NCBI GenBank assembly: GCA_022774755.1
Contig: JALFLK010000011.1
Coordinates: forward strand, 1 to 64,000
Length of the DNA stretch: 64,000 nt
Origin: a bacterium
Lineage (GTDB): Bacteria > Bacillota > Clostridia > Oscillospirales > Acutalibacteraceae
Direction of reading: 5' to 3'
Under the pieces are notes generated by a model. It was not told the origin of the DNA. It was given only the letters and a program-made list of their open reading frames with translations, and did not search any database. Below are positions 1-64,000 of this stretch, in pieces; within the stretch, counting starts at the first letter, position 1; each line of letters begins with the position of its first letter. Made by a program: the position numbers and the translations under genes.

Positions 1-891
1 AGCCTTTTCGGTTCGCCGGAAAAGGTGGCAAATGAAATTCGTGAAACGATGAAGTTTGAACTCGGCTTGACGATTTCTGTGGGTGTTTCCTTTAATAAGA
101 TATTTGCGAAGCTTGGCTCGGATATGAAGAAACCGGACGCAGTAACCGTGATACCAAAGGACACATTCAGAGAAAAGATTTGGGGACTTCCTGCCGCTGA
201 CCTGCTCGGTGTAGGACGGGCAACCCAGCGAGTGCTTGACAGCTATTGTATTCGTACCATCGGGGATTTAGCGAATACCGACCCTGAGTTCTTACGCAGA
301 AGATTAGGAAAGAACGGAGTAGTTTTATGGAACTATGCCAATGGTAACGACCTTTCCCTTGTTGCCAAGAAAGACTTCGTTTCTCCTATAAAAAGCGTAG
401 GACACGGTATAACAACGGTAGCAGACTTAGAGAAACCGGAGCAGGTGTGGCCCGTGTTTCTCGAGTTAACCCAAGACATCGGACACAAGCTCCGTGTTCA
501 CGGACTAAGTGCAGAAGGTGTCGCAATACATATTAGAGACAACACACTCAATACAAGGCAATGGCAGACGAAGATTGCACTTCCTACACAGTCTCCGATG
601 ATTATTGCAAAGACCGCTTTTCAGTTGTTTGAAAAGAGATATGGGTGGAACAACCCTATCCGTTCTGTGACGGTACAAGCCATAAATCTTGTTCCACAAG
701 ACACGCCCCGTCAAATAGATATGTTTATGGACGCCGCAAAACAGGACAAATTGGAGCGAATGGAAAAGTGTGTTGAAGAAATCAGACGGCGCTTCGGAAA
801 GGACAGCATAAGGAATGGGGTTCTGTGTCAGAACCTGCGGCTACCACCGGAAAAAGCCGAAATCACTATGCCGACAGGTATGGTCGGTTAA
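1..891 (+). CDS. Y-family DNA polymerase (ImpB/MucB/UmuC-type), 5' end outside window
   Basis: This is a translesion polymerase of the Y family, which copies damaged DNA. The reading frame is open from base 1, so the N-terminal palm with its first catalytic acidic residues lies outside the window. The visible 296 residues start with the typical LFGSPEKVANEIR palm/fingers stretch. They continue with GVSFNKIFAKLGSDMKKPD, the helix-hairpin-helix region GVGRATQRVL and a little-finger domain ending near residue 280. Y-family polymerases of this type are common cargo on clostridial conjugative elements. A degenerate S24-like gene follows 12 bases downstream, echoing umuDC order. The internal GTG at 25 is not the start, because the homologous sequence continues upstream of it. 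Confidence 0.9.
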   Translation, partial: SLFGSPEKVANEIRETMKFELGLTISVGVSFNKIFAKLGSDMKKPDAVTVIPKDTFREKIWGLPAADLLGVGRATQRVLDSYCIRTIGDLANTDPEFLRRRLGKNGVVLWNYANGNDLSLVAKKDFVSPIKSVGHGITTVADLEKPEQVWPVFLELTQDIGHKLRVHGLSAEGVAIHIRDNTLNTRQWQTKIALPTQSPMIIAKTAFQLFEKRYGWNNPIRSVTVQAINLVPQDTPRQIDMFMDAAKQDKLERMEKCVEEIRRRFGKDSIRNGVLCQNLRLPPEKAEITMPTGMVG

Positions 892-903
892 GGAGGGCTT
901 ATT

Positions 904-1203
904 GTGATTGACGAAAAAGAGGTTACGGCTTATGTTGCGATACCCGACTGCTTTTTGCAGGGGTGCAGCGAAGATATTGTTATCTTCCGTGCGGACGGCG
1001 GAAACCATTTTACCGACTACGGTATATATGAAGGAATGTTCCTTTTCTTTGACCGGAAAAAACGCTTTAAGAAAGGAAGGCTTTCCTGTTACATCAATAC
1101 TGCCGGAGATGACCGACCCAAGTACAGGGTGTCGGATAAGAACATCGACGGATACAGGCACTTGGGAAGATTGGTTTTGACTTTGAGAAATTACGAGGTA
1201 TAA
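904..1203 (+). CDS. Degenerate S24 (LexA/UmuD)-like small protein
   Basis: A 99-residue protein starting at GTG 904 behind a strong AAGGAGGG site. Residues 30-60 (GGNHFTDYGIYEGMFLFFD) align by eye with the S24 peptidase core GDSM-x-GI-x-GD, and the C-terminus (GYRHLGRLVLTLRNYE) resembles the end of LexA/UmuD domains. The catalytic serine of GDSM is absent (the motif reads GGNHF) and no catalytic lysine is evident, so proteolytic activity is unlikely. It sits directly after the UmuC-like polymerase and may be a non-catalytic partner of it, which is inference. The family assignment rests on pattern resemblance only. Confidence 0.6.
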   Translation: MIDEKEVTAYVAIPDCFLQGCSEDIVIFRADGGNHFTDYGIYEGMFLFFDRKKRFKKGRLSCYINTAGDDRPKYRVSDKNIDGYRHLGRLVLTLRNYEV

Positions 1204-1205
1204 AA

Positions 1206-1457
1206 ATGGAATCCGATAGAAGAAAAGTTTATGTTGAAGTAAATGTAACACACAGACCTGATGGAACGGCTCGTCCGAATTCCATCAAGTTTGAGAATGA
1301 TGAAAAATATGAGATAGACCGTGTAATTCAGAAATGCCGTGCGGCTTCCACCAAAGTCGGAGGAACCGGTATCCGCTACACGGTACAGATTTGCGGCAAG
1401 CCCACATTTCTGTTCGACGAAGAAAACGGAAAGTGGTTTGTAGAAGCAAAATCCTAA
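1206..1457 (+). CDS. Conserved element-borne hypothetical protein
   Basis: An 83-residue protein starting two bases after the previous stop, so it is probably translationally coupled. It has no signal peptide, membrane segment or cysteine pair that suggests a metal site. The sequence alternates short beta-like stretches (KVYVEVNVTH, RYTVQICGKPTFLF) with a charged middle (KFENDEKYEIDRVIQKC), consistent with a small soluble alpha/beta protein. I do not recognise a function. The tight spacing with the polymerase, the S24-like gene and the ImmA-like gene marks it as part of one cargo operon of the mobile element. Confidence 0.65.
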   Translation: MESDRRKVYVEVNVTHRPDGTARPNSIKFENDEKYEIDRVIQKCRAASTKVGGTGIRYTVQICGKPTFLFDEENGKWFVEAKS

Positions 1458-1476
1458 TGGTAGGAGGTTTTGTAAC

Positions 1477-2208
1477 TTGAAACATTTATCGAGATTTGAC
1501 ATCGAAGCGATTGCCGACAAATATGTTCAGGCATATATGGCACTTCCCGATGTCCGTAACACACAAATATACAGAATTGACCCGGAGCTTCTCTTGGAGA
1601 AGGTTCTCGGATTGAATGTCGAATACCAGCACCTATCCTATGACGGTAGTATTCTCGGAATGACCTCATTTACGGAAATGGGTGTTCAGGTATTTGAAGA
1701 TGATGATAACGAAGCCTTTTTCTTTTTGGACGGGAAAACCGTTCTTGTGGAAAAGGACTTGAACTTTGACAGCAAGCTGAAAGGCAGAAAGAATTTCACC
1801 TTAATGCACGAGGGCAGCCATCAGATATTTAAGATGTTGTTCCCGAATGATTACGGTGTAACACAGAAATCTGCCGGAGTACATTATTACAAGGCAAATT
1901 CCGAGAGGAATAAGCCAATATCCGATTGGGAGGAATGGCAGGCAAATACGCTTGGAGCTGCTATTCTTATTCCTGAAAACCTCATAAAACAAGGAATGTA
2001 TCTGTTCAGTCTCGGCGAAAAGATTGAATGCCTGAACAAGATATACTTTCCGGGCGTATATAAGAGATTTGATGCACTTGCCGATTTTTTAGGGTGTTCC
2101 AAAAAAGCACTTGCTATACGAATGAAACAGCTCGGACTTTTGAAAAAGGAGTATCTTGATAATCCTTTTGATTTGGTTACGGTTTATCCGGAGGTGAGCG
2201 AGCTATGA
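1477..2208 (+). CDS. ImmA/IrrE-family metallo-endopeptidase
   Basis: A 243-residue protein with TTG start 1477, chosen because a perfect AGGAGG lies just upstream. It carries the zinc-protease signature HEGSH at residues 111-115 (HExxH) in the context FTLMHEGSHQIF, followed by DWEEWQANTLGAAILIP near residue 155-165. That second motif is typical of ImmA/IrrE peptidases (COG2856), where the E of EWQAN supplies the third ligand. In ICEBs1, ImmA cleaves the ImmR repressor after DNA damage and so derepresses the element. The same role here is inference, since no cognate XRE repressor lies beside it in the window. The stop overlaps the next start by four bases (ATGA). Confidence 0.85.
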   Translation: MKHLSRFDIEAIADKYVQAYMALPDVRNTQIYRIDPELLLEKVLGLNVEYQHLSYDGSILGMTSFTEMGVQVFEDDDNEAFFFLDGKTVLVEKDLNFDSKLKGRKNFTLMHEGSHQIFKMLFPNDYGVTQKSAGVHYYKANSERNKPISDWEEWQANTLGAAILIPENLIKQGMYLFSLGEKIECLNKIYFPGVYKRFDALADFLGCSKKALAIRMKQLGLLKKEYLDNPFDLVTVYPEVSEL

Positions 2209-2402
2209 AATCGTTGGAACAAAAGATAATCGTAAGGTGCAAAAACTGTGGCTGGCGTATTTTTGACAAGGTAACAATGACAACAGGCGTGATTGAACTG
2301 AAATGTCCGAACTGCCACAGAGTAGTAGAGGTTGACCTATCCCTACGCAAGGGAACGGTCAAGTACAGATTAACAAGAAGTAATAACAGAGCGAACAATT
2401 AA
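2205..2402 (+). CDS. Com-like zinc-ribbon protein
   Basis: A 65-residue protein with two CxxC pairs: CKNCGW near residues 13-16 and CPNCHR near residues 37-40, separated by a short beta segment (GVIELKCPNC). This matches the small Com-type zinc ribbon found in phage Mu and in many Firmicute conjugative elements. Mu Com is a translational activator that binds the mom mRNA. The present gene sits immediately before a highly structured leader of the sigma-like gene (2403-2646), so an RNA-binding role on that leader is an attractive guess, not a demonstrated one. The start overlaps the ImmA-like stop by four bases. Confidence 0.75.
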   Translation: MKSLEQKIIVRCKNCGWRIFDKVTMTTGVIELKCPNCHRVVEVDLSLRKGTVKYRLTRSNNRANN

Positions 2403-2413
2403 ATATCGGGCAG

Positions 2414-2437
2414 ATGTACCGAGCCACGAGTCCTTGA
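2414..2437 (+). other. Possible very short ORF at the head of the leader
   Basis: ATG 2414 opens a seven-codon frame (MYRATSP) that ends in TGA inside the GAGC arm of the first GAAA hairpin. Only a weak GGGCAG precedes it. It is listed because its stop lies within a hairpin, as expected of a leader peptide, but translation is doubtful. Confidence 0.2.
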
Positions 2438-2546
2438 GCGAAAGCTCCTGAGTCATCAAATTGCCGGACACTGAGAATTACGGGATAGAAATATCCTAAT
2501 GTTCTTGGTGTCCGGCTTTTTTGTCGCTCCCGAAAGGAGCAAGACC

Positions 2547-2588
2547 GTGACATATAAGTGGCTGGCATATATCGCCAAGTATCCGTAA
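2547..2588 (+). CDS. Putative 13-residue leader peptide
   Basis: GTG 2547 opens a 13-codon frame (MTYKWLAYIAKYP) ending in TAA at 2586-2588. A GGAGC ribosome binding site lies at 2536-2540 with six bases of spacing, and that site is itself the 3' arm of the hairpin 2526-2540. The stop codon falls inside the 5' arm (from 2585) of the stem that hides the ribosome binding site of the downstream sigma-like gene. A ribosome reaching the stop would therefore open that stem. The peptide is rich in aromatic residues (Y, W, Y, Y). A role as a sensing or coupling leader is inferred from this geometry alone. Confidence 0.5.
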   Translation: MTYKWLAYIAKYP

Positions 2589-2646
2589 TCTCCGAATTTT
2601 TGATTTCAACCAAATTCAAAAATTCAAATTCAAGGAGATTACGACA

Positions 2647-3231
2647 ATGACAAAACTTACATTAGAACAACAGGAATTATTATTTGCGAATGACTGCAAG
2701 CTCATCAATCTTCGGTATGAATACCACGGTTACACAGGCACGGAGAAATGGGCGATTGTAACAGAACTGGCGGAAGAAGAATTGTGGGTTAAATACCCTG
2801 ATGTTATCCGTCGGTACACACCGTTCATTCTGCTTTCTATGGCTCAGGGTGAAGTGATTGACGAGTCATACAGGAACAACGATAAGTACGAAAAGCGAGC
2901 AAAAAGAACAATCGATGTGTATGGGTATGAAGATGACATCTCTGAACAATTCCACCGGGAACTGATTACTCCGTTTGTTGACCCGTTTGAGCAAGCGGAG
3001 GAAGAACGGATTGAGGAAGAAAAGGAACAGCTCCGCCAGTTAGAAATTGCGAAAGTCAGAAAGGTATTGGAAATGCTGAAACCTGTTCAGAGAGAAAGAC
3101 TGATTAAAGCGATTTTATTAGGTATGAGTTCAAGAAAAATCGCAAAGGAAGAAGGCGTATATTACAGCGTTGTAGATAAGTCGATTGCTGCCGCAAGAAA
3201 AAATTTTAAGAAATTTTATGAAAACCTCTGA
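2647..3231 (+). CDS. Sigma-70 region 4-like DNA-binding protein of the mobile element
   Basis: A 194-residue protein. Its C-terminal third (about residues 135-190) is a helix-turn-helix like sigma-70 region 4: KVLEMLKPVQRERLIKAIL, then MSSRKIAKEEGVYYSVVDKSIAAARKNFKKF. The N-terminal part is charged and shows no clear region 2, so it may be an accessory regulator and not a true sigma factor. Such proteins are frequent in Tn916/Tn1549-like elements upstream of the excision module. GGAG at 2634-2637 is the ribosome binding site, with a nine-base gap to ATG 2647, and it is buried in the leader stem. This makes the gene the likely regulated output of the leader. Confidence 0.75.
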   Translation: MTKLTLEQQELLFANDCKLINLRYEYHGYTGTEKWAIVTELAEEELWVKYPDVIRRYTPFILLSMAQGEVIDESYRNNDKYEKRAKRTIDVYGYEDDISEQFHRELITPFVDPFEQAEEERIEEEKEQLRQLEIAKVRKVLEMLKPVQRERLIKAILLGMSSRKIAKEEGVYYSVVDKSIAAARKNFKKFYENL

Positions 3232-3340
3232 TTTTGGGTGTGCATTTTGACCCCCTTTGTCCAAATGAGTGAAGGGGTTATTTCAATTCCGGATACGAAA
3301 TGCACTTTCAAAACTAAATGAACAGAGAGGTTATACATAT

Positions 3341-3901
3341 ATGCAGAGAAAAGAAATTCGGCGTGGAGATTTATTCTACTACGATTTTGGAAAAAGAGAG
3401 GGGTCTGTCCAGTCGGGTGAGAGACCTGTAATGGTAATTCAGGCGGACAACTTTAATGCAAATGCTCCGACAATTATTGTTGCGGCTGTTACGGCTGTGA
3501 TGAAAAAGAAGTATCTTCCTTCACACATCATTTTGGGTGAGGACTTCGGTCTGAAGAAGCCGTCAATGGTTCTTCTTGAACAGATACAGACCGTCAATAA
3601 GGATGAACTGACAGACTACATTGGTTCGGTAAACGACGAAAGGCTTTGGAAGCAAATTAACGCAGCTCTTAAAAAGACTTTCGGTTTATGGATTTACAAC
3701 ACAGACAGAAACGGAGATGTTCGCTGCTTATGTCCCAAGTGCCTGAGCGACTATATCCACGACCCGAATTATGTTGTCAGGCGTCTTGACCCTTTTGCGA
3801 AAAGCAAAGACCACTGCGATAAGTGCAATAACAGCGGTTGGGATTATATCGTTTATGACAAACGCACCTCGATCAAAGGAAAGGGGTGCAGGAATGTCTA
3901 A
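3341..3901 (+). CDS. PemK/MazF-like toxin with C-terminal zinc ribbon
   Basis: A 186-residue protein. ATG 3341 is chosen because an AGAGAGG site precedes it, although the frame is open from 3269. Residues 5-115 follow the MazF/PemK fold: IRRGDLFYYDFG, then SVQSGERPVMVIQADNFN, then a PSMVLLEQIQTVNKDEL strand-helix pattern. MazF-type enzymes are ribosome-independent mRNA endonucleases. Residues 129-174 form an unusual tail with CPKC (131-134) and CDKC (159-162), which looks like a zinc ribbon. No antitoxin gene is adjacent, so function as a conventional toxin is uncertain. It overlaps the first excisionase-like gene by eight bases. Confidence 0.75.
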   Translation: MQRKEIRRGDLFYYDFGKREGSVQSGERPVMVIQADNFNANAPTIIVAAVTAVMKKKYLPSHIILGEDFGLKKPSMVLLEQIQTVNKDELTDYIGSVNDERLWKQINAALKKTFGLWIYNTDRNGDVRCLCPKCLSDYIHDPNYVVRRLDPFAKSKDHCDKCNNSGWDYIVYDKRTSIKGKGCRNV

Positions 3902-4115
3902 ACAAATCAGGAACAAGTTCAAATATGATATTCCGATTTATCACAGACCTATTATTTCCGTTGACGAAGCGACAGCTTATTCAGGAATAGGAAGAACTAA
4001 ATTGTATGAGTTGACCACAATGGAAAATTGCCCTTTTGTAATTTGGGTAGGGACACGAAGGGTGATTAAAAGAAAATCATTTGTTGAGTATCTTGAAAGG
4101 CAATACTCAATTTAG
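3894..4115 (+). CDS. Excisionase-like winged-helix protein, copy 1 of 5
   Basis: A 73-residue protein. ATG 3894 is preceded by AGGAAAGGGG and overlaps the toxin-like stop. The core IPIYHRPIISVDEATAYSGI and IGRTKLYELT resembles Tn916 Xis (IPIWER, EEASKYF, IGENKLRRL), followed by a basic wing (GTRRVIKRKSF) and the ending YLERQYSI. Xis proteins bend DNA at the element ends and direct integrase toward excision. Four further homologues follow in tandem on the same strand ahead of the integrase. Its membership in the family is clear from shared residues, but whether this copy acts in excision or as a transcriptional regulator cannot be read from the sequence. Confidence 0.75.
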   Translation: MSKQIRNKFKYDIPIYHRPIISVDEATAYSGIGRTKLYELTTMENCPFVIWVGTRRVIKRKSFVEYLERQYSI

Positions 4116-4212
4116 CCTAAATGTCAAGTATGCGATGAGTCAATTCGCATCATTGGCTCATCGCAATTTTTCCAGTATCCTTTATGGCAGAAACGGCAAG
4201 GAGGTCATAGAG

Positions 4213-4446
4213 ATGTCGGAAAAAAGAGCAACAAGAGTCAGGAATAAATATAAGTATGATGTTCCTTTATGGCACAGACCCATACTGTCTGTGGCAGAGG
4301 CTACCGAGTATTTTGGAATAGGCAGCAACAAGATATATGAATTGACAGAAAAAGAAAACTGCCCATTTGTTATTTGGATAGGTTCAAGGAGAGTTATTAA
4401 GAGAACTGCGTTTGAACGATTTCTTGAAAAGCAGTATTCGATTTAG
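4213..4446 (+). CDS. Excisionase-like protein, copy 2 of 5
   Basis: A 77-residue protein with ATG 4213 behind AAGGAGG (4198-4204). It is the closest relative of copy 1: both begin with an R-N-K-x-KYD stretch, carry the block HRPI-S-EAT (a V or A after S) and a CPFVIW-G-RRVIKR wing, and end in LE-QYSI. The 97-base gap between copies 1 and 2 has no further frame with a good ribosome binding site. The similarity points to local gene duplication within the element. Function is presumed to be recombination directionality or regulation. Confidence 0.75.
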   Translation: MSEKRATRVRNKYKYDVPLWHRPILSVAEATEYFGIGSNKIYELTEKENCPFVIWIGSRRVIKRTAFERFLEKQYSI

Positions 4447-4467
4447 GTAGGAATGGAGGAAATAGAA

Positions 4468-4680
4468 ATGGCAGAGAATAAAAAGCAGTTTGAAATTCCG
4501 TTGTATGAAAAGCCTTTTCTTTCGATAGAAGAAGCGTCTGTATATACGGGAATCGGCAGAGACAAGTTATACGAACTTACAAATCCGGAAGATTGTCCTT
4601 TCGTTTTATGGATTGGCAATCGCCGAATGATTAAGAGAAGGGTTTTTGATGAGTACATTGAAAAATGCTACTCAATATGA
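4468..4680 (+). CDS. Excisionase-like protein, copy 3 of 5
   Basis: A 70-residue protein. ATG 4468 is preferred over ATG 4453, because the ribosome binding site GGAGGA at 4455-4460 lies between them. The family pattern is complete: EIPLYEKPFLSIEEASVYTGI, GRDKLYELT, CPFVLWIGNRRMIKRRVF, and the shared end YSI. It is the shortest of the five. It is separated by about 20 bases from copy 2 and 15 from copy 4, consistent with a single transcript. Confidence 0.75.
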   Translation: MAENKKQFEIPLYEKPFLSIEEASVYTGIGRDKLYELTNPEDCPFVLWIGNRRMIKRRVFDEYIEKCYSI

Positions 4681-4695
4681 TGGGAGGTGTTAGTA

Positions 4696-4929
4696 ATGGA
4701 CAATAAAGAAACGGCAGAGCATTTTAGAAGCAGGAGTTCAGAAGTACCTTTATGGCACAGACAGAATATCTCAGTAGAAGAAGCCAGTGGGTACACAGGA
4801 CTTGGAAGAGACACGATATATTCTCTCACGCAGGAAGATGACTGTGACTTTGTATTAAAAGTCGGACACAGAACGATGATAAAGCGAAAAAAGTTCGAGA
4901 ATTATTTGGAAAACCTTTCGTCGATATAG
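4696..4929 (+). CDS. Excisionase-like protein, copy 4 of 5
   Basis: A 77-residue protein starting at ATG 4696 behind GGGAGG (4682-4687). It keeps PLWHRQNISVEEASGYTGLGRDTIYSLT and the basic wing HRTMIKRKKFENYLE. It replaces the CPFVIW block of copies 1 to 3 with CDFVLK and ends in SSI, not YSI. It is therefore more diverged than copies 1 to 3 while remaining full length, which argues for retained function and not decay. Confidence 0.75.
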   Translation: MDNKETAEHFRSRSSEVPLWHRQNISVEEASGYTGLGRDTIYSLTQEDDCDFVLKVGHRTMIKRKKFENYLENLSSI

Positions 4930-4941
4930 GAGGTGCTTTAG

Positions 4942-5193
4942 GTGTTAAGAGTTATTAGTGAAGAAATCACTGCTTACAGAAGGCAGATTGATGAAAGAAA
5001 AAATGATTTACCACTATGGGAACGAAAAGTCCTTACTTGTGATGAAGCAGCCGCATATTCCGGAATTGGTATTAGAAGGCTGAGAAAAATGGCATTGGCA
5101 AAAGGGTGTCCGTTTGCTATTGCAAATGGTACACAGATTTTGATAGCAAGAGAAAAGTTTGACGCTTATATGGATAAAGCGGAAAAGGTTTAG
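4942..5193 (+). CDS. Excisionase-like protein, copy 5 of 5 (most Tn916 Xis-like)
   Basis: An 83-residue protein from GTG 4942 with AGGAGG at 4928-4933. Its core NDLPLWERKVLTCDEAAAYSGIG then RRLRKMALAKG is the closest of the five to Tn916 Xis, which has the WER motif and an LRRLAEE helix. The C-terminal wing is TQILIAREKFDAYMDKAEKV. It lies 12 bases before the integrase gene, the usual xis-int order. It is the best candidate for the true excisionase, and copies 1 to 4 may be paralogues with other tasks. Confidence 0.8.
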   Translation: MLRVISEEITAYRRQIDERKNDLPLWERKVLTCDEAAAYSGIGIRRLRKMALAKGCPFAIANGTQILIAREKFDAYMDKAEKV

Positions 5194-5205
5194 GAGGAAA
5201 AGAAA

Positions 5206-6465
5206 ATGGCAAAGACAAAAAGACGAGATAAATCAAGAGTGGTTCTCCGCACAGGAGAATCACAACGTGCAGACGGTACATATCATTATAGTTGGACGGA
5301 TGCAAATCGCAAAAGGCGTTATGTATATGCCAAGACACTCGATGAGCTTCGCTACAAAGAGGAGCAGATTGAAAAAGATAAAAAAGACGGCATAAAGGCA
5401 GAAGCTCGATATACTACCCTCAATGATATGTATGAGCTTTGGAAAGACTTGAAACGAGGTCTTAAAAACAATACCTTTGAAAACTATAAGTATATGTATG
5501 AGACATTCGTTCGTAATCAAATTGGCTCAAAGACGGTATCTTCTTTGAAAAAGACAGATATTAAAAGGTTCTATAATTACCTTGCAGATGAAAGACATCT
5601 AAAACCGGCGACTATTGACAATATCCATACGGTTCTTCATCAGATTTTGGATATGGCAGTTGATGATGATTATCTCAGAAATAACCCTTCCAATAATGTG
5701 CTGAAAGAGTTAAAGCAGTCCCATTGTTTTCAAACGGAGAAACGCAGAGCCTTAACGAGACCGGAACAGGAATTATTTTTGAGCTATCTGAAGAATACAC
5801 CGTCTGCAAGTTTGTGGTATCCAATTTTTGCGGTGTTGGTTGGAACGGGACTTCGTGTTGGTGAAGCAACGGGTCTCAGATGGTGCGACATTGATTTGGA
5901 CGAAGGAATTATCAATGTTAATCATACGCTGGTATATTATGACCATAGAACCGACGGTAGTAAGCGTGGCTGCTATTTTAATATCAATACCACGAAAACG
6001 CCGGCTGGCAAACGCCAAGTCCCGATGTTGGATTTCGTCAAAGAAGCATTCCTTATGGAAAAAGAAAGACAGGAGCTTCTTGATATTCATTGTGAAGCTG
6101 TTGTAGACGGATATACTGATTTTATCTTTCTTAACCGTTTTGGACAACCGCAACATCAGGCAACCCTTAACAAAGCAATCCGTCGTATTATCCGTGACTG
6201 CAATGATGAACAGTTTCTGAAAGATGAAAATGCAAAGGTTTTGCTTCCGCATTTTAGCTGCCACTCATTAAGGCATACATTCACGACAAGAATGTGTGAA
6301 GCAGGGGTTAATGTAAAGGTTATCCAGGATACGCTTGGACACAAAGATATTTCTACAACCCTTAATATTTATACCGATGTGACGAAGGAGTTAAGGAGGT
6401 CTGAATTTGAAGGTCTTGACTCGTACTTCAAAAATGAGTATAATAAGGCGAATGAAGTATTATAA
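5206..6465 (+). CDS. int: Tyrosine integrase of the mobile element (Tn916 Int-like)
   Basis: A 419-residue site-specific recombinase that integrates and excises the element. Residues 1-65 form the arm-binding domain (basic start, SWTDANRKRRYVYAKT), residues 70-170 the SAM-like core-binding domain and 180-410 the catalytic domain. Catalytic residues are visible: R217 (TGLRVGE), probable K264, H353 and R356 (HSLRH), H379 (LGHKD) and nucleophile Y389 (NIYTDVT). ATG 5206 follows TAGGAGG. Being the last gene before a repeat-containing non-coding end region, it marks the right-hand end of the element. Confidence 0.93.
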   Translation: MAKTKRRDKSRVVLRTGESQRADGTYHYSWTDANRKRRYVYAKTLDELRYKEEQIEKDKKDGIKAEARYTTLNDMYELWKDLKRGLKNNTFENYKYMYETFVRNQIGSKTVSSLKKTDIKRFYNYLADERHLKPATIDNIHTVLHQILDMAVDDDYLRNNPSNNVLKELKQSHCFQTEKRRALTRPEQELFLSYLKNTPSASLWYPIFAVLVGTGLRVGEATGLRWCDIDLDEGIINVNHTLVYYDHRTDGSKRGCYFNINTTKTPAGKRQVPMLDFVKEAFLMEKERQELLDIHCEAVVDGYTDFIFLNRFGQPQHQATLNKAIRRIIRDCNDEQFLKDENAKVLLPHFSCHSLRHTFTTRMCEAGVNVKVIQDTLGHKDISTTLNIYTDVTKELRRSEFEGLDSYFKNEYNKANEVL

Positions 6466-6790
6466 ACTGCTCGTTTTCGTGGGCATTAGATTTACATCAT
6501 TTACACCAATTTCTACAAATAATGCTGCTCCGAGGGTGTACGTTTAGGAGATAGGAAAGTCTAAAAATGGGCTTCAAACAACATATCAGTAGAACTTGGC
6601 AGATGATAGAACAGCAAGTGAATGATGTACCATTTCGTCCCAACGATGAAGTCACTGGATAAGTAACAGTCAGAAAAACCCGGTTTTATGCGGGTTTCGG
6701 GACTTAACAAACCATAAAAATTTACCTCTTTATACCAAATTTACACCAATCGGTGCAAAAACGGTACTGAGTCGAGAAAAGTAAATATGC
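6466..6790. other. Non-coding right end of the mobile element with integrase-arm-like repeats
   Basis: No gene is seen here. The 10-base word TTACACCAAT occurs at 6501-6510 and again at 6741-6750, each in an A/T-rich setting, with related TTTACATCAT and TTTACCTCTT words alongside. Such direct repeats next to int are expected of arm-type binding sites in Tn916-like elements. The exact attachment core cannot be fixed because the left end of the element is outside the window. The A/T-rich block around 6775-6800 is the most likely neighbourhood. Confidence 0.5.
6675..6698 (+). terminator. Terminator-like hairpin after the integrase
   Basis: The inverted repeat AACCCG / CGGGTT encloses GTTTTATG and is followed by TCGGGA without a long T run. 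It probably ends the xis-int transcript, but the missing T tract lowers confidence. Confidence 0.45.
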
Positions 6791-6880
6791 AAATACTGCC
6801 ACCGGGTAGCGAATGTTAAGCATTCGATTACACATCGTTAGGTCTTAGAAGATGTGTAGTCGGATGCTTGTTTTTTGGAG
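6790..6880 (+). promoter_or_regulatory. Structured leader before the pnuC-like gene
   Basis: Two consecutive hairpins precede the gene: CGAATG-TTAAG-CATTCG (about 6809-6825) and TACACATC paired with GATGTGTA (about 6829-6858). The second is followed by CGGATGC and a short T run that runs into the GGAGG ribosome binding site. This could be a cis-acting RNA controlling transporter synthesis. I cannot match it to a known NAD-related, FMN or TPP riboswitch by eye, and it may overlap the element end. Confidence 0.4.
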
Positions 6881-6885
6881 GTACT

Positions 6886-7584
6886 ATGAAGAAAATAGAA
6901 TGGTTAATACATTATTTTACAAGGGTTGAAAAAATGTTGTGGGCGTTTTCTGCATTTGGTATTATTGTAGCTTTTTTTATCTTTGACAGAGATAATTATA
7001 TTACGCTTATGGCATCATTGATTGGAGTGACTTCGTTAATATTTAATGCTAAAGGGAACCCGATAGGGCAATTTTTAATGATTATTTTTAGTTCGCTATA
7101 TGGTTTTATATCTTACACGTTTTCATATTTTGGTGAAATGGCGACTTATCTTGGGATGACAGCACCTATGGCGTTAGTTGCTTTAATCTCGTGGCTAAGA
7201 AATCCCTATAAAGGAAATAAATCAGAAGTGAAAGTCAATCGAATAAGTAAAAAAGAACATATCTTTATGTGGGTTATGACTGTAATTGTGTCATTAATTT
7301 TTTATTTTATATTGGCGAATTTCCATACTGCTAACATAATTCCAAGCACCATATCTGTAACAACCAGTTTTTTAGCAGTATATCTTACATTCAGAAGAAG
7401 TCCCTATTTTGCACTAGGATATGCGGCAAATGATATAGTTTTGATTATTTTATGGACATTGGCAGTTCTGGAGGATATTTCTTATGCTTCCGTTATAGTA
7501 TGTTTCATCGCCTTTTTAGTAAATGATATTTATGGATTTTTGAGTTGGAGAAAAATGGAAATAAGACAGACGATTACGTTATAA
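6886..7584 (+). CDS. PnuC-family vitamin/nucleoside transporter
   Basis: A 232-residue polytopic membrane protein with about seven hydrophobic helices. ATG 6886 is chosen for the TTGGAGG at 6876-6881. The C-terminal stretch YAANDIVLIILWTLAVLEDISY carries the aromatic/Asn substrate-site pattern of PnuC transporters, which take up nicotinamide riboside or related vitamins by facilitated diffusion with intracellular trapping. Which substrate is used here (nicotinamide riboside, thiamine or riboflavin) cannot be decided. The gene is clearly more AT-rich than the chromosomal genes after 9.1 kb and lies just outside the integrase end, so it may be acquired DNA. Confidence 0.8.
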   Translation: MKKIEWLIHYFTRVEKMLWAFSAFGIIVAFFIFDRDNYITLMASLIGVTSLIFNAKGNPIGQFLMIIFSSLYGFISYTFSYFGEMATYLGMTAPMALVALISWLRNPYKGNKSEVKVNRISKKEHIFMWVMTVIVSLIFYFILANFHTANIIPSTISVTTSFLAVYLTFRRSPYFALGYAANDIVLIILWTLAVLEDISYASVIVCFIAFLVNDIYGFLSWRKMEIRQTITL

Positions 7585-7620
7585 TTTGCAAACTACACCG
7601 CTCCTTCTTTTCTCTATATA

Positions 7621-7812
7621 TTGAAATCAATCTCAAAGGACGGGGTGGCTATACCAAAGCGGTACAAATCACTTATCCGTTTGAAAAACAACCTGATAGC
7701 ACAAGGAAGATATACCGATTATGTTCATATTCTGCAAGATACCGTAAGCCAAGAAAACAAAGCTAAATTCAAAATATATCTGAATACGAAAAAGACCGCC
7801 TACACGATGTAA
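7621..7812 (+). pseudogene. Possible decayed gene fragment
   Basis: A 63-codon frame beginning at a TTG without a ribosome binding site and ending within a terminator hairpin. The translation is lysine-rich and soluble, with a plausible protein-like middle (IPKRYKSLIRLKNNLIAQGRYTDYVHIL), so it may be the C-terminal remnant of a larger gene. I do not recognise the family. Low confidence; it could be chance. Confidence 0.25.
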
Positions 7813-7821
7813 GCGGTCTTT
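7791..7821. terminator. Bidirectional terminator-like hairpin
   Basis: AAAGACCGC (7791-7799) pairs with GCGGTCTTT (7813-7821), with A-rich sequence on one side and T-rich on the other. It lies between the pnuC side and the convergent XRE/zinc-ribbon gene, so it can stop transcripts from both directions. Confidence 0.7.
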
Positions 7822-7873
7822 GCCTTACTTTAGATTAGACTCAATTTGTAAAAGCAGAGCCTGTGGGTATATT

Positions 7874-8311
7874 TTATTTCCAATGATTAAGCTTCGGTAC
7901 TACTGCTTCCATATGCGCTCTGACCTGTTCCGCAGGCCAATTCTCATTTGCCATATGTTCCACACAGAAATCAATAAGTTGTTCTTTGCTCTTATACTTG
8001 AATTCACCATCTGTATAGCACCACTTGCAGTATTCTTCATTGAATGTACCATCAGTCTCTTTGCTGATTGTAGAATCATCAAGGGGCATACCGCAGCATT
8101 GGCAAATAAGCTGTCTTGGAGCGCCAAGTAATGTGTTGATTGAAACATCAAAAAATTTTGAGAGCAGTTTCAGGGTTTCGGTATTTGGGATTGTTTCTCC
8201 GTTTTCCCAGCGAGATACTGCTTGCCTTGTGACAAAGACTTTTTCAGCAAGTTCATCTTGAGAGATACCCTTTTTAGTTCGGAGTTCAAGTATTACATCT
8301 TTTGTTTCCGT
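7874..8311 (-). CDS. XRE-family regulator fused to a zinc-ribbon domain, apparent ACG start
   Basis: A 145-codon frame read from an ACG at 8309-8311. The N-terminal half is an XRE helix-turn-helix (VILELRTKKGISQDELAEKV, then TRQAVSRWENGETIPN). The C-terminal half is a putative zinc-ribbon domain starting ICQCCGMPLDD and continuing EEYCKWCYTDGEF, with four cysteines in two pairs. Homologues normally begin METKDVILELR. Here that position reads ACG-GAA-ACA after a GGTGG ribosome binding site, so ATG has become ACG. Either it uses a rare start at low efficiency, or it has lost its start, or there is a sequence error. The internal ATG 8089 would give only the zinc ribbon. Confidence 0.7.
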   Translation of the reverse strand, partial: TETKDVILELRTKKGISQDELAEKVFVTRQAVSRWENGETIPNTETLKLLSKFFDVSINTLLGAPRQLICQCCGMPLDDSTISKETDGTFNEEYCKWCYTDGEFKYKSKEQLIDFCVEHMANENWPAEQVRAHMEAVVPKLNHWK

Positions 8312-8504
8312 TTATTATCACCACCTTGTAAAAATAATAATACAGGTACATTATAAATGCAAGCAACCGGCTGTTGCTCCAAATTCCTTATTGTTTTACA
8401 ATTTGGGAGATGCCAATATCTTTTCCGTTGCTTCTATGTTTTTCCAATAACGGACGCATACTGCTCTTATACTTAGATAAATAAGCGGTCTTTGATTATG
8501 TAGA

Positions 8505-8519
8505 GTTTGTCCGACAAAC
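8505..8519. repeat. Short perfect palindrome
   Basis: GTTTGTC-C-GACAAAC is a 15-base near-perfect palindrome in a non-coding AT-rich gap (8340-8529). It may be an operator or a mobile-element end. Nothing else in this gap is recognised. Confidence 0.35.
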
Positions 8520-8529
8520 CGGAATTTAT

Positions 8530-8976
8530 CTATTCATCCACAATTCGCCATCTTAAGGTGTTTGCCACAATACAGGTATCTGCGGGTTCATGGATTGAAT
8601 TGTCGACTTTTGTAACGTCAAACCAATCTGTATCTGACCATACAATCACCCTATCAGGATTTCAAGGTAGTAAATTGTCGTGAAACGCCAGATATGCATC
8701 TAAAATATCGCAGAAATAATTATCTTGCCATCCAACCAAATGCATTTGTCGAAGACCTGAAAACTGAAGTTCGATAGTTCTGGGTTTCCACTGACATTGG
8801 AATATCACAGATAGTCTTCGACTCGCCGCATCACCAAAATGCATTGTCCCTTTATCATCTACAAAAGCTCCATTCTGAAAGCTGAGTGACACAATATAAG
8901 CATCGTGAAAGCCGCCATAGGTAGACATCAAGAACTCAATATCTCTTTCCGTTTCAATATTGTGCCAGTTATCCAT
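8530..8976 (-). pseudogene. Conserved hypothetical protein interrupted by an in-frame TGA
   Basis: Read on the minus strand from ATG 8976, the frame gives 104 residues (starting MDNWHNIETERDIEFLMSTY, with GGFHDAYIVSLSF) and stops at TGA (8662-8664). Beyond the stop the same frame continues for 43 codons with coherent protein sequence, DRVIVWSDTDWFDV then CIVANTLRWRIVDE, to TAG at 8530-8532. The TGA sits where a W codon (TGG) would be natural. This is therefore a full-length gene of about 148 residues with a nonsense change, or a sequencing error. I know no function; the aromatic, acidic composition is like small cytosolic immunity-type proteins, which is only an impression. Confidence 0.65.
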
Positions 8977-9100
8977 CTTTTCACCTCGCCAAAGCCCGAT
9001 TTATCTTTTTCTTACTTTTCGATTATATAATTTGTTTACAAAATTAAGTCCTGCGGTTTTTTTTAATTAAAACAGCGGTATTGAAAAAATCCGTGAGGCT

Positions 9101-9757
9101 CTAAAAATATGTATTCAGCAAAAAATCCCTCGCTTGTTCTAAGTCGTCAAACAAACCGAAAAGTTTAGCCTTTCGCTCGTCGTCGGGCTTTATAAAATCG
9201 GGTATCATAATTACCCGCATTTTTGCGTTAATCCCTGCGTCAACTCCGGTCAGGCTGTCCTCAAATACAATGCAGTCGTCTTTTGAAAGGTCAAGCGCCT
9301 TGGCGGCGGTTAAAAATACCTCCGGGTGGGGTTTGCCGTTTTTTACGGTGTCTCCGCAAATGTAAGCGTCAAAATAGCTTTCAACCTTGGCTTTTTTCAG
9401 CATCTCAACGGCGTATGCTCGGGAGCTTGAGGTCGCAAGGGCAATTTTTACGGAATTGTCCCTGAAAAATTTTAAAATATTATAGAGTCCCCTTTTTACG
9501 GGAACTCCGTTTTTTTGAATTTCATCGCTAAAATAACGATTTCCTGCGCTCCTCAGGGACTGATAATCAAAACCCTCTCCGTAAAGCGCCTTGTAGAATT
9601 TTTGAACCTCTGCGGTGCGCTTACCGATTGTTTTTTTGTAGATTTCAAAGCTGTACGGGATTTTGGCATCGTCCATTGCTTTTTGCCAAGCACGGTAAGT
9701 AAGGTTTTCCGTGTCAAACATCAAGCCGTCCATATCAAAAACGGCGCCTTTTATCAT
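9101..9757 (-). CDS. HAD-superfamily phosphatase, beta-phosphoglucomutase-like
   Basis: A 218-residue haloacid-dehalogenase-like hydrolase. Motif I is DMDG with nucleophile D8 and acid/base D10. Motif II is LATSSS near residue 110, a conserved lysine lies in GKPHPEVF near 142, and motif IV is VFEDSLTGVDAG near 160. The helical cap between residues 15 and 85 is of the C1 type found in beta-phosphoglucomutases and small sugar-phosphate phosphatases. The exact substrate is unknown. It lies 12 bases downstream of lexA on the same strand and may be read through from it. Confidence 0.85.
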   Translation of the reverse strand: MIKGAVFDMDGLMFDTENLTYRAWQKAMDDAKIPYSFEIYKKTIGKRTAEVQKFYKALYGEGFDYQSLRSAGNRYFSDEIQKNGVPVKRGLYNILKFFRDNSVKIALATSSSRAYAVEMLKKAKVESYFDAYICGDTVKNGKPHPEVFLTAAKALDLSKDDCIVFEDSLTGVDAGINAKMRVIMIPDFIKPDDERKAKLFGLFDDLEQARDFLLNTYF

Positions 9758-9769
9758 AAAAACACACCC

Positions 9770-10360
9770 TTAATAATTTCTGACCAATGTGATAACCGTA
9801 CCTAAAATTACAACTTCGTCAACGATAATCGGCTCGTAGCTGTCGTTTTCGGGCTGAAGGCGGAAATGGCCGTGCTCCTTGTAAAATCTTTTTACGGTTG
9901 CGCTGTCGTCAACAAGGGCAACAACAATAGTGCCGTTTTCGGCTACAGGCGTTCTGTTAACCACAACAATATCGCCGTCCAGTATTCCTGCGTTGACCAT
10001 ACTGTCGCCCTTAATTCTCAGGGCAAAAAGCTCTCTGCCTCGGCGTATGCTTTCGGGCACGGGAACATAACCCTCAATTTCTTCAACTGCAAGAATCGGC
10101 GTGCCGGCGGCAACTCTGCCCAGTACGGGAACATTTGTGGATTTTTCACCTCTGCCGACAATTCTTATACATCTGTTCACACCGTGCTCTCTTTCAATAA
10201 GTCCACGCTGTTCCAGCGTGTTCAGATGCAGATGAACTGTGGAAGTAGAGCTTAAACCGGTGGCTTCGCAAATTTCTCTGACAGAGGGTATTCTTTCGTT
10301 TTCCGAACATTCAACAAGATAATCGTAAACCTTTTGCTGACTTTTTGTAAGCGGTTTCAT
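9770..10360 (-). CDS. lexA: LexA repressor of the SOS response
   Basis: A 196-residue repressor. ATG 10360 is chosen over the longer frame because GGAGG lies seven bases upstream. Residues 1-70 form the winged helix (LTKSQQKVYDYL, then IPSVREICEATGLSSTSTVHLHLN). Next comes a linker with the self-cleavage site Ala-Gly in GRVAAGTPIL and an S24 domain with catalytic serine in GDSMVNAGI and catalytic lysine in ATVKRFYKE. On RecA-ssDNA contact LexA cleaves itself and SOS genes are induced. A palindrome resembling a LexA box sits about 100 bases upstream, suggesting autoregulation. Confidence 0.95.
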   Translation of the reverse strand: MKPLTKSQQKVYDYLVECSENERIPSVREICEATGLSSTSTVHLHLNTLEQRGLIEREHGVNRCIRIVGRGEKSTNVPVLGRVAAGTPILAVEEIEGYVPVPESIRRGRELFALRIKGDSMVNAGILDGDIVVVNRTPVAENGTIVVALVDDSATVKRFYKEHGHFRLQPENDSYEPIIVDEVVILGTVITLVRNY

Positions 10361-10462
10361 AAACATACCTCCGATAAAGGAAATAAACCGTTTAATATTA
10401 TTGGGGTGTTGCAGAAAAGCCTGCACCCTTTTCATAATTCTAACATATATTTATATAAAATG

Positions 10463-10476
10463 CAAACATTTGTTTG
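10463..10476. promoter_or_regulatory. Probable LexA (SOS) box upstream of lexA
   Basis: CAAACATTTGTTTG is a perfect palindrome close to the Firmicute SOS box CGAACnnnnGTTCG, with A and T in place of the inner-flanking G and C. Its position ahead of lexA fits autoregulation. Confidence 0.6.
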
Positions 10477-10621
10477 TGGTTTAACGGTATGATTTTACAT
10501 AAATTTTACTGACTTTTGTTCAAAAAGTAGTTTTTTTATCACAAAAGTGAAAAAAATTTTATGAATTTGACAAAAATCAACGAAGTTTTCACAAAACCGT
10601 CACATAAATATTGTTTAATAG

Positions 10622-10764
10622 TACTGTGCTTGGGGCGGGACCGCAACTGCCCCGGTATATTGTTCTACCCTCCTCAATGTAAATCTAATCAGAGATTTAC
10701 TATTGTACCCCTCATTTTTAAGAACAAGGATTCACCAAGCCTGCCGCAAGGGCTTGGTGTTTTC
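10622..10764 (+). ncRNA. Candidate 6S-like RNA
   Basis: A non-coding stretch with a rod-like fold. The outer arm GCTTGG (about 10628) can pair with CCAAGC (10735-10740). A GC-rich side hairpin GGGGC/GCCCC follows. An inner stem TTGTTCT/AGAACAA (about 10660/10720) encloses a C-rich open bubble on both sides, and an apical hairpin GTAAATCT/AGATTTAC closes it. The end is the hairpin CACCAAGCC/GGCTTGGTG with T-rich sequence. A central bubble between two stems is the hallmark of 6S RNA, which sequesters RNA polymerase. The assignment is structural only; no conserved sequence was matched. A TTTAAT -10-like box lies at 10614-10619. Confidence 0.4.
10733..10764 (+). terminator. Intrinsic terminator of the candidate 6S-like RNA
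   Basis: CACCAAGCC (10733-10741) pairs with GGCTTGGTG (10751-10759), followed by TTTTCC. Confidence 0.7.
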
Positions 10765-10885
10765 CTTTTAAAGTATTAAAAAAGCCGAGTTATTAATTAA
10801 AGCAGAAGTTTTATCTAAAGCAGAAACTTTTACAAATATTTCGGCTTTCCGCTTAATTGCTAAATATTATATAAGGTTGATTATT

Positions 10886-11308
10886 ATGAAGATAAAAAAG
10901 TACAATTATCTGCCTGAGGACGCAAAATTTATCAGAGAACAGGTTTTTATCCGAGAACAGGGATTTAAGGTTGAGTTTGACGATACAGATAAGTACGCAG
11001 TCCATCTTGTAGCGTACGATGGCACCGTACCGGCCGGCACATGCAGGTATTATAAGGGACAAGACGGCGATACATATGTAATCGGCAGAGTAGCCGTCCT
11101 TAAAAATATGAGAGGAAAACATACAGGCTCGCTTCTTTTGGAAGAAGCACAACGGCAAATAGCCGAAGCAGGCGGAAAATACGCCGAGCTTTCCTCCCAG
11201 GTTTCTGCCTCTGAATTTTATGAAAAAGCAGGCTACACAAAAGCCGGAGAAGTATATTATGACGAGTTTTGCCCTCATATTAAAATGATAAAAACGCTTG
11301 ACAAATAA
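10886..11308 (+). CDS. GNAT-family N-acetyltransferase
   Basis: A 140-residue acetyltransferase. ATG 10886 is preferred to the upstream TTG because of the AAGG nine bases before it. The sequence EQVFIREQGFKVEFDDTDKYAVHLVAYD and the acetyl-CoA loop region VAVLKNMRGKHTGSLLLEEA are typical of the ElaA/YjcF-like GNAT branch, and SEFYEKAGY is the usual C-terminal motif. The substrate is unknown. It is a single-gene unit: a terminator follows, and the two-component system downstream is convergent. Confidence 0.85.
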   Translation: MKIKKYNYLPEDAKFIREQVFIREQGFKVEFDDTDKYAVHLVAYDGTVPAGTCRYYKGQDGDTYVIGRVAVLKNMRGKHTGSLLLEEAQRQIAEAGGKYAELSSQVSASEFYEKAGYTKAGEVYYDEFCPHIKMIKTLDK

Positions 11309-11310
11309 AA

Positions 11311-11340
11311 AACCGCCCGTTGTTGAAGTAACGGGTGGTT
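11311..11340. terminator. Bidirectional terminator
   Basis: AACCGCCCGTT (11311-11321) pairs with AACGGGTGGTT (11330-11340), flanked by A on the left and T on the right. It separates the GNAT gene from the convergent histidine kinase gene. Confidence 0.85.
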
Positions 11341-11381
11341 TTCTTTATGCAGTAAGTTATAAAAATATTTTTATGCAAAAA

Positions 11382-12950
11382 CTAATTTTTGCTTTTGCTT
11401 TGACGGTTGTTTTGGGGTTTGCTTTTTGGGTCGGTGCAGGGGAGTTCAAACCAGAAGGTGCTTCCCTGACCCTCTACACTTGTCACACCGTATTGCGCAT
11501 GGTGCAGTTCCAGTATTTTCTTGACAATAGAAAGTCCCAGACCTGTTCCGATTACAGCACGCTTATGCTCCTTATCAACCTTATAATATCTGTCCCAGAT
11601 ATATTCCAGCTTATCCTGAGGAATACCGTCGCCATGGTCAATAACTTCAATGCGGACTGCTCCGTCCTTTACAGTCTGGCAAACGATTACCGTTTTGTCA
11701 TCGCCGGCATAATTTATGGCATTATTTGTAAGGTTGTAGATAACCTGGCTGAGCTTAAGCTCATCGCCGTAAACATAAACATTTTCATCACTTTCAAAGG
11801 TGATGTTGTAACCGTCCTGCTCTTTAAGCTTAGCATATCGTCTGAAAATATCGTTTATGCTGTCGGTAAGAGAAAATACTGTCTGCTCTAATTTGATGGT
11901 ACCTGCCTGAAGCTTTGATAAATCAAGCAAATCGGTAACAAGACTGCTGAGCCTGCTTGCCTCGTCAATAATAATCTGAACATTTTCAGGTGTATTTTCC
12001 CCGGGCAAGTCCCTCATAACCTCGGCATAGCCGGTAATCATCGTCAGCGGCGTGCGCAGGTCATGAGAAATATTGGCGATTAGCTCCTGACGCAAATCTT
12101 CAACCTTAGACAGCTCGGTTCTTGCGTAGTTTAAGGTGTCGTTAAGCTCCTTAACCTCTAAATATCCGCTTCCGTTAAACTCAACATGATAATTCTGCTT
12201 AGCAAGCTCTTTTGCAGATTTGGTCATATCGGAAAGAGGTCTTGAAATTCTCATTGCGGCATAAAGAGAAAGGATTATTGCAAATAAAAACAAAATAACC
12301 GACACAATAATAAGCTGTATTCTAAGGGTGTCCACAACTGAGCTTACAGGGGTAATCATAGAGTTTATTAGCAGTAAATATTCGCTGTTGTTATCAAGGG
12401 GTATAATTTCGGCATAGACCATATTGTCGTACCTGTAATTCATACTCGCCTCTTTGGGCAAAATTACTTCTTTTGAAGAGCCCTTTGAATCCTCCGTGCT
12501 TTGTTTTCCGATTATTTCCTGAAAATCCTTGGTATTTTTGATTTCTGCCGTAGTAGTTGTTGTGCCCAAAAACGTACCGCCGTGATTTAAGGCTTCACGG
12601 TAGTATTTATATGCCTGATGTTCCTGAAAATCTCCTCCGCCGATAGGATTATTGTATTCGCAGGAATACTTTTTTAAGAAAATCGGAGAAGAAGTGTCAT
12701 AGACATAAACCGAAAGTCCGTTTTTTCTTGATATATTATCCACAATATCTTCAAGATTGTTGTTTTTGATGCTTACGGAAATTTGTTTTGCGCTTTGTTC
12801 AACCCGGGTGGATTTAATCGACTTGTAAAAGCCCTCAAGGAAAACAATCTGAAAAATCCACAGCAGTACAAGCATTACGCAAACAATAACAAGAAAATAA
12901 GCGGCAAGCTTGTATTTAAGGGGCAAAAGCTTCCATTTAGTTTGTTTCAA
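11382..12950 (-). CDS. Sensor histidine kinase
   Basis: A 522-residue membrane kinase. One helix at about residues 14-38 and a second at about 211-233 flank an extracytoplasmic sensor domain of roughly 170 residues. A HAMP linker (RISRPLSDMTKSAKELA) is followed by the H-box NISHDLRTPLTM with phosphoacceptor H296. The ATPase boxes are N (QVIYNLTNNAINYA), G1 (DHGDGIPQ) and G2 (GTGLGLSIVKKI). It phosphorylates the response regulator encoded just upstream, whose 3' end overlaps its start by 14 bases. The sensed signal is unknown. The architecture is of the PhoR/VanS/ResE class. Confidence 0.93.
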   Translation of the reverse strand: MKQTKWKLLPLKYKLAAYFLVIVCVMLVLLWIFQIVFLEGFYKSIKSTRVEQSAKQISVSIKNNNLEDIVDNISRKNGLSVYVYDTSSPIFLKKYSCEYNNPIGGGDFQEHQAYKYYREALNHGGTFLGTTTTTAEIKNTKDFQEIIGKQSTEDSKGSSKEVILPKEASMNYRYDNMVYAEIIPLDNNSEYLLLINSMITPVSSVVDTLRIQLIIVSVILFLFAIILSLYAAMRISRPLSDMTKSAKELAKQNYHVEFNGSGYLEVKELNDTLNYARTELSKVEDLRQELIANISHDLRTPLTMITGYAEVMRDLPGENTPENVQIIIDEASRLSSLVTDLLDLSKLQAGTIKLEQTVFSLTDSINDIFRRYAKLKEQDGYNITFESDENVYVYGDELKLSQVIYNLTNNAINYAGDDKTVIVCQTVKDGAVRIEVIDHGDGIPQDKLEYIWDRYYKVDKEHKRAVIGTGLGLSIVKKILELHHAQYGVTSVEGQGSTFWFELPCTDPKSKPQNNRQSKSKN

Positions 12951-13611
12951 ATCGGTAACCTACTCCTCTTAATGTTACTATACATTTGCTGTATTCACCC
13001 AAGCTTTTTCTCAAAAGCTTAATGTGGGTGTCAAGGGTTCTCTCGTCTCCGAAAAAGTCGTAGCCCCAGACCTCGCTGATGAGTTTTTCTCTTGTAAGGG
13101 CAATTCCCTTGTTCTTCACCATAAAGAAGAATAATTCATATTCCTTGGGGGTCATCTCAATTCTGTTTCCGTCAATGGTAACAATCCGTGCGCTGAAATC
13201 CACGGTCAGTCCCTTGTATGTAAACACATCTTTTTTGTCTGTGTTTTGGGCGTTGCTCCTTTTTAAAACGGCGTTTACACGCATCATAAGTTCTTTCGGA
13301 GAGAAAGGCTTGACCACATAGTCGTCGGTGCCCAGCTCAAAGCCGTGTATTTTATCGTATTCTTCTCCTCTTGCCGAAAGCATAATAATCGGAGTATTGC
13401 AGAATTTTCTGATTTCTTTGCAAGCGGAAAATCCGTCAAGCTCGGGCATCATAACATCCATAATTATTATATCGAAGCTTTGCTCCTTGCAAACCTCAAT
13501 AGCCTGCATACCGTCAACTGCTTCAAAAACACTGTGCCCCTCAAATTCGGCATACTTTTTGATAATCTGTCTGATTCTCGCCTCGTCGTCCACAACTAAT
13601 ATTTTGCTCAT
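12937..13611 (-). CDS. OmpR/PhoB-family response regulator
   Basis: A 224-residue DNA-binding regulator with ATG 13611 behind GGAGGAAG. The receiver domain spans residues 1-120 with acidic pocket DD (8-9), phosphoacceptor D52 (IIMDVMMPELDG) and the lysine of VVKPFSP near 103. The C-terminal winged helix occupies residues 130-222 (MTPKEYELFFFMVKNKG, then DERTLDTHIKLLRKSL). It is the first gene of a two-gene operon with its kinase. A 149-base repeat element lies in the intergenic region upstream. Confidence 0.95.
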   Translation of the reverse strand: MSKILVVDDEARIRQIIKKYAEFEGHSVFEAVDGMQAIEVCKEQSFDIIIMDVMMPELDGFSACKEIRKFCNTPIIMLSARGEEYDKIHGFELGTDDYVVKPFSPKELMMRVNAVLKRSNAQNTDKKDVFTYKGLTVDFSARIVTIDGNRIEMTPKEYELFFFMVKNKGIALTREKLISEVWGYDFFGDERTLDTHIKLLRKSLGEYSKCIVTLRGVGYRFETN

Positions 13612-13663
13612 AACTTCCTCCGTAATGAAATATTATTAAACCCTTGTGTATTTATGGAACCGC

Positions 13664-13812
13664 TGAATAAATCACGCTAAAAAGCTGTTTGCACATCTTG
13701 CTTGTATATTCTCCGCCATATTGCCCAAAATTCGCACAAAGGCGTCAGCCTGTGAACAAAAAATAATCTGACAAAAAATCTGACGGCGAAATAAGCACAA
13801 ACGATTTATTCA
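13664..13812. repeat. MITE-like intergenic repeat, family A, copy 1
   Basis: A 149-base element bounded by the inverted ends TGAATAAATC (13664-13673) and GATTTATTCA (13803-13812). Internal words such as GCTGTTTGCA, TTGCTTG and GGCGTCAGCCT recur in related copies at 57.7 kb and 52.5 kb. No ORF and no clear target duplication are seen. It lies between the divergent response regulator and fumarase genes. Confidence 0.7.
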
Positions 13813-14009
13813 TTACTTCCTTAAAATAATATTTTTTTGTGACAAAAATATGTCGGTTATCTTAATTTTTATCAAACTTAACGCAGATTTTACAAAATTA
13901 TAATACCATACTTTTTAAAATATTGAAATAGCTTAAGAAATATTTTATAATATAAATATGCAATACTGATATTTCTCTAAAAGGGACATTTGACGGTTTG
14001 GAGGCTGTA

Positions 14010-14861
14010 ATGAATATACGAAAAATAAACGCAGAAGAAATTACTTCGGTTGTTAAAAAACTTTTTACTGACTGCAATTATTTTATCGGAGAAGATATTT
14101 TAAATGTTCTTAAAAATGCGGAGCAGACAGAAAAATCGCCTGTGGGCAAAAGCGTTCTCAGCCAAATAATAGAAAACGATAAAATTGCCGCCGCCGAAGA
14201 AATACCCCTATGCCAGGACACGGGAATGGCAATTCTCTTTGTTGAATACGGGGATAAGGTAGTGATTGAAAACGGTTCTTTTGAGGAGGCGGTGAACCTT
14301 GGAGTACGGCAGGCGTACACAGAGGGATACCTGAGAAAAAGCATCGTCGCAGACCCGGTTTTTGACAGAATTAACACAAAGGACAACACCCCTGCCGTTA
14401 TTCACACCAGAATTACCCCCGGAGATAAAATAAAAATCACCGCAGGGGGCAAAGGCTTCGGAAGTGAGAATATGTCTGCAATAAAAATGCTGACGCCGTC
14501 TTACGGAGTAGAGGGCGTTACGGAGTTTGTGCTTGACACGGTCCGCAAAGCAGGTCCGAACCCTTGTCCGCCTGTTGTTGTGGGCGTTGGTATAGGCGGA
14601 GATTTTGAACGGTGCGCCCAGCTTGCGAAGCTTGCAACTTTCAGGAGCATTGATACACAAAACGCTGATAAAAGGTACGCCGACCTTGAGAAAGAGCTTC
14701 TTGAGAGAATAAACAAAATGGGCTTTGGTCCCGGGGGACTTGGCGGAACAAATACGGCAATCGGGGTTAATATCGAAACTGCTCCCACACATATTGCAGG
14801 AATGCCCGTTGCGGTGAATATTTGCTGTCACGCCGCCCGTCACAAAACCGCCGTAATATAG
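14010..14861 (+). CDS. Fumarate hydratase class I, alpha subunit
   Basis: A 283-residue subunit of the iron-sulfur fumarase that interconverts fumarate and malate in the cytoplasm. ATG 14010 follows GGAGG. It matches the TtdA/FumA N-terminal half: EIPLCQDTGMA near residue 70, NPCPPVVVGVGIGG near 195 and VNICCHAARH near 270. Cysteines in these blocks would hold the oxygen-sensitive 4Fe-4S cluster. L(+)-tartrate dehydratase alpha is a close relative and cannot be excluded by eye. It forms an operon with the beta subunit, 10 bases downstream. Confidence 0.9.
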   Translation: MNIRKINAEEITSVVKKLFTDCNYFIGEDILNVLKNAEQTEKSPVGKSVLSQIIENDKIAAAEEIPLCQDTGMAILFVEYGDKVVIENGSFEEAVNLGVRQAYTEGYLRKSIVADPVFDRINTKDNTPAVIHTRITPGDKIKITAGGKGFGSENMSAIKMLTPSYGVEGVTEFVLDTVRKAGPNPCPPVVVGVGIGGDFERCAQLAKLATFRSIDTQNADKRYADLEKELLERINKMGFGPGGLGGTNTAIGVNIETAPTHIAGMPVAVNICCHAARHKTAVI

Positions 14862-14871
14862 GGAGGATAAA

Positions 14872-15423
14872 ATGGAAAAGAAAATTACGCTTCCCCTTAA
14901 AGATGAGGATATAAAGAATCTTAAAGCAGGCGACAGCGTTTTGCTGTCGGGTACTATGATTACCGGCCGTGACGCCGCCCACAAAAGACTTTTTGAGCTT
15001 TTGGAACAGGGTGAAGAGCTTCCCGTTGATATAAAGGGTGAAACCATATACTATGTGGGACCTGCGCCGGCAAAACCGCCCTACGCAGTAGGTCCGGCAG
15101 GCCCTACCTCAAGCTACCGTATGGACAAGTATGCGCCTGCGCTTATGGATAAGGGACTTAAAGGTATGATAGGAAAAGGTGCCAGAAGTAAGCCGGTGGT
15201 TGACGCAATCGTACGAAACGAAGGTGTTTACTTTGCGGCAATAGGAGGTGCAGCGGCACTGATTGCAAAAAGCATAGTAAAAGAAGAGCTGTTGTGCTAC
15301 GAGGATTTAGGCACGGAAGCTGTCAGGCGGTACACCGTAGAGGATTTCCCCTGTATTGTTGTAATTGACAGTATGGGCAATAATATATACGAAACCGAGC
15401 CGCCGAAATACAACTGCGAGTGA
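14872..15423 (+). CDS. Fumarate hydratase class I, beta subunit
   Basis: A 183-residue subunit corresponding to the C-terminal half of FumA/FumB. It has the characteristic LLSGTMITGRDAAHKRL near residue 25, then YVGPAPAKPP near 60, then GPTSSYRMD, and ends with a conserved ESMGN-like segment (VIDSMGNNIY). ATG 14872 follows GGGAGG. It completes the two-subunit iron-sulfur fumarase with the preceding gene, as is usual in strict anaerobes. Confidence 0.92.
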   Translation: MEKKITLPLKDEDIKNLKAGDSVLLSGTMITGRDAAHKRLFELLEQGEELPVDIKGETIYYVGPAPAKPPYAVGPAGPTSSYRMDKYAPALMDKGLKGMIGKGARSKPVVDAIVRNEGVYFAAIGGAAALIAKSIVKEELLCYEDLGTEAVRRYTVEDFPCIVVIDSMGNNIYETEPPKYNCE

Positions 15424-15493
15424 AGCCGGAATATAACTGTGGGTAGAGGGGCTTTTCAATAAATCCGCAGTTTGTTCAACAAATCATAATGCA

Positions 15494-15520
15494 AAAAAGG
15501 AGCCTTTACGGCTCCTTTTT
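15494..15520. terminator. Bidirectional terminator
   Basis: AAAAAGGAGCC (15494-15504) pairs with GGCTCCTTTTT (15510-15520) around TTTAC. It serves the fumarase operon and the convergent CpXC gene, whose last codons lie inside it. Confidence 0.85.
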
Positions 15521-16315
15521 AATATCCTTTTCGGCGTCCTTTTTATTGCCCGGACGGTTCACGATTTCAATTTCTATTCTTTTCTTTTTAAACTCGTCCG
15601 TTTTAAGAGTAGGTTTTTCATCGTCGCTTTCCTGCTGTTCCATAAGGTGGTGCTTTGCACGCTTGTATCTAAAAAGCACATTTTCAGCCCATTCTCTGTC
15701 AATTTTCAAAAAGCCGACCATTTTTTTGTCTTTTTCGGCAAAGTCCTTGACAATGCTCATTGACTTTCCGTAAATCTCCAGTCTTGCGCTTTGAACATAG
15801 GGCTGTTTTTTTTCGCCCAAAAAGAAGGTAAAGCCCATGGCGTTGGTTTCTCTGTCATACATAGAAAGATAGCCCTCGGTAACGCTTTCAAGCTTTTGCT
15901 TTTTGGCAATCGTCTCACTTATGGCAAGCTTTGTGATTTCAACCGCCATATCGTCAAGACCCGATTCAAAAATAAAAACCTTCTCTTTAAAGGAGTTAAA
16001 ATCCGGCACAAGCCGTTTTTTAATATTTGTAAGGTTTTTAAATTCCTCCTCAAGCTCACGGTCGGCAAGCTGAAAACGCTCTATTCTGGGAATAAGATAA
16101 ACCATAAAGCGGTTTTTCATATCGTTATACAAAACAGGATATGTCAGCCGAGCCTCGTGACCGCAGCAGCTGCATCTCCATTTGAACAGTGATTCGTCAA
16201 GCACCGATTCCCTGAGCTCCGGGTTTGTAAAGGCATTTATGCTTGTGTAAATATCCCACTGGGTTGTTTCGTTGCACTTAGGGCAAACGATGCTTTTTGT
16301 TACCTTCCGTGACAT
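15506..16315 (-). CDS. CpXC-domain protein
   Basis: A 269-residue cytoplasmic protein. The N-terminus has CPKC (residues 12-15) and, after about 35 residues, CSCCGHEARL, the paired cysteines that define the CpXC domain and probably bind zinc. The remainder is charged and helical. A lysine-rich tail (KKRIEIEIVNRPGNKKDAEKD) ends the protein. The function of CpXC proteins is unknown. It is an isolated gene, divergent from the next one. Confidence 0.8.
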   Translation of the reverse strand: MSRKVTKSIVCPKCNETTQWDIYTSINAFTNPELRESVLDESLFKWRCSCCGHEARLTYPVLYNDMKNRFMVYLIPRIERFQLADRELEEEFKNLTNIKKRLVPDFNSFKEKVFIFESGLDDMAVEITKLAISETIAKKQKLESVTEGYLSMYDRETNAMGFTFFLGEKKQPYVQSARLEIYGKSMSIVKDFAEKDKKMVGFLKIDREWAENVLFRYKRAKHHLMEQQESDDEKPTLKTDEFKKKRIEIEIVNRPGNKKDAEKDIKKEP

Positions 16316-16457
16316 AGCAATTCCTCTTTTACATATTTCTGTAAAATATTATAGCAACACGGACTGTTTTTAACAAGTATTTTTGAAAAAATATTGATTT
16401 TGTAAAAATTATCTGTCATAATAATAAAAGAAATATTTTTTAAAAGGAGAGTTCTAT

Positions 16458-16985
16458 ATGCCCTTTTTAGATACTGTTAAATGTTCATTGAATACTGCGG
16501 TAGATACTATTACTGCCATAACCCATAATATTTTAGAAAAGAACAGAACCAACGCACAGCTTAACAGACTTCGCCTTGTTATGAAGAACGAAAGCGAAAT
16601 GATAAACAGAGCATACATAGCTCTGGGAAAACACTATTACGAAAGCACAAAGAGTGAGAAGGGATTTTTCCCGTCGCAGAACGAAAACGAGCTTTTTGAC
16701 GTAATTGAAAGCTCAAAACAAAGAATTAAAAAGGCAAGAGAAAGATACAGTCAAATTTTAGAAAACCAGACCGTGGAAATTTACAAATATGACTCGGACG
16801 ATGCTTTGGAGGATATTACTGTTGCCTGTTCAAATGAAGACGAATACGATGATTCGCCTTTTGAAGGCATAAAGGACGAGCCGGTAAAAGACGGCAAATC
16901 GGACGCAGAAGCAGAGTTCGATAACAAAGAAGCTAAAAAAAACGCTGAAACCAACGGAGAAACCGAGGAGGATTTTTCCTTTTAA
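16458..16985 (+). CDS. Coiled-coil hypothetical protein with acidic tail
   Basis: A 175-residue protein behind AAAAGGAGAG. Residues 15-110 are predicted helical and coiled-coil-like by heptad pattern (LEKNRTNAQLNRLRLVMKNE, then SSKQRIKKARERYSQILEN). The last 65 residues are strongly acidic and low in complexity. There are no membrane or signal segments. I do not recognise a characterised family. It stands alone between the CpXC gene and a terminator at 17.1 kb. Confidence 0.65.
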   Translation: MPFLDTVKCSLNTAVDTITAITHNILEKNRTNAQLNRLRLVMKNESEMINRAYIALGKHYYESTKSEKGFFPSQNENELFDVIESSKQRIKKARERYSQILENQTVEIYKYDSDDALEDITVACSNEDEYDDSPFEGIKDEPVKDGKSDAEAEFDNKEAKKNAETNGETEEDFSF

Positions 16986-17087
16986 AGAATGCTAATACTA
17001 AATTCTTTTAATGCAAAACTATTATGGTTTTCTGTCCGATTAGTTTTCTGTAGGATTTTAGCATAAATTTTCATTTGCGTACTTTAG

Positions 17088-17116
17088 GGGAACAGTTTAT
17101 AATGCTGTTCCCTTTT
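17088..17116 (+). terminator. Intrinsic terminator
   Basis: GGGAACAG (17088-17095) pairs with CTGTTCCC (17105-17112) followed by TTTT. The rest of the 16986-17294 gap shows only AT-rich sequence, presumably the promoter of the next operon. Confidence 0.75.
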
Positions 17117-17294
17117 GATTTTATGGACAAAATGGAAAAATTGAACATTGTCAAGATAAATTACCAATATTAAAATTAAAACTATGAAGATATTTTGCTA
17201 ATTCGGAATTAAATAAAAGAAATTTTATTTTATAATTAACTGATATTGAGTGATGTATCATTGCGTCAGAATACGACGCCTGGAGGTAGAGAGC

Positions 17295-20207
17295 TTGAAA
17301 CTTGGTTTGGATATAGGTTCAACGACAATTAAGTGCGTTGTTTTGGACGATAATAATAAATTTTTATACAGTACATACCAACGCCATTTTTCTCAGATTA
17401 CCGAAAAAATCGGCGAAATATTAACGCAGGTAAGACAGGAAATCCCAGAGGTTGTCAATGCAAAGGTGGCAATGTCGGGCAGCGCCGGAATGGGCGTTGC
17501 CGAAAGCTGCGGAATTGATTTTATTCAGGAGGTATATGCCACAAGAGTTGCGGCCAATACCTTTATTCCCGGCACGGATGTTGTTATTGAATTAGGCGGC
17601 GAGGATGCAAAAATCCTGTTTTTGACAAACGGACTTGAGGTCAGAATGAACGGTACCTGCGCAGGCGGTACGGGAGCATTTATTGACCAGATGGCAACTC
17701 TGCTCAATGTTCCCCTTGAAGAGCTTGACGACCTTGCAAAACAGCACGAAAAAACCTACACAATTGCCTCCAGATGCGGAGTTTTTGCAAAAACGGATAT
17801 TCAGCCTTTGCTTAATCAGGGCGCAAGAAAAAGCGACATAGCCGAGAGTATCTTTAACGCAGTTGTCAGCCAGACGGTAGCAGGACTTGCCCAGGGCAGA
17901 GAAATCGAGGGCAAGATCGTTTATTTGGGTGGGCCGCTTACCTTTATGTCAGAACTGAGAAAGTGCTTTGACAACACCTTGGGTACAGAGGGCATTTGTC
18001 CGGAGAATTCTCTCTATTATGTATCGGCAGGCGCAGCCCTTTGCGCAAAAGAGCAGATTGATTTTGACAAGGTTATAAATGATGTGGGCAATTACCACGG
18101 CAGCGGAAACTTTGCCTTTAACAAGCCTTTGTTTGAAAGCGAGGAGGACTACCGAAAATTCAAGGAACGCCACGACAAAGCAACGGTTGTTCAGAAAGAG
18201 CTTTCGGGCTACAAGGGCAAGGCTTATCTGGGAATGGACGCAGGTTCCACCACCGTCAAGGCTGTTGTATTAAATGACAAGGGAGAACTGCTTTATTCCG
18301 AATATATGCCTTCAAAGGGGAATCCCGTTGAGCTTATTAAGGCGTTTTTGGAAAAGGTTTACGAGATTTGCCCCGATATTGATATTGCTTCGTCGGCGGT
18401 AACGGGCTATGGCGAAGAAATTATTAAGAATGCCTTTGATGTAGATTACGGCATTGTTGAAACAGTTGCACATTTTACGGCGGCAAAATACTTTATGCCC
18501 GATGTAGAATTTGTAATCGACATCGGCGGTCAGGATATTAAGTGCTTTAAAATCCACAACGGTGCTATTGATAATATTTTCTTAAACGAGGCTTGCTCCT
18601 CAGGCTGCGGAAGCTTTTTGCAGACCTTTGCCAATGCGCTGGGATATTCCATCGAGGAGTTTGCCAAGATGGGGCTTTTTGCAAAGCACCCTGTTGATTT
18701 AGGCTCACGATGCACCGTGTTTATGAATTCTTCCGTTAAGCAGGCACAAAAGGACGGCGCAACCATTGAGGATATTTCGGCAGGCTTGTCCCTGTCTGTC
18801 GTTAAAAATGCCCTCTATAAAGTTATCCGTGCCTCAAGCCCCGACGACCTGGGCAAAAAGATTGTTGTTCAGGGCGGTACATTCCTTAACGACGCCGTGC
18901 TCCGTGCATTTGAAATGGAAATGGGCGTCAATGTGGTAAGAGCTAATATAGCCGGTCTTATGGGAGCATACGGCGCAGCTTTGTATGCAATGGGAAAAAC
19001 CAAGGATATGGAAAACCCAAAAAGTTCAATTATAACCAAAAGCGGACTTGAAAGCTTTGTTCACGATATTCGTGTGGTAAATTGCGGACTCTGCCAGAAT
19101 AATTGTCGTCTGACGGTTAATTCCTTCGGCGAAGGCAAAAAGTTTATTGCCGGCAACAGGTGTGAACGCCCGGTTACAAAGAAAAACTCTTCCGGCGACG
19201 ACAACAATATTTATGCGTATAAGCTCAAGCTTTTGCAGAGCTATAAGCCTGTTAAGGGCAAAAGAGGCAAGCTTGGAATCCCCATGGGACTTAATATGTA
19301 TGAGCTTCTGCCGTTTTGGCACAGTTTTTTCACAAGCCTTGGGTTTGAGGTTGTGTGTTCGCCCCTTTCCTCAAGAAAGCTGTACCAGCGAGGTCAGCAG
19401 ACAATTCCGTCGGATACTGTTTGTTTCCCTGCAAAGCTTATGCACGGACATATTCAAACCCTCATTGACAGCGGACTGGATACTATTTTTTATCCCTGTC
19501 TTTCCTATAATTTTGACGAGGGCTTGGGAGATAACCACTACAACTGCCCTGTTGTTGCCTATTATCCGGAAGTAATAAACAACAATATGAAAGATGTGCG
19601 CAAGATTATTTTTATTAAGGACTATTTGGGAATTCACCGCAAAAAAGATTTCTCCAAAAAGTCATTTGAAAGGCTTGTAAAATACTTCCCCGATATTACC
19701 CAAAACGAGGTTAAAAAGGCCAGCGAAAAGGCGTACGCAGAATATGATAAGCATATGGAAAAAGTCCGCAAAAAAGGCGACGAGATTATTGCAAAAGCGG
19801 AAAAAGAGGGCAGACACATAATGGTGCTTTCGGGCAGACCGTACCATGTTGACCCGGAGATTAACCACGGTATAGATAAGCTTATTGCAAGCTTCGGCGT
19901 TGCTATTGTTTCCGAAGATGTTGTTTCTCCCAAGGTAGAAAAGTTCAAAACGGGAGTCCTCAACCAGTGGACATACCACTCAAGACTTTATGCGGCGGCA
20001 AGGTATGTTACAACAAGAAAAGATATGGATTTAATCCAGCTTGTGTCTTTCGGCTGCGGAGTTGACGCTATTACAACCGACGAGGTAAGAGATATTCTCG
20101 AAAGAAAAGGAAAAATCTATACTCAGATTAAAATTGATGAAATAACAAACCTTGGAGCCATTAAAATCCGTATCCGCAGTTTGCTGGCTGCAATCGGAGA
20201 GGAATAA
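17295..20207 (+). CDS. Two-domain acyl-CoA dehydratase activase (BadF/BadG family) fused to DUF2229
   Basis: A 970-residue protein. TTG 17295 is preferred to ATG 17250 because GGAGG lies just upstream and the family starts MKLGLDIGSTTIK. Two ASKHA ATPase domains are present. The first (1-290) has GLDIGSTTIKCVVL and a cluster loop GTCAGGTGAF. The second (about 315-580) has YLGMDAGSTTVKAVVL and EACSSGCGSF. The remainder is a DUF2229-type domain (LGIPMGLNMYELLPFW). Such activases use ATP to drive one-electron reduction of 2-hydroxyacyl-CoA dehydratases through a 4Fe-4S cluster. The next gene encodes a partner. Confidence 0.9.
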   Translation: MKLGLDIGSTTIKCVVLDDNNKFLYSTYQRHFSQITEKIGEILTQVRQEIPEVVNAKVAMSGSAGMGVAESCGIDFIQEVYATRVAANTFIPGTDVVIELGGEDAKILFLTNGLEVRMNGTCAGGTGAFIDQMATLLNVPLEELDDLAKQHEKTYTIASRCGVFAKTDIQPLLNQGARKSDIAESIFNAVVSQTVAGLAQGREIEGKIVYLGGPLTFMSELRKCFDNTLGTEGICPENSLYYVSAGAALCAKEQIDFDKVINDVGNYHGSGNFAFNKPLFESEEDYRKFKERHDKATVVQKELSGYKGKAYLGMDAGSTTVKAVVLNDKGELLYSEYMPSKGNPVELIKAFLEKVYEICPDIDIASSAVTGYGEEIIKNAFDVDYGIVETVAHFTAAKYFMPDVEFVIDIGGQDIKCFKIHNGAIDNIFLNEACSSGCGSFLQTFANALGYSIEEFAKMGLFAKHPVDLGSRCTVFMNSSVKQAQKDGATIEDISAGLSLSVVKNALYKVIRASSPDDLGKKIVVQGGTFLNDAVLRAFEMEMGVNVVRANIAGLMGAYGAALYAMGKTKDMENPKSSIITKSGLESFVHDIRVVNCGLCQNNCRLTVNSFGEGKKFIAGNRCERPVTKKNSSGDDNNIYAYKLKLLQSYKPVKGKRGKLGIPMGLNMYELLPFWHSFFTSLGFEVVCSPLSSRKLYQRGQQTIPSDTVCFPAKLMHGHIQTLIDSGLDTIFYPCLSYNFDEGLGDNHYNCPVVAYYPEVINNNMKDVRKIIFIKDYLGIHRKKDFSKKSFERLVKYFPDITQNEVKKASEKAYAEYDKHMEKVRKKGDEIIAKAEKEGRHIMVLSGRPYHVDPEINHGIDKLIASFGVAIVSEDVVSPKVEKFKTGVLNQWTYHSRLYAAARYVTTRKDMDLIQLVSFGCGVDAITTDEVRDILERKGKIYTQIKIDEITNLGAIKIRIRSLLAAIGEE

Positions 20208-20234
20208 AAACTAATCCTTTAAGAGGTATAATAT

Positions 20235-21560
20235 ATGGCAGAACTTAAATACGACAAAACAGGAAGATTGCTGTTTACAAAGGAAATGAAAGAGGAATAC
20301 ACCATTTTAATTCCTATGATGATGCCCACCCACTTTAATATTATGAAAAGTGTGCTGGTTCACAACGGATACAAAATGGAGCTGTTGGATACAGACGGAC
20401 CGGAAATTGCCCAGACCGGACTTAAGTATGTTCATAACGATACCTGCTATCCTGCAATTTTGGTTATCGGTCAGCTTATTCATGCCCTTGAAAGCGGGAA
20501 ATACGATGTTCACAAAACCGCTTTAATGATAACCCAGACAGGCGGCGGCTGTCGTGCGTCCAATTACATTCACCTTTTAAGAAAAGCCCTCCACAAGGCA
20601 GGCTTTGACTATGTTCCGATTATTTCTCTTAATTTATCGGGACTTGAAAAAAATCCCGGATTTTCTCTTACATTGCCGATGATAAGAGAGCTTGCGGCGG
20701 CGCTTGTTTACGGCGACGTAATTATGAATGTCTGCAATCAGACAAGACCTTACGAGGTAAACAAGGGCGAATCCGACGCTTTGGTTGCAAAATGGACAAA
20801 GCAGATTTCCGAAGAATTTGCCGCCGGTGAGGGATATAAAACAAAAGAAATCGAGCAACGCCTTAACAGAATTTGCAGAGAGTTTTCTCAGATAAAAGTC
20901 AAGAAGGTTCCCAAAATTAAGGTTGGCGTTGTGGGCGAGATATATGTTAAGTACGCCCGTTTGGGCAACAACGACCTGGAGCGTTTTCTTGCTCAGCAAG
21001 GCTGTGAGGTTTGTCTGCCGGGACTTATGGGCTTTGTGCTGTTTAAGGTGGATAACCGCCTTGAGGATATTAAGCTCTACGGCGGAAGCAAGGCAAAATA
21101 CACGGTTATCAACGCTCTTATGAAGTTCCTGACAAAAATGGAAAAGATGATTATTGACTGCACGAAAGAGGCAGGATTTATGCCTCCCACACCCTACACC
21201 CACACCAAAAAGCTGGTAAAAGGCGTAATCGGCTACGGCAGTAAAATGGGCGAGGGCTGGCTTTTAACCGCAGAAATGCTGGAGCTTGCCGAATCGGGCT
21301 TTGAAAATATTGTCTGCGCACAGCCATTCGGATGTTTGCCTAACCACATAAACGGCAAGGGCGCAATCAGAAGAATTAAGAGCATTAACCCAAAGGCAAA
21401 TATCGTAACCATTGATTACGACCCGGGCGCACCCAAGGTTAACCAGGAAAACCGTATTAAGCTTATGCTTGCCGTTGCCCAGGAGGAGCTTGATAAAAAA
21501 GTATCGGGCGCAGAAAAACAAAAACCAGCGAAAAATAAGGCAAAGACAAAAAATAAATAA
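20235..21560 (+). CDS. Acyl-CoA dehydratase-like partner of the activase (HgdB/DUF2229-related)
   Basis: A 441-residue cytoplasmic protein starting 27 bases after the activase. It has conserved cysteines in NDTCYPAILVIGQL near residue 78, TGGGCRASNY near 110, and CAQPFGCLPNHI near 365. These match the dehydratase-like proteins that always accompany long activases in Clostridia. The natural substrate of this paralogous pair is not known. A lysine-rich tail (KQKPAKNKAKTKNK) ends the protein. Confidence 0.8.
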   Translation: MAELKYDKTGRLLFTKEMKEEYTILIPMMMPTHFNIMKSVLVHNGYKMELLDTDGPEIAQTGLKYVHNDTCYPAILVIGQLIHALESGKYDVHKTALMITQTGGGCRASNYIHLLRKALHKAGFDYVPIISLNLSGLEKNPGFSLTLPMIRELAAALVYGDVIMNVCNQTRPYEVNKGESDALVAKWTKQISEEFAAGEGYKTKEIEQRLNRICREFSQIKVKKVPKIKVGVVGEIYVKYARLGNNDLERFLAQQGCEVCLPGLMGFVLFKVDNRLEDIKLYGGSKAKYTVINALMKFLTKMEKMIIDCTKEAGFMPPTPYTHTKKLVKGVIGYGSKMGEGWLLTAEMLELAESGFENIVCAQPFGCLPNHINGKGAIRRIKSINPKANIVTIDYDPGAPKVNQENRIKLMLAVAQEELDKKVSGAEKQKPAKNKAKTKNK

Positions 21561-21625
21561 TATGCTGTTATTTTAGCACTAAATATCGCATTAAATATCT
21601 GTAAAAATATATCCACAAGTTATAA

Positions 21626-21665
21626 AAACGGCAGAACAGCCTGATAAAAAGCTGTTCTGCCGTTT
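21626..21665. terminator. Bidirectional terminator
   Basis: AAACGGCAGAACAGC (21626-21640) pairs perfectly with GCTGTTCTGCCGTTT (21651-21665). It lies between the activase operon and the convergent asnB gene. Confidence 0.85.
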
Positions 21666-21690
21666 AATCGTTTTTTATAATTATTCGGTG

Positions 21691-23901
21691 TTATTCGTTG
21701 TTTTCCATAGAGCTTACTTCGCTGATGATTTTGTCGATTTCTTCATCAGACGCAATCGGCTGTTGGGGCAGAGTATTTGAATCCGTTGGATTTACATTGG
21801 ATTTTTCATTCTCGTTACCTTCGCCTTTGGCTTGCTTTAAGGCGTCGGAGCTTGAATAGATTTCCTCCGAAAAATCTTGGGCGTCCTCCTCAGCGGGGGC
21901 TTCGCCTTTTGCCTGTTTGAGCTTTTCAATCCCTTGATTGAGGATTTTTTCTGTTTCGTCAAGGGCTTTATCCTGAGCCTGCTCCTGCTCTTGAAGAGCC
22001 TGTTTGCGTTTTAACTGGGCTTTGATTTTCAGCTCGTCCAAATGATTTTCGGGCTTTTCAACCTTATTTTCACCGTCTTTAAAATAAATGTCATACCATA
22101 CGAGGAAAACATAAATTGTCCAGATTTTACGGCTGTAATCCTCCTTTTGGCTGTAATGAATATCAAGCCAGCGGAGCAGTATGTCGCAGTTAAAGAACTT
22201 TTGAGCGGTTTCGCCCAGGAATTTTTCTCTTACAATCTTGTAGTAATGCTCATCTCTGAGCCATACTCTTGTAGGAACGGGGAAGCCGAGCTTTTCTTTT
22301 TCTGCAGTTGCCTCAGGCAGATGCCTTCCTGCGGCTTTACGCATAGCGTACTTTGTATTGTGTTTATTGCACCTTAGTCTTGTAGGAAGCTTAGAAGCAA
22401 CCTTGAATACCTTTTTATCCAGGAACGGAACACGAAGCTCAAGGGAGTTTGCCATACTCATTCTGTCGGCTTTCAGCAGAATATCTCCCACCATCCACAT
22501 ATTGATGTCAAGGTACTGCATTTTGGTAACATCATCGTATTTGCGTGCTTTAATATAGTGCTTTTTGGTCAAATCCTGGGGGCGTGTAGCAATAGACGGG
22601 TCACGAAGAAGCTCCTTCTTTTCGTCAACATCATACATAAAGGCGTTTCCTATAAAGCGCTCCTCAAGGGGATGAGTAGCACGAATCAGATAATCTCTGC
22701 CCTTAATGTCGGGGAGCTTTTTGCAAACCTTGCATATTGCTTTTCTTATGCAGTAGGGAACAATAGTCTGGTATATTTTAAATACTCTGGGGTCGTTGTA
22801 GCAGGTATATCCGCCGAAAAGCTCGTCTGCACCCTCGCCTGAAAGAACAACCTTAACATATCGGCTTGCAAGGCGGGAAACAAAGTAAAGCGCAATACAG
22901 GACGGGTCGGCAAGAGGCTGGTCCATATAGTACTGAACAGTGGGAACAGCGTCCCAGAATTCCTCGCTTGAAATCAGATGAGTATGGTGCTCTACCCCAA
23001 TTTGCTTGCTTAAATTTTCAGCCCAGCTTATTTCGTTGTATTTTTCGCCGAAGTCAAAGCCTACCGTAAAGGTTTTTTGGTCGGCAAAATAGGTGGAAAC
23101 ATAGCTTGAGTCAACTCCGCTTGAAAGGAAGCATCCAACCTCAACGTCGGCAATTTTGTGTGCGTTTACGGAGTTTTCAAACACCTTTTCAATTTCGTCC
23201 ACAGCTTCTTCCTCTGTAATTGACTCATCAGGCTCAAACTTCGGGTCAAAGTACCTTGTGGTTTCAACCTTGCCGTCCTTGTACCAAAGGTAATGTCCCG
23301 GAAGAAGACAGTAAACACCCTCAAAGAATGTTTCGGGCGGAACACAGTACTGGTAAGAAAGGTAAGAGTCCAGTGCCTTTGTGTTGAATCTCTTTTCAAA
23401 ATCTGGATATTCCAATATACTCTTAATTTCACTTGCGTAGATGAAATTTCCGTTTATGGTAGTGTAGTGCATAGGCTTTATTCCGAAAAAGTCACGGGCA
23501 ATAAAAACCGAGTGGTCTTTGGTGTTGTAAATTGCAAAGCCAAACATACCCCTGAGCCTGTCCAGCAGTCCCTCCTGCCATTGCTCAAAGCCGTGCACAA
23601 GCACCTCTGAGTCGGTGTCGGTGTAGAACTTGTGACCTTCCTTTATAAGGATTTCTCTAAGCTCCTTGTAGTTGTAAATCTCACCGTTAAAGGTCAGCAC
23701 AAGGGTTTTGTCCTCGTTATATATAGGCTGGCTTCCTGTGCCTAAGTCAATAATGCTCAAACGGCGGAAACCCATAGAAATATAGTCATCGGTGTAAATT
23801 CCGCTGGAATCCGGACCTCTGTGAGTTATAACTTCCGTCATATTTTTAATAGTTTCATCTCTGTCAACAACCTGACCCGTAAATCCGCAAATTCCGCACA
23901 T
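21691..23901 (-). CDS. asnB: Glutamine-hydrolysing asparagine synthetase with acidic C-terminal extension
   Basis: A 736-residue enzyme that makes asparagine from aspartate using glutamine and ATP. The N-terminal glutaminase has nucleophile Cys2 (MCGICGFTG). The synthetase domain has the PP-loop SSGVDSSYV near residue 260 and SGEGADELFGGY near 350. The normal enzyme ends near residue 607. The last 129 residues are an extra, highly charged, low-complexity tail in which LKQAKGE occurs twice, ending EEIDKIISEVSSMENNE. The tail may mediate binding or regulation; its role is unknown. Single gene with divergent and convergent neighbours. Confidence 0.95.
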   Translation of the reverse strand: MCGICGFTGQVVDRDETIKNMTEVITHRGPDSSGIYTDDYISMGFRRLSIIDLGTGSQPIYNEDKTLVLTFNGEIYNYKELREILIKEGHKFYTDTDSEVLVHGFEQWQEGLLDRLRGMFGFAIYNTKDHSVFIARDFFGIKPMHYTTINGNFIYASEIKSILEYPDFEKRFNTKALDSYLSYQYCVPPETFFEGVYCLLPGHYLWYKDGKVETTRYFDPKFEPDESITEEEAVDEIEKVFENSVNAHKIADVEVGCFLSSGVDSSYVSTYFADQKTFTVGFDFGEKYNEISWAENLSKQIGVEHHTHLISSEEFWDAVPTVQYYMDQPLADPSCIALYFVSRLASRYVKVVLSGEGADELFGGYTCYNDPRVFKIYQTIVPYCIRKAICKVCKKLPDIKGRDYLIRATHPLEERFIGNAFMYDVDEKKELLRDPSIATRPQDLTKKHYIKARKYDDVTKMQYLDINMWMVGDILLKADRMSMANSLELRVPFLDKKVFKVASKLPTRLRCNKHNTKYAMRKAAGRHLPEATAEKEKLGFPVPTRVWLRDEHYYKIVREKFLGETAQKFFNCDILLRWLDIHYSQKEDYSRKIWTIYVFLVWYDIYFKDGENKVEKPENHLDELKIKAQLKRKQALQEQEQAQDKALDETEKILNQGIEKLKQAKGEAPAEEDAQDFSEEIYSSSDALKQAKGEGNENEKSNVNPTDSNTLPQQPIASDEEIDKIISEVSSMENNE

Positions 23902-24033
23902 AGTGCACTTCTCCTTTCCAAAAGCCTCTGCAAACGGCTGTATAAAACTAAAAAATAATCCATTTTAGCTATTCTATCATATTATTACGGTTTTATCAAC
24001 AAAAAGCGGTTAAATTGTGCTTTTAATAAAAAT

Positions 24034-24057
24034 ACATCCGCACCTGAGTGCGGATGT
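24034..24057. terminator. Terminator hairpin
   Basis: ACATCCGCAC pairs with GTGCGGATGT around CTGA, just past the stop of the minus-strand membrane protein gene, with a T-rich flank on the minus strand. Confidence 0.75.
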
Positions 24058-24065
24058 AAAGAAAG

Positions 24066-25994
24066 TTATCGTATTTCAAAACAAAGATTGTAATTCTGTT
24101 TTTCGCCGTTTAAGTATGCAGGGTGCTCCGTATCAACAAGACCCTCTGTGCGGTAGGGGCATACCTCATATTCGCTCATACCGCCTTTGGTGTCAAAGGG
24201 GTTGTTATTTCCCTCAATACCCAGAATTCCGCTTATTTTAAGGGTGTAGGTTCTGCCGCTTTCCACCTTCGTACCTTTAAGCTTAATTGTATGTTCTTCT
24301 TTCTCATCGCTTATCATACTGCTGCCCTCTCTGTAAGAGTACAGGGTTTCTCCGGTGGCTTTATCGGTAATTTCAAACAAAACGGAAGTAAAGTTGCGCC
24401 TGTATGAATCATTGTTATAGATTTTCAACGTCAGCTCCGAAAGCGAAGCGTCATTATCAAAGGTTATATCCTGGGTAAAAGCGTTTCTTTGGTCAACATC
24501 TACCAGATTAACTTCGGTAGATGCTGCGTTGCTGTCCATTGTGGTGTACTGAACCGGCGCCTGGGGCAATATGTTTACAAACAGAAGCAAAGCAGACAAT
24601 CCGCCGATAAATGCCAGCCTAAGCCAAATGGCACCTCTTTCTATATGCTCAAACCTTTTTGCTTTTTTGTTAATCCAAGGGTTGAGAAGAATAACCATCG
24701 CCGCAATGCAGACTACAAAAATCGTATTAAAAATATAGTCAAATTTGTCAAGTCCTACCGCTTCGGCAAAGTTTTTAAGGGAGCCGTATTTAAGCTGTGA
24801 GCGCTGAGAAACGTGGATAAACTTTGTCAAAAACAGCCTTGTGGCAAGACCTTTCTCGGACAAAACATTGTTTTTAAAGCCCACGAACAGCGCAAAGGCG
24901 ATTCCGGCAACCGAGTCAAGGAGAACAGCAACATTCATATATTTTCCCGAGGCAATTATAGCCAAAACCGAAAAAGGAGCTATGAAAATAATCCAATAGG
25001 TGTTAATGGGAACAGTGCAGAAAAACGCTGCCCAAACCAAAAAGCTGATGTATATGGGGGCTGTGAATTTTTCTTCATCTTTTACCTTGTGAACAAAACA
25101 GAAGATGCATATAGCAAGGTAAAGCCCAACAAACAGCACGATTTTTGTGCCTGCTTCCATTGTTCCGCTTATAAGCTGTTCTGTTGCGTCACGGCTTTGT
25201 GCGGAAAGGGCAAATTTGTACGCAGGGTCTCCTACAAACAAAAGCTTGCACACAAAAAACAGAATAAAACCGCTTGCAATTTTGCCGATTAAGGGGATAA
25301 TGCGCTTTTCACGCAAAGCTATCAGCGGAATCATAATAAATACGGCAAAGGTTTTAAGGGGCATCGCCAGCATAAAGAACAGCAGAAATTTTATTTGATT
25401 TTTTCTGTCGTTTCCCTTTAGGTAGTAATAAAAGCCAAGCAGAATCAGCAGAAGCCCAATTTCATCCACTTGTGCTACAACAAACGCCACCAAAAACAGC
25501 GCCATAGACGACATCGTAAGGAAAAATCCCAGTGCACGGTGTTCTTCCTTTGCGCCGATTAACTTCAGTATTTTATATACCGTAATGCCAATCAGCACCG
25601 AGCAAATAATGCCGAAGGTTTTGCACCACATCAGACACCACGCCGAGCCTACATAGTCCACATGGAAAATACTGCTCAGCAAAAATATCGGCAAATTCCA
25701 AATGCCGTAGATTACATATATCAGTATTTCATAGTTAGCCGCATAGTTTGTGCCGGCGTTTTGAATTGTATAATCGTAAAAATTTAAAAAGTTTCCGCTG
25801 AACAGAGCCTTCAAAAACAAAACCGAGTTGTCAAAGGTGTTTAGCATATCCATATAAAGGAAAATTACCGCAGAAAAAGCAAGTATGCAGAATAAAATTA
25901 TCCACTCAATATAGCTTTTTCTCTTTTTAAGAATGCGGGATTCCATTGAAGCCGAAAAGTCCAGCTTACCGACCAACCGTTTTACCTTACTCAA
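24066..25994 (-). CDS. Large polytopic membrane protein, glycosyltransferase-C-like
   Basis: A 642-residue membrane protein. TTG 25994 is chosen because CGGGAGG precedes it. The longer frame from 26072 lacks such a site. About twelve hydrophobic helices occupy residues 30-475, with an extracytoplasmic loop after the first helix (NTFDNSVLFLKALFSG, then YDYTIQNAGTNYAANY). The topology is like GT-C sugar transferases using lipid-linked donors, but the D/E-rich catalytic motif is not obvious, so the call is cautious. Residues 480-642 form a soluble extracytoplasmic beta-rich domain (TQDITFDNDASLSELTLKIY). Confidence 0.6.
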   Translation of the reverse strand: MSKVKRLVGKLDFSASMESRILKKRKSYIEWIILFCILAFSAVIFLYMDMLNTFDNSVLFLKALFSGNFLNFYDYTIQNAGTNYAANYEILIYVIYGIWNLPIFLLSSIFHVDYVGSAWCLMWCKTFGIICSVLIGITVYKILKLIGAKEEHRALGFFLTMSSMALFLVAFVVAQVDEIGLLLILLGFYYYLKGNDRKNQIKFLLFFMLAMPLKTFAVFIMIPLIALREKRIIPLIGKIASGFILFFVCKLLFVGDPAYKFALSAQSRDATEQLISGTMEAGTKIVLFVGLYLAICIFCFVHKVKDEEKFTAPIYISFLVWAAFFCTVPINTYWIIFIAPFSVLAIIASGKYMNVAVLLDSVAGIAFALFVGFKNNVLSEKGLATRLFLTKFIHVSQRSQLKYGSLKNFAEAVGLDKFDYIFNTIFVVCIAAMVILLNPWINKKAKRFEHIERGAIWLRLAFIGGLSALLLFVNILPQAPVQYTTMDSNAASTEVNLVDVDQRNAFTQDITFDNDASLSELTLKIYNNDSYRRNFTSVLFEITDKATGETLYSYREGSSMISDEKEEHTIKLKGTKVESGRTYTLKISGILGIEGNNNPFDTKGGMSEYEVCPYRTEGLVDTEHPAYLNGEKQNYNLCFEIR

Positions 25995-26218
25995 ACTTTG
26001 CCTCCCGAATAAAGCGAAAAAATCGTTGTAGTTTTTAAAAATTAACATTTTTAACCAAGTAAAATATATCATTTACCGCCTTGAATGTCAATATTCGCAC
26101 CGCTTTGTAATCTTTTGTAAATTGACCGTAATTTACATATTTTTCACCTTTTATTGTTGTCAAAAACAGGGATATATTATATAATTTATCGTTGAAAAGA
26201 TATTGCAGGAGTGATTTT

Positions 26219-26689
26219 ATGGTTATTGAAAGAGCTACCGAAAGGGACATAAAGGGAATCAACAATTTGCTTCGGCAGGTACTTGAGATTCACCACAAGG
26301 GAAGACCGGATTTGTTCAAAAGCAACGCTAAAAAATACACCGATGCACAGCTTGCCGAAATATTAAAGGATGACAGCCGTCCGATTTTTGCGGCAAAGGA
26401 TTCTTCGGGAAATGTAGTCGGTTATGCCTTTTGTATGTTTGTTGAACATAAAAACGACAATATAATGCAGGATGTGAAAAGCCTGTATATAGACGATTTG
26501 TGCGTTGATGAAGGCGCAAGGGGAATGCATATCGGCAAGGCTTTGTTTGAATATGTTAAGGATTTTGCCGAAAAGGAGAATTGCTACAATATTACACTTA
26601 ATGTATGGGGCTGTAACGAGTCTGCAAAGAGGTTTTACGAAAAGTGCGGACTTAAACCCCAGAAAATATGTATGGAAACGATTTTGTGA
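26219..26689 (+). CDS. GNAT-family N-acetyltransferase
   Basis: A 156-residue acetyltransferase. ATG 26219 follows GCAGGAG. Motif A reads IDDLCVDEGARGMHIGKALFEYVKDFA near residue 95, the acetyl-CoA pyrophosphate loop, and WGCNESAKRFYEKCGL near 140 is motif B. The N-terminal MVIERATERDIKGINNLL is typical of RimI-like enzymes. The substrate is unknown. It is transcribed alone ahead of purL, with a 158-base gap that has no clear terminator. Confidence 0.88.
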   Translation: MVIERATERDIKGINNLLRQVLEIHHKGRPDLFKSNAKKYTDAQLAEILKDDSRPIFAAKDSSGNVVGYAFCMFVEHKNDNIMQDVKSLYIDDLCVDEGARGMHIGKALFEYVKDFAEKENCYNITLNVWGCNESAKRFYEKCGLKPQKICMETIL

Positions 26690-26847
26690 GCACAGTAAAA
26701 ATAATCGGTGCACGAGAATTTGTGCAGAAAAATGTACGGTATGAAGAAATATGTGCTGTATATAGTTTTATAATTCTAATTGAAAAATAAAAAGATGCTT
26801 TACTATGATAAAATACAAAGTAAGATTTTTTTCGGGAGGCAGTAATT

Positions 26848-29800
26848 ATGTCACAGGTATTTCGGATTTTTGTAGAAAAGCGAAAAGGCTTCGATGTGCT
26901 TGCAAAGCAGACTTTATGGGATATTCGCCACAATTTGGGTATGAAATCCGTTGAAGATTTGCGCTATATCAACAGGTACGATATTTCGGGTCTTTCAAAG
27001 GAAGATTTTGACAAGGCGAAGAATATAATTTTGTCCGAGCCTAATCAGGACGTTGTTTACGAAGAAACCCTGCCTGTTGAAGCCGGCTGGAGAATTTTTG
27101 CAATGGAATATCTGCCGGGACAGTACGACCAAAGGGGAGACTCCGCAGAACAATGCACACAGCTTTTAACGCAAAAGGAACGCTGTAAGGTGCTTACCGC
27201 AAGAGTGATTGTGTTAAAGGGCGAAATTACCGACGAAGAGCTCCGTAAGATTGAAGAATACCTGATTAACCCGGTAGAGAGCCGTCTTGCTTCTTTGGAC
27301 AAGCCCGAATCTCTTGATATTCCTGCTGAAATCCCCGAAAATGTAAAGACAGTCGAGGGCTTTATTAAGTGGAATGACGGTGAGATGAAAAGCTACTTTA
27401 AGTCAATGGGCTTTGCAATGACTCTTTCTGACCTTGAATTCTGCCGTGATTATTTTCGTGATACCGAACACCGTGACCCTACCGTTACCGAGCTTAGGGT
27501 TATTGATACATACTGGTCCGACCACTGCCGTCACACAACATTTTTAACAAGGCTTGATAAAATTGAAATAGAGAAAAGCGCACTTGGCTCGGTTATCCAA
27601 AACGCTTTGAATGCTTATTATGATGCAAGAGAAGAAATTTACGGAAAAGATACGGAAAAAAATGTTTCTCTTATGGATATGGCGCTTGCAGGAATGAAAC
27701 TCCTTAAAAAGAGAGGGCTTATTCCCGATTTGGACGAAAGCGAAGAAATCAACGCCTGTTCCATAGAGGTTCCCGTAACGATAGACGGCAAAACCGAAAA
27801 ATGGCTTGTTCAGTTTAAGAACGAAACCCACAACCACCCTACGGAAATAGAACCCTTCGGCGGTGCGGCTACCTGTTTGGGAGGTGCAATCCGTGACCCC
27901 CTTTCAGGCAGAAGCTATGTATATCAGGCTATGCGAGTTACAGGCTCCGGCGACCCTACATTACCCTTTAAGGACACTATGAAGGGCAAGCTCCCTTCAA
28001 GAAAAATCACAACGGGCGCAGCGCAGGGATACAGCTCCTACGGTAACCAAATCGGACTTGCAACAGGTCAGGTTACGGAGCTTTACGATAAAGGCTATGT
28101 TGCAAAGAGAATGGAAATCGGCGCAGTAATCGGAGCTTCTCCGAAGGAAAATGTTGTTAGAGAAGTACCTGCCCCAGACGATGTAATCGTGCTTTTGGGC
28201 GGTCGTACAGGCCGTGACGGATGCGGCGGCGCAACCGGCTCTTCAAAGGCTCACACGATGGATTCTATCGAAACCTGCGGAGCAGAGGTGCAGAAGGGTA
28301 ATCCCCCTACAGAGAGAAAAATCCAGCGTTTGTTCAGAAAGAGCACTGTATCCAAGCTGATTAAACGCTGTAACGACTTCGGCGCAGGCGGCGTGTGCGT
28401 TGCAATCGGCGAGCTTGCCGACGGACTTGCAATCGACCTTGATAAGGTTACAAAGAAATATGAGGGACTTGACGGAACAGAGCTTGCAATCTCCGAAAGT
28501 CAGGAGAGAATGGCGGTCGTTCTGGACAAAGCCGATGTAGAAAAATTTATTAAAGAAGCAGAAAAAGAAAATCTCGAGGCTACCGCTGTTGCCGTTGTTA
28601 CCGAAAGCCCACGCCTTAAAATGCAGTGGAGAGGCGACACAATCGTCGATTTAAGCCGAGAGTTCCTTAACACAAACGGCGTTACACAGGTTGCAGACGC
28701 ATATATTACGGCTCCTAAGGCGGAGGATTGCTACAGAAACTCTTGTCCTGCTGTTTTGAAGGATATGCCCCTTGAAAAAGCCTTTGAAGAAAACCTTTCA
28801 AGGCTTGAGGTTTGCTCTCAAATCGGTTTAAGCGAGCGTTTTGACGCATCAATCGGAGCTTCTACGGTAATAATGCCTTTCGGAGGAAAAACTCAGCTTA
28901 CTCCGCAGGAGGCAATGGCGGCAAAGATTCCCCTTGAAAAAGGAGAAACCGACGACGCAACTGCAATGAGCTTCGGCTATATTCCCGGCGTTTCACGCTG
29001 GAGTCCTTTCCACGGCTCCGCTTATGCGGTTGTTGAGTCCCTGTCAAAGCTTTTGGCAATAGGCGCATATCCACTTAAGGCAAGACTTACATTCCAGGAA
29101 TATTTTGAACGCCTGATGGCTGACCCGAAACGCTGGGGCAAGCCTGCGGCGGCGCTTTTGGGCGCAATGGAGGCTCAGATACAGCTTGGTATTCCGTCAA
29201 TCGGCGGAAAGGACAGTATGTCGGGAACATTCGAGGATATTGACGTACCTCCCACACTTGTAAGCTTTGCAGTTGCAATGACAAAGGCTTCAAAAACTAT
29301 TTCGGCAGAATTCAAAAAGTCGGGCTCAAGGGTAATTTATGTTCCCGTGCCGGAAAATAAAGAAACCTTAATGCCCGATTGGGATAAACTTAAGGATATG
29401 TATAACGCCGTTTACGCTCTGATGGAGGAGGGCAAGGTGCTTTCCGCCTCGGTAGTTAAAGAGGGCGGTGTTTCCGCAAGCGTGTGCAAGGCTTGCTTCG
29501 GCAACAAGCTGGGCTTTGAATTTGCAAAAGAGCTTAGCTTTGAGGAGCTGTTTGCTCCTCTTTCAGGCTCTCTTGTTTTAGAGCTTGCACAGGGTGCAGA
29601 GCTTGAAGACGGCGTGCTTTATTACGAGTTAGGTGAAACACTTGATGAAGAAAAAATTAAAATCGGCGAAAAAGAATTTGCGCTTGATACTCTCGTTGAA
29701 AAGTGGACTGCTCCGCTTGAAAAGGTGTTCCCTACCAAAGCGGAATGCCCGAAAATGGAAACAAGCGGAAGCCTGTATTCAGAGCGAAATACAAAAGCGC

Positions 29801-30615
29801 CTGCAATAAAAACCGCAAAGCCTACTGTGTTTATTCCTGTTTTCCCGGGAACAAACTGCGAGGTTGACACAGCAAGAGCCTTTGAAAAAGCAGGGGCAAA
29901 CGCAGAGCTTTTGATTGTTAAAAACCTTACCCCGGCTCACATTGAAGAAACAATCGAGCAGATGGAAAAGCTCATTAAAAAATCTCAGATGATTATGTTG
30001 CCCGGCGGTTTCTCAGGCGGCGACGAGCCTGACGGTTCCGGTAAATTTATCGCAACAACCTTCAGAAATCCCAGAATTTCCAACGCCGTAAACGAGCTTC
30101 TTAAAAACCGTGACGGTCTTATGCTGGGTATCTGCAACGGATTCCAGGCACTTATCAAGCTTGGCCTTGTGCCTTTCGGCGAAATTGTTGATATTGAGCC
30201 CACTTACCCCACATTGACCTTTAACACCGTAGGCAGACATATTTCTCATATGGCTTACACTCGTGTAACCTCCGTCAAATCGCCTTGGTTTGCAAATGTT
30301 AATGCAGGCGATGTGTTCGCCGTTCCCGTTTCTCACGGTGAGGGCAGATTTATGGCTGACGAAGAAACCGTTAAAAAGCTCTTTGCAAACGGTCAGGTTG
30401 CTACTCAGTATGTGGATTTACAGGGCAGCCCCAGCGACGATATTGCCTTTAATGTCAACGGCTCAATAAGCGCAATCGAGGGTATTACCTCTCCCGACGG
30501 AAGAGTTTTGGGCAAAATGGGACACAGTGAAAGAAAGGGCGACAACCTTTATAAAAATGTCCCCTTTAACAAAGACCAAAAAATCTTTGAAAGCGGCGTA
30601 GAGTACTTTAAATAA
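26848..30615 (+). CDS. purL: Phosphoribosylformylglycinamidine synthase, single-chain
   Basis: A 1255-residue enzyme of purine synthesis that converts FGAR to FGAM with glutamine and ATP. It is the large single-chain form. An N-terminal substrate-adaptor domain (1-200) is followed by two FGAM synthase halves: YWSDHCRHTTF near residue 228, NETHNHPTEIEPFGGAATC near 327 and KDSMSGTFEDIDVPPTLVSF near 795. The C-terminal glutamine amidotransferase (from about 990) has PGTNCEVDTARAF and the nucleophile Cys in MLGICNGFQALI, with SHGEGRF nearby. No purine riboswitch was recognised in the 158 bases upstream. Confidence 0.96.
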   Translation: MSQVFRIFVEKRKGFDVLAKQTLWDIRHNLGMKSVEDLRYINRYDISGLSKEDFDKAKNIILSEPNQDVVYEETLPVEAGWRIFAMEYLPGQYDQRGDSAEQCTQLLTQKERCKVLTARVIVLKGEITDEELRKIEEYLINPVESRLASLDKPESLDIPAEIPENVKTVEGFIKWNDGEMKSYFKSMGFAMTLSDLEFCRDYFRDTEHRDPTVTELRVIDTYWSDHCRHTTFLTRLDKIEIEKSALGSVIQNALNAYYDAREEIYGKDTEKNVSLMDMALAGMKLLKKRGLIPDLDESEEINACSIEVPVTIDGKTEKWLVQFKNETHNHPTEIEPFGGAATCLGGAIRDPLSGRSYVYQAMRVTGSGDPTLPFKDTMKGKLPSRKITTGAAQGYSSYGNQIGLATGQVTELYDKGYVAKRMEIGAVIGASPKENVVREVPAPDDVIVLLGGRTGRDGCGGATGSSKAHTMDSIETCGAEVQKGNPPTERKIQRLFRKSTVSKLIKRCNDFGAGGVCVAIGELADGLAIDLDKVTKKYEGLDGTELAISESQERMAVVLDKADVEKFIKEAEKENLEATAVAVVTESPRLKMQWRGDTIVDLSREFLNTNGVTQVADAYITAPKAEDCYRNSCPAVLKDMPLEKAFEENLSRLEVCSQIGLSERFDASIGASTVIMPFGGKTQLTPQEAMAAKIPLEKGETDDATAMSFGYIPGVSRWSPFHGSAYAVVESLSKLLAIGAYPLKARLTFQEYFERLMADPKRWGKPAAALLGAMEAQIQLGIPSIGGKDSMSGTFEDIDVPPTLVSFAVAMTKASKTISAEFKKSGSRVIYVPVPENKETLMPDWDKLKDMYNAVYALMEEGKVLSASVVKEGGVSASVCKACFGNKLGFEFAKELSFEELFAPLSGSLVLELAQGAELEDGVLYYELGETLDEEKIKIGEKEFALDTLVEKWTAPLEKVFPTKAECPKMETSGSLYSERNTKAPAIKTAKPTVFIPVFPGTNCEVDTARAFEKAGANAELLIVKNLTPAHIEETIEQMEKLIKKSQMIMLPGGFSGGDEPDGSGKFIATTFRNPRISNAVNELLKNRDGLMLGICNGFQALIKLGLVPFGEIVDIEPTYPTLTFNTVGRHISHMAYTRVTSVKSPWFANVNAGDVFAVPVSHGEGRFMADEETVKKLFANGQVATQYVDLQGSPSDDIAFNVNGSISAIEGITSPDGRVLGKMGHSERKGDNLYKNVPFNKDQKIFESGVEYFK

Positions 30616-30657
30616 AGTAAACTAAATCTATGTATCCTTATGCAAAAATGCATAAAA

Positions 30658-30682
30658 AAAGGGGCGGAGTTTTCCGCCCTTT
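30658..30682 (+). terminator. Intrinsic terminator of purL
   Basis: GGGCGGA (30662-30668) pairs with TCCGCCC (30673-30679), A-rich before and TTTA after. Confidence 0.75.
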
Positions 30683-30852
30683 ATGTGTATCTGCTTTCCA
30701 AAAAGTCCGTGGCATTTCAAAGCTTTTGAGTTTAGAAATACAAAGCCGTAAGCATATTTTGAAAAATGCAGTTTTTTTGTTTGTTGAAATTTATTGTTCC
30801 GAATAGTATAATATTCCGGTAAAACAACGCAGATAATATTCCGCAAACAACC

Positions 30853-31758
30853 TTACAGCATTGCGCCCAGGCACAACAGGGGCAGGAGGCGCTTGTATTC
30901 ATCGTCAAAATCAGACAAAGGCAGTGGATTTTTGCCCATACCTATTTCAACGGTAAAGGCGCACTTGCCGAAATATTCTATAAACCAGTCCTTAAATCCT
31001 CCGCCAACTGCAAGCCCGTTGGGTGCACTGACCTTGTATCCTGTGCAATCTGCCAGAATTTCCGCTGTAAGACGGCTGTTTTCAGGTGTGCGGTTGCCAA
31101 AATCATAGTATATTTCACGACCTTGACTGTGGAATGCAAAGGCTTTTGCAAAATTCTCTTTTCTGCAAAAATCGGCAATCGCCTTTGTTTCGGGCTCGCT
31201 TTCGGGAGCTTTTCCGCCGTAGCGTGTTGGCGCAGGCTTAGTGATGCCGTTTTTAATTTCAAGCCGTTTCAGCTTTTTCCACCCTGCGTTAAAATTATGG
31301 TTAATATCAACCCCTCCGGCATTAGCCTGCCAGTGTGAAGTGTCCTTAGAAACGGAGTCCACAAAGCGTTTGTTTTTTTCTGCACCGGAGCTTCCCTTAA
31401 GCTGAATTTCAACGCCGTCGGGGTTTACACAGGGGATAATGCACAGCCCTTTTGCTTTAAGAAAATCGTACATTCTAAAGCACAGGATGTCCCGATTTTT
31501 CTCAATAGAAATGGCACATTTCTCTAAAAATCTGAGCAAAATAAGGCTTGTAAGCCATTCCATACCGTGAAACGCTCCTGCATAGAGAGTTTTGCTTTGA
31601 TCGCTCCCTATTGAATAGGCGTATATGGGGCGGCCGCAAAGGCTTTTGCCAATGTTTTGTCTTTTTATAAAGGGATACTTTTGAGTAAGCGTATCCTCCC
31701 ATATCAGGCGTGTTTCAAAGTCAGGCAGACGGTTGTAATCGTTTGTATATGTATTCAA
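30853..31758 (-). CDS. M14-family zinc carboxypeptidase
   Basis: A 301-residue metallopeptidase with no signal peptide. Zinc ligands H64 and E67 lie in GAFHGMEWLTS, and the third histidine is in AFAFHSQGREIYYDFG near residue 210. GGVDINHNFNAGW near 150 carries the substrate-binding Asn of M14 enzymes, and the general base Glu is in FTVEIGMGKNPL near 275. Relatives cleave gamma-D-glutamyl-diaminopimelate bonds in peptidoglycan peptides. The cytoplasmic location suggests peptide recycling, which is inference. It is divergent from the Nudix gene, which starts 26 bases away. Confidence 0.88.
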   Translation of the reverse strand: MNTYTNDYNRLPDFETRLIWEDTLTQKYPFIKRQNIGKSLCGRPIYAYSIGSDQSKTLYAGAFHGMEWLTSLILLRFLEKCAISIEKNRDILCFRMYDFLKAKGLCIIPCVNPDGVEIQLKGSSGAEKNKRFVDSVSKDTSHWQANAGGVDINHNFNAGWKKLKRLEIKNGITKPAPTRYGGKAPESEPETKAIADFCRKENFAKAFAFHSQGREIYYDFGNRTPENSRLTAEILADCTGYKVSAPNGLAVGGGFKDWFIEYFGKCAFTVEIGMGKNPLPLSDFDDEYKRLLPLLCLGAML

Positions 31759-31784
31759 AATATCATCTCCGAGGGGTGTAGTAT

Positions 31785-32330
31785 ATGGAATTAACAGAGA
31801 AAACCTTAAACAGCAAGACCGTCTTTGACGGCAGAATTTTAAAAATTATGGTTGACGACATTGAACTTCCCAACGGGCACAAGTCAAACCGAGAGGTTGT
31901 GGGGCATCCGGGGGGAGTGTGCGTAGCCGCTTTGGATGAGGATAATTACCTTTACTTTGTTAAGCAGTACAGGTACCCTTATCACGAGGTTGTAACGGAA
32001 CTGCCTGCCGGAAAGCTTGAAAAGGGGCAGACGCCCTTGGAAAACGGCAAGCGTGAGCTTAAGGAGGAAGTAGGCGCAGAGGGCTATTCATACATTTCTC
32101 TGGGCCAGCTTTATCCGTCGCCGGGATATACACAGGAGATTATTCATCTTTACGCCTGCCGAATAAAATCTATCGGCAGTCAGAACCCCGATGAGGACGA
32201 ATTTTTGAATGTAGAGAAAATCCATATTGATAAAGCCGTTGAAATGGTGCTGAATAATCAGCTCCCCGACGCAAAAACTCAGACGGCTGTGCTCAAGCTT
32301 GCAATGCTTTTAAAAAGCGGAAAAATCTAA
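31785..32330 (+). CDS. Nudix hydrolase, ADP-ribose pyrophosphatase type
   Basis: A 181-residue hydrolase. The Nudix box spans residues 77-99: a G followed by KLEKGQTPLENGKRELKEE and VGAE, matching Gx5Ex7REUxEExGU. The proline-tyrosine about 15 residues later (YPSPGYTQE) is diagnostic of ADP-ribose pyrophosphatases. It hydrolyses ADP-ribose to AMP and ribose phosphate with Mg. It is followed by ribF after 19 bases, probably in one transcript. Confidence 0.92.
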   Translation: MELTEKTLNSKTVFDGRILKIMVDDIELPNGHKSNREVVGHPGGVCVAALDEDNYLYFVKQYRYPYHEVVTELPAGKLEKGQTPLENGKRELKEEVGAEGYSYISLGQLYPSPGYTQEIIHLYACRIKSIGSQNPDEDEFLNVEKIHIDKAVEMVLNNQLPDAKTQTAVLKLAMLLKSGKI

Positions 32331-32349
32331 GAACGGTTATTTTAATATT

Positions 32350-33264
32350 ATGCAGATTTTTGAACATATAGTACCTATAACTGAATATACTGCGGTGGCG
32401 CTGGGCTTTTTTGACGGCGTACATTCAGGCCACAGAGCCGTCATTGACAGGGCGGTAAGCTGTAAAAAACAGGGCTTATGCCCAGTTGTTATGACTTTCT
32501 CAGAAAGCCCACGGAGCATTCTAAGCGGAAAAACAGGGGATATGCTCCAGACTAACCAAGAAAAATGCCGAATGCTTGAAACAATAGGTGTGGAAAAGCT
32601 GTTTTTGGAAGATTTTGACCGCATCCGCCGCCTTTCGCCCGAAGCGTTTGTCAGAGAAATTATTGTAGAAAAGCTGAACGCAAAGGAAGTGTTCTGCGGA
32701 TTTAACTATCATTTCGGCAAAAACGGCGCAGGAAACGGAGAAACACTTGTTAAACTGTGCGAAAAATTCGGCGTTAAGGCACAGGTTATACCTCCCGTTA
32801 CCGTTGACGGCAGAGTGGTTTCTTCAACAGAAATCCGCAGCTTGCTTAAAAACGGGAAGATTAAAGAGGCAAACAGGCTTTTAGGCTATGATTTCAGCAT
32901 TTCACAGGAGGTTATCCACGGCAACCATATAGGCAAGGATATGGGTTTCCCCACAATTAACCAGCGGACGAAAAGCGGCGTGATTCTGCCGAAGTTCGGC
33001 GTTTACGCTTCTCTTGCAGAGTTTGACGGAGAAAAATATTTCGGCGTAACAAATGTGGGCGTTAAGCCGACTATCGGAAAATACGAGCCCTTGTACGAAA
33101 CCTGGATGCCAGATTACAAGGGCGGAGATTTGTACGGAAAAACCGTGACGGTTGCGCTTAAAGGCTTTATAAGACCCGAGCGAAAATTCGAGAGCCTTGA
33201 TGAGCTGAAAAAAACCGTTCTCCAAAACGGGGAACAGGCAAGGCAAATGATAAATTTAGGCTGA
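32350..33264 (+). CDS. ribF: Bifunctional riboflavin kinase/FAD synthetase
   Basis: A 304-residue enzyme that makes FMN and then FAD. The N-terminal adenylyltransferase domain has ALGFFDGVHSGHRAVI (residues 17-32) with the HxGH-like nucleotide motif, and SSTEIRSLLKNGKI near 158 with the ISSTxIR signature. The C-terminal kinase domain has GKDMGFPTINQ near 194 and GVTNVGVKPTIG near 233. No RFN riboswitch precedes it. ATG 32350 has only a weak ribosome binding site, so coupling to the Nudix gene is likely. Confidence 0.95.
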   Translation: MQIFEHIVPITEYTAVALGFFDGVHSGHRAVIDRAVSCKKQGLCPVVMTFSESPRSILSGKTGDMLQTNQEKCRMLETIGVEKLFLEDFDRIRRLSPEAFVREIIVEKLNAKEVFCGFNYHFGKNGAGNGETLVKLCEKFGVKAQVIPPVTVDGRVVSSTEIRSLLKNGKIKEANRLLGYDFSISQEVIHGNHIGKDMGFPTINQRTKSGVILPKFGVYASLAEFDGEKYFGVTNVGVKPTIGKYEPLYETWMPDYKGGDLYGKTVTVALKGFIRPERKFESLDELKKTVLQNGEQARQMINLG

Positions 33265-33407
33265 TGCCTTTGGCATATCCTTTGGCGTATATTGAATACG
33301 GTTTGCAAGTGACGGCGTTTAAGCAGTCACTTGTTTTTGCATTTTGAAAACTAAAATTTCTAATCAACGCAAAGTCCTGATTATGGTGCAACACAAATTG
33401 TAAAATG

Positions 33408-33443
33408 AAAGTACAAAGCAAAGTACAAAGCAAAGTACAAAGG
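33408..33443 (+). repeat. Three tandem 12-base repeats
   Basis: The unit AAAGTACAAAGC (last copy ending in G) is repeated three times directly upstream of the next gene, followed by two diverged units. The gap 33265-33498 otherwise shows no gene. The repeats could affect promoter spacing or be polymerase slippage products. Confidence 0.75.
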
Positions 33444-33498
33444 GCAAGTTACAAAGGTCAGTTACAATGCCTGTTGAAAAGAGAGGGCGGTAATATTT

Positions 33499-34197
33499 AT
33501 GAAAAAAACTGCACTGAAAATTTCGGTAATAATTGCGAGCATAACGGTGATTTTCGTCACACTTGGTTTATTCGGCGGATACCGGTGGGCTGAAGAGAAT
33601 TACTCCGATGCAAAGTCTTTGATTGATGAGGGGAAATATGTAATCGCATTGGAAAAGCTTGAAAATATTAAGTTTTTTACTTTTTCAGACCAGCAGGAGC
33701 TTATTCAAAACTGCAGAGACGCTATTCAGGCTGAGAAGGACGAAGAAGAACGGCAGCAAGAGCTTAAAACAAAGGAACTTATAAAAAAATTTGAGGAAGA
33801 AGATGAAAAGAACCTGCCCTATGTGGGTATGAATTTATCGGAAATAAGCAAAACCTCCTTGGGTAAGCCGTCAGATAATATAGAGCATTTTACAAGGACT
33901 GTTGACGGCGTTCAGCATCAGGGAACAATTTTTAAATTCTACAATTCCAAGGGCTTGATTTTTAAGGTTGAATGTTTCAGAGGAAAGGTAACGGAAATTT
34001 GGGATTACCGCAAAAATCCGCAAACAGAAAATACAAAAAAGTCATACAGCAGTTCAAAAAACACAAGAAAAAGCTCATCGCTAATCGACCCTTACAATGC
34101 AAAGGATTATGTGCATCCCGATGATTTTTACTACGATTATTACGACGATTTTTATGATTATGAGGACGCTGAGGATTACTGGGAAAGCAATCAATAA
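33499..34197 (+). CDS. Membrane-anchored hypothetical protein with Tyr/Asp-rich tail
   Basis: A 232-residue protein with ATG 33499 behind AGAGGGCGG. One N-terminal membrane helix at residues 8-28 is followed by a TPR-like helical pair (DAKSLIDEGKYVIALEKLENI) and a charged coiled-coil (EKDEEERQQELKTKELIKKF). A small beta domain (residues 105-165) has the look of an SmpA/OmlA-like fold, which is a guess. The C-terminus is a striking run of Tyr and Asp (DDFYYDYYDDFYDYEDAED). Function unknown. It probably faces the outside of the membrane. A terminator follows. Confidence 0.7.
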   Translation: MKKTALKISVIIASITVIFVTLGLFGGYRWAEENYSDAKSLIDEGKYVIALEKLENIKFFTFSDQQELIQNCRDAIQAEKDEEERQQELKTKELIKKFEEEDEKNLPYVGMNLSEISKTSLGKPSDNIEHFTRTVDGVQHQGTIFKFYNSKGLIFKVECFRGKVTEIWDYRKNPQTENTKKSYSSSKNTRKSSSLIDPYNAKDYVHPDDFYYDYYDDFYDYEDAEDYWESNQ

Positions 34198-34240
34198 AAG
34201 CTTGATTTTGTTGCACTTTGTGCCATAAAAATAATAGATA

Positions 34241-34280
34241 GGACCGACAATTTTCAAAAGAAAACCGTCGGTCCTTTTTT
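34241..34280 (+). terminator. Intrinsic terminator
   Basis: GGACCGAC (34241-34248) pairs with GTCGGTCC (34267-34274), followed by six T. Confidence 0.85.
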
Positions 34281-34282
34281 AC

Positions 34283-34540
34283 GTTATAGGAAATTGCTCG
34301 GCTGTGCTTGGGCATAAAAGGCTGTTTTCAGCAAAATCTGTCTGCACGGATTGCGTGTCGAGGCTTTTTTGCTCCGGGGAGATAGCTTCATCTAATTGGT
34401 AAAGTTTTATGCCCGACCGTTTTCCGCCGAGAAAAGGCCGGTTTATAACATAAAACATATATATCCGACCGTTTTATTCCGGGAAAATAGATTCATCTAT
34501 GTTGCTGTCTGCACGGATTGCGTGTCGAGACACTCGACTT
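34283..34540. repeat. Intergenic repeat family B, two copies
   Basis: Two copies of a sequence with core GCACGGATTGCGTGTCGAG lie in this gap, spanning 34338-34362 and 34505-34529. The first is preceded by GTTATAGGAAAT and GGCTGTTTTCAGCAAAA. Equivalent copies lie at 46.4-46.6 kb. The second copy is followed by the small hairpin GTCGAG-ACA-CTCGAC. No coding potential is seen in the gap 34281-34575. Confidence 0.75.
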
Positions 34541-34575
34541 TTTTAAACTGCGGATATTTTCAAATATACTGAAAT

Positions 34576-35139
34576 TTAGTGGCTTTTCATAACAGCGCTG
34601 AGCTTTCGGTTAAGCAATGCAACGGGAAGTCCCACTACATTAAAATAGTCCCCGACTATCTGCTTAACAAAAAGACCGCCCTTGCCCTGAATCCCGTAGG
34701 CGCCCGCTTTATCCATAGGCTCACCGGATATGACATAGGCTTTGATTTCTTCCTCTGAAAGCTCGTAAAAGCTGACTTTGGTTGTCTGAGAAAAAACCTC
34801 GGTTTTGTCCTTATACAACAGCGCACAGCCTGTAATTACCTTGTGGGTTTTACCCGAAAGCTCCCTGAGCATTTCGCAGGCGTCTTCAGGTGACCGTGGC
34901 TTGCCCAGCATAGCGCCGTCTGCAAAAACACCCGTATCACAGCCGATAACTATATCGCCGAAATGTCCTCGGGACTGTATATGAAGCGCTTTTTGCAAAG
35001 CAAGGCTTTGGGGAATTTTCTCAAGGGGAACGCCCTTTGGCAATGCTTCGTCAATATTTGCAGGCTCCACCGTAAAATCATCGCAGATAAGCTTTAAAAG
35101 CTCCTGTCTGCGTGGCGACGCCGAAGCAAGAATTATCAT
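34576..35139 (-). CDS. maf: Maf-family nucleoside triphosphate pyrophosphatase
   Basis: A 187-residue house-cleaning enzyme. The N-terminus MIILASASPRRQELL is the Maf signature with the phosphate-binding SxxPRR. DIVIGCDTGVFADG near residue 65 and GAYGIQGKGG near 150 complete the active site. It hydrolyses dTTP, UTP and modified pyrimidine nucleotides (YhdE type) and can affect septum formation. Single gene; family B repeats lie just downstream. Confidence 0.93.
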   Translation of the reverse strand: MIILASASPRRQELLKLICDDFTVEPANIDEALPKGVPLEKIPQSLALQKALHIQSRGHFGDIVIGCDTGVFADGAMLGKPRSPEDACEMLRELSGKTHKVITGCALLYKDKTEVFSQTTKVSFYELSEEEIKAYVISGEPMDKAGAYGIQGKGGLFVKQIVGDYFNVVGLPVALLNRKLSAVMKSH

Positions 35140-35344
35140 ATTTTACCTCCGTATTCTGTAATGCTTTTTCGTCTGAAAAGCCACAATAAGCCACAAAAAT
35201 TTGATAAATTTTTAACCTGTACAGTTGTTTTGTTAGAATAAATTATACAGGAATAAACTGAATATATAAATATAAAAGTACCGAAAATATAATCGAATCA
35301 TAAACTATAATTACTTATATTTTTACAGGGAAGGGACGACTGAA

Positions 35345-35509
35345 ATGATAGGTTTTATTTTGGGACTGTTTGTAGGCTGCGGCGTCGGAGTAACGGTTAT
35401 GGCGCTTTGTAATGCGGCTGCGGCAGGCGACAGGTACAGAGATGACTGCCACACGAATCCTGCGCAAAAAAGCGGTGAAAAGAGTGCCGACGCAACAAGT
35501 AAAAAATAA
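35345..35509 (+). CDS. Small membrane protein, DUF3789-like
   Basis: A 54-residue protein starting at ATG 35345 with AAGGGA upstream. One membrane helix with glycine zipper (MIGFILGLFVGCGVGVTVMALC) is followed by a short charged tail (DRYRDDC, then KSGEKSADATSKK). This is the layout of DUF3789 proteins, which are frequent in phages and mobile elements. Function is unknown. A hairpin terminator follows at about 35550. Confidence 0.65.
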   Translation: MIGFILGLFVGCGVGVTVMALCNAAAAGDRYRDDCHTNPAQKSGEKSADATSKK

Positions 35510-35549
35510 AAAAATACTATTTATTAAACAAACCATAGTATAAGCACAA

Positions 35550-35590
35550 CAGCCGTTGGTTAGGATTTGCTTGGTCAACGGCTTTGTTTG
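35550..35590 (+). terminator. Intrinsic terminator
   Basis: AGCCGTTG pairs with CAACGGCT around TTAGGATTTGCTTGGT, followed by TTGTTTG. The rest of 35591-35894 is AT-rich with no gene recognised. Confidence 0.65.
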
Positions 35591-35894
35591 TTTTTTTGCT
35601 TGTTCTGTTTATTTGTCAATAATTTATGTTTTAAAAATTATGTTATGCTCATTTTATGCTAATTTTACGCTCGTTTTTTCGAACTTTTGTTTAATAAAAA
35701 ACACCAAAGAGACGATTATGGGACACCATTCCTGCTAAAATATATTTACAGAGATTAAAAAGCGGATGGAAAACAGGGAACCCATAGAATAAATCCACAA
35801 AAATCTGACGACACAATGTGAAAAAAGATTTAATTAGTGCTTTGTTAGTGCTTTCCCGAGCATCCGCAAATTTCTTAAAATAGGAGTGACAAAA

Positions 35895-36104
35895 ATGTTG
35901 AATTTCAGCCTATTTATTTTTGCAGGATACTTTATTAAAATACTTGTAAATATGATTTTTTCCAAGCCGGCAAGAGTACACAAGTATGCAGAAAAATCAC
36001 AGAAGCCGAATACAGCCGTAATGCCTGATGTAAAATCTGCTAAAATAATAAAATTCCCCCAAAAGCGTTGTTACAGTCAGGCTAAAGACCGCAGGTGCGC
36101 TTAA
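35895..36104 (+). CDS. Small hypothetical membrane protein
   Basis: A 69-residue protein. ATG 35895 is chosen because TAGGAG lies eight bases before it, while GTG 35886 overlaps that site. One N-terminal hydrophobic helix (FSLFIFAGYFIKILVNMIF) is followed by a basic cytoplasmic tail with KIIKFPQKRCYSQ. No family recognised. The convergent HD gene ends nine bases after it. Confidence 0.5.
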   Translation: MLNFSLFIFAGYFIKILVNMIFSKPARVHKYAEKSQKPNTAVMPDVKSAKIIKFPQKRCYSQAKDRRCA

Positions 36105-36112
36105 CAATGCGC

Positions 36113-36601
36113 TTAGCTGAGGAACATTTCGCTTAAAATTTTTGTTCCTGTACGGGTTTTGAATATCTTATTTTTTACGGTTTCAACAGATTTTCTGTCC
36201 ATATTATCCTCATAAATATTCACGATAAAATCAGCCTCCACCAGAATCTGATATGGCTTTGAGTCGATATTTGTGTAGGTGTGGTGGTGACCGATAAGAT
36301 AACAGACCTTTTCAATAAAAACTTTTTCAAATCCGAGATTTTCAAGCAGCTTTTCGGCAACGGGAGGCCCCTCAAGCTCCTGATATTTGCCTGCGCTGCT
36401 TGAATATTTTTTTTCGCTTTCTTTTATGCCTATATCGTGGGTAAGGGCGGCAATATCCAGCAAAAACAGCTCATCACCCTTTAATTTTTCCGAAACGCCG
36501 ATTAAGTGGGCAAAGGCGTACACCTTCTGAAAGTGGTTAATCCGCTTTGGGTCGCCTTTGTAATATTCAATCATTTTTTCTGCAACTTTTTCTGCGGTCA
36601 T
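36113..36601 (-). CDS. HD-domain phosphohydrolase-like protein
   Basis: A 162-residue protein. ATG 36601 follows AAGGGA; the longer frame runs into the upstream gene. HD-superfamily metal ligands are visible: NHFQKVYAFAH near residue 22, the HD pair in ALTHDIG near 53, and IGHHHTYTNI near 105. Relatives hydrolyse nucleotides or related phosphates, and the substrate is unknown. Its start lies just past the stop of the DUF5662 gene, so the two form an operon. Confidence 0.8.
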   Translation of the reverse strand: MTAEKVAEKMIEYYKGDPKRINHFQKVYAFAHLIGVSEKLKGDELFLLDIAALTHDIGIKESEKKYSSSAGKYQELEGPPVAEKLLENLGFEKVFIEKVCYLIGHHHTYTNIDSKPYQILVEADFIVNIYEDNMDRKSVETVKNKIFKTRTGTKILSEMFLS

Positions 36602-36602
36602 T

Positions 36603-37136
36603 TTATTTTCCCTTTCTGAATGTATGCTTAATGTAGTCAAAGGTTTCTTTTTCGCCCTTATCCGCAAGCATACGCAGTAAAAATTCCAAATCTTCCGAGG
36701 TTTTTTGGTTAATTGTCCGTGTGCCCTTTGCCCTCAAAAAGTATTCAAGGGGACAGCTGTCGGTGTATTTATCTTTATTATAAATTTTGCTGGCGGCAAC
36801 TCTGTCGCAGAACATTTCAATTAAATATTTTCTGGGCATTTCCACGGCGATTACCTTTTTGGTAATGTGACTGTAATCCGTCCAGTATTCAAAGTGGTGC
36901 CGGTTTCTGCCCTTGTGATGCATCCACGCTTTAGAGAAGCCGTATTCCTCTCTCTCTCCCTCATTGGGGGAGCGTGTGCCTTGGTAAAACTTTGCCCCGG
37001 GGATAAATTCCGTTGGGGTGTATTTTGATAAATCGTGCCTTAATCCCTGAAAGGGGATTCCTGCACGAAAGCAGTTTGCAATCACCTTGTGTCGATGCTT
37101 TGTAATTGTAATGAAATGTTTAACAGGATGTGCCAT
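36603..37136 (-). CDS. DUF5662 family protein
   Basis: A 177-residue soluble protein rich in histidine and aromatic residues: HPVKHFITITKHRHKVI at the start, then GLRHDLSKYTPTEF and AWMHHKGRNRHHFEYWTDY near residue 70. These are the hallmarks of DUF5662. Clustered His/Asp suggests a metal site, but no activity is known to me. It is first in an operon with the HD-domain gene. Confidence 0.8.
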   Translation of the reverse strand: MAHPVKHFITITKHRHKVIANCFRAGIPFQGLRHDLSKYTPTEFIPGAKFYQGTRSPNEGEREEYGFSKAWMHHKGRNRHHFEYWTDYSHITKKVIAVEMPRKYLIEMFCDRVAASKIYNKDKYTDSCPLEYFLRAKGTRTINQKTSEDLEFLLRMLADKGEKETFDYIKHTFRKGK

Positions 37137-37311
37137 AAGACCACCTTATAAATAGGATTGTTGTTTATATTTGTTTCTGATTTTGTATTATTTGGTTATA
37201 AAACAATAAAAATCGAAAATATTATATCACATAATAATGAAAAATAAAATATACCTTGATAAATATGCGGAAAAGTAATAAAATTAGGGTATAAATAATC
37301 AGGAGTATTCT

Positions 37312-38478
37312 ATGAAGAAGTTACTATTAACGGTCATATGTATAGCCTTGTGTCTGTGTTTAGGCGGATGCGGCGGAGAAAACACTTCTCCCACCGAGGA
37401 CACGGCAGGCAATATATCTGAATTTGTAGTATCTGCATCCTCCACAGGCGAAGTGCTTATTCTTGAGGAGGGGGACGCAGAGCTTTTTAACCTTGAAGGA
37501 CTTGACATCGACAAGCCTGAAAATATAGGCTGGATAAGCAGTAATCCTCAGGTGGCGTCGGTTGATGACGCAGGCAGGGTTGACGCTCTTTCCCCGGGAG
37601 TTGCCGACATAATTATTGACGGCGGAGATAAGCGCTATACCTTCAGCGTAAAGGTAATAAAGGCATCCGACGATGGGCTGAGCTATTCCACGGCATATAC
37701 AGCCAATCAAAGCGTACTTAACAGCAACCTTGCCGACGAAGACACAATGCAGAATCCCTACTATATCAAGGTTAACAGAAAAGAGAACTGCGTAACCGTC
37801 TATACTTACGACCAAAACGGCAACTATACAATCCCCGTCAGGGCTATGGTTTGCTCAAGCGGAGAGAACAACGGCACAATTACCGGCGAGTTCAGCATCT
37901 ATTTTAAAAATGAGTGGAATCCCCTTTTGGACAATGTTTACGGAAAATATACCTCGGGATTTTCCGGTGATTACCTCTTCCATTCCGTTCCCTTCAAGCT
38001 GGCTCAGTCCGATACATTGGAGATAGACGAGTACAACAATCTCGGCAAGAGCGTTTCTATGGGATGTATAAGAATGGCGGTGGCAGACACAAAGTGGATA
38101 TACGATAACTGCCAAATCGGAACTCAGGTCGTGGTTTACGACGACGGCAATCCCGGACCTTTGGGAAAGCCCGAAAGTATGAACATAACCGATTTTTCGA
38201 ACGGATGGGACCCTACCGATGACGACCCGGAAAACCCATACAATGACAAAAAGCCTGTTGTCAGCGGAGCTTCGGATATAACGGTTAAAAAGGGAGAAAG
38301 CGTTGATTTGTTAAAGGGCATAACGGCTGTTGATACCTGCGGTAACGATATAACCGACAGAATCAAGGTAAAGGGTCAGGTTTATAACCAAAAGCCGGGA
38401 AAGTACATTATATCCTACATTGCAACAGACGCTATGCACCGCACCGACCGACAGGATGTTACCGTGACGGTTGAGTAG
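37312..38478 (+). CDS. L,D-transpeptidase (YkuD) lipoprotein with Ig-like domains
   Basis: A 388-residue secreted lipoprotein. Residues 1-20 form a signal with lipobox LGGC, so Cys19-20 would be lipidated and the protein anchored on the outer face. Residues 45-115 are a BIG2-like Ig domain (VASVDDAGRVDALSPGVADI). The YkuD domain (150-280) has the histidine in YLFHSVPF and catalytic Cys in SVSMGCIRM near 255. The last 75 residues are a bacterial Ig-like domain (ITVKKGESVDLLKGITAVD). Such enzymes make 3-3 peptidoglycan crosslinks or attach proteins. Confidence 0.9.
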   Translation: MKKLLLTVICIALCLCLGGCGGENTSPTEDTAGNISEFVVSASSTGEVLILEEGDAELFNLEGLDIDKPENIGWISSNPQVASVDDAGRVDALSPGVADIIIDGGDKRYTFSVKVIKASDDGLSYSTAYTANQSVLNSNLADEDTMQNPYYIKVNRKENCVTVYTYDQNGNYTIPVRAMVCSSGENNGTITGEFSIYFKNEWNPLLDNVYGKYTSGFSGDYLFHSVPFKLAQSDTLEIDEYNNLGKSVSMGCIRMAVADTKWIYDNCQIGTQVVVYDDGNPGPLGKPESMNITDFSNGWDPTDDDPENPYNDKKPVVSGASDITVKKGESVDLLKGITAVDTCGNDITDRIKVKGQVYNQKPGKYIISYIATDAMHRTDRQDVTVTVE

Positions 38479-38564
38479 TTGATTATTGAGTAATTTATTG
38501 TTGAGTAATTGATTATTGATGCAGACATTACCCGTATAAACTTTATAAAAAGATTTATAAAACG

Positions 38565-38590
38565 CTGAATAAATCACGCAAAAAAGCTCC
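38565..38590 (+). repeat. Partial family A repeat end
   Basis: TGAATAAATCACGCAAAAAAG matches the left end of the 149-base family A element for about 20 bases and then runs into the terminator that follows the YkuD gene. Confidence 0.5.
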
Positions 38591-38622
38591 TGCTTAGGCT
38601 TTGTGCCTTTGCAGGAGCTTTA
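38583..38622. terminator. Bidirectional terminator
   Basis: AAGCTCCTGC pairs with GCAGGAGCTT around TTAGGCTTTGTGCCTTT. It separates the YkuD gene and the convergent flippase-like gene. Confidence 0.8.
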
Positions 38623-38664
38623 TGTTTATTCTTTTTTTATGGCTTGTTCAGTCTGCAATACGGT

Positions 38665-39771
38665 TTACGGGTTGTCTTCAGATTCAAAATCTTCTTCAAT
38701 TATTTCCTGTTCAGCCTGTATAGCGTGTTTCACTTGAGAGGACCTTGTCTTGCCGCTTGTAATGTATGCAAAAGGTGCGGTAAAAAGCACCACGCCGTAG
38801 AAGTTGATGATTCTCCAAATAAGCGTTGCACTCTTCAGGGTAGCCGCAGTAAAGAAACCGTTGAAGAAAGCGGTAAATCCAAGCTCTGCCGCACCTGACG
38901 CACCGGGAATCGGAATCATACCCGATACAAGGTTTACAAACGCTTGAGAGCTTATCATATCAAGAGGCGTTGCATCACTGAGCCCAAAGGAGCGGTAAAC
39001 GCAGTAGGGAACGGTAAACATAACAATAAACTGAACAAATGTAAGAACGGTGGAAATTATCAGCGTTTTCTTGTGATGATAAAGCTCTTTGTTGCTTTCG
39101 TGGAAGACATCCAGCTGTTTTTGAATCTTAACGGTTTTCTTGTCGATATCCTTAATTATTTTTATTTTGGATAAAACCTTTGCAATAAAAAAGATAAACT
39201 TTTTTGTTATTGACGGCTTAAAGGAAATCAAAATCAGCGCACCGGTAATGATAAGCTGAGAGCCAAAGCCTAAGATTATGAAAGCTATAACAAGAGGCGA
39301 AGAAATAGCGTCTATAAAATACCCGATTTTATAGAAAAACGCCATAAAGCTGATAGAGGTAAGCACAACCTGATAGATTAAGAATTTTTGAACAAGCCTT
39401 GACGTGCTGTAACCTATATCCACGCCCATTGAATGAAGTAGATATACCTGCATCGGCTGACCGCCCGTTGACGACGGCGTAACGGCGCTCCAAAAAAGTC
39501 CTACAAATGCAACCTTAACGGCGTCGAAAAACCGTATCTGCTTGTAATCGGTTTTCATAAAGCAGTAAATTATCACGGCTTCAATCATCATAAATGAAAG
39601 CTGAAATAAAACCGCCATCAAAATCCAGAATGCACTTATTTCAAGGGGAGAATGGAGCAGGTCATTAAGTCCGTTTTCGCTGTAAAAAAAGTAAAATACC
39701 ATAAAAAGGCAAAGACCTGCCACTAAAATATTAAAAATTATTTTTCCGGGAAATTTCTTTTTTGTTTTCAT
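38665..39771 (-). CDS. Lysylphosphatidylglycerol synthase TM-region/flippase-like protein
   Basis: A 368-residue polytopic membrane protein with about eight helices. The pattern WSAVTPSSTGGQPMQVYLL near residue 95 and SGMIPIPGASGAAELGF near 290 are the two conserved loops of the LPG_synthase_TM (UPF0104, AglD/YbhN) family. Without the soluble aminoacyl transferase domain it is probably a lipid-handling or flippase-like protein. It overlaps the serpin gene by four bases (ATGA), so the two are translationally coupled. Confidence 0.88.
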   Translation of the reverse strand: MKTKKKFPGKIIFNILVAGLCLFMVFYFFYSENGLNDLLHSPLEISAFWILMAVLFQLSFMMIEAVIIYCFMKTDYKQIRFFDAVKVAFVGLFWSAVTPSSTGGQPMQVYLLHSMGVDIGYSTSRLVQKFLIYQVVLTSISFMAFFYKIGYFIDAISSPLVIAFIILGFGSQLIITGALILISFKPSITKKFIFFIAKVLSKIKIIKDIDKKTVKIQKQLDVFHESNKELYHHKKTLIISTVLTFVQFIVMFTVPYCVYRSFGLSDATPLDMISSQAFVNLVSGMIPIPGASGAAELGFTAFFNGFFTAATLKSATLIWRIINFYGVVLFTAPFAYITSGKTRSSQVKHAIQAEQEIIEEDFESEDNP

Positions 39772-41048
39772 ATAGACTCCACAATTCCGAAGTAAATGGG
39801 AATATTACTTTCGTTATCTAAAATTGAAAAGACAAAAGGTCTGTTTACTTTTACTTCCAAGCTGTTGTCAAGAGCATTTGCCGAAGACGCAGAGTCGGTG
39901 ATTTTGTCTGATGATATTCCTTTTTCCGAAATCTCAAAGCTGTATGAGGACAATACTCCGTCAACCCTGACGTCGGAATTGTTTGTCATTCCTCCAAGGT
40001 TTGAGTCGTCAGTAAAAATGGACTCTATTCCCATTGACTGTAATGTTTTGGTTACATCCTCTGTTCCCGTTTGAGAGAATTTGGGAAGATACCCTGTGCA
40101 CCGTTTGGTGGGATTCATACTGCTGATAAGATTCAGATAGCTTTCGCCGTTAAAGTTTTTCAGAAAATCGGACATTGAAATTCCTTCATCAGGCAAAATA
40201 ATGCACATTTTTAGCGGCGTGTTTTTAAAGTCCTTAATAAAACCGGAGCAGTTTTCGCCACCGATGTAAAATTCACTTCCTGCGTAAAAGTCGGTTTTGC
40301 TCTCGCCGTCAGTTCCGCTGAATGTTCCTGCGGAAATATTTGAAGCACTGTAGTTTTCAAGCCAGTTGTCGCTGATTGTAATTCCGCCTGTCAGGTACAT
40401 ATATCCCTGACTGTCAATGTCAAAGGGCGGATCCTCGTCGGAATACTCGCCTATCCAGTTGCGCAGCTTTGTGGTTGTGCTTTTATCTGAAAAAAGCAGA
40501 CGGAACAAATCTATTCCGTAGTATTTTGCGTCTGTTTTGATAAAATCGTTTTTGATGTCAAATTTATCGTTGTACCAAAATGCGTTTCCGAAGTTTGTTT
40601 TATAGCTTCCCTTTTCTTTATCAGAAAAGTAGTTCAGCCTTGTGGTGAAGTACTGAACGCATTGGTTTATGCTGTCTTTATTCAAATTGGGAGAAATAAT
40701 ATTGGTGATTTCCTGCTTGGAGCTTTTAGACGCTGCGTTGGAAATAAGCGCAAGCTGAACATATGTGTTTGCAGGTGTAACGGTAGTGTTTCCTCCGTTT
40801 AAAAGGTGTTGCTGTTTTAACAGCTGACAGGCAAATTCTGAGGCGCCTTTCTGAAAAGCTGTGTATGAATTGGGCGAAGTAACATCTGTACTGCTGTATG
40901 TATAGTTTTCTTCTTTTTCACCATAGCTGACTTTTTTGTCGGCAATCAGACTGTCATTCTTTGAAACACGGTTTGGGTCGCCTGCACATGAACACAAAAC
41001 GGCACATATCAAAAGCAGTATAACGGTAAAAATAATTGACTTTTTCAT
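39768..41048 (-). CDS. Serpin-family secreted protease inhibitor lipoprotein
   Basis: A 426-residue protein. ATG 41048 is preferred over 41054 because GGAG lies eight bases upstream. The signal peptide ends in lipobox LCSC. The serpin fold is recognised by AFQKGASEFACQLLKQ, NAFWYNDKFDI and MCIILPDEGISMSDFLKNF. The C-terminal reactive-centre region SEKGISSDKITDSASSA is followed by VNRPFVFSILDNESNIPIYFG, the classic terminal strand. Serpins trap serine or cysteine proteases as covalent complexes; gut bacteria use them against host or competitor enzymes. The target specificity is not predictable here. Confidence 0.92.
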   Translation of the reverse strand: MKKSIIFTVILLLICAVLCSCAGDPNRVSKNDSLIADKKVSYGEKEENYTYSSTDVTSPNSYTAFQKGASEFACQLLKQQHLLNGGNTTVTPANTYVQLALISNAASKSSKQEITNIISPNLNKDSINQCVQYFTTRLNYFSDKEKGSYKTNFGNAFWYNDKFDIKNDFIKTDAKYYGIDLFRLLFSDKSTTTKLRNWIGEYSDEDPPFDIDSQGYMYLTGGITISDNWLENYSASNISAGTFSGTDGESKTDFYAGSEFYIGGENCSGFIKDFKNTPLKMCIILPDEGISMSDFLKNFNGESYLNLISSMNPTKRCTGYLPKFSQTGTEDVTKTLQSMGIESIFTDDSNLGGMTNNSDVRVDGVLSSYSFEISEKGISSDKITDSASSANALDNSLEVKVNRPFVFSILDNESNIPIYFGIVESI

Positions 41049-41084
41049 AAACACAGCTCCGTATTAAGTACTAATCAGTTGTTT

Positions 41085-42218
41085 TTAAGAATTTGAGGCA
41101 AGCCTCTGAGCCAGGCGGTAAATATTAAGCGCAGAATTTTTTTTGCTTATCTTCTCACAGTTTTTCTTCATATCTTCAAGCTTTTCCGAGTCTGCAAGGA
41201 GTTGGGCAATGCTTTTTCCGCCTTTATCGGGGTCTTTGTCAAGCAAAACCGCAGCGCCTGTTTTCTGCAAAAACTTTGCGTTTTCACTTTCCTGTCCGGG
41301 GAATGCACTGTATAACGCCATGGGAAGACGGCAGGCAAGGCTCTCTGTGACAGTCAATCCGCCGGGTTTTGTAACGGCAAGGTCGGCAAAATGCATATAT
41401 TCCTCAACATTATCCACAAACTCAAAAAGCTTTGACTTTTTGTGGGGGATTTCTTTATTGCTGAGATATTCCTGAAAAGCACGGTAAAGCTTGTGGTTTT
41501 TTCCCGTAATAATTATGCACTGGCAGTCCCTGTCCGACTTATCCAGACTCTCAAAGAAATTTAAAACCTCGCTAACGCCGAAACTTCCTGCCATAAGAAG
41601 AACCGTTTGCTTATTTGTTTCAAAACCAAGCTCTCGGGCGGTTTTTGAACGGTCGCTTTGTGCATAGAATTTATCTGCAATGGGAATTCCCAAAGGGTAC
41701 AGACGGCTTCGTTCAATTCCGTTTTGCTCTGTAATTTCGTCAACCATTTGGTCGGTGGGCGTTACATATGCTTCAATTTCAGGAAAAAAGTAGGTTTTGT
41801 GAGGGCAAAAATCCGTAATCAGGCTTATCACCGGGAACGATACCCTATTTTTGTATTTTAATCCAGCCAGCATTGTTGTTACAAACGCATGGCACGAAAT
41901 AACAACGTCTGGGTTGAAATTCTCAAACAGAGAAAGGAGCTTTTTCCCCTCAAGGGAGTTCAGATGATTGCAGAGATTGTTTATTTTGCTTTCCCTGTCG
42001 CTTATGTCATAAAGCTTTCCGTAAAGCTTGGGGGTTTTGGTGGCAAGAACTACATAACCGCTGCATATAAATCTGTTGTAGAGCTTTCCGCAGTACTGAA
42101 TTGCGTCGCATATTTCAACCTTTGCGGAGGGGTCGTTTTTTTCTATTGTGTTTTTCAGTGCTGCGGCGGCGCTTTTGTGGCCTCCGCCTGTTGAAGCCGT
42201 TAAAACTAAAATTCTCAT
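41085..42218 (-). CDS. Processive diacylglycerol glycosyltransferase (UgtP/MGDG-synthase-like)
   Basis: A 377-residue GT28-type enzyme. ATG 42218 is chosen because the family begins MRILVLTASTGGGHKSAAAAL; the longer frame adds a poorly conserved lead. The N-terminal acceptor domain has GGGHKSAA near residue 12. The C-terminal donor domain has VLLMAGSFGVSEVL near 205 and DLAVTKPGGLTVTESLA near 295, matching MurG and MGDG synthase sugar-nucleotide motifs. It probably adds sugars to diacylglycerol in membrane lipid or lipoteichoic anchor synthesis. The start has only a weak AAAGGCAG site, within a short direct repeat. Confidence 0.88.
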   Translation of the reverse strand: MRILVLTASTGGGHKSAAAALKNTIEKNDPSAKVEICDAIQYCGKLYNRFICSGYVVLATKTPKLYGKLYDISDRESKINNLCNHLNSLEGKKLLSLFENFNPDVVISCHAFVTTMLAGLKYKNRVSFPVISLITDFCPHKTYFFPEIEAYVTPTDQMVDEITEQNGIERSRLYPLGIPIADKFYAQSDRSKTARELGFETNKQTVLLMAGSFGVSEVLNFFESLDKSDRDCQCIIITGKNHKLYRAFQEYLSNKEIPHKKSKLFEFVDNVEEYMHFADLAVTKPGGLTVTESLACRLPMALYSAFPGQESENAKFLQKTGAAVLLDKDPDKGGKSIAQLLADSEKLEDMKKNCEKISKKNSALNIYRLAQRLASNS

Positions 42219-42221
42219 AAT

Positions 42222-42259
42222 ATATGATACTGCCTTTAATATACGATACTGCCTTTTAC
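42222..42259. repeat. Short direct repeat upstream of the glycosyltransferase
   Basis: The word GATACTGCCTTTA occurs twice 19 bases apart. On the minus strand each copy supplies AAAGGCAG, the only ribosome-binding-like sequence before the gene. The remaining gap up to 42574 (divergent promoters) shows no gene. Confidence 0.5.
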
Positions 42260-42574
42260 GCAAGTTGCTGTTACTTAAAATTGATATAACCATAATTATA
42301 TACAATTTATACCGCTTTTTCAATACTATTTAATAAATTGGAAGTGTTGTTTACAGAAATGTAAATAAAGATTAGGGAATTTATGGAAAAGATTATTAAA
42401 AATACACAGCGTAATTTTAAGAATGGAGTAAACTGTATTAAAATTGTGTAAAAATCTCTGTTATATTTGGGAGTATTTTTGTGGTGTAAATTCAAAATAA
42501 TACTTTATTTTTCGGCGGATTTATTGTATCATAAATATACTTATGATAGACATAGGACTATCGGGGAGGTAAAT

Positions 42575-44518
42575 ATGGACAACAAAGACTTTTATGTTAA
42601 GCAGGGTAAGGACAACGGTTCTCCCGACCGGAACAACAGCATTAAAGATATACCCCTTGACAGCGTAGACTTTATTATACCCGGAGAGGACTATAATAAG
42701 CCCGAAACAGTCAGCAGAGAAGAGCCCGGCTACGGCGCCGCCGCTTATGACGACATAATGATTGTGGAGGATTTTGACAATGAGGCGGCTCATTACGCAC
42801 GCAGTAAAGAGGACGGCTTTTCCCTGAAGTCAAAGTCCGAAATCAAGGACGCACACTCAATCGGTATAAATAAAAAATCAGAAAATGAAGATGATGAAAA
42901 CACAGGGGAACCCAAAGAGAATTTCTTTAAAAGGCACAAAATCCCCGTTATTATCACCTCGGCTTGTTTAGCCGCAGTTTGTGTAATAGGCGGTGTTTTA
43001 TTTGCGCTTTTTGCAAACGGAATTTTGCCCAATCCTTTTGAGGACAAAAGCGGTTCTATTGTAAACGCTCAGGGAGAGTTTACCTATCTTGACGGAATTT
43101 CTGTTTCCGGTATTGATATTTCGGGTATGACCTTTGAAGAGGCAAAGGCGTTGCTTGAAGAAAACACCGACAAATTCCGCAAGCCCTTTAATCTTACCGT
43201 TGAGGCAAACAAAGTTGAATATAAGCTGACGCAGGATAATTTTGAATATACATACAATATTGAAGAAACCCTTAAAAGAGCAAAAAGGTACTGTCAGGAC
43301 GTTTCAGACGGCAAAATAAAGCCAACACAGCCTACGGCGGACGAAACCGGAGCAAAGAACAGCCTGCTTAATGTCAGCGCCTCTGTTACCCAGGAGTCCG
43401 TTGATTCGGTGTGCAACGAAATTGCCGATAAAACAGACGTACCGGCCGAAAATGCAAAGGTTTCAAAATTTCATCCCTTTGAAAAAGATAAGTTTGAGTT
43501 TTCCGAAGGGAAAAACGGCGTTTCAACCGACAGAAAGGACTTGTCCGGAGCGGTCAAGGCATTTGTGATTGCAGGAAAATCTCAGGGCGTTGTTTCCGCC
43601 AAGATTGACACCGCTCAGCCAAAAATAAATGTTGATATGGTTAAGCAGAATATAGTTCCCCTTTCCAGCTTTTCCACAACATCATATAATACCGAAAACG
43701 GTACTTCAAATATGGCTACTGCCCTTAACGCATGCAACGGTTCAGTAATTGAGCCGGGTGCAACCTGGTCCTTTAACGAATGTACGGGCAACAGCAACCT
43801 TGAGTCTAACGGCTACAAGTCTGCCGCCGTAATCAACGAGGGAAAAACAGAACAGGGCATAGGCGGCGGAATCTGCCAGGCAAGCACCACTATTTATAAT
43901 GCCGCAATTTTCGCAAATATGGAAATCGCCGAGAGATCCTGCCACTATTGGGCGTCCTCTTATGCGGCATCGGGACTTGACGCTACTATCGACTACCCAA
44001 GACTTGACCTGAAACTTAAAAACAATACGGAATATCAGATGTTCTTTGAGTGCAGGGTTGAGGGACGAAAGCTGATTTGCAACATTTACGGTTATCAGGA
44101 TCCGTCTTATGACGATATTGCCACATATTCCGAAAACTACAATATTTCCGACTCAAGCTATAATGCAAAAGCGTATAGGGTATATTATAAGGACGGTACA
44201 GAGGTTGGCAGAGAAGAGCTCCCAGGCTCTCATTACAGCCTCAGCGACGGACACAGCGTTCAGAGAGCCGACAGCGGTACTCACCTTGTAAAGCCTGACG
44301 GAACTTCAATGCAGAAAAATACCGAAGAAACTACTACCGAGGCACGGAATAACGAGCGTGATGAGGGGAATGATGAGCCGCAGGTAATCGACAACCCGGG
44401 TTCAAGCTCGTCATCATCTGCTCCCCCGGAGGACGAGCCCACGGAACCTCCAACCGAACCGCCTGCACCTACCGAGGCGCCCACTGTGCCTGATGTTACT
44501 TCAGGTAATGAAGAATGA
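42575..44518 (+). CDS. VanW-family cell-wall protein
   Basis: A 647-residue membrane-anchored protein. ATG 42575 follows GGGAGG; the earlier ATG 42467 lacks one. Residues 1-125 are acidic and cytoplasmic, and a helix at about 125-150 (KIPVIITSACLAAVCVIGGVL) crosses the membrane. Two putative peptidoglycan-binding domains follow. A VanW domain near 370-500 has PLSSFSTTSYN, SFNECTG and GGGICQASTTIYNAAI. The tail (590-647) is Thr/Pro/Glu-rich (EPTEPPTEPPAPTEAP), typical of wall-spanning linkers. VanW function is unknown despite the vancomycin-cluster name, and there are no other van genes here. Confidence 0.9.
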   Translation: MDNKDFYVKQGKDNGSPDRNNSIKDIPLDSVDFIIPGEDYNKPETVSREEPGYGAAAYDDIMIVEDFDNEAAHYARSKEDGFSLKSKSEIKDAHSIGINKKSENEDDENTGEPKENFFKRHKIPVIITSACLAAVCVIGGVLFALFANGILPNPFEDKSGSIVNAQGEFTYLDGISVSGIDISGMTFEEAKALLEENTDKFRKPFNLTVEANKVEYKLTQDNFEYTYNIEETLKRAKRYCQDVSDGKIKPTQPTADETGAKNSLLNVSASVTQESVDSVCNEIADKTDVPAENAKVSKFHPFEKDKFEFSEGKNGVSTDRKDLSGAVKAFVIAGKSQGVVSAKIDTAQPKINVDMVKQNIVPLSSFSTTSYNTENGTSNMATALNACNGSVIEPGATWSFNECTGNSNLESNGYKSAAVINEGKTEQGIGGGICQASTTIYNAAIFANMEIAERSCHYWASSYAASGLDATIDYPRLDLKLKNNTEYQMFFECRVEGRKLICNIYGYQDPSYDDIATYSENYNISDSSYNAKAYRVYYKDGTEVGREELPGSHYSLSDGHSVQRADSGTHLVKPDGTSMQKNTEETTTEARNNERDEGNDEPQVIDNPGSSSSSSAPPEDEPTEPPTEPPAPTEAPTVPDVTSGNEE

Positions 44519-44624
44519 CATTCGGTATTGTTTTGCACAGAGCTGTTTATCAGCCCAAAAATCACTTAAAATAATTACATGAAATAATAAATTAAAATTA
44601 AACAGAATAAATTAAATAAGAATT

Positions 44625-44677
44625 AAAAACTCCTTTTTGCAGATAATAATTTAAACATTTATGCAAAAGGAGTTTTT
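44625..44677 (+). promoter_or_regulatory. Terminator-like hairpin hiding the spoVAD ribosome binding site
   Basis: AAAAACTCCTTTTTGCA (44625-44641) pairs with TGCAAAAGGAGTTTTT (44662-44677). The 3' arm contains AAAGGAG, the ribosome binding site of the TTG start at 44681, and ends in a T run. The stem can act as a terminator after the VanW gene, or as a switch that blocks translation of spoVAD on readthrough transcripts. Confidence 0.7.
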
Positions 44678-44680
44678 AAT

Positions 44681-45691
44681 TTGCGCAGAATCGGAAGATA
44701 TACTTTAGGATTTGAGGAAACACCGTCTATAATCGGGTACGGCTCGGTTGTAGGAGAAAAAGAGGCTCAGGGGCCGCTGAGAGATTACTTTGACAAGATT
44801 ATTTACGATTCCTATGCAGGTCAGAAAAGCTGGGAAAAGGCAGAAAGCGTTTTTCAGCAGGAGGCTTTTGCAAAAGCCCTTGAGAAATCCGGAAAAGCTC
44901 CCGAAGATATAGGATTTATTTTTGCAGGAGATTTGCTTAACCAGTGCGTTTCGTCAGGATATTCAATGAGGGATTATGACATTCCCTATTTAGGCCAGTA
45001 TGGAGCGTGCTCCACAATGGGGCAGGGGCTTATCCTTGCGGCTGTAATGGTGGAAAGCGGTGCGGCAAAAAACGCCGCCTGCGTTACTTCTTCTCATTTT
45101 TGCAGCGCCGAAAGGCAATACAGATATCCTCTTGAGTACGGCGGTCAGAGAACTCCCACATCACAGTGGACGGTAACAGGCAGCGGCAGCTGTGTGCTTT
45201 CCAACGAAAAAAAAGGTCCCTCGGTTGTCAAGGCTTCGGTAGGCTCTATTCTGGACTACGGAGTAACCGATGTCAACAATATGGGCGCCGCAATGGCTCC
45301 TGCGGCGGCGCAGACAATGATAAGGTTTTTTGAAGATACCAATACACAGCCCTCTGATTATGACGGGATTTTTACAGGCGACCTGGGCAGTCTCGGCAGT
45401 GAAATGCTGTATGAGCTTTTAGGAAACGAAGGAATTGACATAAGACCTCTGCACAGAGACTGCGGTCTGATGATTTTTAAAGGCAAAGATCAGGATGTCC
45501 ACAGCGGAGGCTCAGGCTGCGGATGCAGTGCTTCGGTTTTGTGCTCGTATATTCTGAAAAATATGGAAAAAGGCGGATACAGCAATATCCTTTTTACCCC
45601 CACAGGCGCCCTGATGAGCCCCACAACCTGCTTCCAGGGCGAGAGTATCCCTGCTATTGCTCACACAGTGAATATAGTTATGAGAAAATAA
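44681..45691 (+). CDS. spoVAD: Stage V sporulation protein AD
   Basis: A 336-residue protein of thiolase-like fold that binds dipicolinic acid and helps its import into the forespore. TTG 44681 follows AAAGGAG by eight bases. Family signatures include TPSIIGYGSVVGEKEAQGPL near residue 15, YGACSTMGQGLILA near 106, GSGSCVLSN near 172 and HSGGSGCGCSASVL near 275. In most spore formers spoVAD is flanked by spoVAC and spoVAE; here the neighbours are a VanW and a PAP2 gene, so it is an orphan copy. It marks the organism as a spore former. Confidence 0.93.
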   Translation: MRRIGRYTLGFEETPSIIGYGSVVGEKEAQGPLRDYFDKIIYDSYAGQKSWEKAESVFQQEAFAKALEKSGKAPEDIGFIFAGDLLNQCVSSGYSMRDYDIPYLGQYGACSTMGQGLILAAVMVESGAAKNAACVTSSHFCSAERQYRYPLEYGGQRTPTSQWTVTGSGSCVLSNEKKGPSVVKASVGSILDYGVTDVNNMGAAMAPAAAQTMIRFFEDTNTQPSDYDGIFTGDLGSLGSEMLYELLGNEGIDIRPLHRDCGLMIFKGKDQDVHSGGSGCGCSASVLCSYILKNMEKGGYSNILFTPTGALMSPTTCFQGESIPAIAHTVNIVMRK

Positions 45692-45817
45692 AAGGTTTTT
45701 CTGCCGAAAAAGCCCATAAAATCAGAAAATTTGAAACTAAAATAATAAATATCGTACTTTTCAAATAAAAAAACTTGTGCTATAATTACATCAACTGATA
45801 TTTTGGGGTATTATACT

Positions 45818-46357
45818 ATGTTTAAACGAATTCAAGATATTGACGATGTGGTTATCAGCAAAATTTCTAAACTGCATTCACCGCTCAGAAATAAAATAAT
45901 GATTGCTGTTTCAACCTCGGGAAATATGGGATTGGTTTGGTTTGCGCTGTGTTTGCCCTTTCTGATAAATCCGCCGTGGCGTGCTACCGGAGCGAATATT
46001 ATATTCGGGCTCTGTATAGCGCATCTTATGGGAGAAATAATCATAAAGCATTTGGTTAAGAGAGTTCGTCCCTGCCACAAGCTTGATGACGAGGAGCAGA
46101 TTATACACAAGCCTAAGTACTATTCTTTTCCGTCGGGTCACACAACGGCGTCGTTTTCCGTTGTGGGGGTTGTAATGCTCAGGTGCAGTATGCCTGTGGT
46201 GCTTGCGGTGCTTGCCCTTGCGTCGCTGATCGGGTTTTCAAGGATATATCTGCGTGTTCACTATCTTTCCGATGTGGTTGCGGGCGCATTTTTAGGTTTT
46301 TTGTGCGGATTTGCTTCGGTTTCTCTATTTAATTATTTTGTTGCAATGTTTGTATAA
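45818..46357 (+). CDS. PAP2-family membrane phosphatase
   Basis: A 179-residue membrane protein with about five helices. ATG 45818 is taken because the family aligns from MFKRIQDID. The acid phosphatase signature is complete: KHLVKRVRPC near residue 80, SFPSGHTTASF near 107 and SRIYLRVHYLSDVVAG near 145. These supply the catalytic histidines and the phosphate-binding Arg/Lys. Likely substrates are undecaprenyl pyrophosphate or phosphatidic/phosphatidylglycerol phosphate at the outer face. A terminator follows. Confidence 0.9.
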   Translation: MFKRIQDIDDVVISKISKLHSPLRNKIMIAVSTSGNMGLVWFALCLPFLINPPWRATGANIIFGLCIAHLMGEIIIKHLVKRVRPCHKLDDEEQIIHKPKYYSFPSGHTTASFSVVGVVMLRCSMPVVLAVLALASLIGFSRIYLRVHYLSDVVAGAFLGFLCGFASVSLFNYFVAMFV

Positions 46358-46394
46358 GCATTTGTTGTGACTATGCATAAAATAAATATTCTAT

Positions 46395-46420
46395 GCGCCA
46401 AAAAATATTTTGGCGCTTTT
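46395..46420 (+). terminator. Intrinsic terminator after the PAP2 gene
   Basis: GCGCCAAAA (46395-46403) pairs with TTTTGGCGC (46408-46416), followed by six T. Confidence 0.85.
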
Positions 46421-46423
46421 TTG

Positions 46424-46615
46424 CGTTATAGGAAATAATCGGAAATATCTCGGTTGCGTTAGGGTATTAAGGCTGTTGTCAGCAAAAGCTGTCTGCCGGA
46501 TTGCGTGTCGAGGTGCTCGGATATTTTACTTTATTGGGAACTGCTTTTAACGGTCGGGCATTATAGTGCTTAGCAAAATCAAGCTATCTGCACGAATTGC
46601 GTGTCGAGGTTCTCG
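46424..46615. repeat. Intergenic repeat family B, two more copies
   Basis: Starting GTTATAGGAAAT as at 34.3 kb, this stretch has the core at 46489-46512 (CCGGATTGCGTGTCGAG) and 46584-46608 (GCACGAATTGCGTGTCGAG). The second is again followed by a TCTCGAC hairpin arm. In both loci the repeats sit immediately after an intrinsic terminator. Confidence 0.75.
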
Positions 46616-46800
46616 ACTTTGATATGACAAAAGGTAACAATTTTGTTTTTTGTTAAAAATATGTTGACAATGATAAAATTACAAATAGTATATTTTTTCG
46701 GCTGATTTTTATTTGCTTTTTTGGTTGTTGAAAAGTCAAAAGAAATAAAAAAGTCAATAAACAAAGAAAAATAAGGTTAAATCAAGGTTTCATTATTGGG

Positions 46801-46830
46801 TTATCAACACTTTCCACATAGTTATCAACA
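46801..46830. promoter_or_regulatory. Cluster of three DnaA-box-like sequences
   Basis: TTATCAACA (46801-46809), CTTTCCACA (46810-46818) and TTATCAACA (46822-46830) are each within one or two bases of the DnaA box TTATCCACA. They lie in a 370-base AT-rich gap without genes (46616-46990). There is no dnaA or dnaN gene nearby. Confidence 0.55.
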
Positions 46831-46990
46831 ATTTTGTTTAGAAATTAGAATAATACAAAAGGTATATTTCTTTTAATAAATTTTTTATTGCCAAAATAAT
46901 GTCGTTTTAATTTTTTAAGATAATTATATGAATAAAATTCCGTTAAATATCCCATAATACGGGTGAAATTTATTATTCGGAGAAGTAATT

Positions 46991-47263
46991 ATGATAAAAG
47001 GAATAAACAGAAATGTAATAGAGGTTACAAAAACCGATAATATATACTATGAACGGGCTATTTTGATTTTAAGGCCGGAGTTTACGGGGGAAGAAAAGCG
47101 TATTTTAGAGAAAGAGGCACGAAAAATGCTCCGCAATATGAACGCTCCCTCCGTCATAAGGAGCAAAAGGCAGATTCTGAGAAAAATTCTGTATATAACA
47201 GGCTGGGTTACCGTCGGCGTTCTGCTCACTCTCGGAATTTCTTTTTTGGCACGGCTTGCGTGA
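46991..47263 (+). CDS. Small membrane protein of unknown function
   Basis: A 90-residue protein with ATG 46991 behind CGGAGAAG. Residues 1-60 are charged and probably cytoplasmic (KTDNIYYERAILILRPEFTG, then KRILEKEARKMLRNM). A single helix at about 66-88 (ILYITGWVTVGVLLTLGISF) anchors it at the C-terminus. Similar small tail-anchored proteins occur in related Clostridia as I recall, but I know no name. It lies downstream of the DnaA-box-like cluster. Confidence 0.6.
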   Translation: MIKGINRNVIEVTKTDNIYYERAILILRPEFTGEEKRILEKEARKMLRNMNAPSVIRSKRQILRKILYITGWVTVGVLLTLGISFLARLA

Positions 47264-47345
47264 AAATACAAAGGCGCAGTTTCATTAAATAATAAAGCAA
47301 AACATATATTGTAGCAGGCGCAGGGGCGCTTGCTTATCAGAATCT

Positions 47346-47368
47346 CCTGCGAAAATTATCGTCGCAGG
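47346..47368 (+). promoter_or_regulatory. Hairpin over the ribosome binding site of the DUF6512 gene
   Basis: CCTGCGA (47346-47352) pairs with TCGCAGG (47362-47368). The AGGTGA that serves as ribosome binding site for ATG 47378 begins in the 3' arm. Confidence 0.5.
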
Positions 47369-47377
47369 TGATTTTTT

Positions 47378-47962
47378 ATGAAAATAAAAAGATTAAAACG
47401 AATGGAGCTTTGGGGCGTACCGATTACCTTCTTAATATGGTATGCTCTGCACAGAACAAACTCATTGGAAAGCGACCACCTGATAAACCTTTTGTTCGGC
47501 TCTGTAAATAAAAGCAGTTGGGAAATGGTAAAAACACTGCTTCTTGCCTGCGCTTTTTGGAGCGTTATTGAGCTTTTTTGTGCAAGGCCGTATTTTAAGG
47601 CATTTGTAAGCGCAAAAACCTTTTCGCTTTACATAACCGGAATAGTTTATTGCTGTATAATGACTGTTTTCAGAATAAACTCGGCGGAGCTCGGTATGTT
47701 TTTTGAGTCGACGGCAATTATTATTGCGTCCACTCTGTTCCATATTTTGTCGTTTTTGATTTTTACAAGGTTTGAAAATTTAAGTGGTTTTTATATGCCC
47801 TGTGTTTTTCTGCTGCTGCTTTTTGCCGTAATTTATGTGTGTTTTACGCCTTTTCCTCCCCAAAATCCCCTTTTTTACGATTACGAAAACGGGTTTTACG
47901 GAATAATATCGCCTTATGCCGACTGCGGAGCATATGTTCTTGACAGATTGTACGGAATTTAA
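47378..47962 (+). CDS. DUF6512-like membrane protein
   Basis: A 194-residue integral membrane protein with five to six hydrophobic helices. The first segment after the start (ELWGVPITFLIWYALH) and SVNKSSWEMVKTLL near residue 48 are characteristic of DUF6512 proteins of Clostridia. No catalytic motif or transport signature is evident. Function unknown. It lies alone between the small membrane protein and the methyltransferase gene. Confidence 0.7.
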   Translation: MKIKRLKRMELWGVPITFLIWYALHRTNSLESDHLINLLFGSVNKSSWEMVKTLLLACAFWSVIELFCARPYFKAFVSAKTFSLYITGIVYCCIMTVFRINSAELGMFFESTAIIIASTLFHILSFLIFTRFENLSGFYMPCVFLLLLFAVIYVCFTPFPPQNPLFYDYENGFYGIISPYADCGAYVLDRLYGI

Positions 47963-48112
47963 CCTTTTTTATACATAAATATTTATAATTTTTCTATTCT
48001 AATATTTTGCCGATTGTGTTATACTAAAATGAGATTTTGAAGGCGCTATTTTGTGGCTTTCAGAGAAAAACAAAGTGTAAATATACATATATTGTGATTA
48101 GTGAGATACGAA

Positions 48113-48856
48113 ATGGATAACAGGAATATAAAAAACGATATAATCGCAGGGCGCAACCCTGTTTTTGAAGCCGTAAAAAGCGGAAGAAGCATTGATAAAA
48201 TTTTAATTGCAAAAGGCGCAAAAAACGGCGCTGTAATCGGAATTTTAGCCAAAGCAAAGGAGCGTAAAATTCCCGTAAAGGAAGTGGACTCAAAAAAGCT
48301 GGACTTTTTGTCCGGCGGAGCGGTTCATCAGGGAATTGTCGCTACCGCCTCGATAAAGGAGTATTCCTCTGTTGAAGATATTTTTGCTCTGGCAGAGGAG
48401 AGAAACGAACCGCCTTTTATAGTGGTTCTTGACGAAATAGAAGACCCCCACAACCTAGGTGCAATAATAAGGAGTGCAGAATGCGCAGGCGCACACGGAG
48501 TTATTATTCCCGAAAGGCGCAGTGCAACACTTAACTACACCGTGGGCAAGGCGTCAGCCGGAGCGGTTGAGTATTTGCCTGTTGCAAGAGTGACGAATAT
48601 CGCCAAGTGTATTGACAGCCTTAAAGAAAAGAATGTCTGGGTTTTTGGAGCAGATATGGACGGAACGGATTACCGTGAGTGTGATTTCAGCGGAGGAGTT
48701 GCCCTTGTTATCGGCAACGAGGGAAAAGGAATGAGCAGGCTTGTCCGTGAACACTGCGACTCAATCGTCAGCCTTCCCGTCAAGGGACATATTGATTCTC
48801 TTAATGCGTCTGTTGCCGCCGGAATTCTAATGTACCGTGTGGCTGAGAGCAGGTAA
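48113..48856 (+). CDS. rlmB: SpoU/TrmH-family rRNA 2'-O-methyltransferase (RlmB-like)
   Basis: A 247-residue methyltransferase. ATG 48113 is preferred over GTG 48101, although neither has a strong ribosome binding site. The N-terminal substrate-binding domain starts IIAGRNPVFEAVKSGR, and the SPOUT knot motifs are VVLDEIEDPHNLGAIIRSAE near residue 105, LVIGNEGKGMSRLV near 200 and PVKGHIDSLNASVAAGILMY near 225. The likely target is G2251 of 23S rRNA; a tRNA target of TrmH type is less likely given the N-terminal domain. Confidence 0.9.
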   Translation: MDNRNIKNDIIAGRNPVFEAVKSGRSIDKILIAKGAKNGAVIGILAKAKERKIPVKEVDSKKLDFLSGGAVHQGIVATASIKEYSSVEDIFALAEERNEPPFIVVLDEIEDPHNLGAIIRSAECAGAHGVIIPERRSATLNYTVGKASAGAVEYLPVARVTNIAKCIDSLKEKNVWVFGADMDGTDYRECDFSGGVALVIGNEGKGMSRLVREHCDSIVSLPVKGHIDSLNASVAAGILMYRVAESR

Positions 48857-48896
48857 CCGGTTTAAAAATGTGGTTTAGAAACAGGAGAGAGCTATC

Positions 48897-51704
48897 TTGA
48901 AGAATAAAAAAAATCAGCAGAATATTTCAAAAAAGACCTCCGATGCAGGACAGGATACGATAAAATTTAAAAATAAAGATTTGGAAATAGACAGAATTCT
49001 CGAAGAAGCCCATTTTCTCACGGAAAAGGGACAGATGGAAGAAACAGCAAAAAAGTATCGTGCAAGACCTAAGATGGACGAGATTTTCAGCAACGCTTCC
49101 AAAGAGGTCAGATATCAGAACAGCAATCCTTTGGATTTGGATAAGGCAAAAAGCGACCCTCGGGATAACGCTCTTGTTGATGAAGATACTGCCGCAACTA
49201 TGCAGACGGAAATTCTGTTGAATAATTCCAACGGGAACATTCCGGATGTTAAAAATGAAAAAGCCGAATTGCCCGTTGATGAAGCAACGGAAAATGACGG
49301 TAAAAATGTCGTTGAAAATAATAAAGAAGCAGAGTCCGATGATAAAATTGAAGAAGGTGAAGACCGTCAGGAGGTTAAGCTTCAGCCTGAATATACCAAA
49401 GATACGGAGTTTTCCGACGAGGTTCTGGATGATGTTGACGAAATACATATAAGGAATGTAACAGTAACCGATTACGACACAATAGATATTGACCTGGATG
49501 AGGGCAAAAAACAGGAGCAGGAGGCAATCAGGAATTTTTCCGAGGATGCCCGGTCAAATGAGGTCAAGCCTAAGTCAAAGGAAGATAAGAAAAAAGAAAA
49601 AGCACGAAATCCCGAGCAACTTAAAGAGGAAATCAAGGGGAACTATGAAAAATTATTCGGCATAAAAAAGCCGAAAACTCAGGTGATAGTCTCAAAAGTT
49701 CCTGTTTATCGGGATGAAAACAAAGTGGAAAAGGTGCATATTAAGGCAGGCAGATTCTCCCGGGTTGTCAGGGAAGAATATATGATGTACCTTAAATCAA
49801 ATGACCCGAGCGTTTCTTCCGTTATTAAAAGAGAGAATAAAAGCGAAGATGAAAACGGCGAAATCCCTGCCAAAAAGGGCGAGTTCGGCGAAAAAGTGCT
49901 GTCGGCGGTTGTGGGATTTTTCTCCAGCGAAGAGGAGCAAATCGGTCAGGAGGTTCCGCCTGAAAAAATTGAAACCGTGGAGGATTATACATCTAAAGAG
50001 GACGCAAAGAGCATACTTTCGGAGATTAACCTTAACATACGCAAGCTTTTTATGCGGAGTGCGGCAATGACCGTGATTTCATTGATTACCATAGCTCTTG
50101 TAGTGCTTGTCAGGGTTATTCCAAAACAAATAAACGGCGTTGTTGCCAATGCGCCGGTTGTTTATGCAGTTATGAATCTGCTTTTGCTGGGAACTTCAAT
50201 GTTTATAAACAGGATTACCATAGTCAGCGGACTTACGCCCCTTGTAAGGTTTAAGGGAAATTCCGATACGGCTTTGGCGGCAGCGTCTATTGCGGCGGCG
50301 CTCCAGTCAATCGTCAGCTTTTTCTTTGTTATTGGAGCAGATACATTTACCGTCAGCTATTTTTCGGTTATATCAATTCTGGGATTTTTGGCCAATACCG
50401 TGGGCAAGCTGTTTATGGTGCTGAGAGTTAAGGACAATTTTAAGTTTGTCAGCTCCTCGGCTCCTGCCTACGCCGCAAAGATTTACACAAATGAAGATGT
50501 TGCCGCAAAGATGATGAGCGGTACGGTATTTGAACGGCCTATTGTTGCCTATCAGCGCAAAACGGGATTTTTATCGAATTTTCTGAAAATTTCTTATGCG
50601 CCCGACCCAAGCGAAGAACTTGCAGGTAAATTTGCCCCCATTACGATTATCGTGTCCCTTGTTGTTGCAGTAATTTACGGATGTATTTTCAAATCATTTG
50701 ACGGCGCAATAAACGCCTTTGCGGTTATGACGGCTGTAAGCGTGCCCCTGGCGGCTTTGATGGCTGTTAATGTTCCTTTAAGAAGTCTGTGCAAAAAGCT
50801 TCTTTCGAAAAACGCAATGGTGTCCAGCTATCCTTCGGTTAAGCAGTTTTGCGACAGTACGGGAATAATGATAGACGCAAACGAGCTTTACCCCGAGGGC
50901 AGAGTGGTTTTGGACGGAATAAAAACCTTTATTGAACGCGGTGCAGACGAGGCGCTGATTTCCTGCGCTTCTATTTTAAAAGAAGCCGAAAGCCCTATGG
51001 CGGCGATTTTTGATAAGGCTATTGACAAAGGCCGTGGCTTACCCCAGGTTGAGAGCGTTCTCTATGAGGACGGAATGGGACTTGTTGGCTGGGTAAACAG
51101 CGAGAGAATTCTAATCGGCTCCCGTGAGCTTATGGAAAAATACAACATAGACACTCCTTCTGCCGACTATGAGGAAAAGTATCGGCTTGAGGGCAAGCAG
51201 ATTACATATTTGTCAAAGGCAGGCGAGCTTGCGGCGATGCTTGTGCTTAAATATTCAGCGTCTCCCGAAATTTCGGAGGTTTTGCGAAAAGCCGAAGAAA
51301 ACGGCGTGAGCATACTTGTAAGAACTACCGACTGCAATATAACTCCCGAGAAAATTGCTGACGATTTCGGTATCTTTTACCGTTCCGTTAAGGTGCTCCC
51401 CACAGGCTTAGGCAATGTCTGTAAGGAGGTTAAGGAGCAGACCGAAGAAAGCTCAAGGGCTTATCTTGCCACAAGAGGTTCGCTGACTTCGCTTGTAGGC
51501 GGAATTGCAGGCTGTGTAAGATTCAGCAGTAATGTTTCCCTTTCGGTGGTTGTTCAGCTTATTGCCATTATTTTAGGCGTGCTTATGTGCTCAGCCTTGT
51601 GTTTGTACGCAGGCGTACAGGTTTTGGGTACGGTTGAAATTTTACTTTATTCGGTATTTTGGGCGGCTGCGGCAATTATTGCGCCCTATATTAAGAAACC
51701 GTAG
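48897..51704 (+). CDS. Degenerate P-type-ATPase-like membrane protein with long acidic N-terminus
   Basis: A 935-residue protein from TTG 48897 behind AGGAGAGAG. Residues 1-380 are charged and mostly acidic. Helices lie at about 388-407, 420-436, 465-500, 580-600 and 605-625, with a last pair after 870. After residue 640 the layout follows a P-type ATPase P-domain, but the phosphorylation motif DKTGTLT reads DSTGIMI (653-659): the aspartate is kept and the lysine and threonines are lost. A nucleotide-domain-like stretch follows (GMGLVGWVNSERILIGSRELM), and no GDGxND motif is found. Ion pumping is unlikely; a structural or regulatory role is inferred. Confidence 0.7.
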   Translation: MKNKKNQQNISKKTSDAGQDTIKFKNKDLEIDRILEEAHFLTEKGQMEETAKKYRARPKMDEIFSNASKEVRYQNSNPLDLDKAKSDPRDNALVDEDTAATMQTEILLNNSNGNIPDVKNEKAELPVDEATENDGKNVVENNKEAESDDKIEEGEDRQEVKLQPEYTKDTEFSDEVLDDVDEIHIRNVTVTDYDTIDIDLDEGKKQEQEAIRNFSEDARSNEVKPKSKEDKKKEKARNPEQLKEEIKGNYEKLFGIKKPKTQVIVSKVPVYRDENKVEKVHIKAGRFSRVVREEYMMYLKSNDPSVSSVIKRENKSEDENGEIPAKKGEFGEKVLSAVVGFFSSEEEQIGQEVPPEKIETVEDYTSKEDAKSILSEINLNIRKLFMRSAAMTVISLITIALVVLVRVIPKQINGVVANAPVVYAVMNLLLLGTSMFINRITIVSGLTPLVRFKGNSDTALAAASIAAALQSIVSFFFVIGADTFTVSYFSVISILGFLANTVGKLFMVLRVKDNFKFVSSSAPAYAAKIYTNEDVAAKMMSGTVFERPIVAYQRKTGFLSNFLKISYAPDPSEELAGKFAPITIIVSLVVAVIYGCIFKSFDGAINAFAVMTAVSVPLAALMAVNVPLRSLCKKLLSKNAMVSSYPSVKQFCDSTGIMIDANELYPEGRVVLDGIKTFIERGADEALISCASILKEAESPMAAIFDKAIDKGRGLPQVESVLYEDGMGLVGWVNSERILIGSRELMEKYNIDTPSADYEEKYRLEGKQITYLSKAGELAAMLVLKYSASPEISEVLRKAEENGVSILVRTTDCNITPEKIADDFGIFYRSVKVLPTGLGNVCKEVKEQTEESSRAYLATRGSLTSLVGGIAGCVRFSSNVSLSVVVQLIAIILGVLMCSALCLYAGVQVLGTVEILLYSVFWAAAAIIAPYIKKP

Positions 51705-51762
51705 ATTATTTTGATACAGCCAGATGTAATGTTTTATTACAAAAATAAAAGGAGAATTAAGA

Positions 51763-52422
51763 ATGTTAATTGCGCCGTCGCTTTTATCCTGTGATTTTTC
51801 AAAAATGGGAGAAGAAATAAAAAGAATGGAGCTTGCAGGAGCTGACTTTATGCATCTTGATGTTATGGACGGTCATTTTGTGCCGAATATAACCTTCGGT
51901 GCGCCGGTTATTAAGACTGTCAGACCGTACACCGCCGTTCCTTTTGATGTTCATCTGATGATTTCTGAGCCTTTAAAATACATTGATGATTTTGCCGACG
52001 CAGGCGCCGACATAATCACCTTTCACACCGAAAGCGACTCTGATATTAAACAAACTATTGATAAAATCAGGTCAAGAGGAGTAAAGCCCGGATTGGTTAT
52101 CAAGCCGGCTACTCCTGCCGACGCTGTTTTGCCGTATCTTAAAGACATATATATGGTGCTTGTTATGACCGTTGAGCCGGGATTCGGCGGACAGAGCTTT
52201 ATGGAAGATATGATGCCCAAGGTTAAAGAAATCCGCAGGGCTTCACAAACGCTGAATCCGAATCTTCTGATTGAGGTTGACGGGGGAATTTCTAACGATA
52301 CCGTGGCAAAAGCCGCCGCCGCAGGGGCAGATGTTGCCGTTGCAGGAACGGCTGTGTTTAAGGCTGAAAACAGCAAAGCCGCAATTGAAAAATTAAAAGC
52401 TCTTGCTCAGACAAACGGATAA
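51763..52422 (+). CDS. rpe: Ribulose-phosphate 3-epimerase
   Basis: A 219-residue TIM-barrel enzyme of the pentose phosphate pathway that interconverts ribulose 5-phosphate and xylulose 5-phosphate. It has the expected IAPSLLSCDFSKMGEEI start, FMHLDVMDGHFVPNITFG near residue 30 with metal-binding His and Asp, DVHLMIS near 66, VMTVEPGFGGQSF near 137 and EVDGGISNDT near 170. ATG 51763 follows AAAGGAG. A terminator follows. Confidence 0.96.
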   Translation: MLIAPSLLSCDFSKMGEEIKRMELAGADFMHLDVMDGHFVPNITFGAPVIKTVRPYTAVPFDVHLMISEPLKYIDDFADAGADIITFHTESDSDIKQTIDKIRSRGVKPGLVIKPATPADAVLPYLKDIYMVLVMTVEPGFGGQSFMEDMMPKVKEIRRASQTLNPNLLIEVDGGISNDTVAKAAAAGADVAVAGTAVFKAENSKAAIEKLKALAQTNG

Positions 52423-52450
52423 ATACAGCAATCTTTAACATTCATAACAA

Positions 52451-52490
52451 AAAATCCCCTGTAACATCAAGCTTAGTTACAGGGGATTTT
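52451..52490 (+). terminator. Intrinsic terminator of rpe
   Basis: AAAATCCCCTGTAAC (52451-52465) pairs with GTTACAGGGGATTTT (52476-52490). Confidence 0.88.
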
Positions 52491-52539
52491 CGGAGAACAG
52501 GCCTATTGATACTAAAATCTAAATATCTTATTGGTATAT

Positions 52540-52632
52540 TTTCCGGAAAGCTTGCAAGCTGTCCTCAGAAGGCGTCAGCCTTCCTGCGGAATCTTGTTCG
52601 CTCGGCGAAATATCTGCACAAAAATCTTATTA
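52540..52632. repeat. Diverged family A repeat
   Basis: The words GGCGTCAGCCT and GGCGAAATAtctGCACAAA match the inner and right parts of the family A element at 13.7 kb, while the ends are diverged. It lies between the rpe terminator and the convergent MecA-like gene. Confidence 0.5.
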
Positions 52633-52655
52633 TAGTTTTTTATCAGATTTTAGTA

Positions 52656-53225
52656 TTATTTTGAAAATGCCTTTCCCAGGGTGCTTATTGCGTTTTTACC
52701 GCATATTTTTTGTCCCGCTTCGTCAAGAGATGAAAGAAAAATCCTTTCACAGCGGCGGCGTTTGCCGTATTCGCTCAGTATGCGCTTTGCCATACGGGAA
52801 AGGGGACTTGAATGAAAAATAAGGTAATATTTTTCTTTATATGAATAAACTGCCGCCGACGGCACATAAAGCTTCTGACTGTAAATCATTGTTACCGCTT
52901 TAATCATATCCTCAATTTTCAAAAAAATATAACAGGCGTTTTCTCCGTGCTTTTTTATCTTGTATTTTTTATTGGCCGTTTGTTTTTCCATAAATGTCAC
53001 AAGTATAATACAGCCGTTGTCATACGGAAGTGCCTCTAAAAGGAGTTTTTTGTTTTTGGAAGACAGCCCTGTTTTTGTGCAGACGATGTTTATAAGCCGA
53101 TTCAGAATTTTCCGGGAGTGAGGGTTTTCAAAGCCCATTGATCCAAACTCCAGACGGTAGTCCTCCATATCGCAGCTGCAAAGGGTTATAAGCACTTTTG
53201 AACTGTCTATCTGTTCAATGGTCAT
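52656..53225 (-). CDS. MecA-family adaptor protein
   Basis: A 189-residue protein resembling MecA/YpbH, the adaptors that deliver ComK and other substrates to ClpCP. The N-terminal domain starts MTIEQIDSSKVLITLCSCD as in MecA (an IERIN-type start). The C-terminal domain contains the YKEKYYLIFH strand and ends in an extended helix. Classical MecA is about 220 residues with an acidic linker, so this is a shorter, more basic variant. A comEA gene lies 2 kb away, but a link is speculative. Confidence 0.7.
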   Translation of the reverse strand: MTIEQIDSSKVLITLCSCDMEDYRLEFGSMGFENPHSRKILNRLINIVCTKTGLSSKNKKLLLEALPYDNGCIILVTFMEKQTANKKYKIKKHGENACYIFLKIEDMIKAVTMIYSQKLYVPSAAVYSYKEKYYLIFHSSPLSRMAKRILSEYGKRRRCERIFLSSLDEAGQKICGKNAISTLGKAFSK

Positions 53226-53420
53226 TGGCTTTCTCCTTGTTTTTTCTTTGAATATCTGTTACCATATTATGTTGTCACAGTAGTTTTTGCAAGTGATTAT
53301 TACTGGAAACCAATATTTTCAAAAAATAAAAGTTGAATTATTAAATATATATTGTAAAAGATATAAAAAAATGGTAATATATCCTATATCCCGAACTACG
53401 CAATTTGAAAGGATGATATT

Positions 53421-54962
53421 ATGCCTCAATGGCTTAAAGACGCAGTATTTTACGAAATTTATCCCCAAAGCTTTTACGATACCAACGGCGACGGCATCGG
53501 CGACTTGCAGGGTATAATTGAAAAGCTTGACTATGTTAAGGACTTGGGCTGTAATGCTATATGGCTTAACCCCATTTATGATTCTCCCTTTATGGACGCA
53601 GGCTACGATGTTCGTGATTACAAAAAGGTAGCTCCCCGTTACGGCACAAACGAAGACGCTGTGAGGCTCTTTGAGCAGGCTCACAAAAAAGGCATAAAAA
53701 TACTCCTTGACCTTGTGCCGGGACATACCTCAGACACTCACCAGTGGTTCTCTCAGGCAAAGCAAAGCACAGATTCACCGCTTGCCGGCAGATACATCTT
53801 TACAAACAGCGTATGGGAGGCTCCGCCCCAGTACAAGTTTATGTGCGGAATCTGCCCCAGGGACGGAAATTATCTCGTGAACTTTTTCAGCTCACAGCCT
53901 GCCCTTAATTACGGCTTTTATGACATTACTCACCCCGATTGGCAGATGCCCTGCGACCATCCCGACTGCCTGGCAACCGTAGAGGCGCTTAAAGATATTA
54001 TGCGCTTTTGGCTTGACTTAGGCGCAGACGGTTTCCGAGTTGATATGGCGGATTCTCTTGTTAAAAACGACGAAGAAAAAATTGCCACCGCTAAAATCTG
54101 GCGTGGAATCAGAGAAATGCTTGATAAGGATTATCCCCAGGCGGCTCTTGTTTCCGAATGGTCAAATCCCGAAAGAGCTATTAACAACGCAGGCTTCCAT
54201 ATGGATTTCTGCCTTGACCACTGTAAAAACGCCAATAATTATCTGTTCAGATATACCGAGGACGGTGAAAACAAAGGCTTCTTCAATAAAAACGGCAAGG
54301 GCAACATTATGGACTTTGTCAGAGCCTATGTTCCCGGCTATGAAAAAACAAAGGGTAACGGCTACATCAGTATGTTCACCTGTAACCACGATACCCCCCG
54401 ACTGACAAATTACATTGAAAAAGAGGCTATTAAATTAGGCTACGCAGTGATTTTCACTCTGCCGGGCGTACCTTTCCTTTATTACGGCGATGAGATAGGT
54501 ATGAAATACGCAAAGAATATTCCAAGCGTTGAGGGCGGTTTTAACAGGACCGGAAGCCGTACTCCGATGCAATGGAACAGCGGCAAAAATCTGGGCTTTT
54601 CAAGCTCCGACAAGCCGTATATTCCTGTTGACTCTTCAGAGGGAGCCCCCACTGTTGAAAATCAGAAGAGCGACCCCGACAGCATCTATAAGGTAGTGAC
54701 CGACATTATCAGACTTCGTCACGAAAATGAAGATTTGCAGGCAGACGGAGATTTTGAGGTTGTTTACGCCGAAGAAAACACTTTCCCCTTTATTTACAGG
54801 CGAGGCGCCTTTGTAATTGCGGTAAATCCGTCAGCCAAAGAGGTTTCGGTTGACATTGATTTGCCTGTTTCTGAAACGATTTATAAAATCAACGACAGTA
54901 AGGCAGAAGACGGCAGGGTGACAATGGGCGCTCAAAGCTTTTTGATGATAAAAACAAAATAA
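53421..54962 (+). CDS. GH13 alpha-glucosidase/alpha-amylase-family enzyme
   Basis: A 513-residue cytoplasmic enzyme without signal peptide. ATG 53421 follows AAAGGATG. The TIM-barrel GH13 motifs are all present: LDLVPGHTS near residue 97, GFRVDMADS with nucleophile D208, LVSEWSNP with acid/base E246, and FTCNHDTPR with D324. The N-terminus QWLKDAVFYEIYPQSFYDTNGDGIGDL is that of oligo-1,6-glucosidases and trehalose-6-phosphate or sucrose-type hydrolases. A C-terminal beta-sandwich follows residue 430. It acts on short alpha-glucosides taken up by the cell; the exact linkage is not predictable. Confidence 0.9.
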   Translation: MPQWLKDAVFYEIYPQSFYDTNGDGIGDLQGIIEKLDYVKDLGCNAIWLNPIYDSPFMDAGYDVRDYKKVAPRYGTNEDAVRLFEQAHKKGIKILLDLVPGHTSDTHQWFSQAKQSTDSPLAGRYIFTNSVWEAPPQYKFMCGICPRDGNYLVNFFSSQPALNYGFYDITHPDWQMPCDHPDCLATVEALKDIMRFWLDLGADGFRVDMADSLVKNDEEKIATAKIWRGIREMLDKDYPQAALVSEWSNPERAINNAGFHMDFCLDHCKNANNYLFRYTEDGENKGFFNKNGKGNIMDFVRAYVPGYEKTKGNGYISMFTCNHDTPRLTNYIEKEAIKLGYAVIFTLPGVPFLYYGDEIGMKYAKNIPSVEGGFNRTGSRTPMQWNSGKNLGFSSSDKPYIPVDSSEGAPTVENQKSDPDSIYKVVTDIIRLRHENEDLQADGDFEVVYAEENTFPFIYRRGAFVIAVNPSAKEVSVDIDLPVSETIYKINDSKAEDGRVTMGAQSFLMIKTK

Positions 54963-55004
54963 TATTATTCAGAAATTGTTAAGAATTTAAAATTTAATAT
55001 TTCA

Positions 55005-55041
55005 AAACAACGGTGCAGAGTACAAATCTGTACCGTTGTTT
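55005..55041 (+). terminator. Intrinsic terminator of the GH13 gene
   Basis: AAACAACGGT (55005-55014) pairs with ACCGTTGTTT (55032-55041), with an inner CAGA/TCTG pairing. Confidence 0.8.
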
Positions 55042-55174
55042 TATACGACTTACAATACAAAAGTTTTTGGTGCGGATGTTTCACATTACAATTCTTTAAA
55101 AAATCTTGTTGCACAGAGAAATATGTATTATGATTTTGATACAAAGATATAGAGTCGGTAAGGGAAGGGTAAAA

Positions 55175-55585
55175 ATGAAGCGCTTAAGCGACGCACCGGA
55201 ATTGTTGATAATAATTGTAGGTCTTGTATTCGTGTGCATTTTGGTGGTTATGTCGCTGTTTTACACGCCGCCTGTGACCACAACAACCGTTATTTACAGA
55301 ACGCCTGTATCAGAGAATGAAATTCAGAGTGAAAATGCCGTAAATTCAGACACGCCCTCTGATTCTGAGTATGAAGAATCACAGCCTCAGCAGGAGATAA
55401 TAAACATAAACACCGCTTCCGCAGAACAGCTTACACAGCTTGAGAATATCGGCGATGTAAAAGCCCAAAAAATTATCGACTACCGTAACTCCAACGGCGG
55501 ATTTAAAACCACCTCAGAAATAACACAGGTTGACGGAATCGGAGAAAAAACCTATGAAAAAATCAAGAACAATATAACCGTCTGA
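55175..55585 (+). CDS. ComEA-like helix-hairpin-helix protein
   Basis: A 136-residue membrane-anchored DNA-binding protein. ATG 55175 is chosen for GGGAAGGG six bases upstream. One helix at about residues 10-30 is followed by a flexible Ser/Glu linker, then a tandem helix-hairpin-helix domain: [26 protein letters not shown] and [15 protein letters not shown]. This is the layout of ComEA, the outer-surface DNA receptor of transformation. No comEB or comEC lies nearby, so a role in DNA uptake is plausible but not proven. Confidence 0.85.
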
Positions 55586-55652
55586 ACCCTTTGAGAGAAT
55601 ATATCTGATACAACATTTTACATACTAAACTCCGTTGAAAAACACCTTTGAA

Positions 55653-55680
55653 AAAGCCTCCGTTTAAAAGCGGAGGCTTT
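55653..55680 (+). terminator. Intrinsic terminator of comEA
   Basis: AAAGCCTCCG (55653-55662) pairs with CGGAGGCTTT (55671-55680). The remaining gap to 55918 is AT-rich and presumably carries the next promoter. Confidence 0.85.
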
Positions 55681-55918
55681 ATTACTGCGTTAATTTCGCT
55701 TAAATTTGCAGAATTGTATAAGCGAAACGTGATTTAAAAACCCAGAGCATAAATAAAGCTTTTATATCTTATCTATGAAAAATCAAAGCTGTTTTAATAT
55801 TGTGAAAACCCCTTGAATTGTTTAGAATATAAATATCTGTAATAATTTTTTACAAAAAATGAACCAATCAAGCCCACGGAATATCTAATAAATGAACATC
55901 AAAAAAGGAGGATGCTCT

Positions 55919-57256
55919 ATGAAAGAACAAGATTTAAAAACCATCTATGGAAAACCCTCTGCCGATTTTCATAACCGTGTGATTGAAACTTTAAACACGC
56001 TTGATGATAAAGAAACAGAGCGTATCAAAAGAAGGAAAAATGTCAGACTAATTGCAGCTATTGCCTGTGCGGCAGCATTGGCGCTGGCTATGACGACTGT
56101 GGCAGTAGCTACAGGAGTTTTCGGACTTTTCGGCCGACAGGTTGGAAATTACGGGCTCAATTTAAAGGTCGAAAATCAGGAAACGACAGCTCCTAAGCCA
56201 AAATATGTTAAACCAAAGCTAAACTATATTCCGGAGAATTATGAACTTGTACACAGCCAGATAAACTTTTACGCTTATTTTTATAACGGCGACGATACAG
56301 GCGATGCACCGCATTTCTTTGTTGATATTGAGGATTCAAACGATTATGATGAAACACAAAAATATGTTGCTGAATCATCTGAAACAGAAATTAACGGAAA
56401 CAAAACTATAATCTGCAAGGTTCACGAGGACGAAAATTCCGATGAATACTATTATAGCGCTATTGAGTATTTTGAGAATTATGGAAAGGTAGTACATGTT
56501 ATCTGCCAAGATTACGATGAAATTTTAAAAATATTAGAAGGTTTAGAGCTTGAAGAATATGCAGATTATGTGGAGCCTACTTTTAGCAAAATTGATACAT
56601 ATACTGAATGTTACACAGAAATTCCCATATTACAAAAGTTCGGACAGGATTTAAAAATAGATGTAGTTTCAGAAAAAGATGACGATCTGGCAACTCTCCT
56701 TGTGAATGTAAAATCGGTTGAAGAAAGAACCGACTCCAAAGGACTTGAATATCTTGACTTTTTTCATGAGGCAAATACTAACCTTCATGACAGATATTTT
56801 GATTCCGAACAACAGCTTATTGCACCATATACAAGAACAGATGTTGAACATGGCGACGGAATAAACACGCTCAATAAAAGCGCAGAAGTTGAAGACGACA
56901 GACATTTCTATCTTATCAGCATTGATGTAACTGCCGAAGATAAGGATATTGAAGACTTAACAGATCAAATGCTTAGCGGCAGTGCTGTTAAGTACATAGA
57001 CGGACAGCTTGTATATCCTGCAACAGGCGGAGAAGTTCAGGAAATCTATATCAAAGACAACGAAAAAACAACAAGCCTTAAAAAAGGCGAAACAAAAACT
57101 CTCGTCTATGGCGTTATTGTAGATGATGACGCAGTTGATAACACATATATAACAGTTGAAACCGAAGAAAAAATAATTGATGACGCTGACGAAATGATAA
57201 GAACCGAACGTAAGGTTTATTTAATCAGCTTAAAGGAGGCATTGAATTATGAATAA
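55919..57256 (+). CDS. Membrane-anchored anti-sigma factor-like protein
   Basis: A 445-residue protein. ATG 55919 follows AGGAGG; the longer frame is rejected. Residues 1-42 are cytoplasmic and charged, where anti-sigma factors bind their sigma. One helix spans about 43-65 (VRLIAAIACAAALALAMTTV). A long extracytoplasmic region of about 380 residues is rich in Asp, Glu and Tyr. Its last codons overlap the following ECF sigma gene by eight bases, and this coupling is the main reason for the functional call. The extracytoplasmic part resembles DUF4179-type sensors only loosely. Confidence 0.65.
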   Translation: MKEQDLKTIYGKPSADFHNRVIETLNTLDDKETERIKRRKNVRLIAAIACAAALALAMTTVAVATGVFGLFGRQVGNYGLNLKVENQETTAPKPKYVKPKLNYIPENYELVHSQINFYAYFYNGDDTGDAPHFFVDIEDSNDYDETQKYVAESSETEINGNKTIICKVHEDENSDEYYYSAIEYFENYGKVVHVICQDYDEILKILEGLELEEYADYVEPTFSKIDTYTECYTEIPILQKFGQDLKIDVVSEKDDDLATLLVNVKSVEERTDSKGLEYLDFFHEANTNLHDRYFDSEQQLIAPYTRTDVEHGDGINTLNKSAEVEDDRHFYLISIDVTAEDKDIEDLTDQMLSGSAVKYIDGQLVYPATGGEVQEIYIKDNEKTTSLKKGETKTLVYGVIVDDDAVDNTYITVETEEKIIDDADEMIRTERKVYLISLKEALNYE

Positions 57257-57722
57257 AGAAGAATTCACCTCCCTTGTAATCGACAGCGAAGAAATGCTAT
57301 ATAAAATTTCAATGTCGATGCTGAAAAACGAAAAGGATTGTGAGGACGCTGTGCAAACAGCGATCCTCACAGCCTACGAAAAGCTTAACACGCTAAAAAA
57401 GGAAGAGTATTTTAAAACATGGATTGTTCGTATTCTCATAAATATATGCAACAAACAGCTTAACACAAGAAATAAAATAGTTGACATAAGCGATTATCAA
57501 AATGCAAATCCAGCCTCAAACTTCTCGTCAGAGGAGCTTGAGGTTCGACTGGCTGTTGAAAGTCTGCCTATAAAAATCAGACAGGTTGTAGTGCTTTATT
57601 ATACGGAGGGATTTTCGGTAAAAGAAATAAAGTCTATACTGAAAATTCCTGAGGGAACGGTTAAAAGCAGGCTTTCCAAAGGCAGGGAATTGCTTAAACT
57701 GGAGTTAGGAAGTACTGAATAA
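57249..57722 (+). CDS. ECF-type RNA polymerase sigma factor
   Basis: A 157-residue sigma factor. Region 2 spans residues 5-70 (MSMLKNEKDCEDAVQTAILTAYEKL, then KTWIVRILINICNKQL). Region 4 spans 100-150 (LPIKIRQVVVLYYTEGFSVKEIKSILKIPEGTVKSRLSKGRELL). It is translated from an ATG inside the end of the anti-sigma gene, so the usual sigma/anti-sigma order is reversed. The last codon and the stop (TAA at 57720-57722) lie within the TGAATAAATC end of a family A repeat. Confidence 0.9.
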   Translation: MNKEEFTSLVIDSEEMLYKISMSMLKNEKDCEDAVQTAILTAYEKLNTLKKEEYFKTWIVRILINICNKQLNTRNKIVDISDYQNANPASNFSSEELEVRLAVESLPIKIRQVVVLYYTEGFSVKEIKSILKIPEGTVKSRLSKGRELLKLELGSTE

Positions 57723-57816
57723 ATCACACTGAAAGCTGTTTGCATATCTTGCTTGCATATTTTCCGCCGGTTTGCCCAAAAAATCTGAAGGCGCAATATG
57801 CACAAACGATTTAATC
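57716..57816. repeat. MITE-like intergenic repeat, family A, copy 2
   Basis: It begins TGAATAAATCACACTGAAAG and ends CACAAACGATTTAATC. It shares GCTGTTTGCATATCTTGCTT and TTGCCCAAAA with the 13.7 kb copy but lacks its central 40-50 bases. It overlaps the stop of the ECF sigma gene. Confidence 0.7.
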
Positions 57817-57879
57817 GGTGTTTCCATAGATAAATGACACAGATACAAATTATCATCAATCTGTAAACGAAGAAAAGGC

Positions 57880-57912
57880 TTTGGAGGTGATGTGATTACA
57901 GATAGGTTTTAG
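57880..57912 (+). other. Strong ribosome binding site with only a six-codon frame
   Basis: TTTGGAGGTGAT precedes GTG 57892, whose frame ends after six codons. It may be the remnant of a lost gene or a leader. Nothing else is recognised between 57820 and 57930. Confidence 0.2.
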
Positions 57913-57931
57913 TTGCAAATTCATACCAAAT

Positions 57932-57971
57932 AAAACATCGGACTTGTACTCAGCTTCAAGTCCGATGTTTT
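57932..57971 (+). terminator. Intrinsic terminator
   Basis: AAAACATCGGACTTG (57932-57946) pairs with CAAGTCCGATGTTTT (57957-57971). It probably ends the sigma operon transcript. Confidence 0.85.
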
Positions 57972-58070
57972 ATTATGCTATGCAGTAAGCAAAAAAAGAT
58001 TATTATGAAGTAAAAATCTATACAGCGAAAAATAAAATCTGAAAGTTACAAAAATTATTTGAATAAACGT

Positions 58071-58094
58071 AAAGGCACCGCCGAAGCGATGCCT
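58071..58094 (-). terminator. Terminator-like hairpin of the minus-strand surface locus
   Basis: AAGGCA pairs with TGCCTT around an inner CGC/GCG with one mismatch. On the minus strand a TTTACG follows. It lies just past the last gene of the locus. Confidence 0.6.
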
Positions 58095-58123
58095 TAGAAT
58101 GAACAATTATTAAAATAACTATA

Positions 58124-58450
58124 TTATTCGCTGCCGTGAATACTGTTGCTCTTATTATTTTTTCTGCAAAAATATATGACAAGCACCGAAATTACGAGCA
58201 AAAGCAGAGAAAGGACAACACAAGCGGAGATTGCTTCTCCTGTTGAAACACTGCCACTATCAGGTACTACCGTACTGCCACTGTCAGTGGTGGGTTGGGA
58301 AGTTTCATCGGGAGCTGTTTCAATATGTGCAATTACCTCCATACTTCCGTCAGTATGTACTGCAACAGCCGTTAAAGTGGTTGTAAAAAGTACTGAACAT
58401 ACTGCAACAAACAGCAAACACAGGTATTTAAATATTTTTATCCATTTCAT
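58124..58450 (-). CDS. Small exported protein with C-terminal anchor helix
   Basis: A 108-residue protein. It has an N-terminal signal (IFKYLCLLFVAVCSVLFTTTLTAVA), a short Thr/Ser/Pro-rich middle (IETAPDETSQPTTDSG), and a C-terminal module of GSVSTGE, a helix of about 20 hydrophobic residues, and the basic end CRKNNKSN. The end has the shape of a sortase sorting signal, but LPXTG is replaced by VSTGE, so wall attachment is uncertain and simple membrane anchoring is possible. It is the last gene of the surface locus. HTDGSMEVIAHIE echoes the start of the mature protein encoded next to it. Confidence 0.6.
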   Translation of the reverse strand: MKWIKIFKYLCLLFVAVCSVLFTTTLTAVAVHTDGSMEVIAHIETAPDETSQPTTDSGSTVVPDSGSVSTGEAISACVVLSLLLLVISVLVIYFCRKNNKSNSIHGSE

Positions 58451-58492
58451 TTCAGATAAAACTTGTGGAGTTAATTATTAAGGAACAACTGA

Positions 58493-59107
58493 TTAACTGC
58501 GCTCAAATAATGCGCTGTGGAATGTTATTGTACCGCTGTAATCACCTGCAATATCAGAAATTGTTTTGCCATACAGAGCGTTCTGATTCAAGGCAAGTGT
58601 AACAGGCTGTGTTTTTGTGACTGCACCGTATAGGAATGTGCAGAGATGATAGCCGTATTCTCCGGGCTCGGCTGTTGTATTTATTGCTTCATAACTGTCG
58701 ACATTACCGGCATTAACCGGTGTGTCGTAAACATCATATGCTATGGTAAATGGGTTTTCCATATTCTTTTGTGAAATGTAGAACTGATTATCCGTAGCAG
58801 AGGCGTCCTTCATATAAACAGTTACTCCCTGATTATTCTTTATATTGAGTTCGGTAGCTTCAACCTGAAAATCGTAGAATGCATAGTGGTCGGTATCAAT
58901 GCTTTCAGGCTGTGTAAGTGTACCGAAATCGGCAGAATCAGGGATTGTGATAGTGTAGCTCACAGCACCGGGATCTACGATATTAGCCTTTACTTCTGTA
59001 GAACCGTCAGGATTTGATTCAGTGAGAGTTGCGGCTGAAGCTGATACAACTGCAGTTGTTGCGAGTATTCCTGCAATCAAAGCAGAAATGATTTTCTTTG
59101 TTTTCAT
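58493..59107 (-). CDS. Secreted beta-rich surface protein
   Basis: A 204-residue secreted protein. ATG 59107 is chosen for AAAGGATG six bases upstream; the frame is open from 59182. The signal peptide (KKIISALIAGILATTAVVSASAA) is cleaved near residue 26. The mature part begins TLTESNPDGSTEVKANIVDPGAVSYTITIP and is made of alternating beta strands, like major fimbrial or WxL-type surface subunits of Firmicutes, without a WxL motif or sorting signal. It would need a partner to stay on the cell. The neighbouring anchored proteins are candidates. Confidence 0.65.
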   Translation of the reverse strand: MKTKKIISALIAGILATTAVVSASAATLTESNPDGSTEVKANIVDPGAVSYTITIPDSADFGTLTQPESIDTDHYAFYDFQVEATELNIKNNQGVTVYMKDASATDNQFYISQKNMENPFTIAYDVYDTPVNAGNVDSYEAINTTAEPGEYGYHLCTFLYGAVTKTQPVTLALNQNALYGKTISDIAGDYSGTITFHSALFERS

Positions 59108-59168
59108 AGAAAACATCCTTTCATAAATAAAAATATATTGATAAGAAAGCTGCATTGTGCGACACTCC

Positions 59169-59681
59169 TTAATCACTAACAATTAGCTTGAACTCCGACT
59201 CGGCAGAATTCAGCGGTGTATGCTCCTCGTCAAGAGTAACGCATTTATACACCACCATTGCAGTGTATTCTCCTGCCTCAAGGGTCTGATTGAGGGGTAC
59301 CTCTGTAAGTCCGTAGCCGGGTTTAAGCAATTCGGATTCATAAAGCACAGTTCCGTCCTCAAGCTTGAGTGTGGCATAAAAACCGCATTTGTTTTCCTTT
59401 GGATTGCCAATGCTCAGACTCAGGCTTTCATCTCCTGATTTCATTACGGCAGTGCCGTAGCCGGGAATCTGAATACCTGTTTTCTTGGGAGCAGTTTCGT
59501 CCTCAAGACCTGTGTCCCAGCCGTCGGAGATTTTTCCGACAACGCCGTTTGAAGGTGTCGGCTTCTCGGCAAAGAAGCCGTTATACACAACCACTCCGCC
59601 CACAGCCAGAGCCGCAATGACAAGTATTGCGATTATAATAATTAAGGGCTTTTTATTTGATTTTTCTTTTGCTTTATCCAA
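59169..59681 (-). CDS. Membrane-anchored extracellular protein
   Basis: A 170-residue protein whose start overlaps the stop of the large upstream gene by eight bases. One N-terminal helix (KPLIIIIAILVIAALAVGGVVVY) is preceded by a lysine-rich start, so the remaining 130 residues are outside. That part contains IQIPGYGTAVMKSG and GYGLTEVPLNQTLEAGEYTAMVVYKCV, an Ig-like beta-sandwich pattern. The role is unknown. Co-transcription with the PI-PLC-like protein and the secreted beta-rich protein suggests one surface structure. Confidence 0.65.
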   Translation of the reverse strand: MDKAKEKSNKKPLIIIIAILVIAALAVGGVVVYNGFFAEKPTPSNGVVGKISDGWDTGLEDETAPKKTGIQIPGYGTAVMKSGDESLSLSIGNPKENKCGFYATLKLEDGTVLYESELLKPGYGLTEVPLNQTLEAGEYTAMVVYKCVTLDEEHTPLNSAESEFKLIVSD

Positions 59682-62600
59682 TTTTGTTCCTTCTTTTTGT
59701 AATTAGGATTACTGTAAGTGAAAGCAATGCTGCAAGCAGTATTACTCCGCACATCTCCGCACCTGTCTGAATCGGTGTGCCGTTATTATTGCTGACAGAT
59801 GACGGATTTTCTGCTGTTGTTTCAACAATAGCAAACGACATCGGGTGTGAAACCGTAAATACCGCCGTTCCGTTTTCAACAGAATCAGGCTTATAGTAAA
59901 CTATGTTTCCGTCTGTATTTATACCTGCAAGCTGTATATTCTCGCCGTCAACGGGTACGGAGATTTTATAGGAATCTATGCACCACAGTTCGGCGGGAAT
60001 ATAGTTGCCGTCCTTGTCGGTCAGGCTTACAGAGTATGTATTCAGGATTTTATTTTCGCCTTTTGCAGAGGATAAAAGCTTGTATTCCTCGGAATTCTCA
60101 TTGCAAAGGTCATATTTTATATTCAAGTCCTTGTGCATACTGCCCTGTACGGTGATGTTGTTGCCTGCCGATTTAACTACATCTATATAGAAGTTGCCCT
60201 CAATAATCGGATAGCCTTTGTTAAGAGGCGGATTAAACTTCCACTTGACTTTTGATTTATCGGTTACGGAATTGAGTTCCATGGTAAATTTCTCATCATA
60301 TTTAGCATCGGAAGTCTTTTCTGTGATTGTATCAAACGATGTATCCCACGGAGTTGTTCCGAATGCATTAACCTCGCTCTGTGAAATGTAGAATACATCA
60401 TTTACCGTTGAGGTTGCCCCGTTGTATCCGTTTTTACCTGCAATGGAACCTATAACATATCCGTATACGTTTCCTGAATTATATGAACTTTCGATTGTAC
60501 CGCCGTTCTTTCCTGCAAGTCCGCCTGAAACCGAAGTTGTTGAAGTTCCGACTTTACCGTTGTTTGCACAGCCGTAAATTGTGCCGTTGTTCACTCCTGC
60601 AATACCACCGCAATTTGAACCCTTTACGATAGAGGAGCTTCGGCATCCAAGAATAGTACCGTTGTTTTCGCCTGTGATACCGCCGCTTGTTTCACCGTTG
60701 ACGATTGAGTTTAAATCCGGTCCGTAGATTTCTATTTTTTGTGGGTGAATACCTCCGGAGGTGATATTTACACCGCTTGAACAATGGTCGATTGTACCGT
60801 AGTTTAACGCTGCAATTCCGCCGGCTGTTTTAGAAGCGGAGGAGAAATCACAATCGAATACGAATAAATCCTTTATCTTACCGTTTTCGCCGATTACCTC
60901 GAACAATCCGCCGTACTTAGGTGAATCAACATTAAGACCGAAAATACAGTAGCCGTTGCCGTCAAATGTGCCGTTGAAAGGCTTGTTGTCCGACACAGAG
61001 CCTATACCTTGGGTCCACTTTGAATCCTCAGGTGCTTTTATATTATTTTCAAGAACATAATCAGCCGAGCCGTAATTTTTATAATCGCTTCTCACAAGAT
61101 TAGAAAGCTTTACAAGGTCGTCATATGTTCTGATGATGAAGTATTTGTCCTTGCCATTGTCAAATTCATCAAATTCAGGCTTCTCGGAATATGTATTGGA
61201 GTAGCCTTTTTTATATTCAATGTAATAAACCGTACCGCCCTCAAATACAGGGTAATCATCAGGAGTTTTGCCGTTGTCAATGTTCTGATACCATACCTGT
61301 GTACCGTCTGTAACTTTGTGGTTAAGCAGATAAGTAACCTCACCTGACTTAAACTGTTCAGCAGTTTTTATTGTTGCTGTTGCTCCTGATTTACCGCCGT
61401 TTCCGAAAGCAAGGGTTGATGAACTGTCTAGATAGTAGTTTTTGCTTATATTGTCAGAGGTGTAATTTCTTGCCCAACCTATAATTGCACCGCAATACTT
61501 CTGATTTGTACCGTTGCTTACTGTTCCGTAGTTATAGCAGTCTTTTAGGGTTGGATTTGTATTGTTTACATATCCTAAAATACCGCCCACATAAGCACCG
61601 TCTTTGACTGCACTTACAGTACCGTGATTTGCGCAGTTGCTGATTCTTGCACCGGCATTTGTGTAGCCTACAATACCGCCGATACAGTCGTGAGAATTTT
61701 TAATATTCAAAGTACCGTAATAGAGGCATTTATCTACAACTGTATTTTTGTTATCAATACCGCCTACTACACCGCCGATATGCTTTAACGTTCCCTCTGT
61801 ATTTGAAATATTTACATATGAAGTAACATTTGAAATTGTCGCACCGTCAGCATTACCTACTACACCGCCAATCATATCGCCATCGGCAGAGAGAGTTATA
61901 TTACCTTTAAGGGTGAAGTTCTTTAATGTTCCTGTTGTTTTTCCAAACAATCCGGAATATGAGGAAGTTTTTGTAATATTCAGGTTAGAAATTGTATGGT
62001 TATCTCCGTCAAATGTACCGCTGAAATTCATTATCGGCGACCATTCACGGCTTTCAAGGTCAATATCCTTAACAAGAACAGCGTTTGCACCTGTATTCTG
62101 AGCGTCGAAATCAGCGTGAGTGCTGTCGCCGTTTACAAGGGATGCAAACCAGAAAAGCTGACCTGCGTTGCCTATTTCGTAAACGCTGTCGCTGTTAAGC
62201 GTTGCAGGCTGATACTGATCACATATTGTACAGAAACCGTTATCAGAATATGTATGTGTATGCTCGGTAATGAAATTAGTCATATATATTCTTCTTGAAA
62301 GCTTTGCGTCAATGTAATTTGTCATTACAAATCCGATAGTTTTCAAGTCAGATAATGAGGTCGGTTGATTAAGGCGAGATTCATTCATAAGCCTTGAGTT
62401 TATTTTTCGTGGCTGATACAAACTATCAGTCGCTGCGGAATAATTGAACAGATAAGCGTTTCCGTCTGCTGTTAATTTGTTTTTGGTTGCATCATCTATT
62501 GTGCCTGTAAAATATTCAAGCTTTTTATCCGCATCTCCTTCTCCGTAATTATCCTGAGCATAAACATTACTGCTGCCGACCTGCTGAGCGTGCATATATG

Positions 62601-64000
62601 ATGAATAATCATTATCATCCCATTGGCTTGCATCAGGGCCAAAAGCGTCATACAGCGAATAGGATAATGATTCTGACTGCTCGTTCAAATTATCTATATA
62701 TTCGTTGGATAACTTTAATCTTCTGATAAATACAATTTTTCCTCTTACATTTCCTAATGTAGGAATAACACCGCCGCTGCCTTTTGCAGGTCGATAAATA
62801 GGATAATCCTCATTCTTTATATATTTGAGAATATGATTTGCAACATCCTCATCATCGCCGAACGACTTGCCGTCAGCCTTTAAGGTCATAACAATAGTTT
62901 CCCTTGGGTGAAGCTTGAGAAAATCTCTTGCAGTCTGCATTACCTCCTCAAGCTCAAGTATAGCTTCCTTTTGGTTTTGGCAGAGGAAAGCAGAAAAACC
63001 GTGTATAATATTAGGGTCATCCTCATACTTGGCACTTGCACTGTCAATTCTCATATCCCATGCTCTTACACCCGAATTCAGCTGCTCGTTCAAATATAAT
63101 TGCTGACAGATTGCTAAGGATAACTGACTTATATCGTTGGTGCTTAGATTTGTTGCACCTGCGTCGTGTGTTCCGGGTATATTCACCTCAGAGAGATACA
63201 TACTGTCAGGAAGCTTTGACATCCAGTTTCCGTGATTTATTTCATCATCTGTTGTATCTGTGTAAGAATTAAGCTCATCCTGATTCAGCATATGAAGTTC
63301 CCACGGAAAAGCAGTTTTGCTTTGTACAAGTTTAACTTCATTTTTGTCATTATTGTCCTTATTATATCCGCCTTCAATAGAAGCGTAAAGACAGCTGTTT
63401 ACATTATAAATATAGTAAACATTCTGCTTTCCTTCTACGGGAATAAATCTCCAAAACTGACTGGCGTGTGTTGTTTCCTGTTCATTCCAAATGTGTATTA
63501 CAACATCCTTATCCGAGCTGTGTTCATCTACACTTTGGTTGTCAACATCCCACACTAAATCACGGATAGCGGGATCGTCCTCTAAGGTTGTAAAGCTGCG
63601 CAGACGATAGGCTTGTTTTTCTTCGACCCATTCTGCGCTGATTTTTGGAGAAGTTCCTATGTAATACAAATGCAGACAGTTACCCACAGCGCCCATATAA
63701 TTATTCATATTGACATCACAATCATAATCTAAAGGATTAAGAGTAAACATCGGAGCGCCCTCTTGCGGAATATAAGCACCGTTTTTACTGCCGTACAGCT
63801 TTTCTTCCTTGCCTGTAAGCATATAGTCCTCAGTTGTTATAACCCATTTTTTTCTGTCGGCTTCATTGACTGTAACAAGCTTCGATTCTCGTTCAATCTT
63901 GTTATCTCTGACTCCTACATAAAGCTCGGCTTTTCTGCAGTATATATAATACGTGTTTTCTTCGCCCGGCACGGGGATAAACTGAAAATGCTGATTATAC
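59674..64000 (-). CDS. Giant surface protein: lectin, PI-PLC, GLUG repeats, sorting-signal end (5' end outside window)
   Basis: At least 1441 residues. The frame stays open to base 64000 and the N-terminal sequence (HFQFIPVPGEENTYYIY) is mid-domain, so GTG 63972 is not the start. Two ricin-type lectin stretches come first (FQFIPV, SQFWRFIPV). Then comes a PI-PLC X-like domain with catalytic His in NIPGTHDAGATN and a second in NIIHGFSAF. Many GLUG repeats follow in two blocks (GGVVGNADGATISNV, then CAGIAGVNNGTI-type units). The end reads PIQTGAEMC, a hydrophobic helix and TKRRNKIG. It probably binds glycans and cleaves or senses lipid headgroups on the cell surface. Confidence 0.8.
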   Translation of the reverse strand, partial: YNQHFQFIPVPGEENTYYIYCRKAELYVGVRDNKIERESKLVTVNEADRKKWVITTEDYMLTGKEEKLYGSKNGAYIPQEGAPMFTLNPLDYDCDVNMNNYMGAVGNCLHLYYIGTSPKISAEWVEEKQAYRLRSFTTLEDDPAIRDLVWDVDNQSVDEHSSDKDVVIHIWNEQETTHASQFWRFIPVEGKQNVYYIYNVNSCLYASIEGGYNKDNNDKNEVKLVQSKTAFPWELHMLNQDELNSYTDTTDDEINHGNWMSKLPDSMYLSEVNIPGTHDAGATNLSTNDISQLSLAICQQLYLNEQLNSGVRAWDMRIDSASAKYEDDPNIIHGFSAFLCQNQKEAILELEEVMQTARDFLKLHPRETIVMTLKADGKSFGDDEDVANHILKYIKNEDYPIYRPAKGSGGVIPTLGNVRGKIVFIRRLKLSNEYIDNLNEQSESLSYSLYDAFGPDASQWDDNDYSSYMHAQQVGSSNVYAQDNYGEGDADKKLEYFTGTIDDATKNKLTADGNAYLFNYSAATDSLYQPRKINSRLMNESRLNQPTSLSDLKTIGFVMTNYIDAKLSRRIYMTNFITEHTHTYSDNGFCTICDQYQPATLNSDSVYEIGNAGQLFWFASLVNGDSTHADFDAQNTGANAVLVKDIDLESREWSPIMNFSGTFDGDNHTISNLNITKTSSYSGLFGKTTGTLKNFTLKGNITLSADGDMIGGVVGNADGATISNVTSYVNISNTEGTLKHIGGVVGGIDNKNTVVDKCLYYGTLNIKNSHDCIGGIVGYTNAGARISNCANHGTVSAVKDGAYVGGILGYVNNTNPTLKDCYNYGTVSNGTNQKYCGAIIGWARNYTSDNISKNYYLDSSSTLAFGNGGKSGATATIKTAEQFKSGEVTYLLNHKVTDGTQVWYQNIDNGKTPDDYPVFEGGTVYYIEYKKGYSNTYSEKPEFDEFDNGKDKYFIIRTYDDLVKLSNLVRSDYKNYGSADYVLENNIKAPEDSKWTQGIGSVSDNKPFNGTFDGNGYCIFGLNVDSPKYGGLFEVIGENGKIKDLFVFDCDFSSASKTAGGIAALNYGTIDHCSSGVNITSGGIHPQKIEIYGPDLNSIVNGETSGGITGENNGTILGCRSSSIVKGSNCGGIAGVNNGTIYGCANNGKVGTSTTSVSGGLAGKNGGTIESSYNSGNVYGYVIGSIAGKNGYNGATSTVNDVFYISQSEVNAFGTTPWDTSFDTITEKTSDAKYDEKFTMELNSVTDKSKVKWKFNPPLNKGYPIIEGNFYIDVVKSAGNNITVQGSMHKDLNIKYDLCNENSEEYKLLSSAKGENKILNTYSVSLTDKDGNYIPAELWCIDSYKISVPVDGENIQLAGINTDGNIVYYKPDSVENGTAVFTVSHPMSFAIVETTAENPSSVSNNNGTPIQTGAEMCGVILLAALLSLTVILITKRRNKIG

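Follow-up and report, generated by a model that had tools for sequence, protein, structure and literature searches.

The question raised by this locus is how a sigma-like gene, which stands ahead of the integrase of a mobile element, is controlled through a leader that holds a terminator-like hairpin, a 13-codon open reading frame (mini-ORF) and a hairpin taking in the gene's own Shine-Dalgarno sequence (SD). The stretch of DNA analysed, here called the window, is 64,000 nt long and its first base is base 1 of its contig (C15). A sequence-only reading had described a two-stage regulatory leader at this place. Every hairpin that it listed, the mini-ORF and the SD are present base for base (Table 1), and its interpretation is partly supported.

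The leader and its mobile neighbourhood

The stretch 2403-2660, which takes in the leader (2403-2646), has a computed folding energy of -98.1 kcal/mol, against a shuffle mean of -56.9 (sd 4.8; z -8.63; 0/200 shuffles as low). The fold includes the terminator stem, whose arms GCCGGACAC (2463-2471) and GTGTCCGGC (2508-2516) enclose GGATAGAAATATCC, and the SD hairpin, formed by the outer arms GTAATCTCC (2585-2593) and GGAGATTAC (2634-2642) and the inner arms GAATTTTTGA (2594-2603) and TCAAAAATTC (2616-2625). It also adds a long-range pairing between the 5' end of the leader and codons of the mini-ORF; the energy of this pairing, computed on the near-identical leader L186, is -34.8 against a letter-shuffle mean of -25.2 (13/500 as low). 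A stretch like the 5' leader is present, by eye, in the near relatives L002, L004 and L005. The mini-ORF ends in the motif W-x7-P-stop (2559-2588), reading WLAYIAKYP before the stop. As had been pointed out, its stop lies inside the 5' arm of the SD hairpin, where a ribosome would open the hairpin. The start codon of the sigma-like gene is the ATG at 2647. No Rfam family, of 4227, reaches its gathering score over the window.

Table 1. Features of the leader and of the genes downstream of it, with positions in the window.
Feature	Position	Strand	Basis
5' leader with GAAA-loop hairpin 2436-2447 (GAGC-GAAA-GCTC), part able to pair with mini-ORF codons	2403..2462	+	fold
Intrinsic-terminator-like hairpin, then six T (2517-2522)	2463..2522	+	read from sequence, fold
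Small hairpin GCTCC-CGAAA-GGAGC; 3' arm is the mini-ORF SD (GGAGC)	2526..2540	+	read from sequence
Mini-ORF VTYKWLAYIAKYP-stop, 13 codons, GTG start 2547-2549, TAA 2586-2588	2547..2588	+	peptide-level conservation
SD-sequestering hairpin; 5' arm includes the mini-ORF stop	2585..2642	+	fold, covariation
SD (GGAG) of the sigma-like gene	2634..2637	+	paired with 2590-2593
Controlled gene, sigma-70 region-4-like protein, 194 aa	2647..3231	+	Pfam Sigma70_r4_2 E 4e-5, below gathering score
PemK/MazF-like gene, next downstream	3341..3901	+	PF02452 E 4e-22
Five consecutive small Xis-like genes, ahead of the integrase	3894..5193	+	PF09035 in two tested (3894-4115, 4453-4680); three by eye
Tn916-type integrase	5206..6465	+	PF02920 and PF00589

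The sigma-like protein also matches TIGR02937 (sigma-70 family) at E 1.4e-4, below the cut-off, and 28 of 31 aligned relatives match it with E no higher than 0.01; six of the 31 match phage antitermination protein Q (PF06530) weakly, at best with E 2.4e-4. The Tn916-type integrase (PF02920) together with excisionase (PF09035) gives the element the character of a Tn916/Tn1549-like element, and the position of the sigma-like gene suggests that its product may have a role in transfer. A corresponding gene order is found on Monoglobus pectinilyticus plasmid 12 (NZ_OY725736.1). The DNA match between the two (97.2%) stops at 2882, a mosaic break inside the sigma-like gene; the window protein (2647-3231) and that of the plasmid (L271 4948-5487) are alike for about 70 residues from the N terminus and differ after that. 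Between the sigma-like and MazF-like genes lies a noncoding stretch (3232-3340) that has, by eye, a similar counterpart in L004 and another after the AKYP-stop ORF of L161.

Related leaders: hairpin, peptide and terminator

Homologues of the sigma-like protein occur in 32 of 296 related genomes. Many of their leaders have, by eye, the same order of terminator-like hairpin, mini-ORF, hairpin and gene, with mini-ORFs that differ in sequence and share the ending W-x-x-x-I-A-K-Y-P-stop. A scan for the motif followed by TAA, one genome per species, returned 113 stretches; it required Trp and TAA, and its counts are therefore uninformative on either. A strict SD-hairpin test was passed by 92 and failed by 20, one more being cut by a contig end; among the failures, L037, L089, L115, L117, L118 and L124 have paired arms by eye. 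With a loose hairpin test, and identical copies dropped, the scan comes to 80 loci. At 73 of these the downstream product falls into a single-linkage cluster with the sigma-like protein of the window, and 73 belong to Clostridia by record title, the agreement of the two counts being chance; the whole cluster takes in 91 of 98 loci, 12 of the 98 coming from earlier searches. At L067 and L094 the gene that follows this mini-ORF and hairpin encodes a product resembling, by eye, a helix-turn-helix repressor and not a sigma-like protein. Near-identical VTYKWLAYIAKYP leaders stand in records whose titles name several genera (L048, L075, L077, L097, L103, L125, L135), which looks like recent horizontal spread. 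Phylum-wide, 3 of 398 genomes match, namely the genome of the window and 2 of the 381 outside the class, so the searched form is rare outside the class in this sample; by eye, L274 of these two has Trp, a strong hairpin, SD and gene, and L275 lacks them. Viral contigs searched with the sigma-like protein alone gave nine pattern matches, none of them confirmed.

The motif-scan loci with at least 3.5 kb of sequence downstream number 45. A window-like integrase is present at 23 of them, a MazF-like gene at 28 and a Xis-like gene at 10; at 12 none of the three is assigned. In a plasmid collection, a relative of a sigma-like protein with an R-x-P-P leader (see below) is found in 36 records, 33 of them Enterococcus. 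The one inspected, Enterococcus plasmid pEGM183 (L270 2988-3147), carries an R-C-R-S-P-P-P leader before a sigma-70-like gene, downstream of bcr (bacitracin) genes.

Compensatory changes in homologous leaders, which the sequence-only reading had proposed to look for, are found. Two-sided changes occur at 11 of 19 hairpin pairs, with 46 cells against 16.7 expected (0/500 shuffles as high), in 40 of 74 leaders that were picked by eye for a window-like hairpin and include L186, from which the structure was specified, so that subset and structure both favour the window type. An exchange of 3' arms between leaders is independent of both choices. In W-x7-P leaders (n=82) the pairing energy is -17.0 kcal/mol with the own arm and -11.0 with a swapped one, a mean cost of 6.0; in R-x-P-P leaders (n=43) it is -19.6 and -11.5, a mean cost of 8.1. 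No permutation of 5000 reached either result, figures that are not exact probabilities because related sequences stand within the sets. The part of the hairpin away from the SD behaves in the same way (n=79 and 43; 0/5000). A count of SD pairing carries no weight, since such pairing is also present in most shuffles (1401/1640 and 813/840); the arm swap took its place. RNAalifold found no consensus fold on an alignment of 79 W-x7-P leaders. Judged by these comparisons, the predicted SD hairpin of the family is real.

The position of the hairpin relative to the peptide is nearly constant. A held ribosome covers about 15 nt from its P-site codon. Counted from the Pro codon, SD pairing starts at +7 or +8 in 69 of 79 W-x7-P leaders, and in the window the pairing stretch 2590-2593 corresponds to +8 to +11. 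In R-x-P-P leaders, with the first Pro taken as the P site, SD pairing begins at +1 to +12 and falls within the two Pro codons in 34 of 42. With such a footprint, the SD-pairing bases of both kinds of leader would sit under the held ribosome; geometry and covariation agree with a predicted exposure of the SD. For RAPP-like motifs, toeprinting places the third motif residue in the P site on stalling (PMC10987492).

A survey of leaders without any motif requirement was based on protein similarity to the sigma-like protein. It drew on the related-genome search and on 88 places from the matches listed in a class-wide profile search (top-ranked, some skipped; profile built from 31 proteins), and 117 leaders were reduced to 96 by removal of near-copies. 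Counting the places among the matches listed, a W-x7-P-stop mini-ORF is present in 26 of the 96, R-x-P-P, usually as CRSPP, stands at a comparable distance in 50, and 20 have neither; the W-x7-P share may be too high because the profile was built from proteins with a W-x7-P leader, while no comparable reason is seen for an inflated R-x-P-P share. Upstream control stretches of the same 96 leaders contain neither motif (-230 to -135), or R-x-P-P in three and W-x7-P-stop in none (-345 to -250). The distance to the gene is 45-62 nt from the end of the stop codon and 42-62 nt from the end of the R-x-P-P motif. By eye, some leaders counted as motif-less have related endings: L239 ends in MKLVRGP-stop and L255 in IKPPIRYP-stop, L019 has KSPP, and L199 has RSPP and was counted here owing to a mis-called start. 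L025 and L029 are, by eye, not true leaders.

Trp stands at -8 in 26 of the 27 YP-stop mini-ORFs of the survey, a count in which Trp was no criterion; position -3 is mostly A, also G, D or I, and position -2 is K, R, E, A or G. When the 296 genomes were searched without the Trp criterion, 28 matches were obtained, two of which are not stops, and Trp at -8 was present in 19 of 20 with the hairpin and in 0 of 6 without it (Fisher p 3e-5). In L161 an AKYP-stop ORF has a good start, but Trp and hairpin are both missing. For codon positions 1, 2 and 3 of I-A-K-Y-P the mean entropy is 0.21, 0.24 and 1.34 bits, respectively (81 leaders), the low values at the first two positions arising partly because the motif scan required those residues. 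Among 83 nonredundant W-x7-P leaders, many of them from the scan, which fixed residues and left third codon positions free, Ala is encoded by GCT (36), GCC (19), GCG (13) and GCA (11), Tyr(-1) by TAT (45) and TAC (38), and Pro by CCG (48), CCA (25), CCT (6) and CCC (4). Two of the 83, L092 and L099, pass the loose hairpin test only and were dropped for the entropy. In 43 R-x-P-P leaders Arg is encoded by AGA/AGG in 18 and by CGN in 25, and Ser, where present, by AGY in 18 and by TCN in 18, an exchange that takes two steps. Such amino-acid-level conservation of a C terminus is a general mark of arrest-peptide leaders, and selection acts on the predicted mini-ORF peptide. A start codon with SD is recognised by rule in 59/83 W-x7-P and 15/43 R-x-P-P mini-ORFs, so some may use unusual starts. 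Where a start was identified and enough upstream sequence was at hand, 46 of 55 W-x7-P leaders have the mini-ORF SD base-paired to sequence upstream of it, a count without shuffle control.

The two leader kinds are exchanged among homologous genes. A quickly built tree of 92 proteins, in which many forks are open, requires at least 18 changes among three leader states; the shuffled mean is 36.3, hence the states are also clustered. Starred branches pair, for example, L208 (W-x7-P) with L016 (RGPP) and L205 (W-x7-P) with L210 (RAPP). On this tree, then, the predicted W-x7-P and R-x-P-P leaders replace each other, and the simplest reason for such an exchange is equal function. Since the known function of R-x-P-P is ribosome arrest, the same function would on this simplest reason belong to W-x7-P.

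The terminator-like stem described for the window proves to be general as well. Upstream of the mini-ORF end, 72 of 74 W-x7-P leaders have a terminator-like hairpin, whereas control stretches taken from within the main ORF have one in 11 of 71 cases. For R-x-P-P leaders the figures are 32 of 42, with 13 of 42 in the controls; the predicted upstream terminator is thus a general feature of the leaders of the family. The window has the hairpin and T run before a gene that are expected of a transcription attenuator. In the W-x7-P set, the 5' arm of the terminator pairs with sequence after the T run better than with swapped partners (0/2000 permutations). The R-x-P-P set is without such a signal (1448/2000 permutations as low), and in the window-type leader L186 the alternative pairing is not significant (95/500), which leaves a classical terminator/antiterminator unsupported for the window. 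The alternative partner is, moreover, too late for a classical antiterminator because it follows the T run. Leaders whose terminator 5' arm can pair in this way include L133, L067, L221, L008, L046, L203, L058 and L191.

Known leader systems

In erm-type attenuators, a ribosome held on the leader peptide frees the start of the next gene, and the switch proposed below shares with them the leader peptide, the held ribosome and the freed start. Their target is a resistance gene, whereas here a sigma-like gene is controlled and the motif lies at the stop codon. The likeness to erm and tet(M) leaders that the sequence-only reading had drawn therefore holds for the leader-peptide logic but is less apt as a whole, because the controlled gene is no resistance gene.

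TnaC, the leader peptide of tnaCAB in E. coli, is likewise short, with an essential Trp and a terminal Pro; during its arrest Pro24 occupies the P site, and the A site contains the stop codon (PMC8429421). The TnaC signature (Trp12, Asp16, Ile19 and Pro24 at fixed spacing) is not present in the window: Trp and Pro are 12 apart in TnaC and 8 apart in W-x7-P mini-ORFs, where I stands at -4 and K at -2, and the conserved motif has no Asp at the corresponding place. TnaC also works via Rho and transcription and controls tna genes, whereas here the apparent target is a hidden SD and the controlled gene is not tna. The NSP-stop and NAP-stop peptides of Bacteroidota share with the family a C-terminal Pro and arrest with the stop codon in the A site (PMC10987492); they stand upstream of secA and secDF, and W-x7-P is not among the motifs described in the available text of that source.

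R-x-P-P belongs with the RAPP, RGPP and RSPP peptides (ApdA, ApdP and the RQH family). The RQH motif is given as (R/Q/H)-(A/G/D)-(P/G/S)-(P/G), and RSPP was among the motif queries (PMC10987492). The window mini-ORF contains neither an RQH-type motif nor R-x-P-P. Among sequences from E. coli and B. subtilis that carry RAPP-like motifs, most of those tested failed to give efficient arrest (PMC10987492), and RSPP and RDPP are described as partly permissive (PMC12992588). Arrest peptides before sigma genes already have a precedent in Streptomyces (PMC12992588), where two peptides with RAPP-like motifs are reported upstream of ECF sigma genes in Streptomyces lividans; those peptides have four predicted transmembrane domains, whereas the family peptides are very short. 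According to the available text of the same source, RGPP/RAPP uORFs of the listed gene groups are missing in many Gram-positives, including Bacillota (PMC12992588), and the words "conjugative" and "transposon" are not found in its main text. Terminators control genes of Tn916 too, together with the element-encoded RNA antiterminator canT (PMC11658703), a likeness to the present family; canT is processive and overlaps orf5 (PMC11658703), and the word "leader" is not found in the main text of that source. The strings IAKYP and CRSPP led, in the open-access literature judged by titles (subscription papers and preprints lying outside the scope), to no paper on the subject. Within that scope W-x7-P-stop is apparently an unreported, candidate termination-arrest motif.

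A proposed translational switch

We put at about 0.72 the probability that an arrest peptide operates this leader as a translational switch. Several parts of it we infer: that the mini-ORF is translated, that the ribosome arrests in answer to some signal, that arrest turns the gene on, that the terminator takes part and that the element is affected. RNA polymerase would first read through the terminator (2463-2522), giving a longer RNA in which the hairpin would bury the SD of the sigma-like gene. A ribosome translating the 13 codons of the mini-ORF would then be held at the stop codon by the conserved end of the peptide; it would cover the anti-SD bases 2589-2593, free the SD and allow the sigma-like regulator to be made. 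With quick release, the hairpin would re-form and the gene would stay off. Comparison of the leaders supplies the anatomy of this predicted switch, the conservation of its peptide, the covariation, the near-constant geometry, the recurrence with homologous genes and the replacement by R-x-P-P. Several observations tell against an arrest switch: the 20 survey leaders with neither motif, the mini-ORFs in which no start with SD is recognised, the three R-x-P-P occurrences further upstream, the inefficient arrest of most tested RAPP-like sequences, the AKYP-stop ORF of L161, and the overlap of the R-x-P-P codons with anti-SD sequence (CCTCC), by which Pro codons could be favoured at that place.

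The sequence-only reading held that a translating ribosome would open the hairpin. The geometry agrees, but passage alone misses the conserved peptide end and the known arrest motif R-x-P-P in relatives; the C-terminal motif points beyond passage to nascent-chain arrest at termination. If the peptide were irrelevant, any ribosome ending in the 5' arm would open the hairpin briefly, and geometry alone would suffice for such plain coupling. We consider this unlikely, as Trp(-8) and A-K-Y-P are conserved as amino acids, mostly outside the hairpin bases, and R-x-P-P lies at a similar distance in relatives. That the mini-ORF instead encodes a free signalling peptide, with the hairpin a separate device, is hardly credible: the motif goes together with the stop codon and the position of the anti-SD, and the sequence before Trp is variable and without an export signal by eye, even though the mini-ORF is short, conserved and carried on a mobile element.

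A protein- or ligand-binding RNA element, with an incidental mini-ORF, would account for the strong fold, the long-range pairing between the 5' leader and mini-ORF codons and the alternative terminator-arm pairings of some relatives; it is nonetheless improbable, given that variation in I-A-K-Y-P falls on third codon positions and that no Rfam family matches. Transcription attenuation as the real switch, merely completed by the mini-ORF, has on its side the near-universal terminator-like hairpin of the W-x7-P leaders and their alternative pairing. Against it stand the lateness of the partner, the missing signal in the R-x-P-P set and the window-type leader, and a peptide conservation that it leaves unexplained, so that we regard it as very improbable. 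The arrest-peptide switch remains our preferred reading. A wider form of it we hold to be about an even bet: that W-x3-(I)-A-K-Y-P-stop represents an unreported class of termination arrest, interchangeable with C-R-S-P-P, which would act as a sensor turning on the sigma-like regulator of clostridial mobile elements, so that element activity would follow the translation state of the host (release, the synthesis of proline-proline, or a small molecule inside the exit tunnel).

Genes for resistance, protein export and metabolism, and some sigma-factor genes, are known to be governed by leader-peptide arrest. In the present family, sigma-like regulators with mobile-gene neighbours (at least one of the three kinds at 33 of the 45 checkable loci) are seemingly under two exchangeable kinds of arrest peptide. 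W-x7-P-stop offers a candidate new arrest motif for ribosome work, and the family makes it testable which cue mobile elements listen to. The leader arrangement, recurring before many related genes, looks like a real and apparently undescribed control device. If the proposed switch is true, the leader would be a recurrent control point over mobile genes in gut bacteria.
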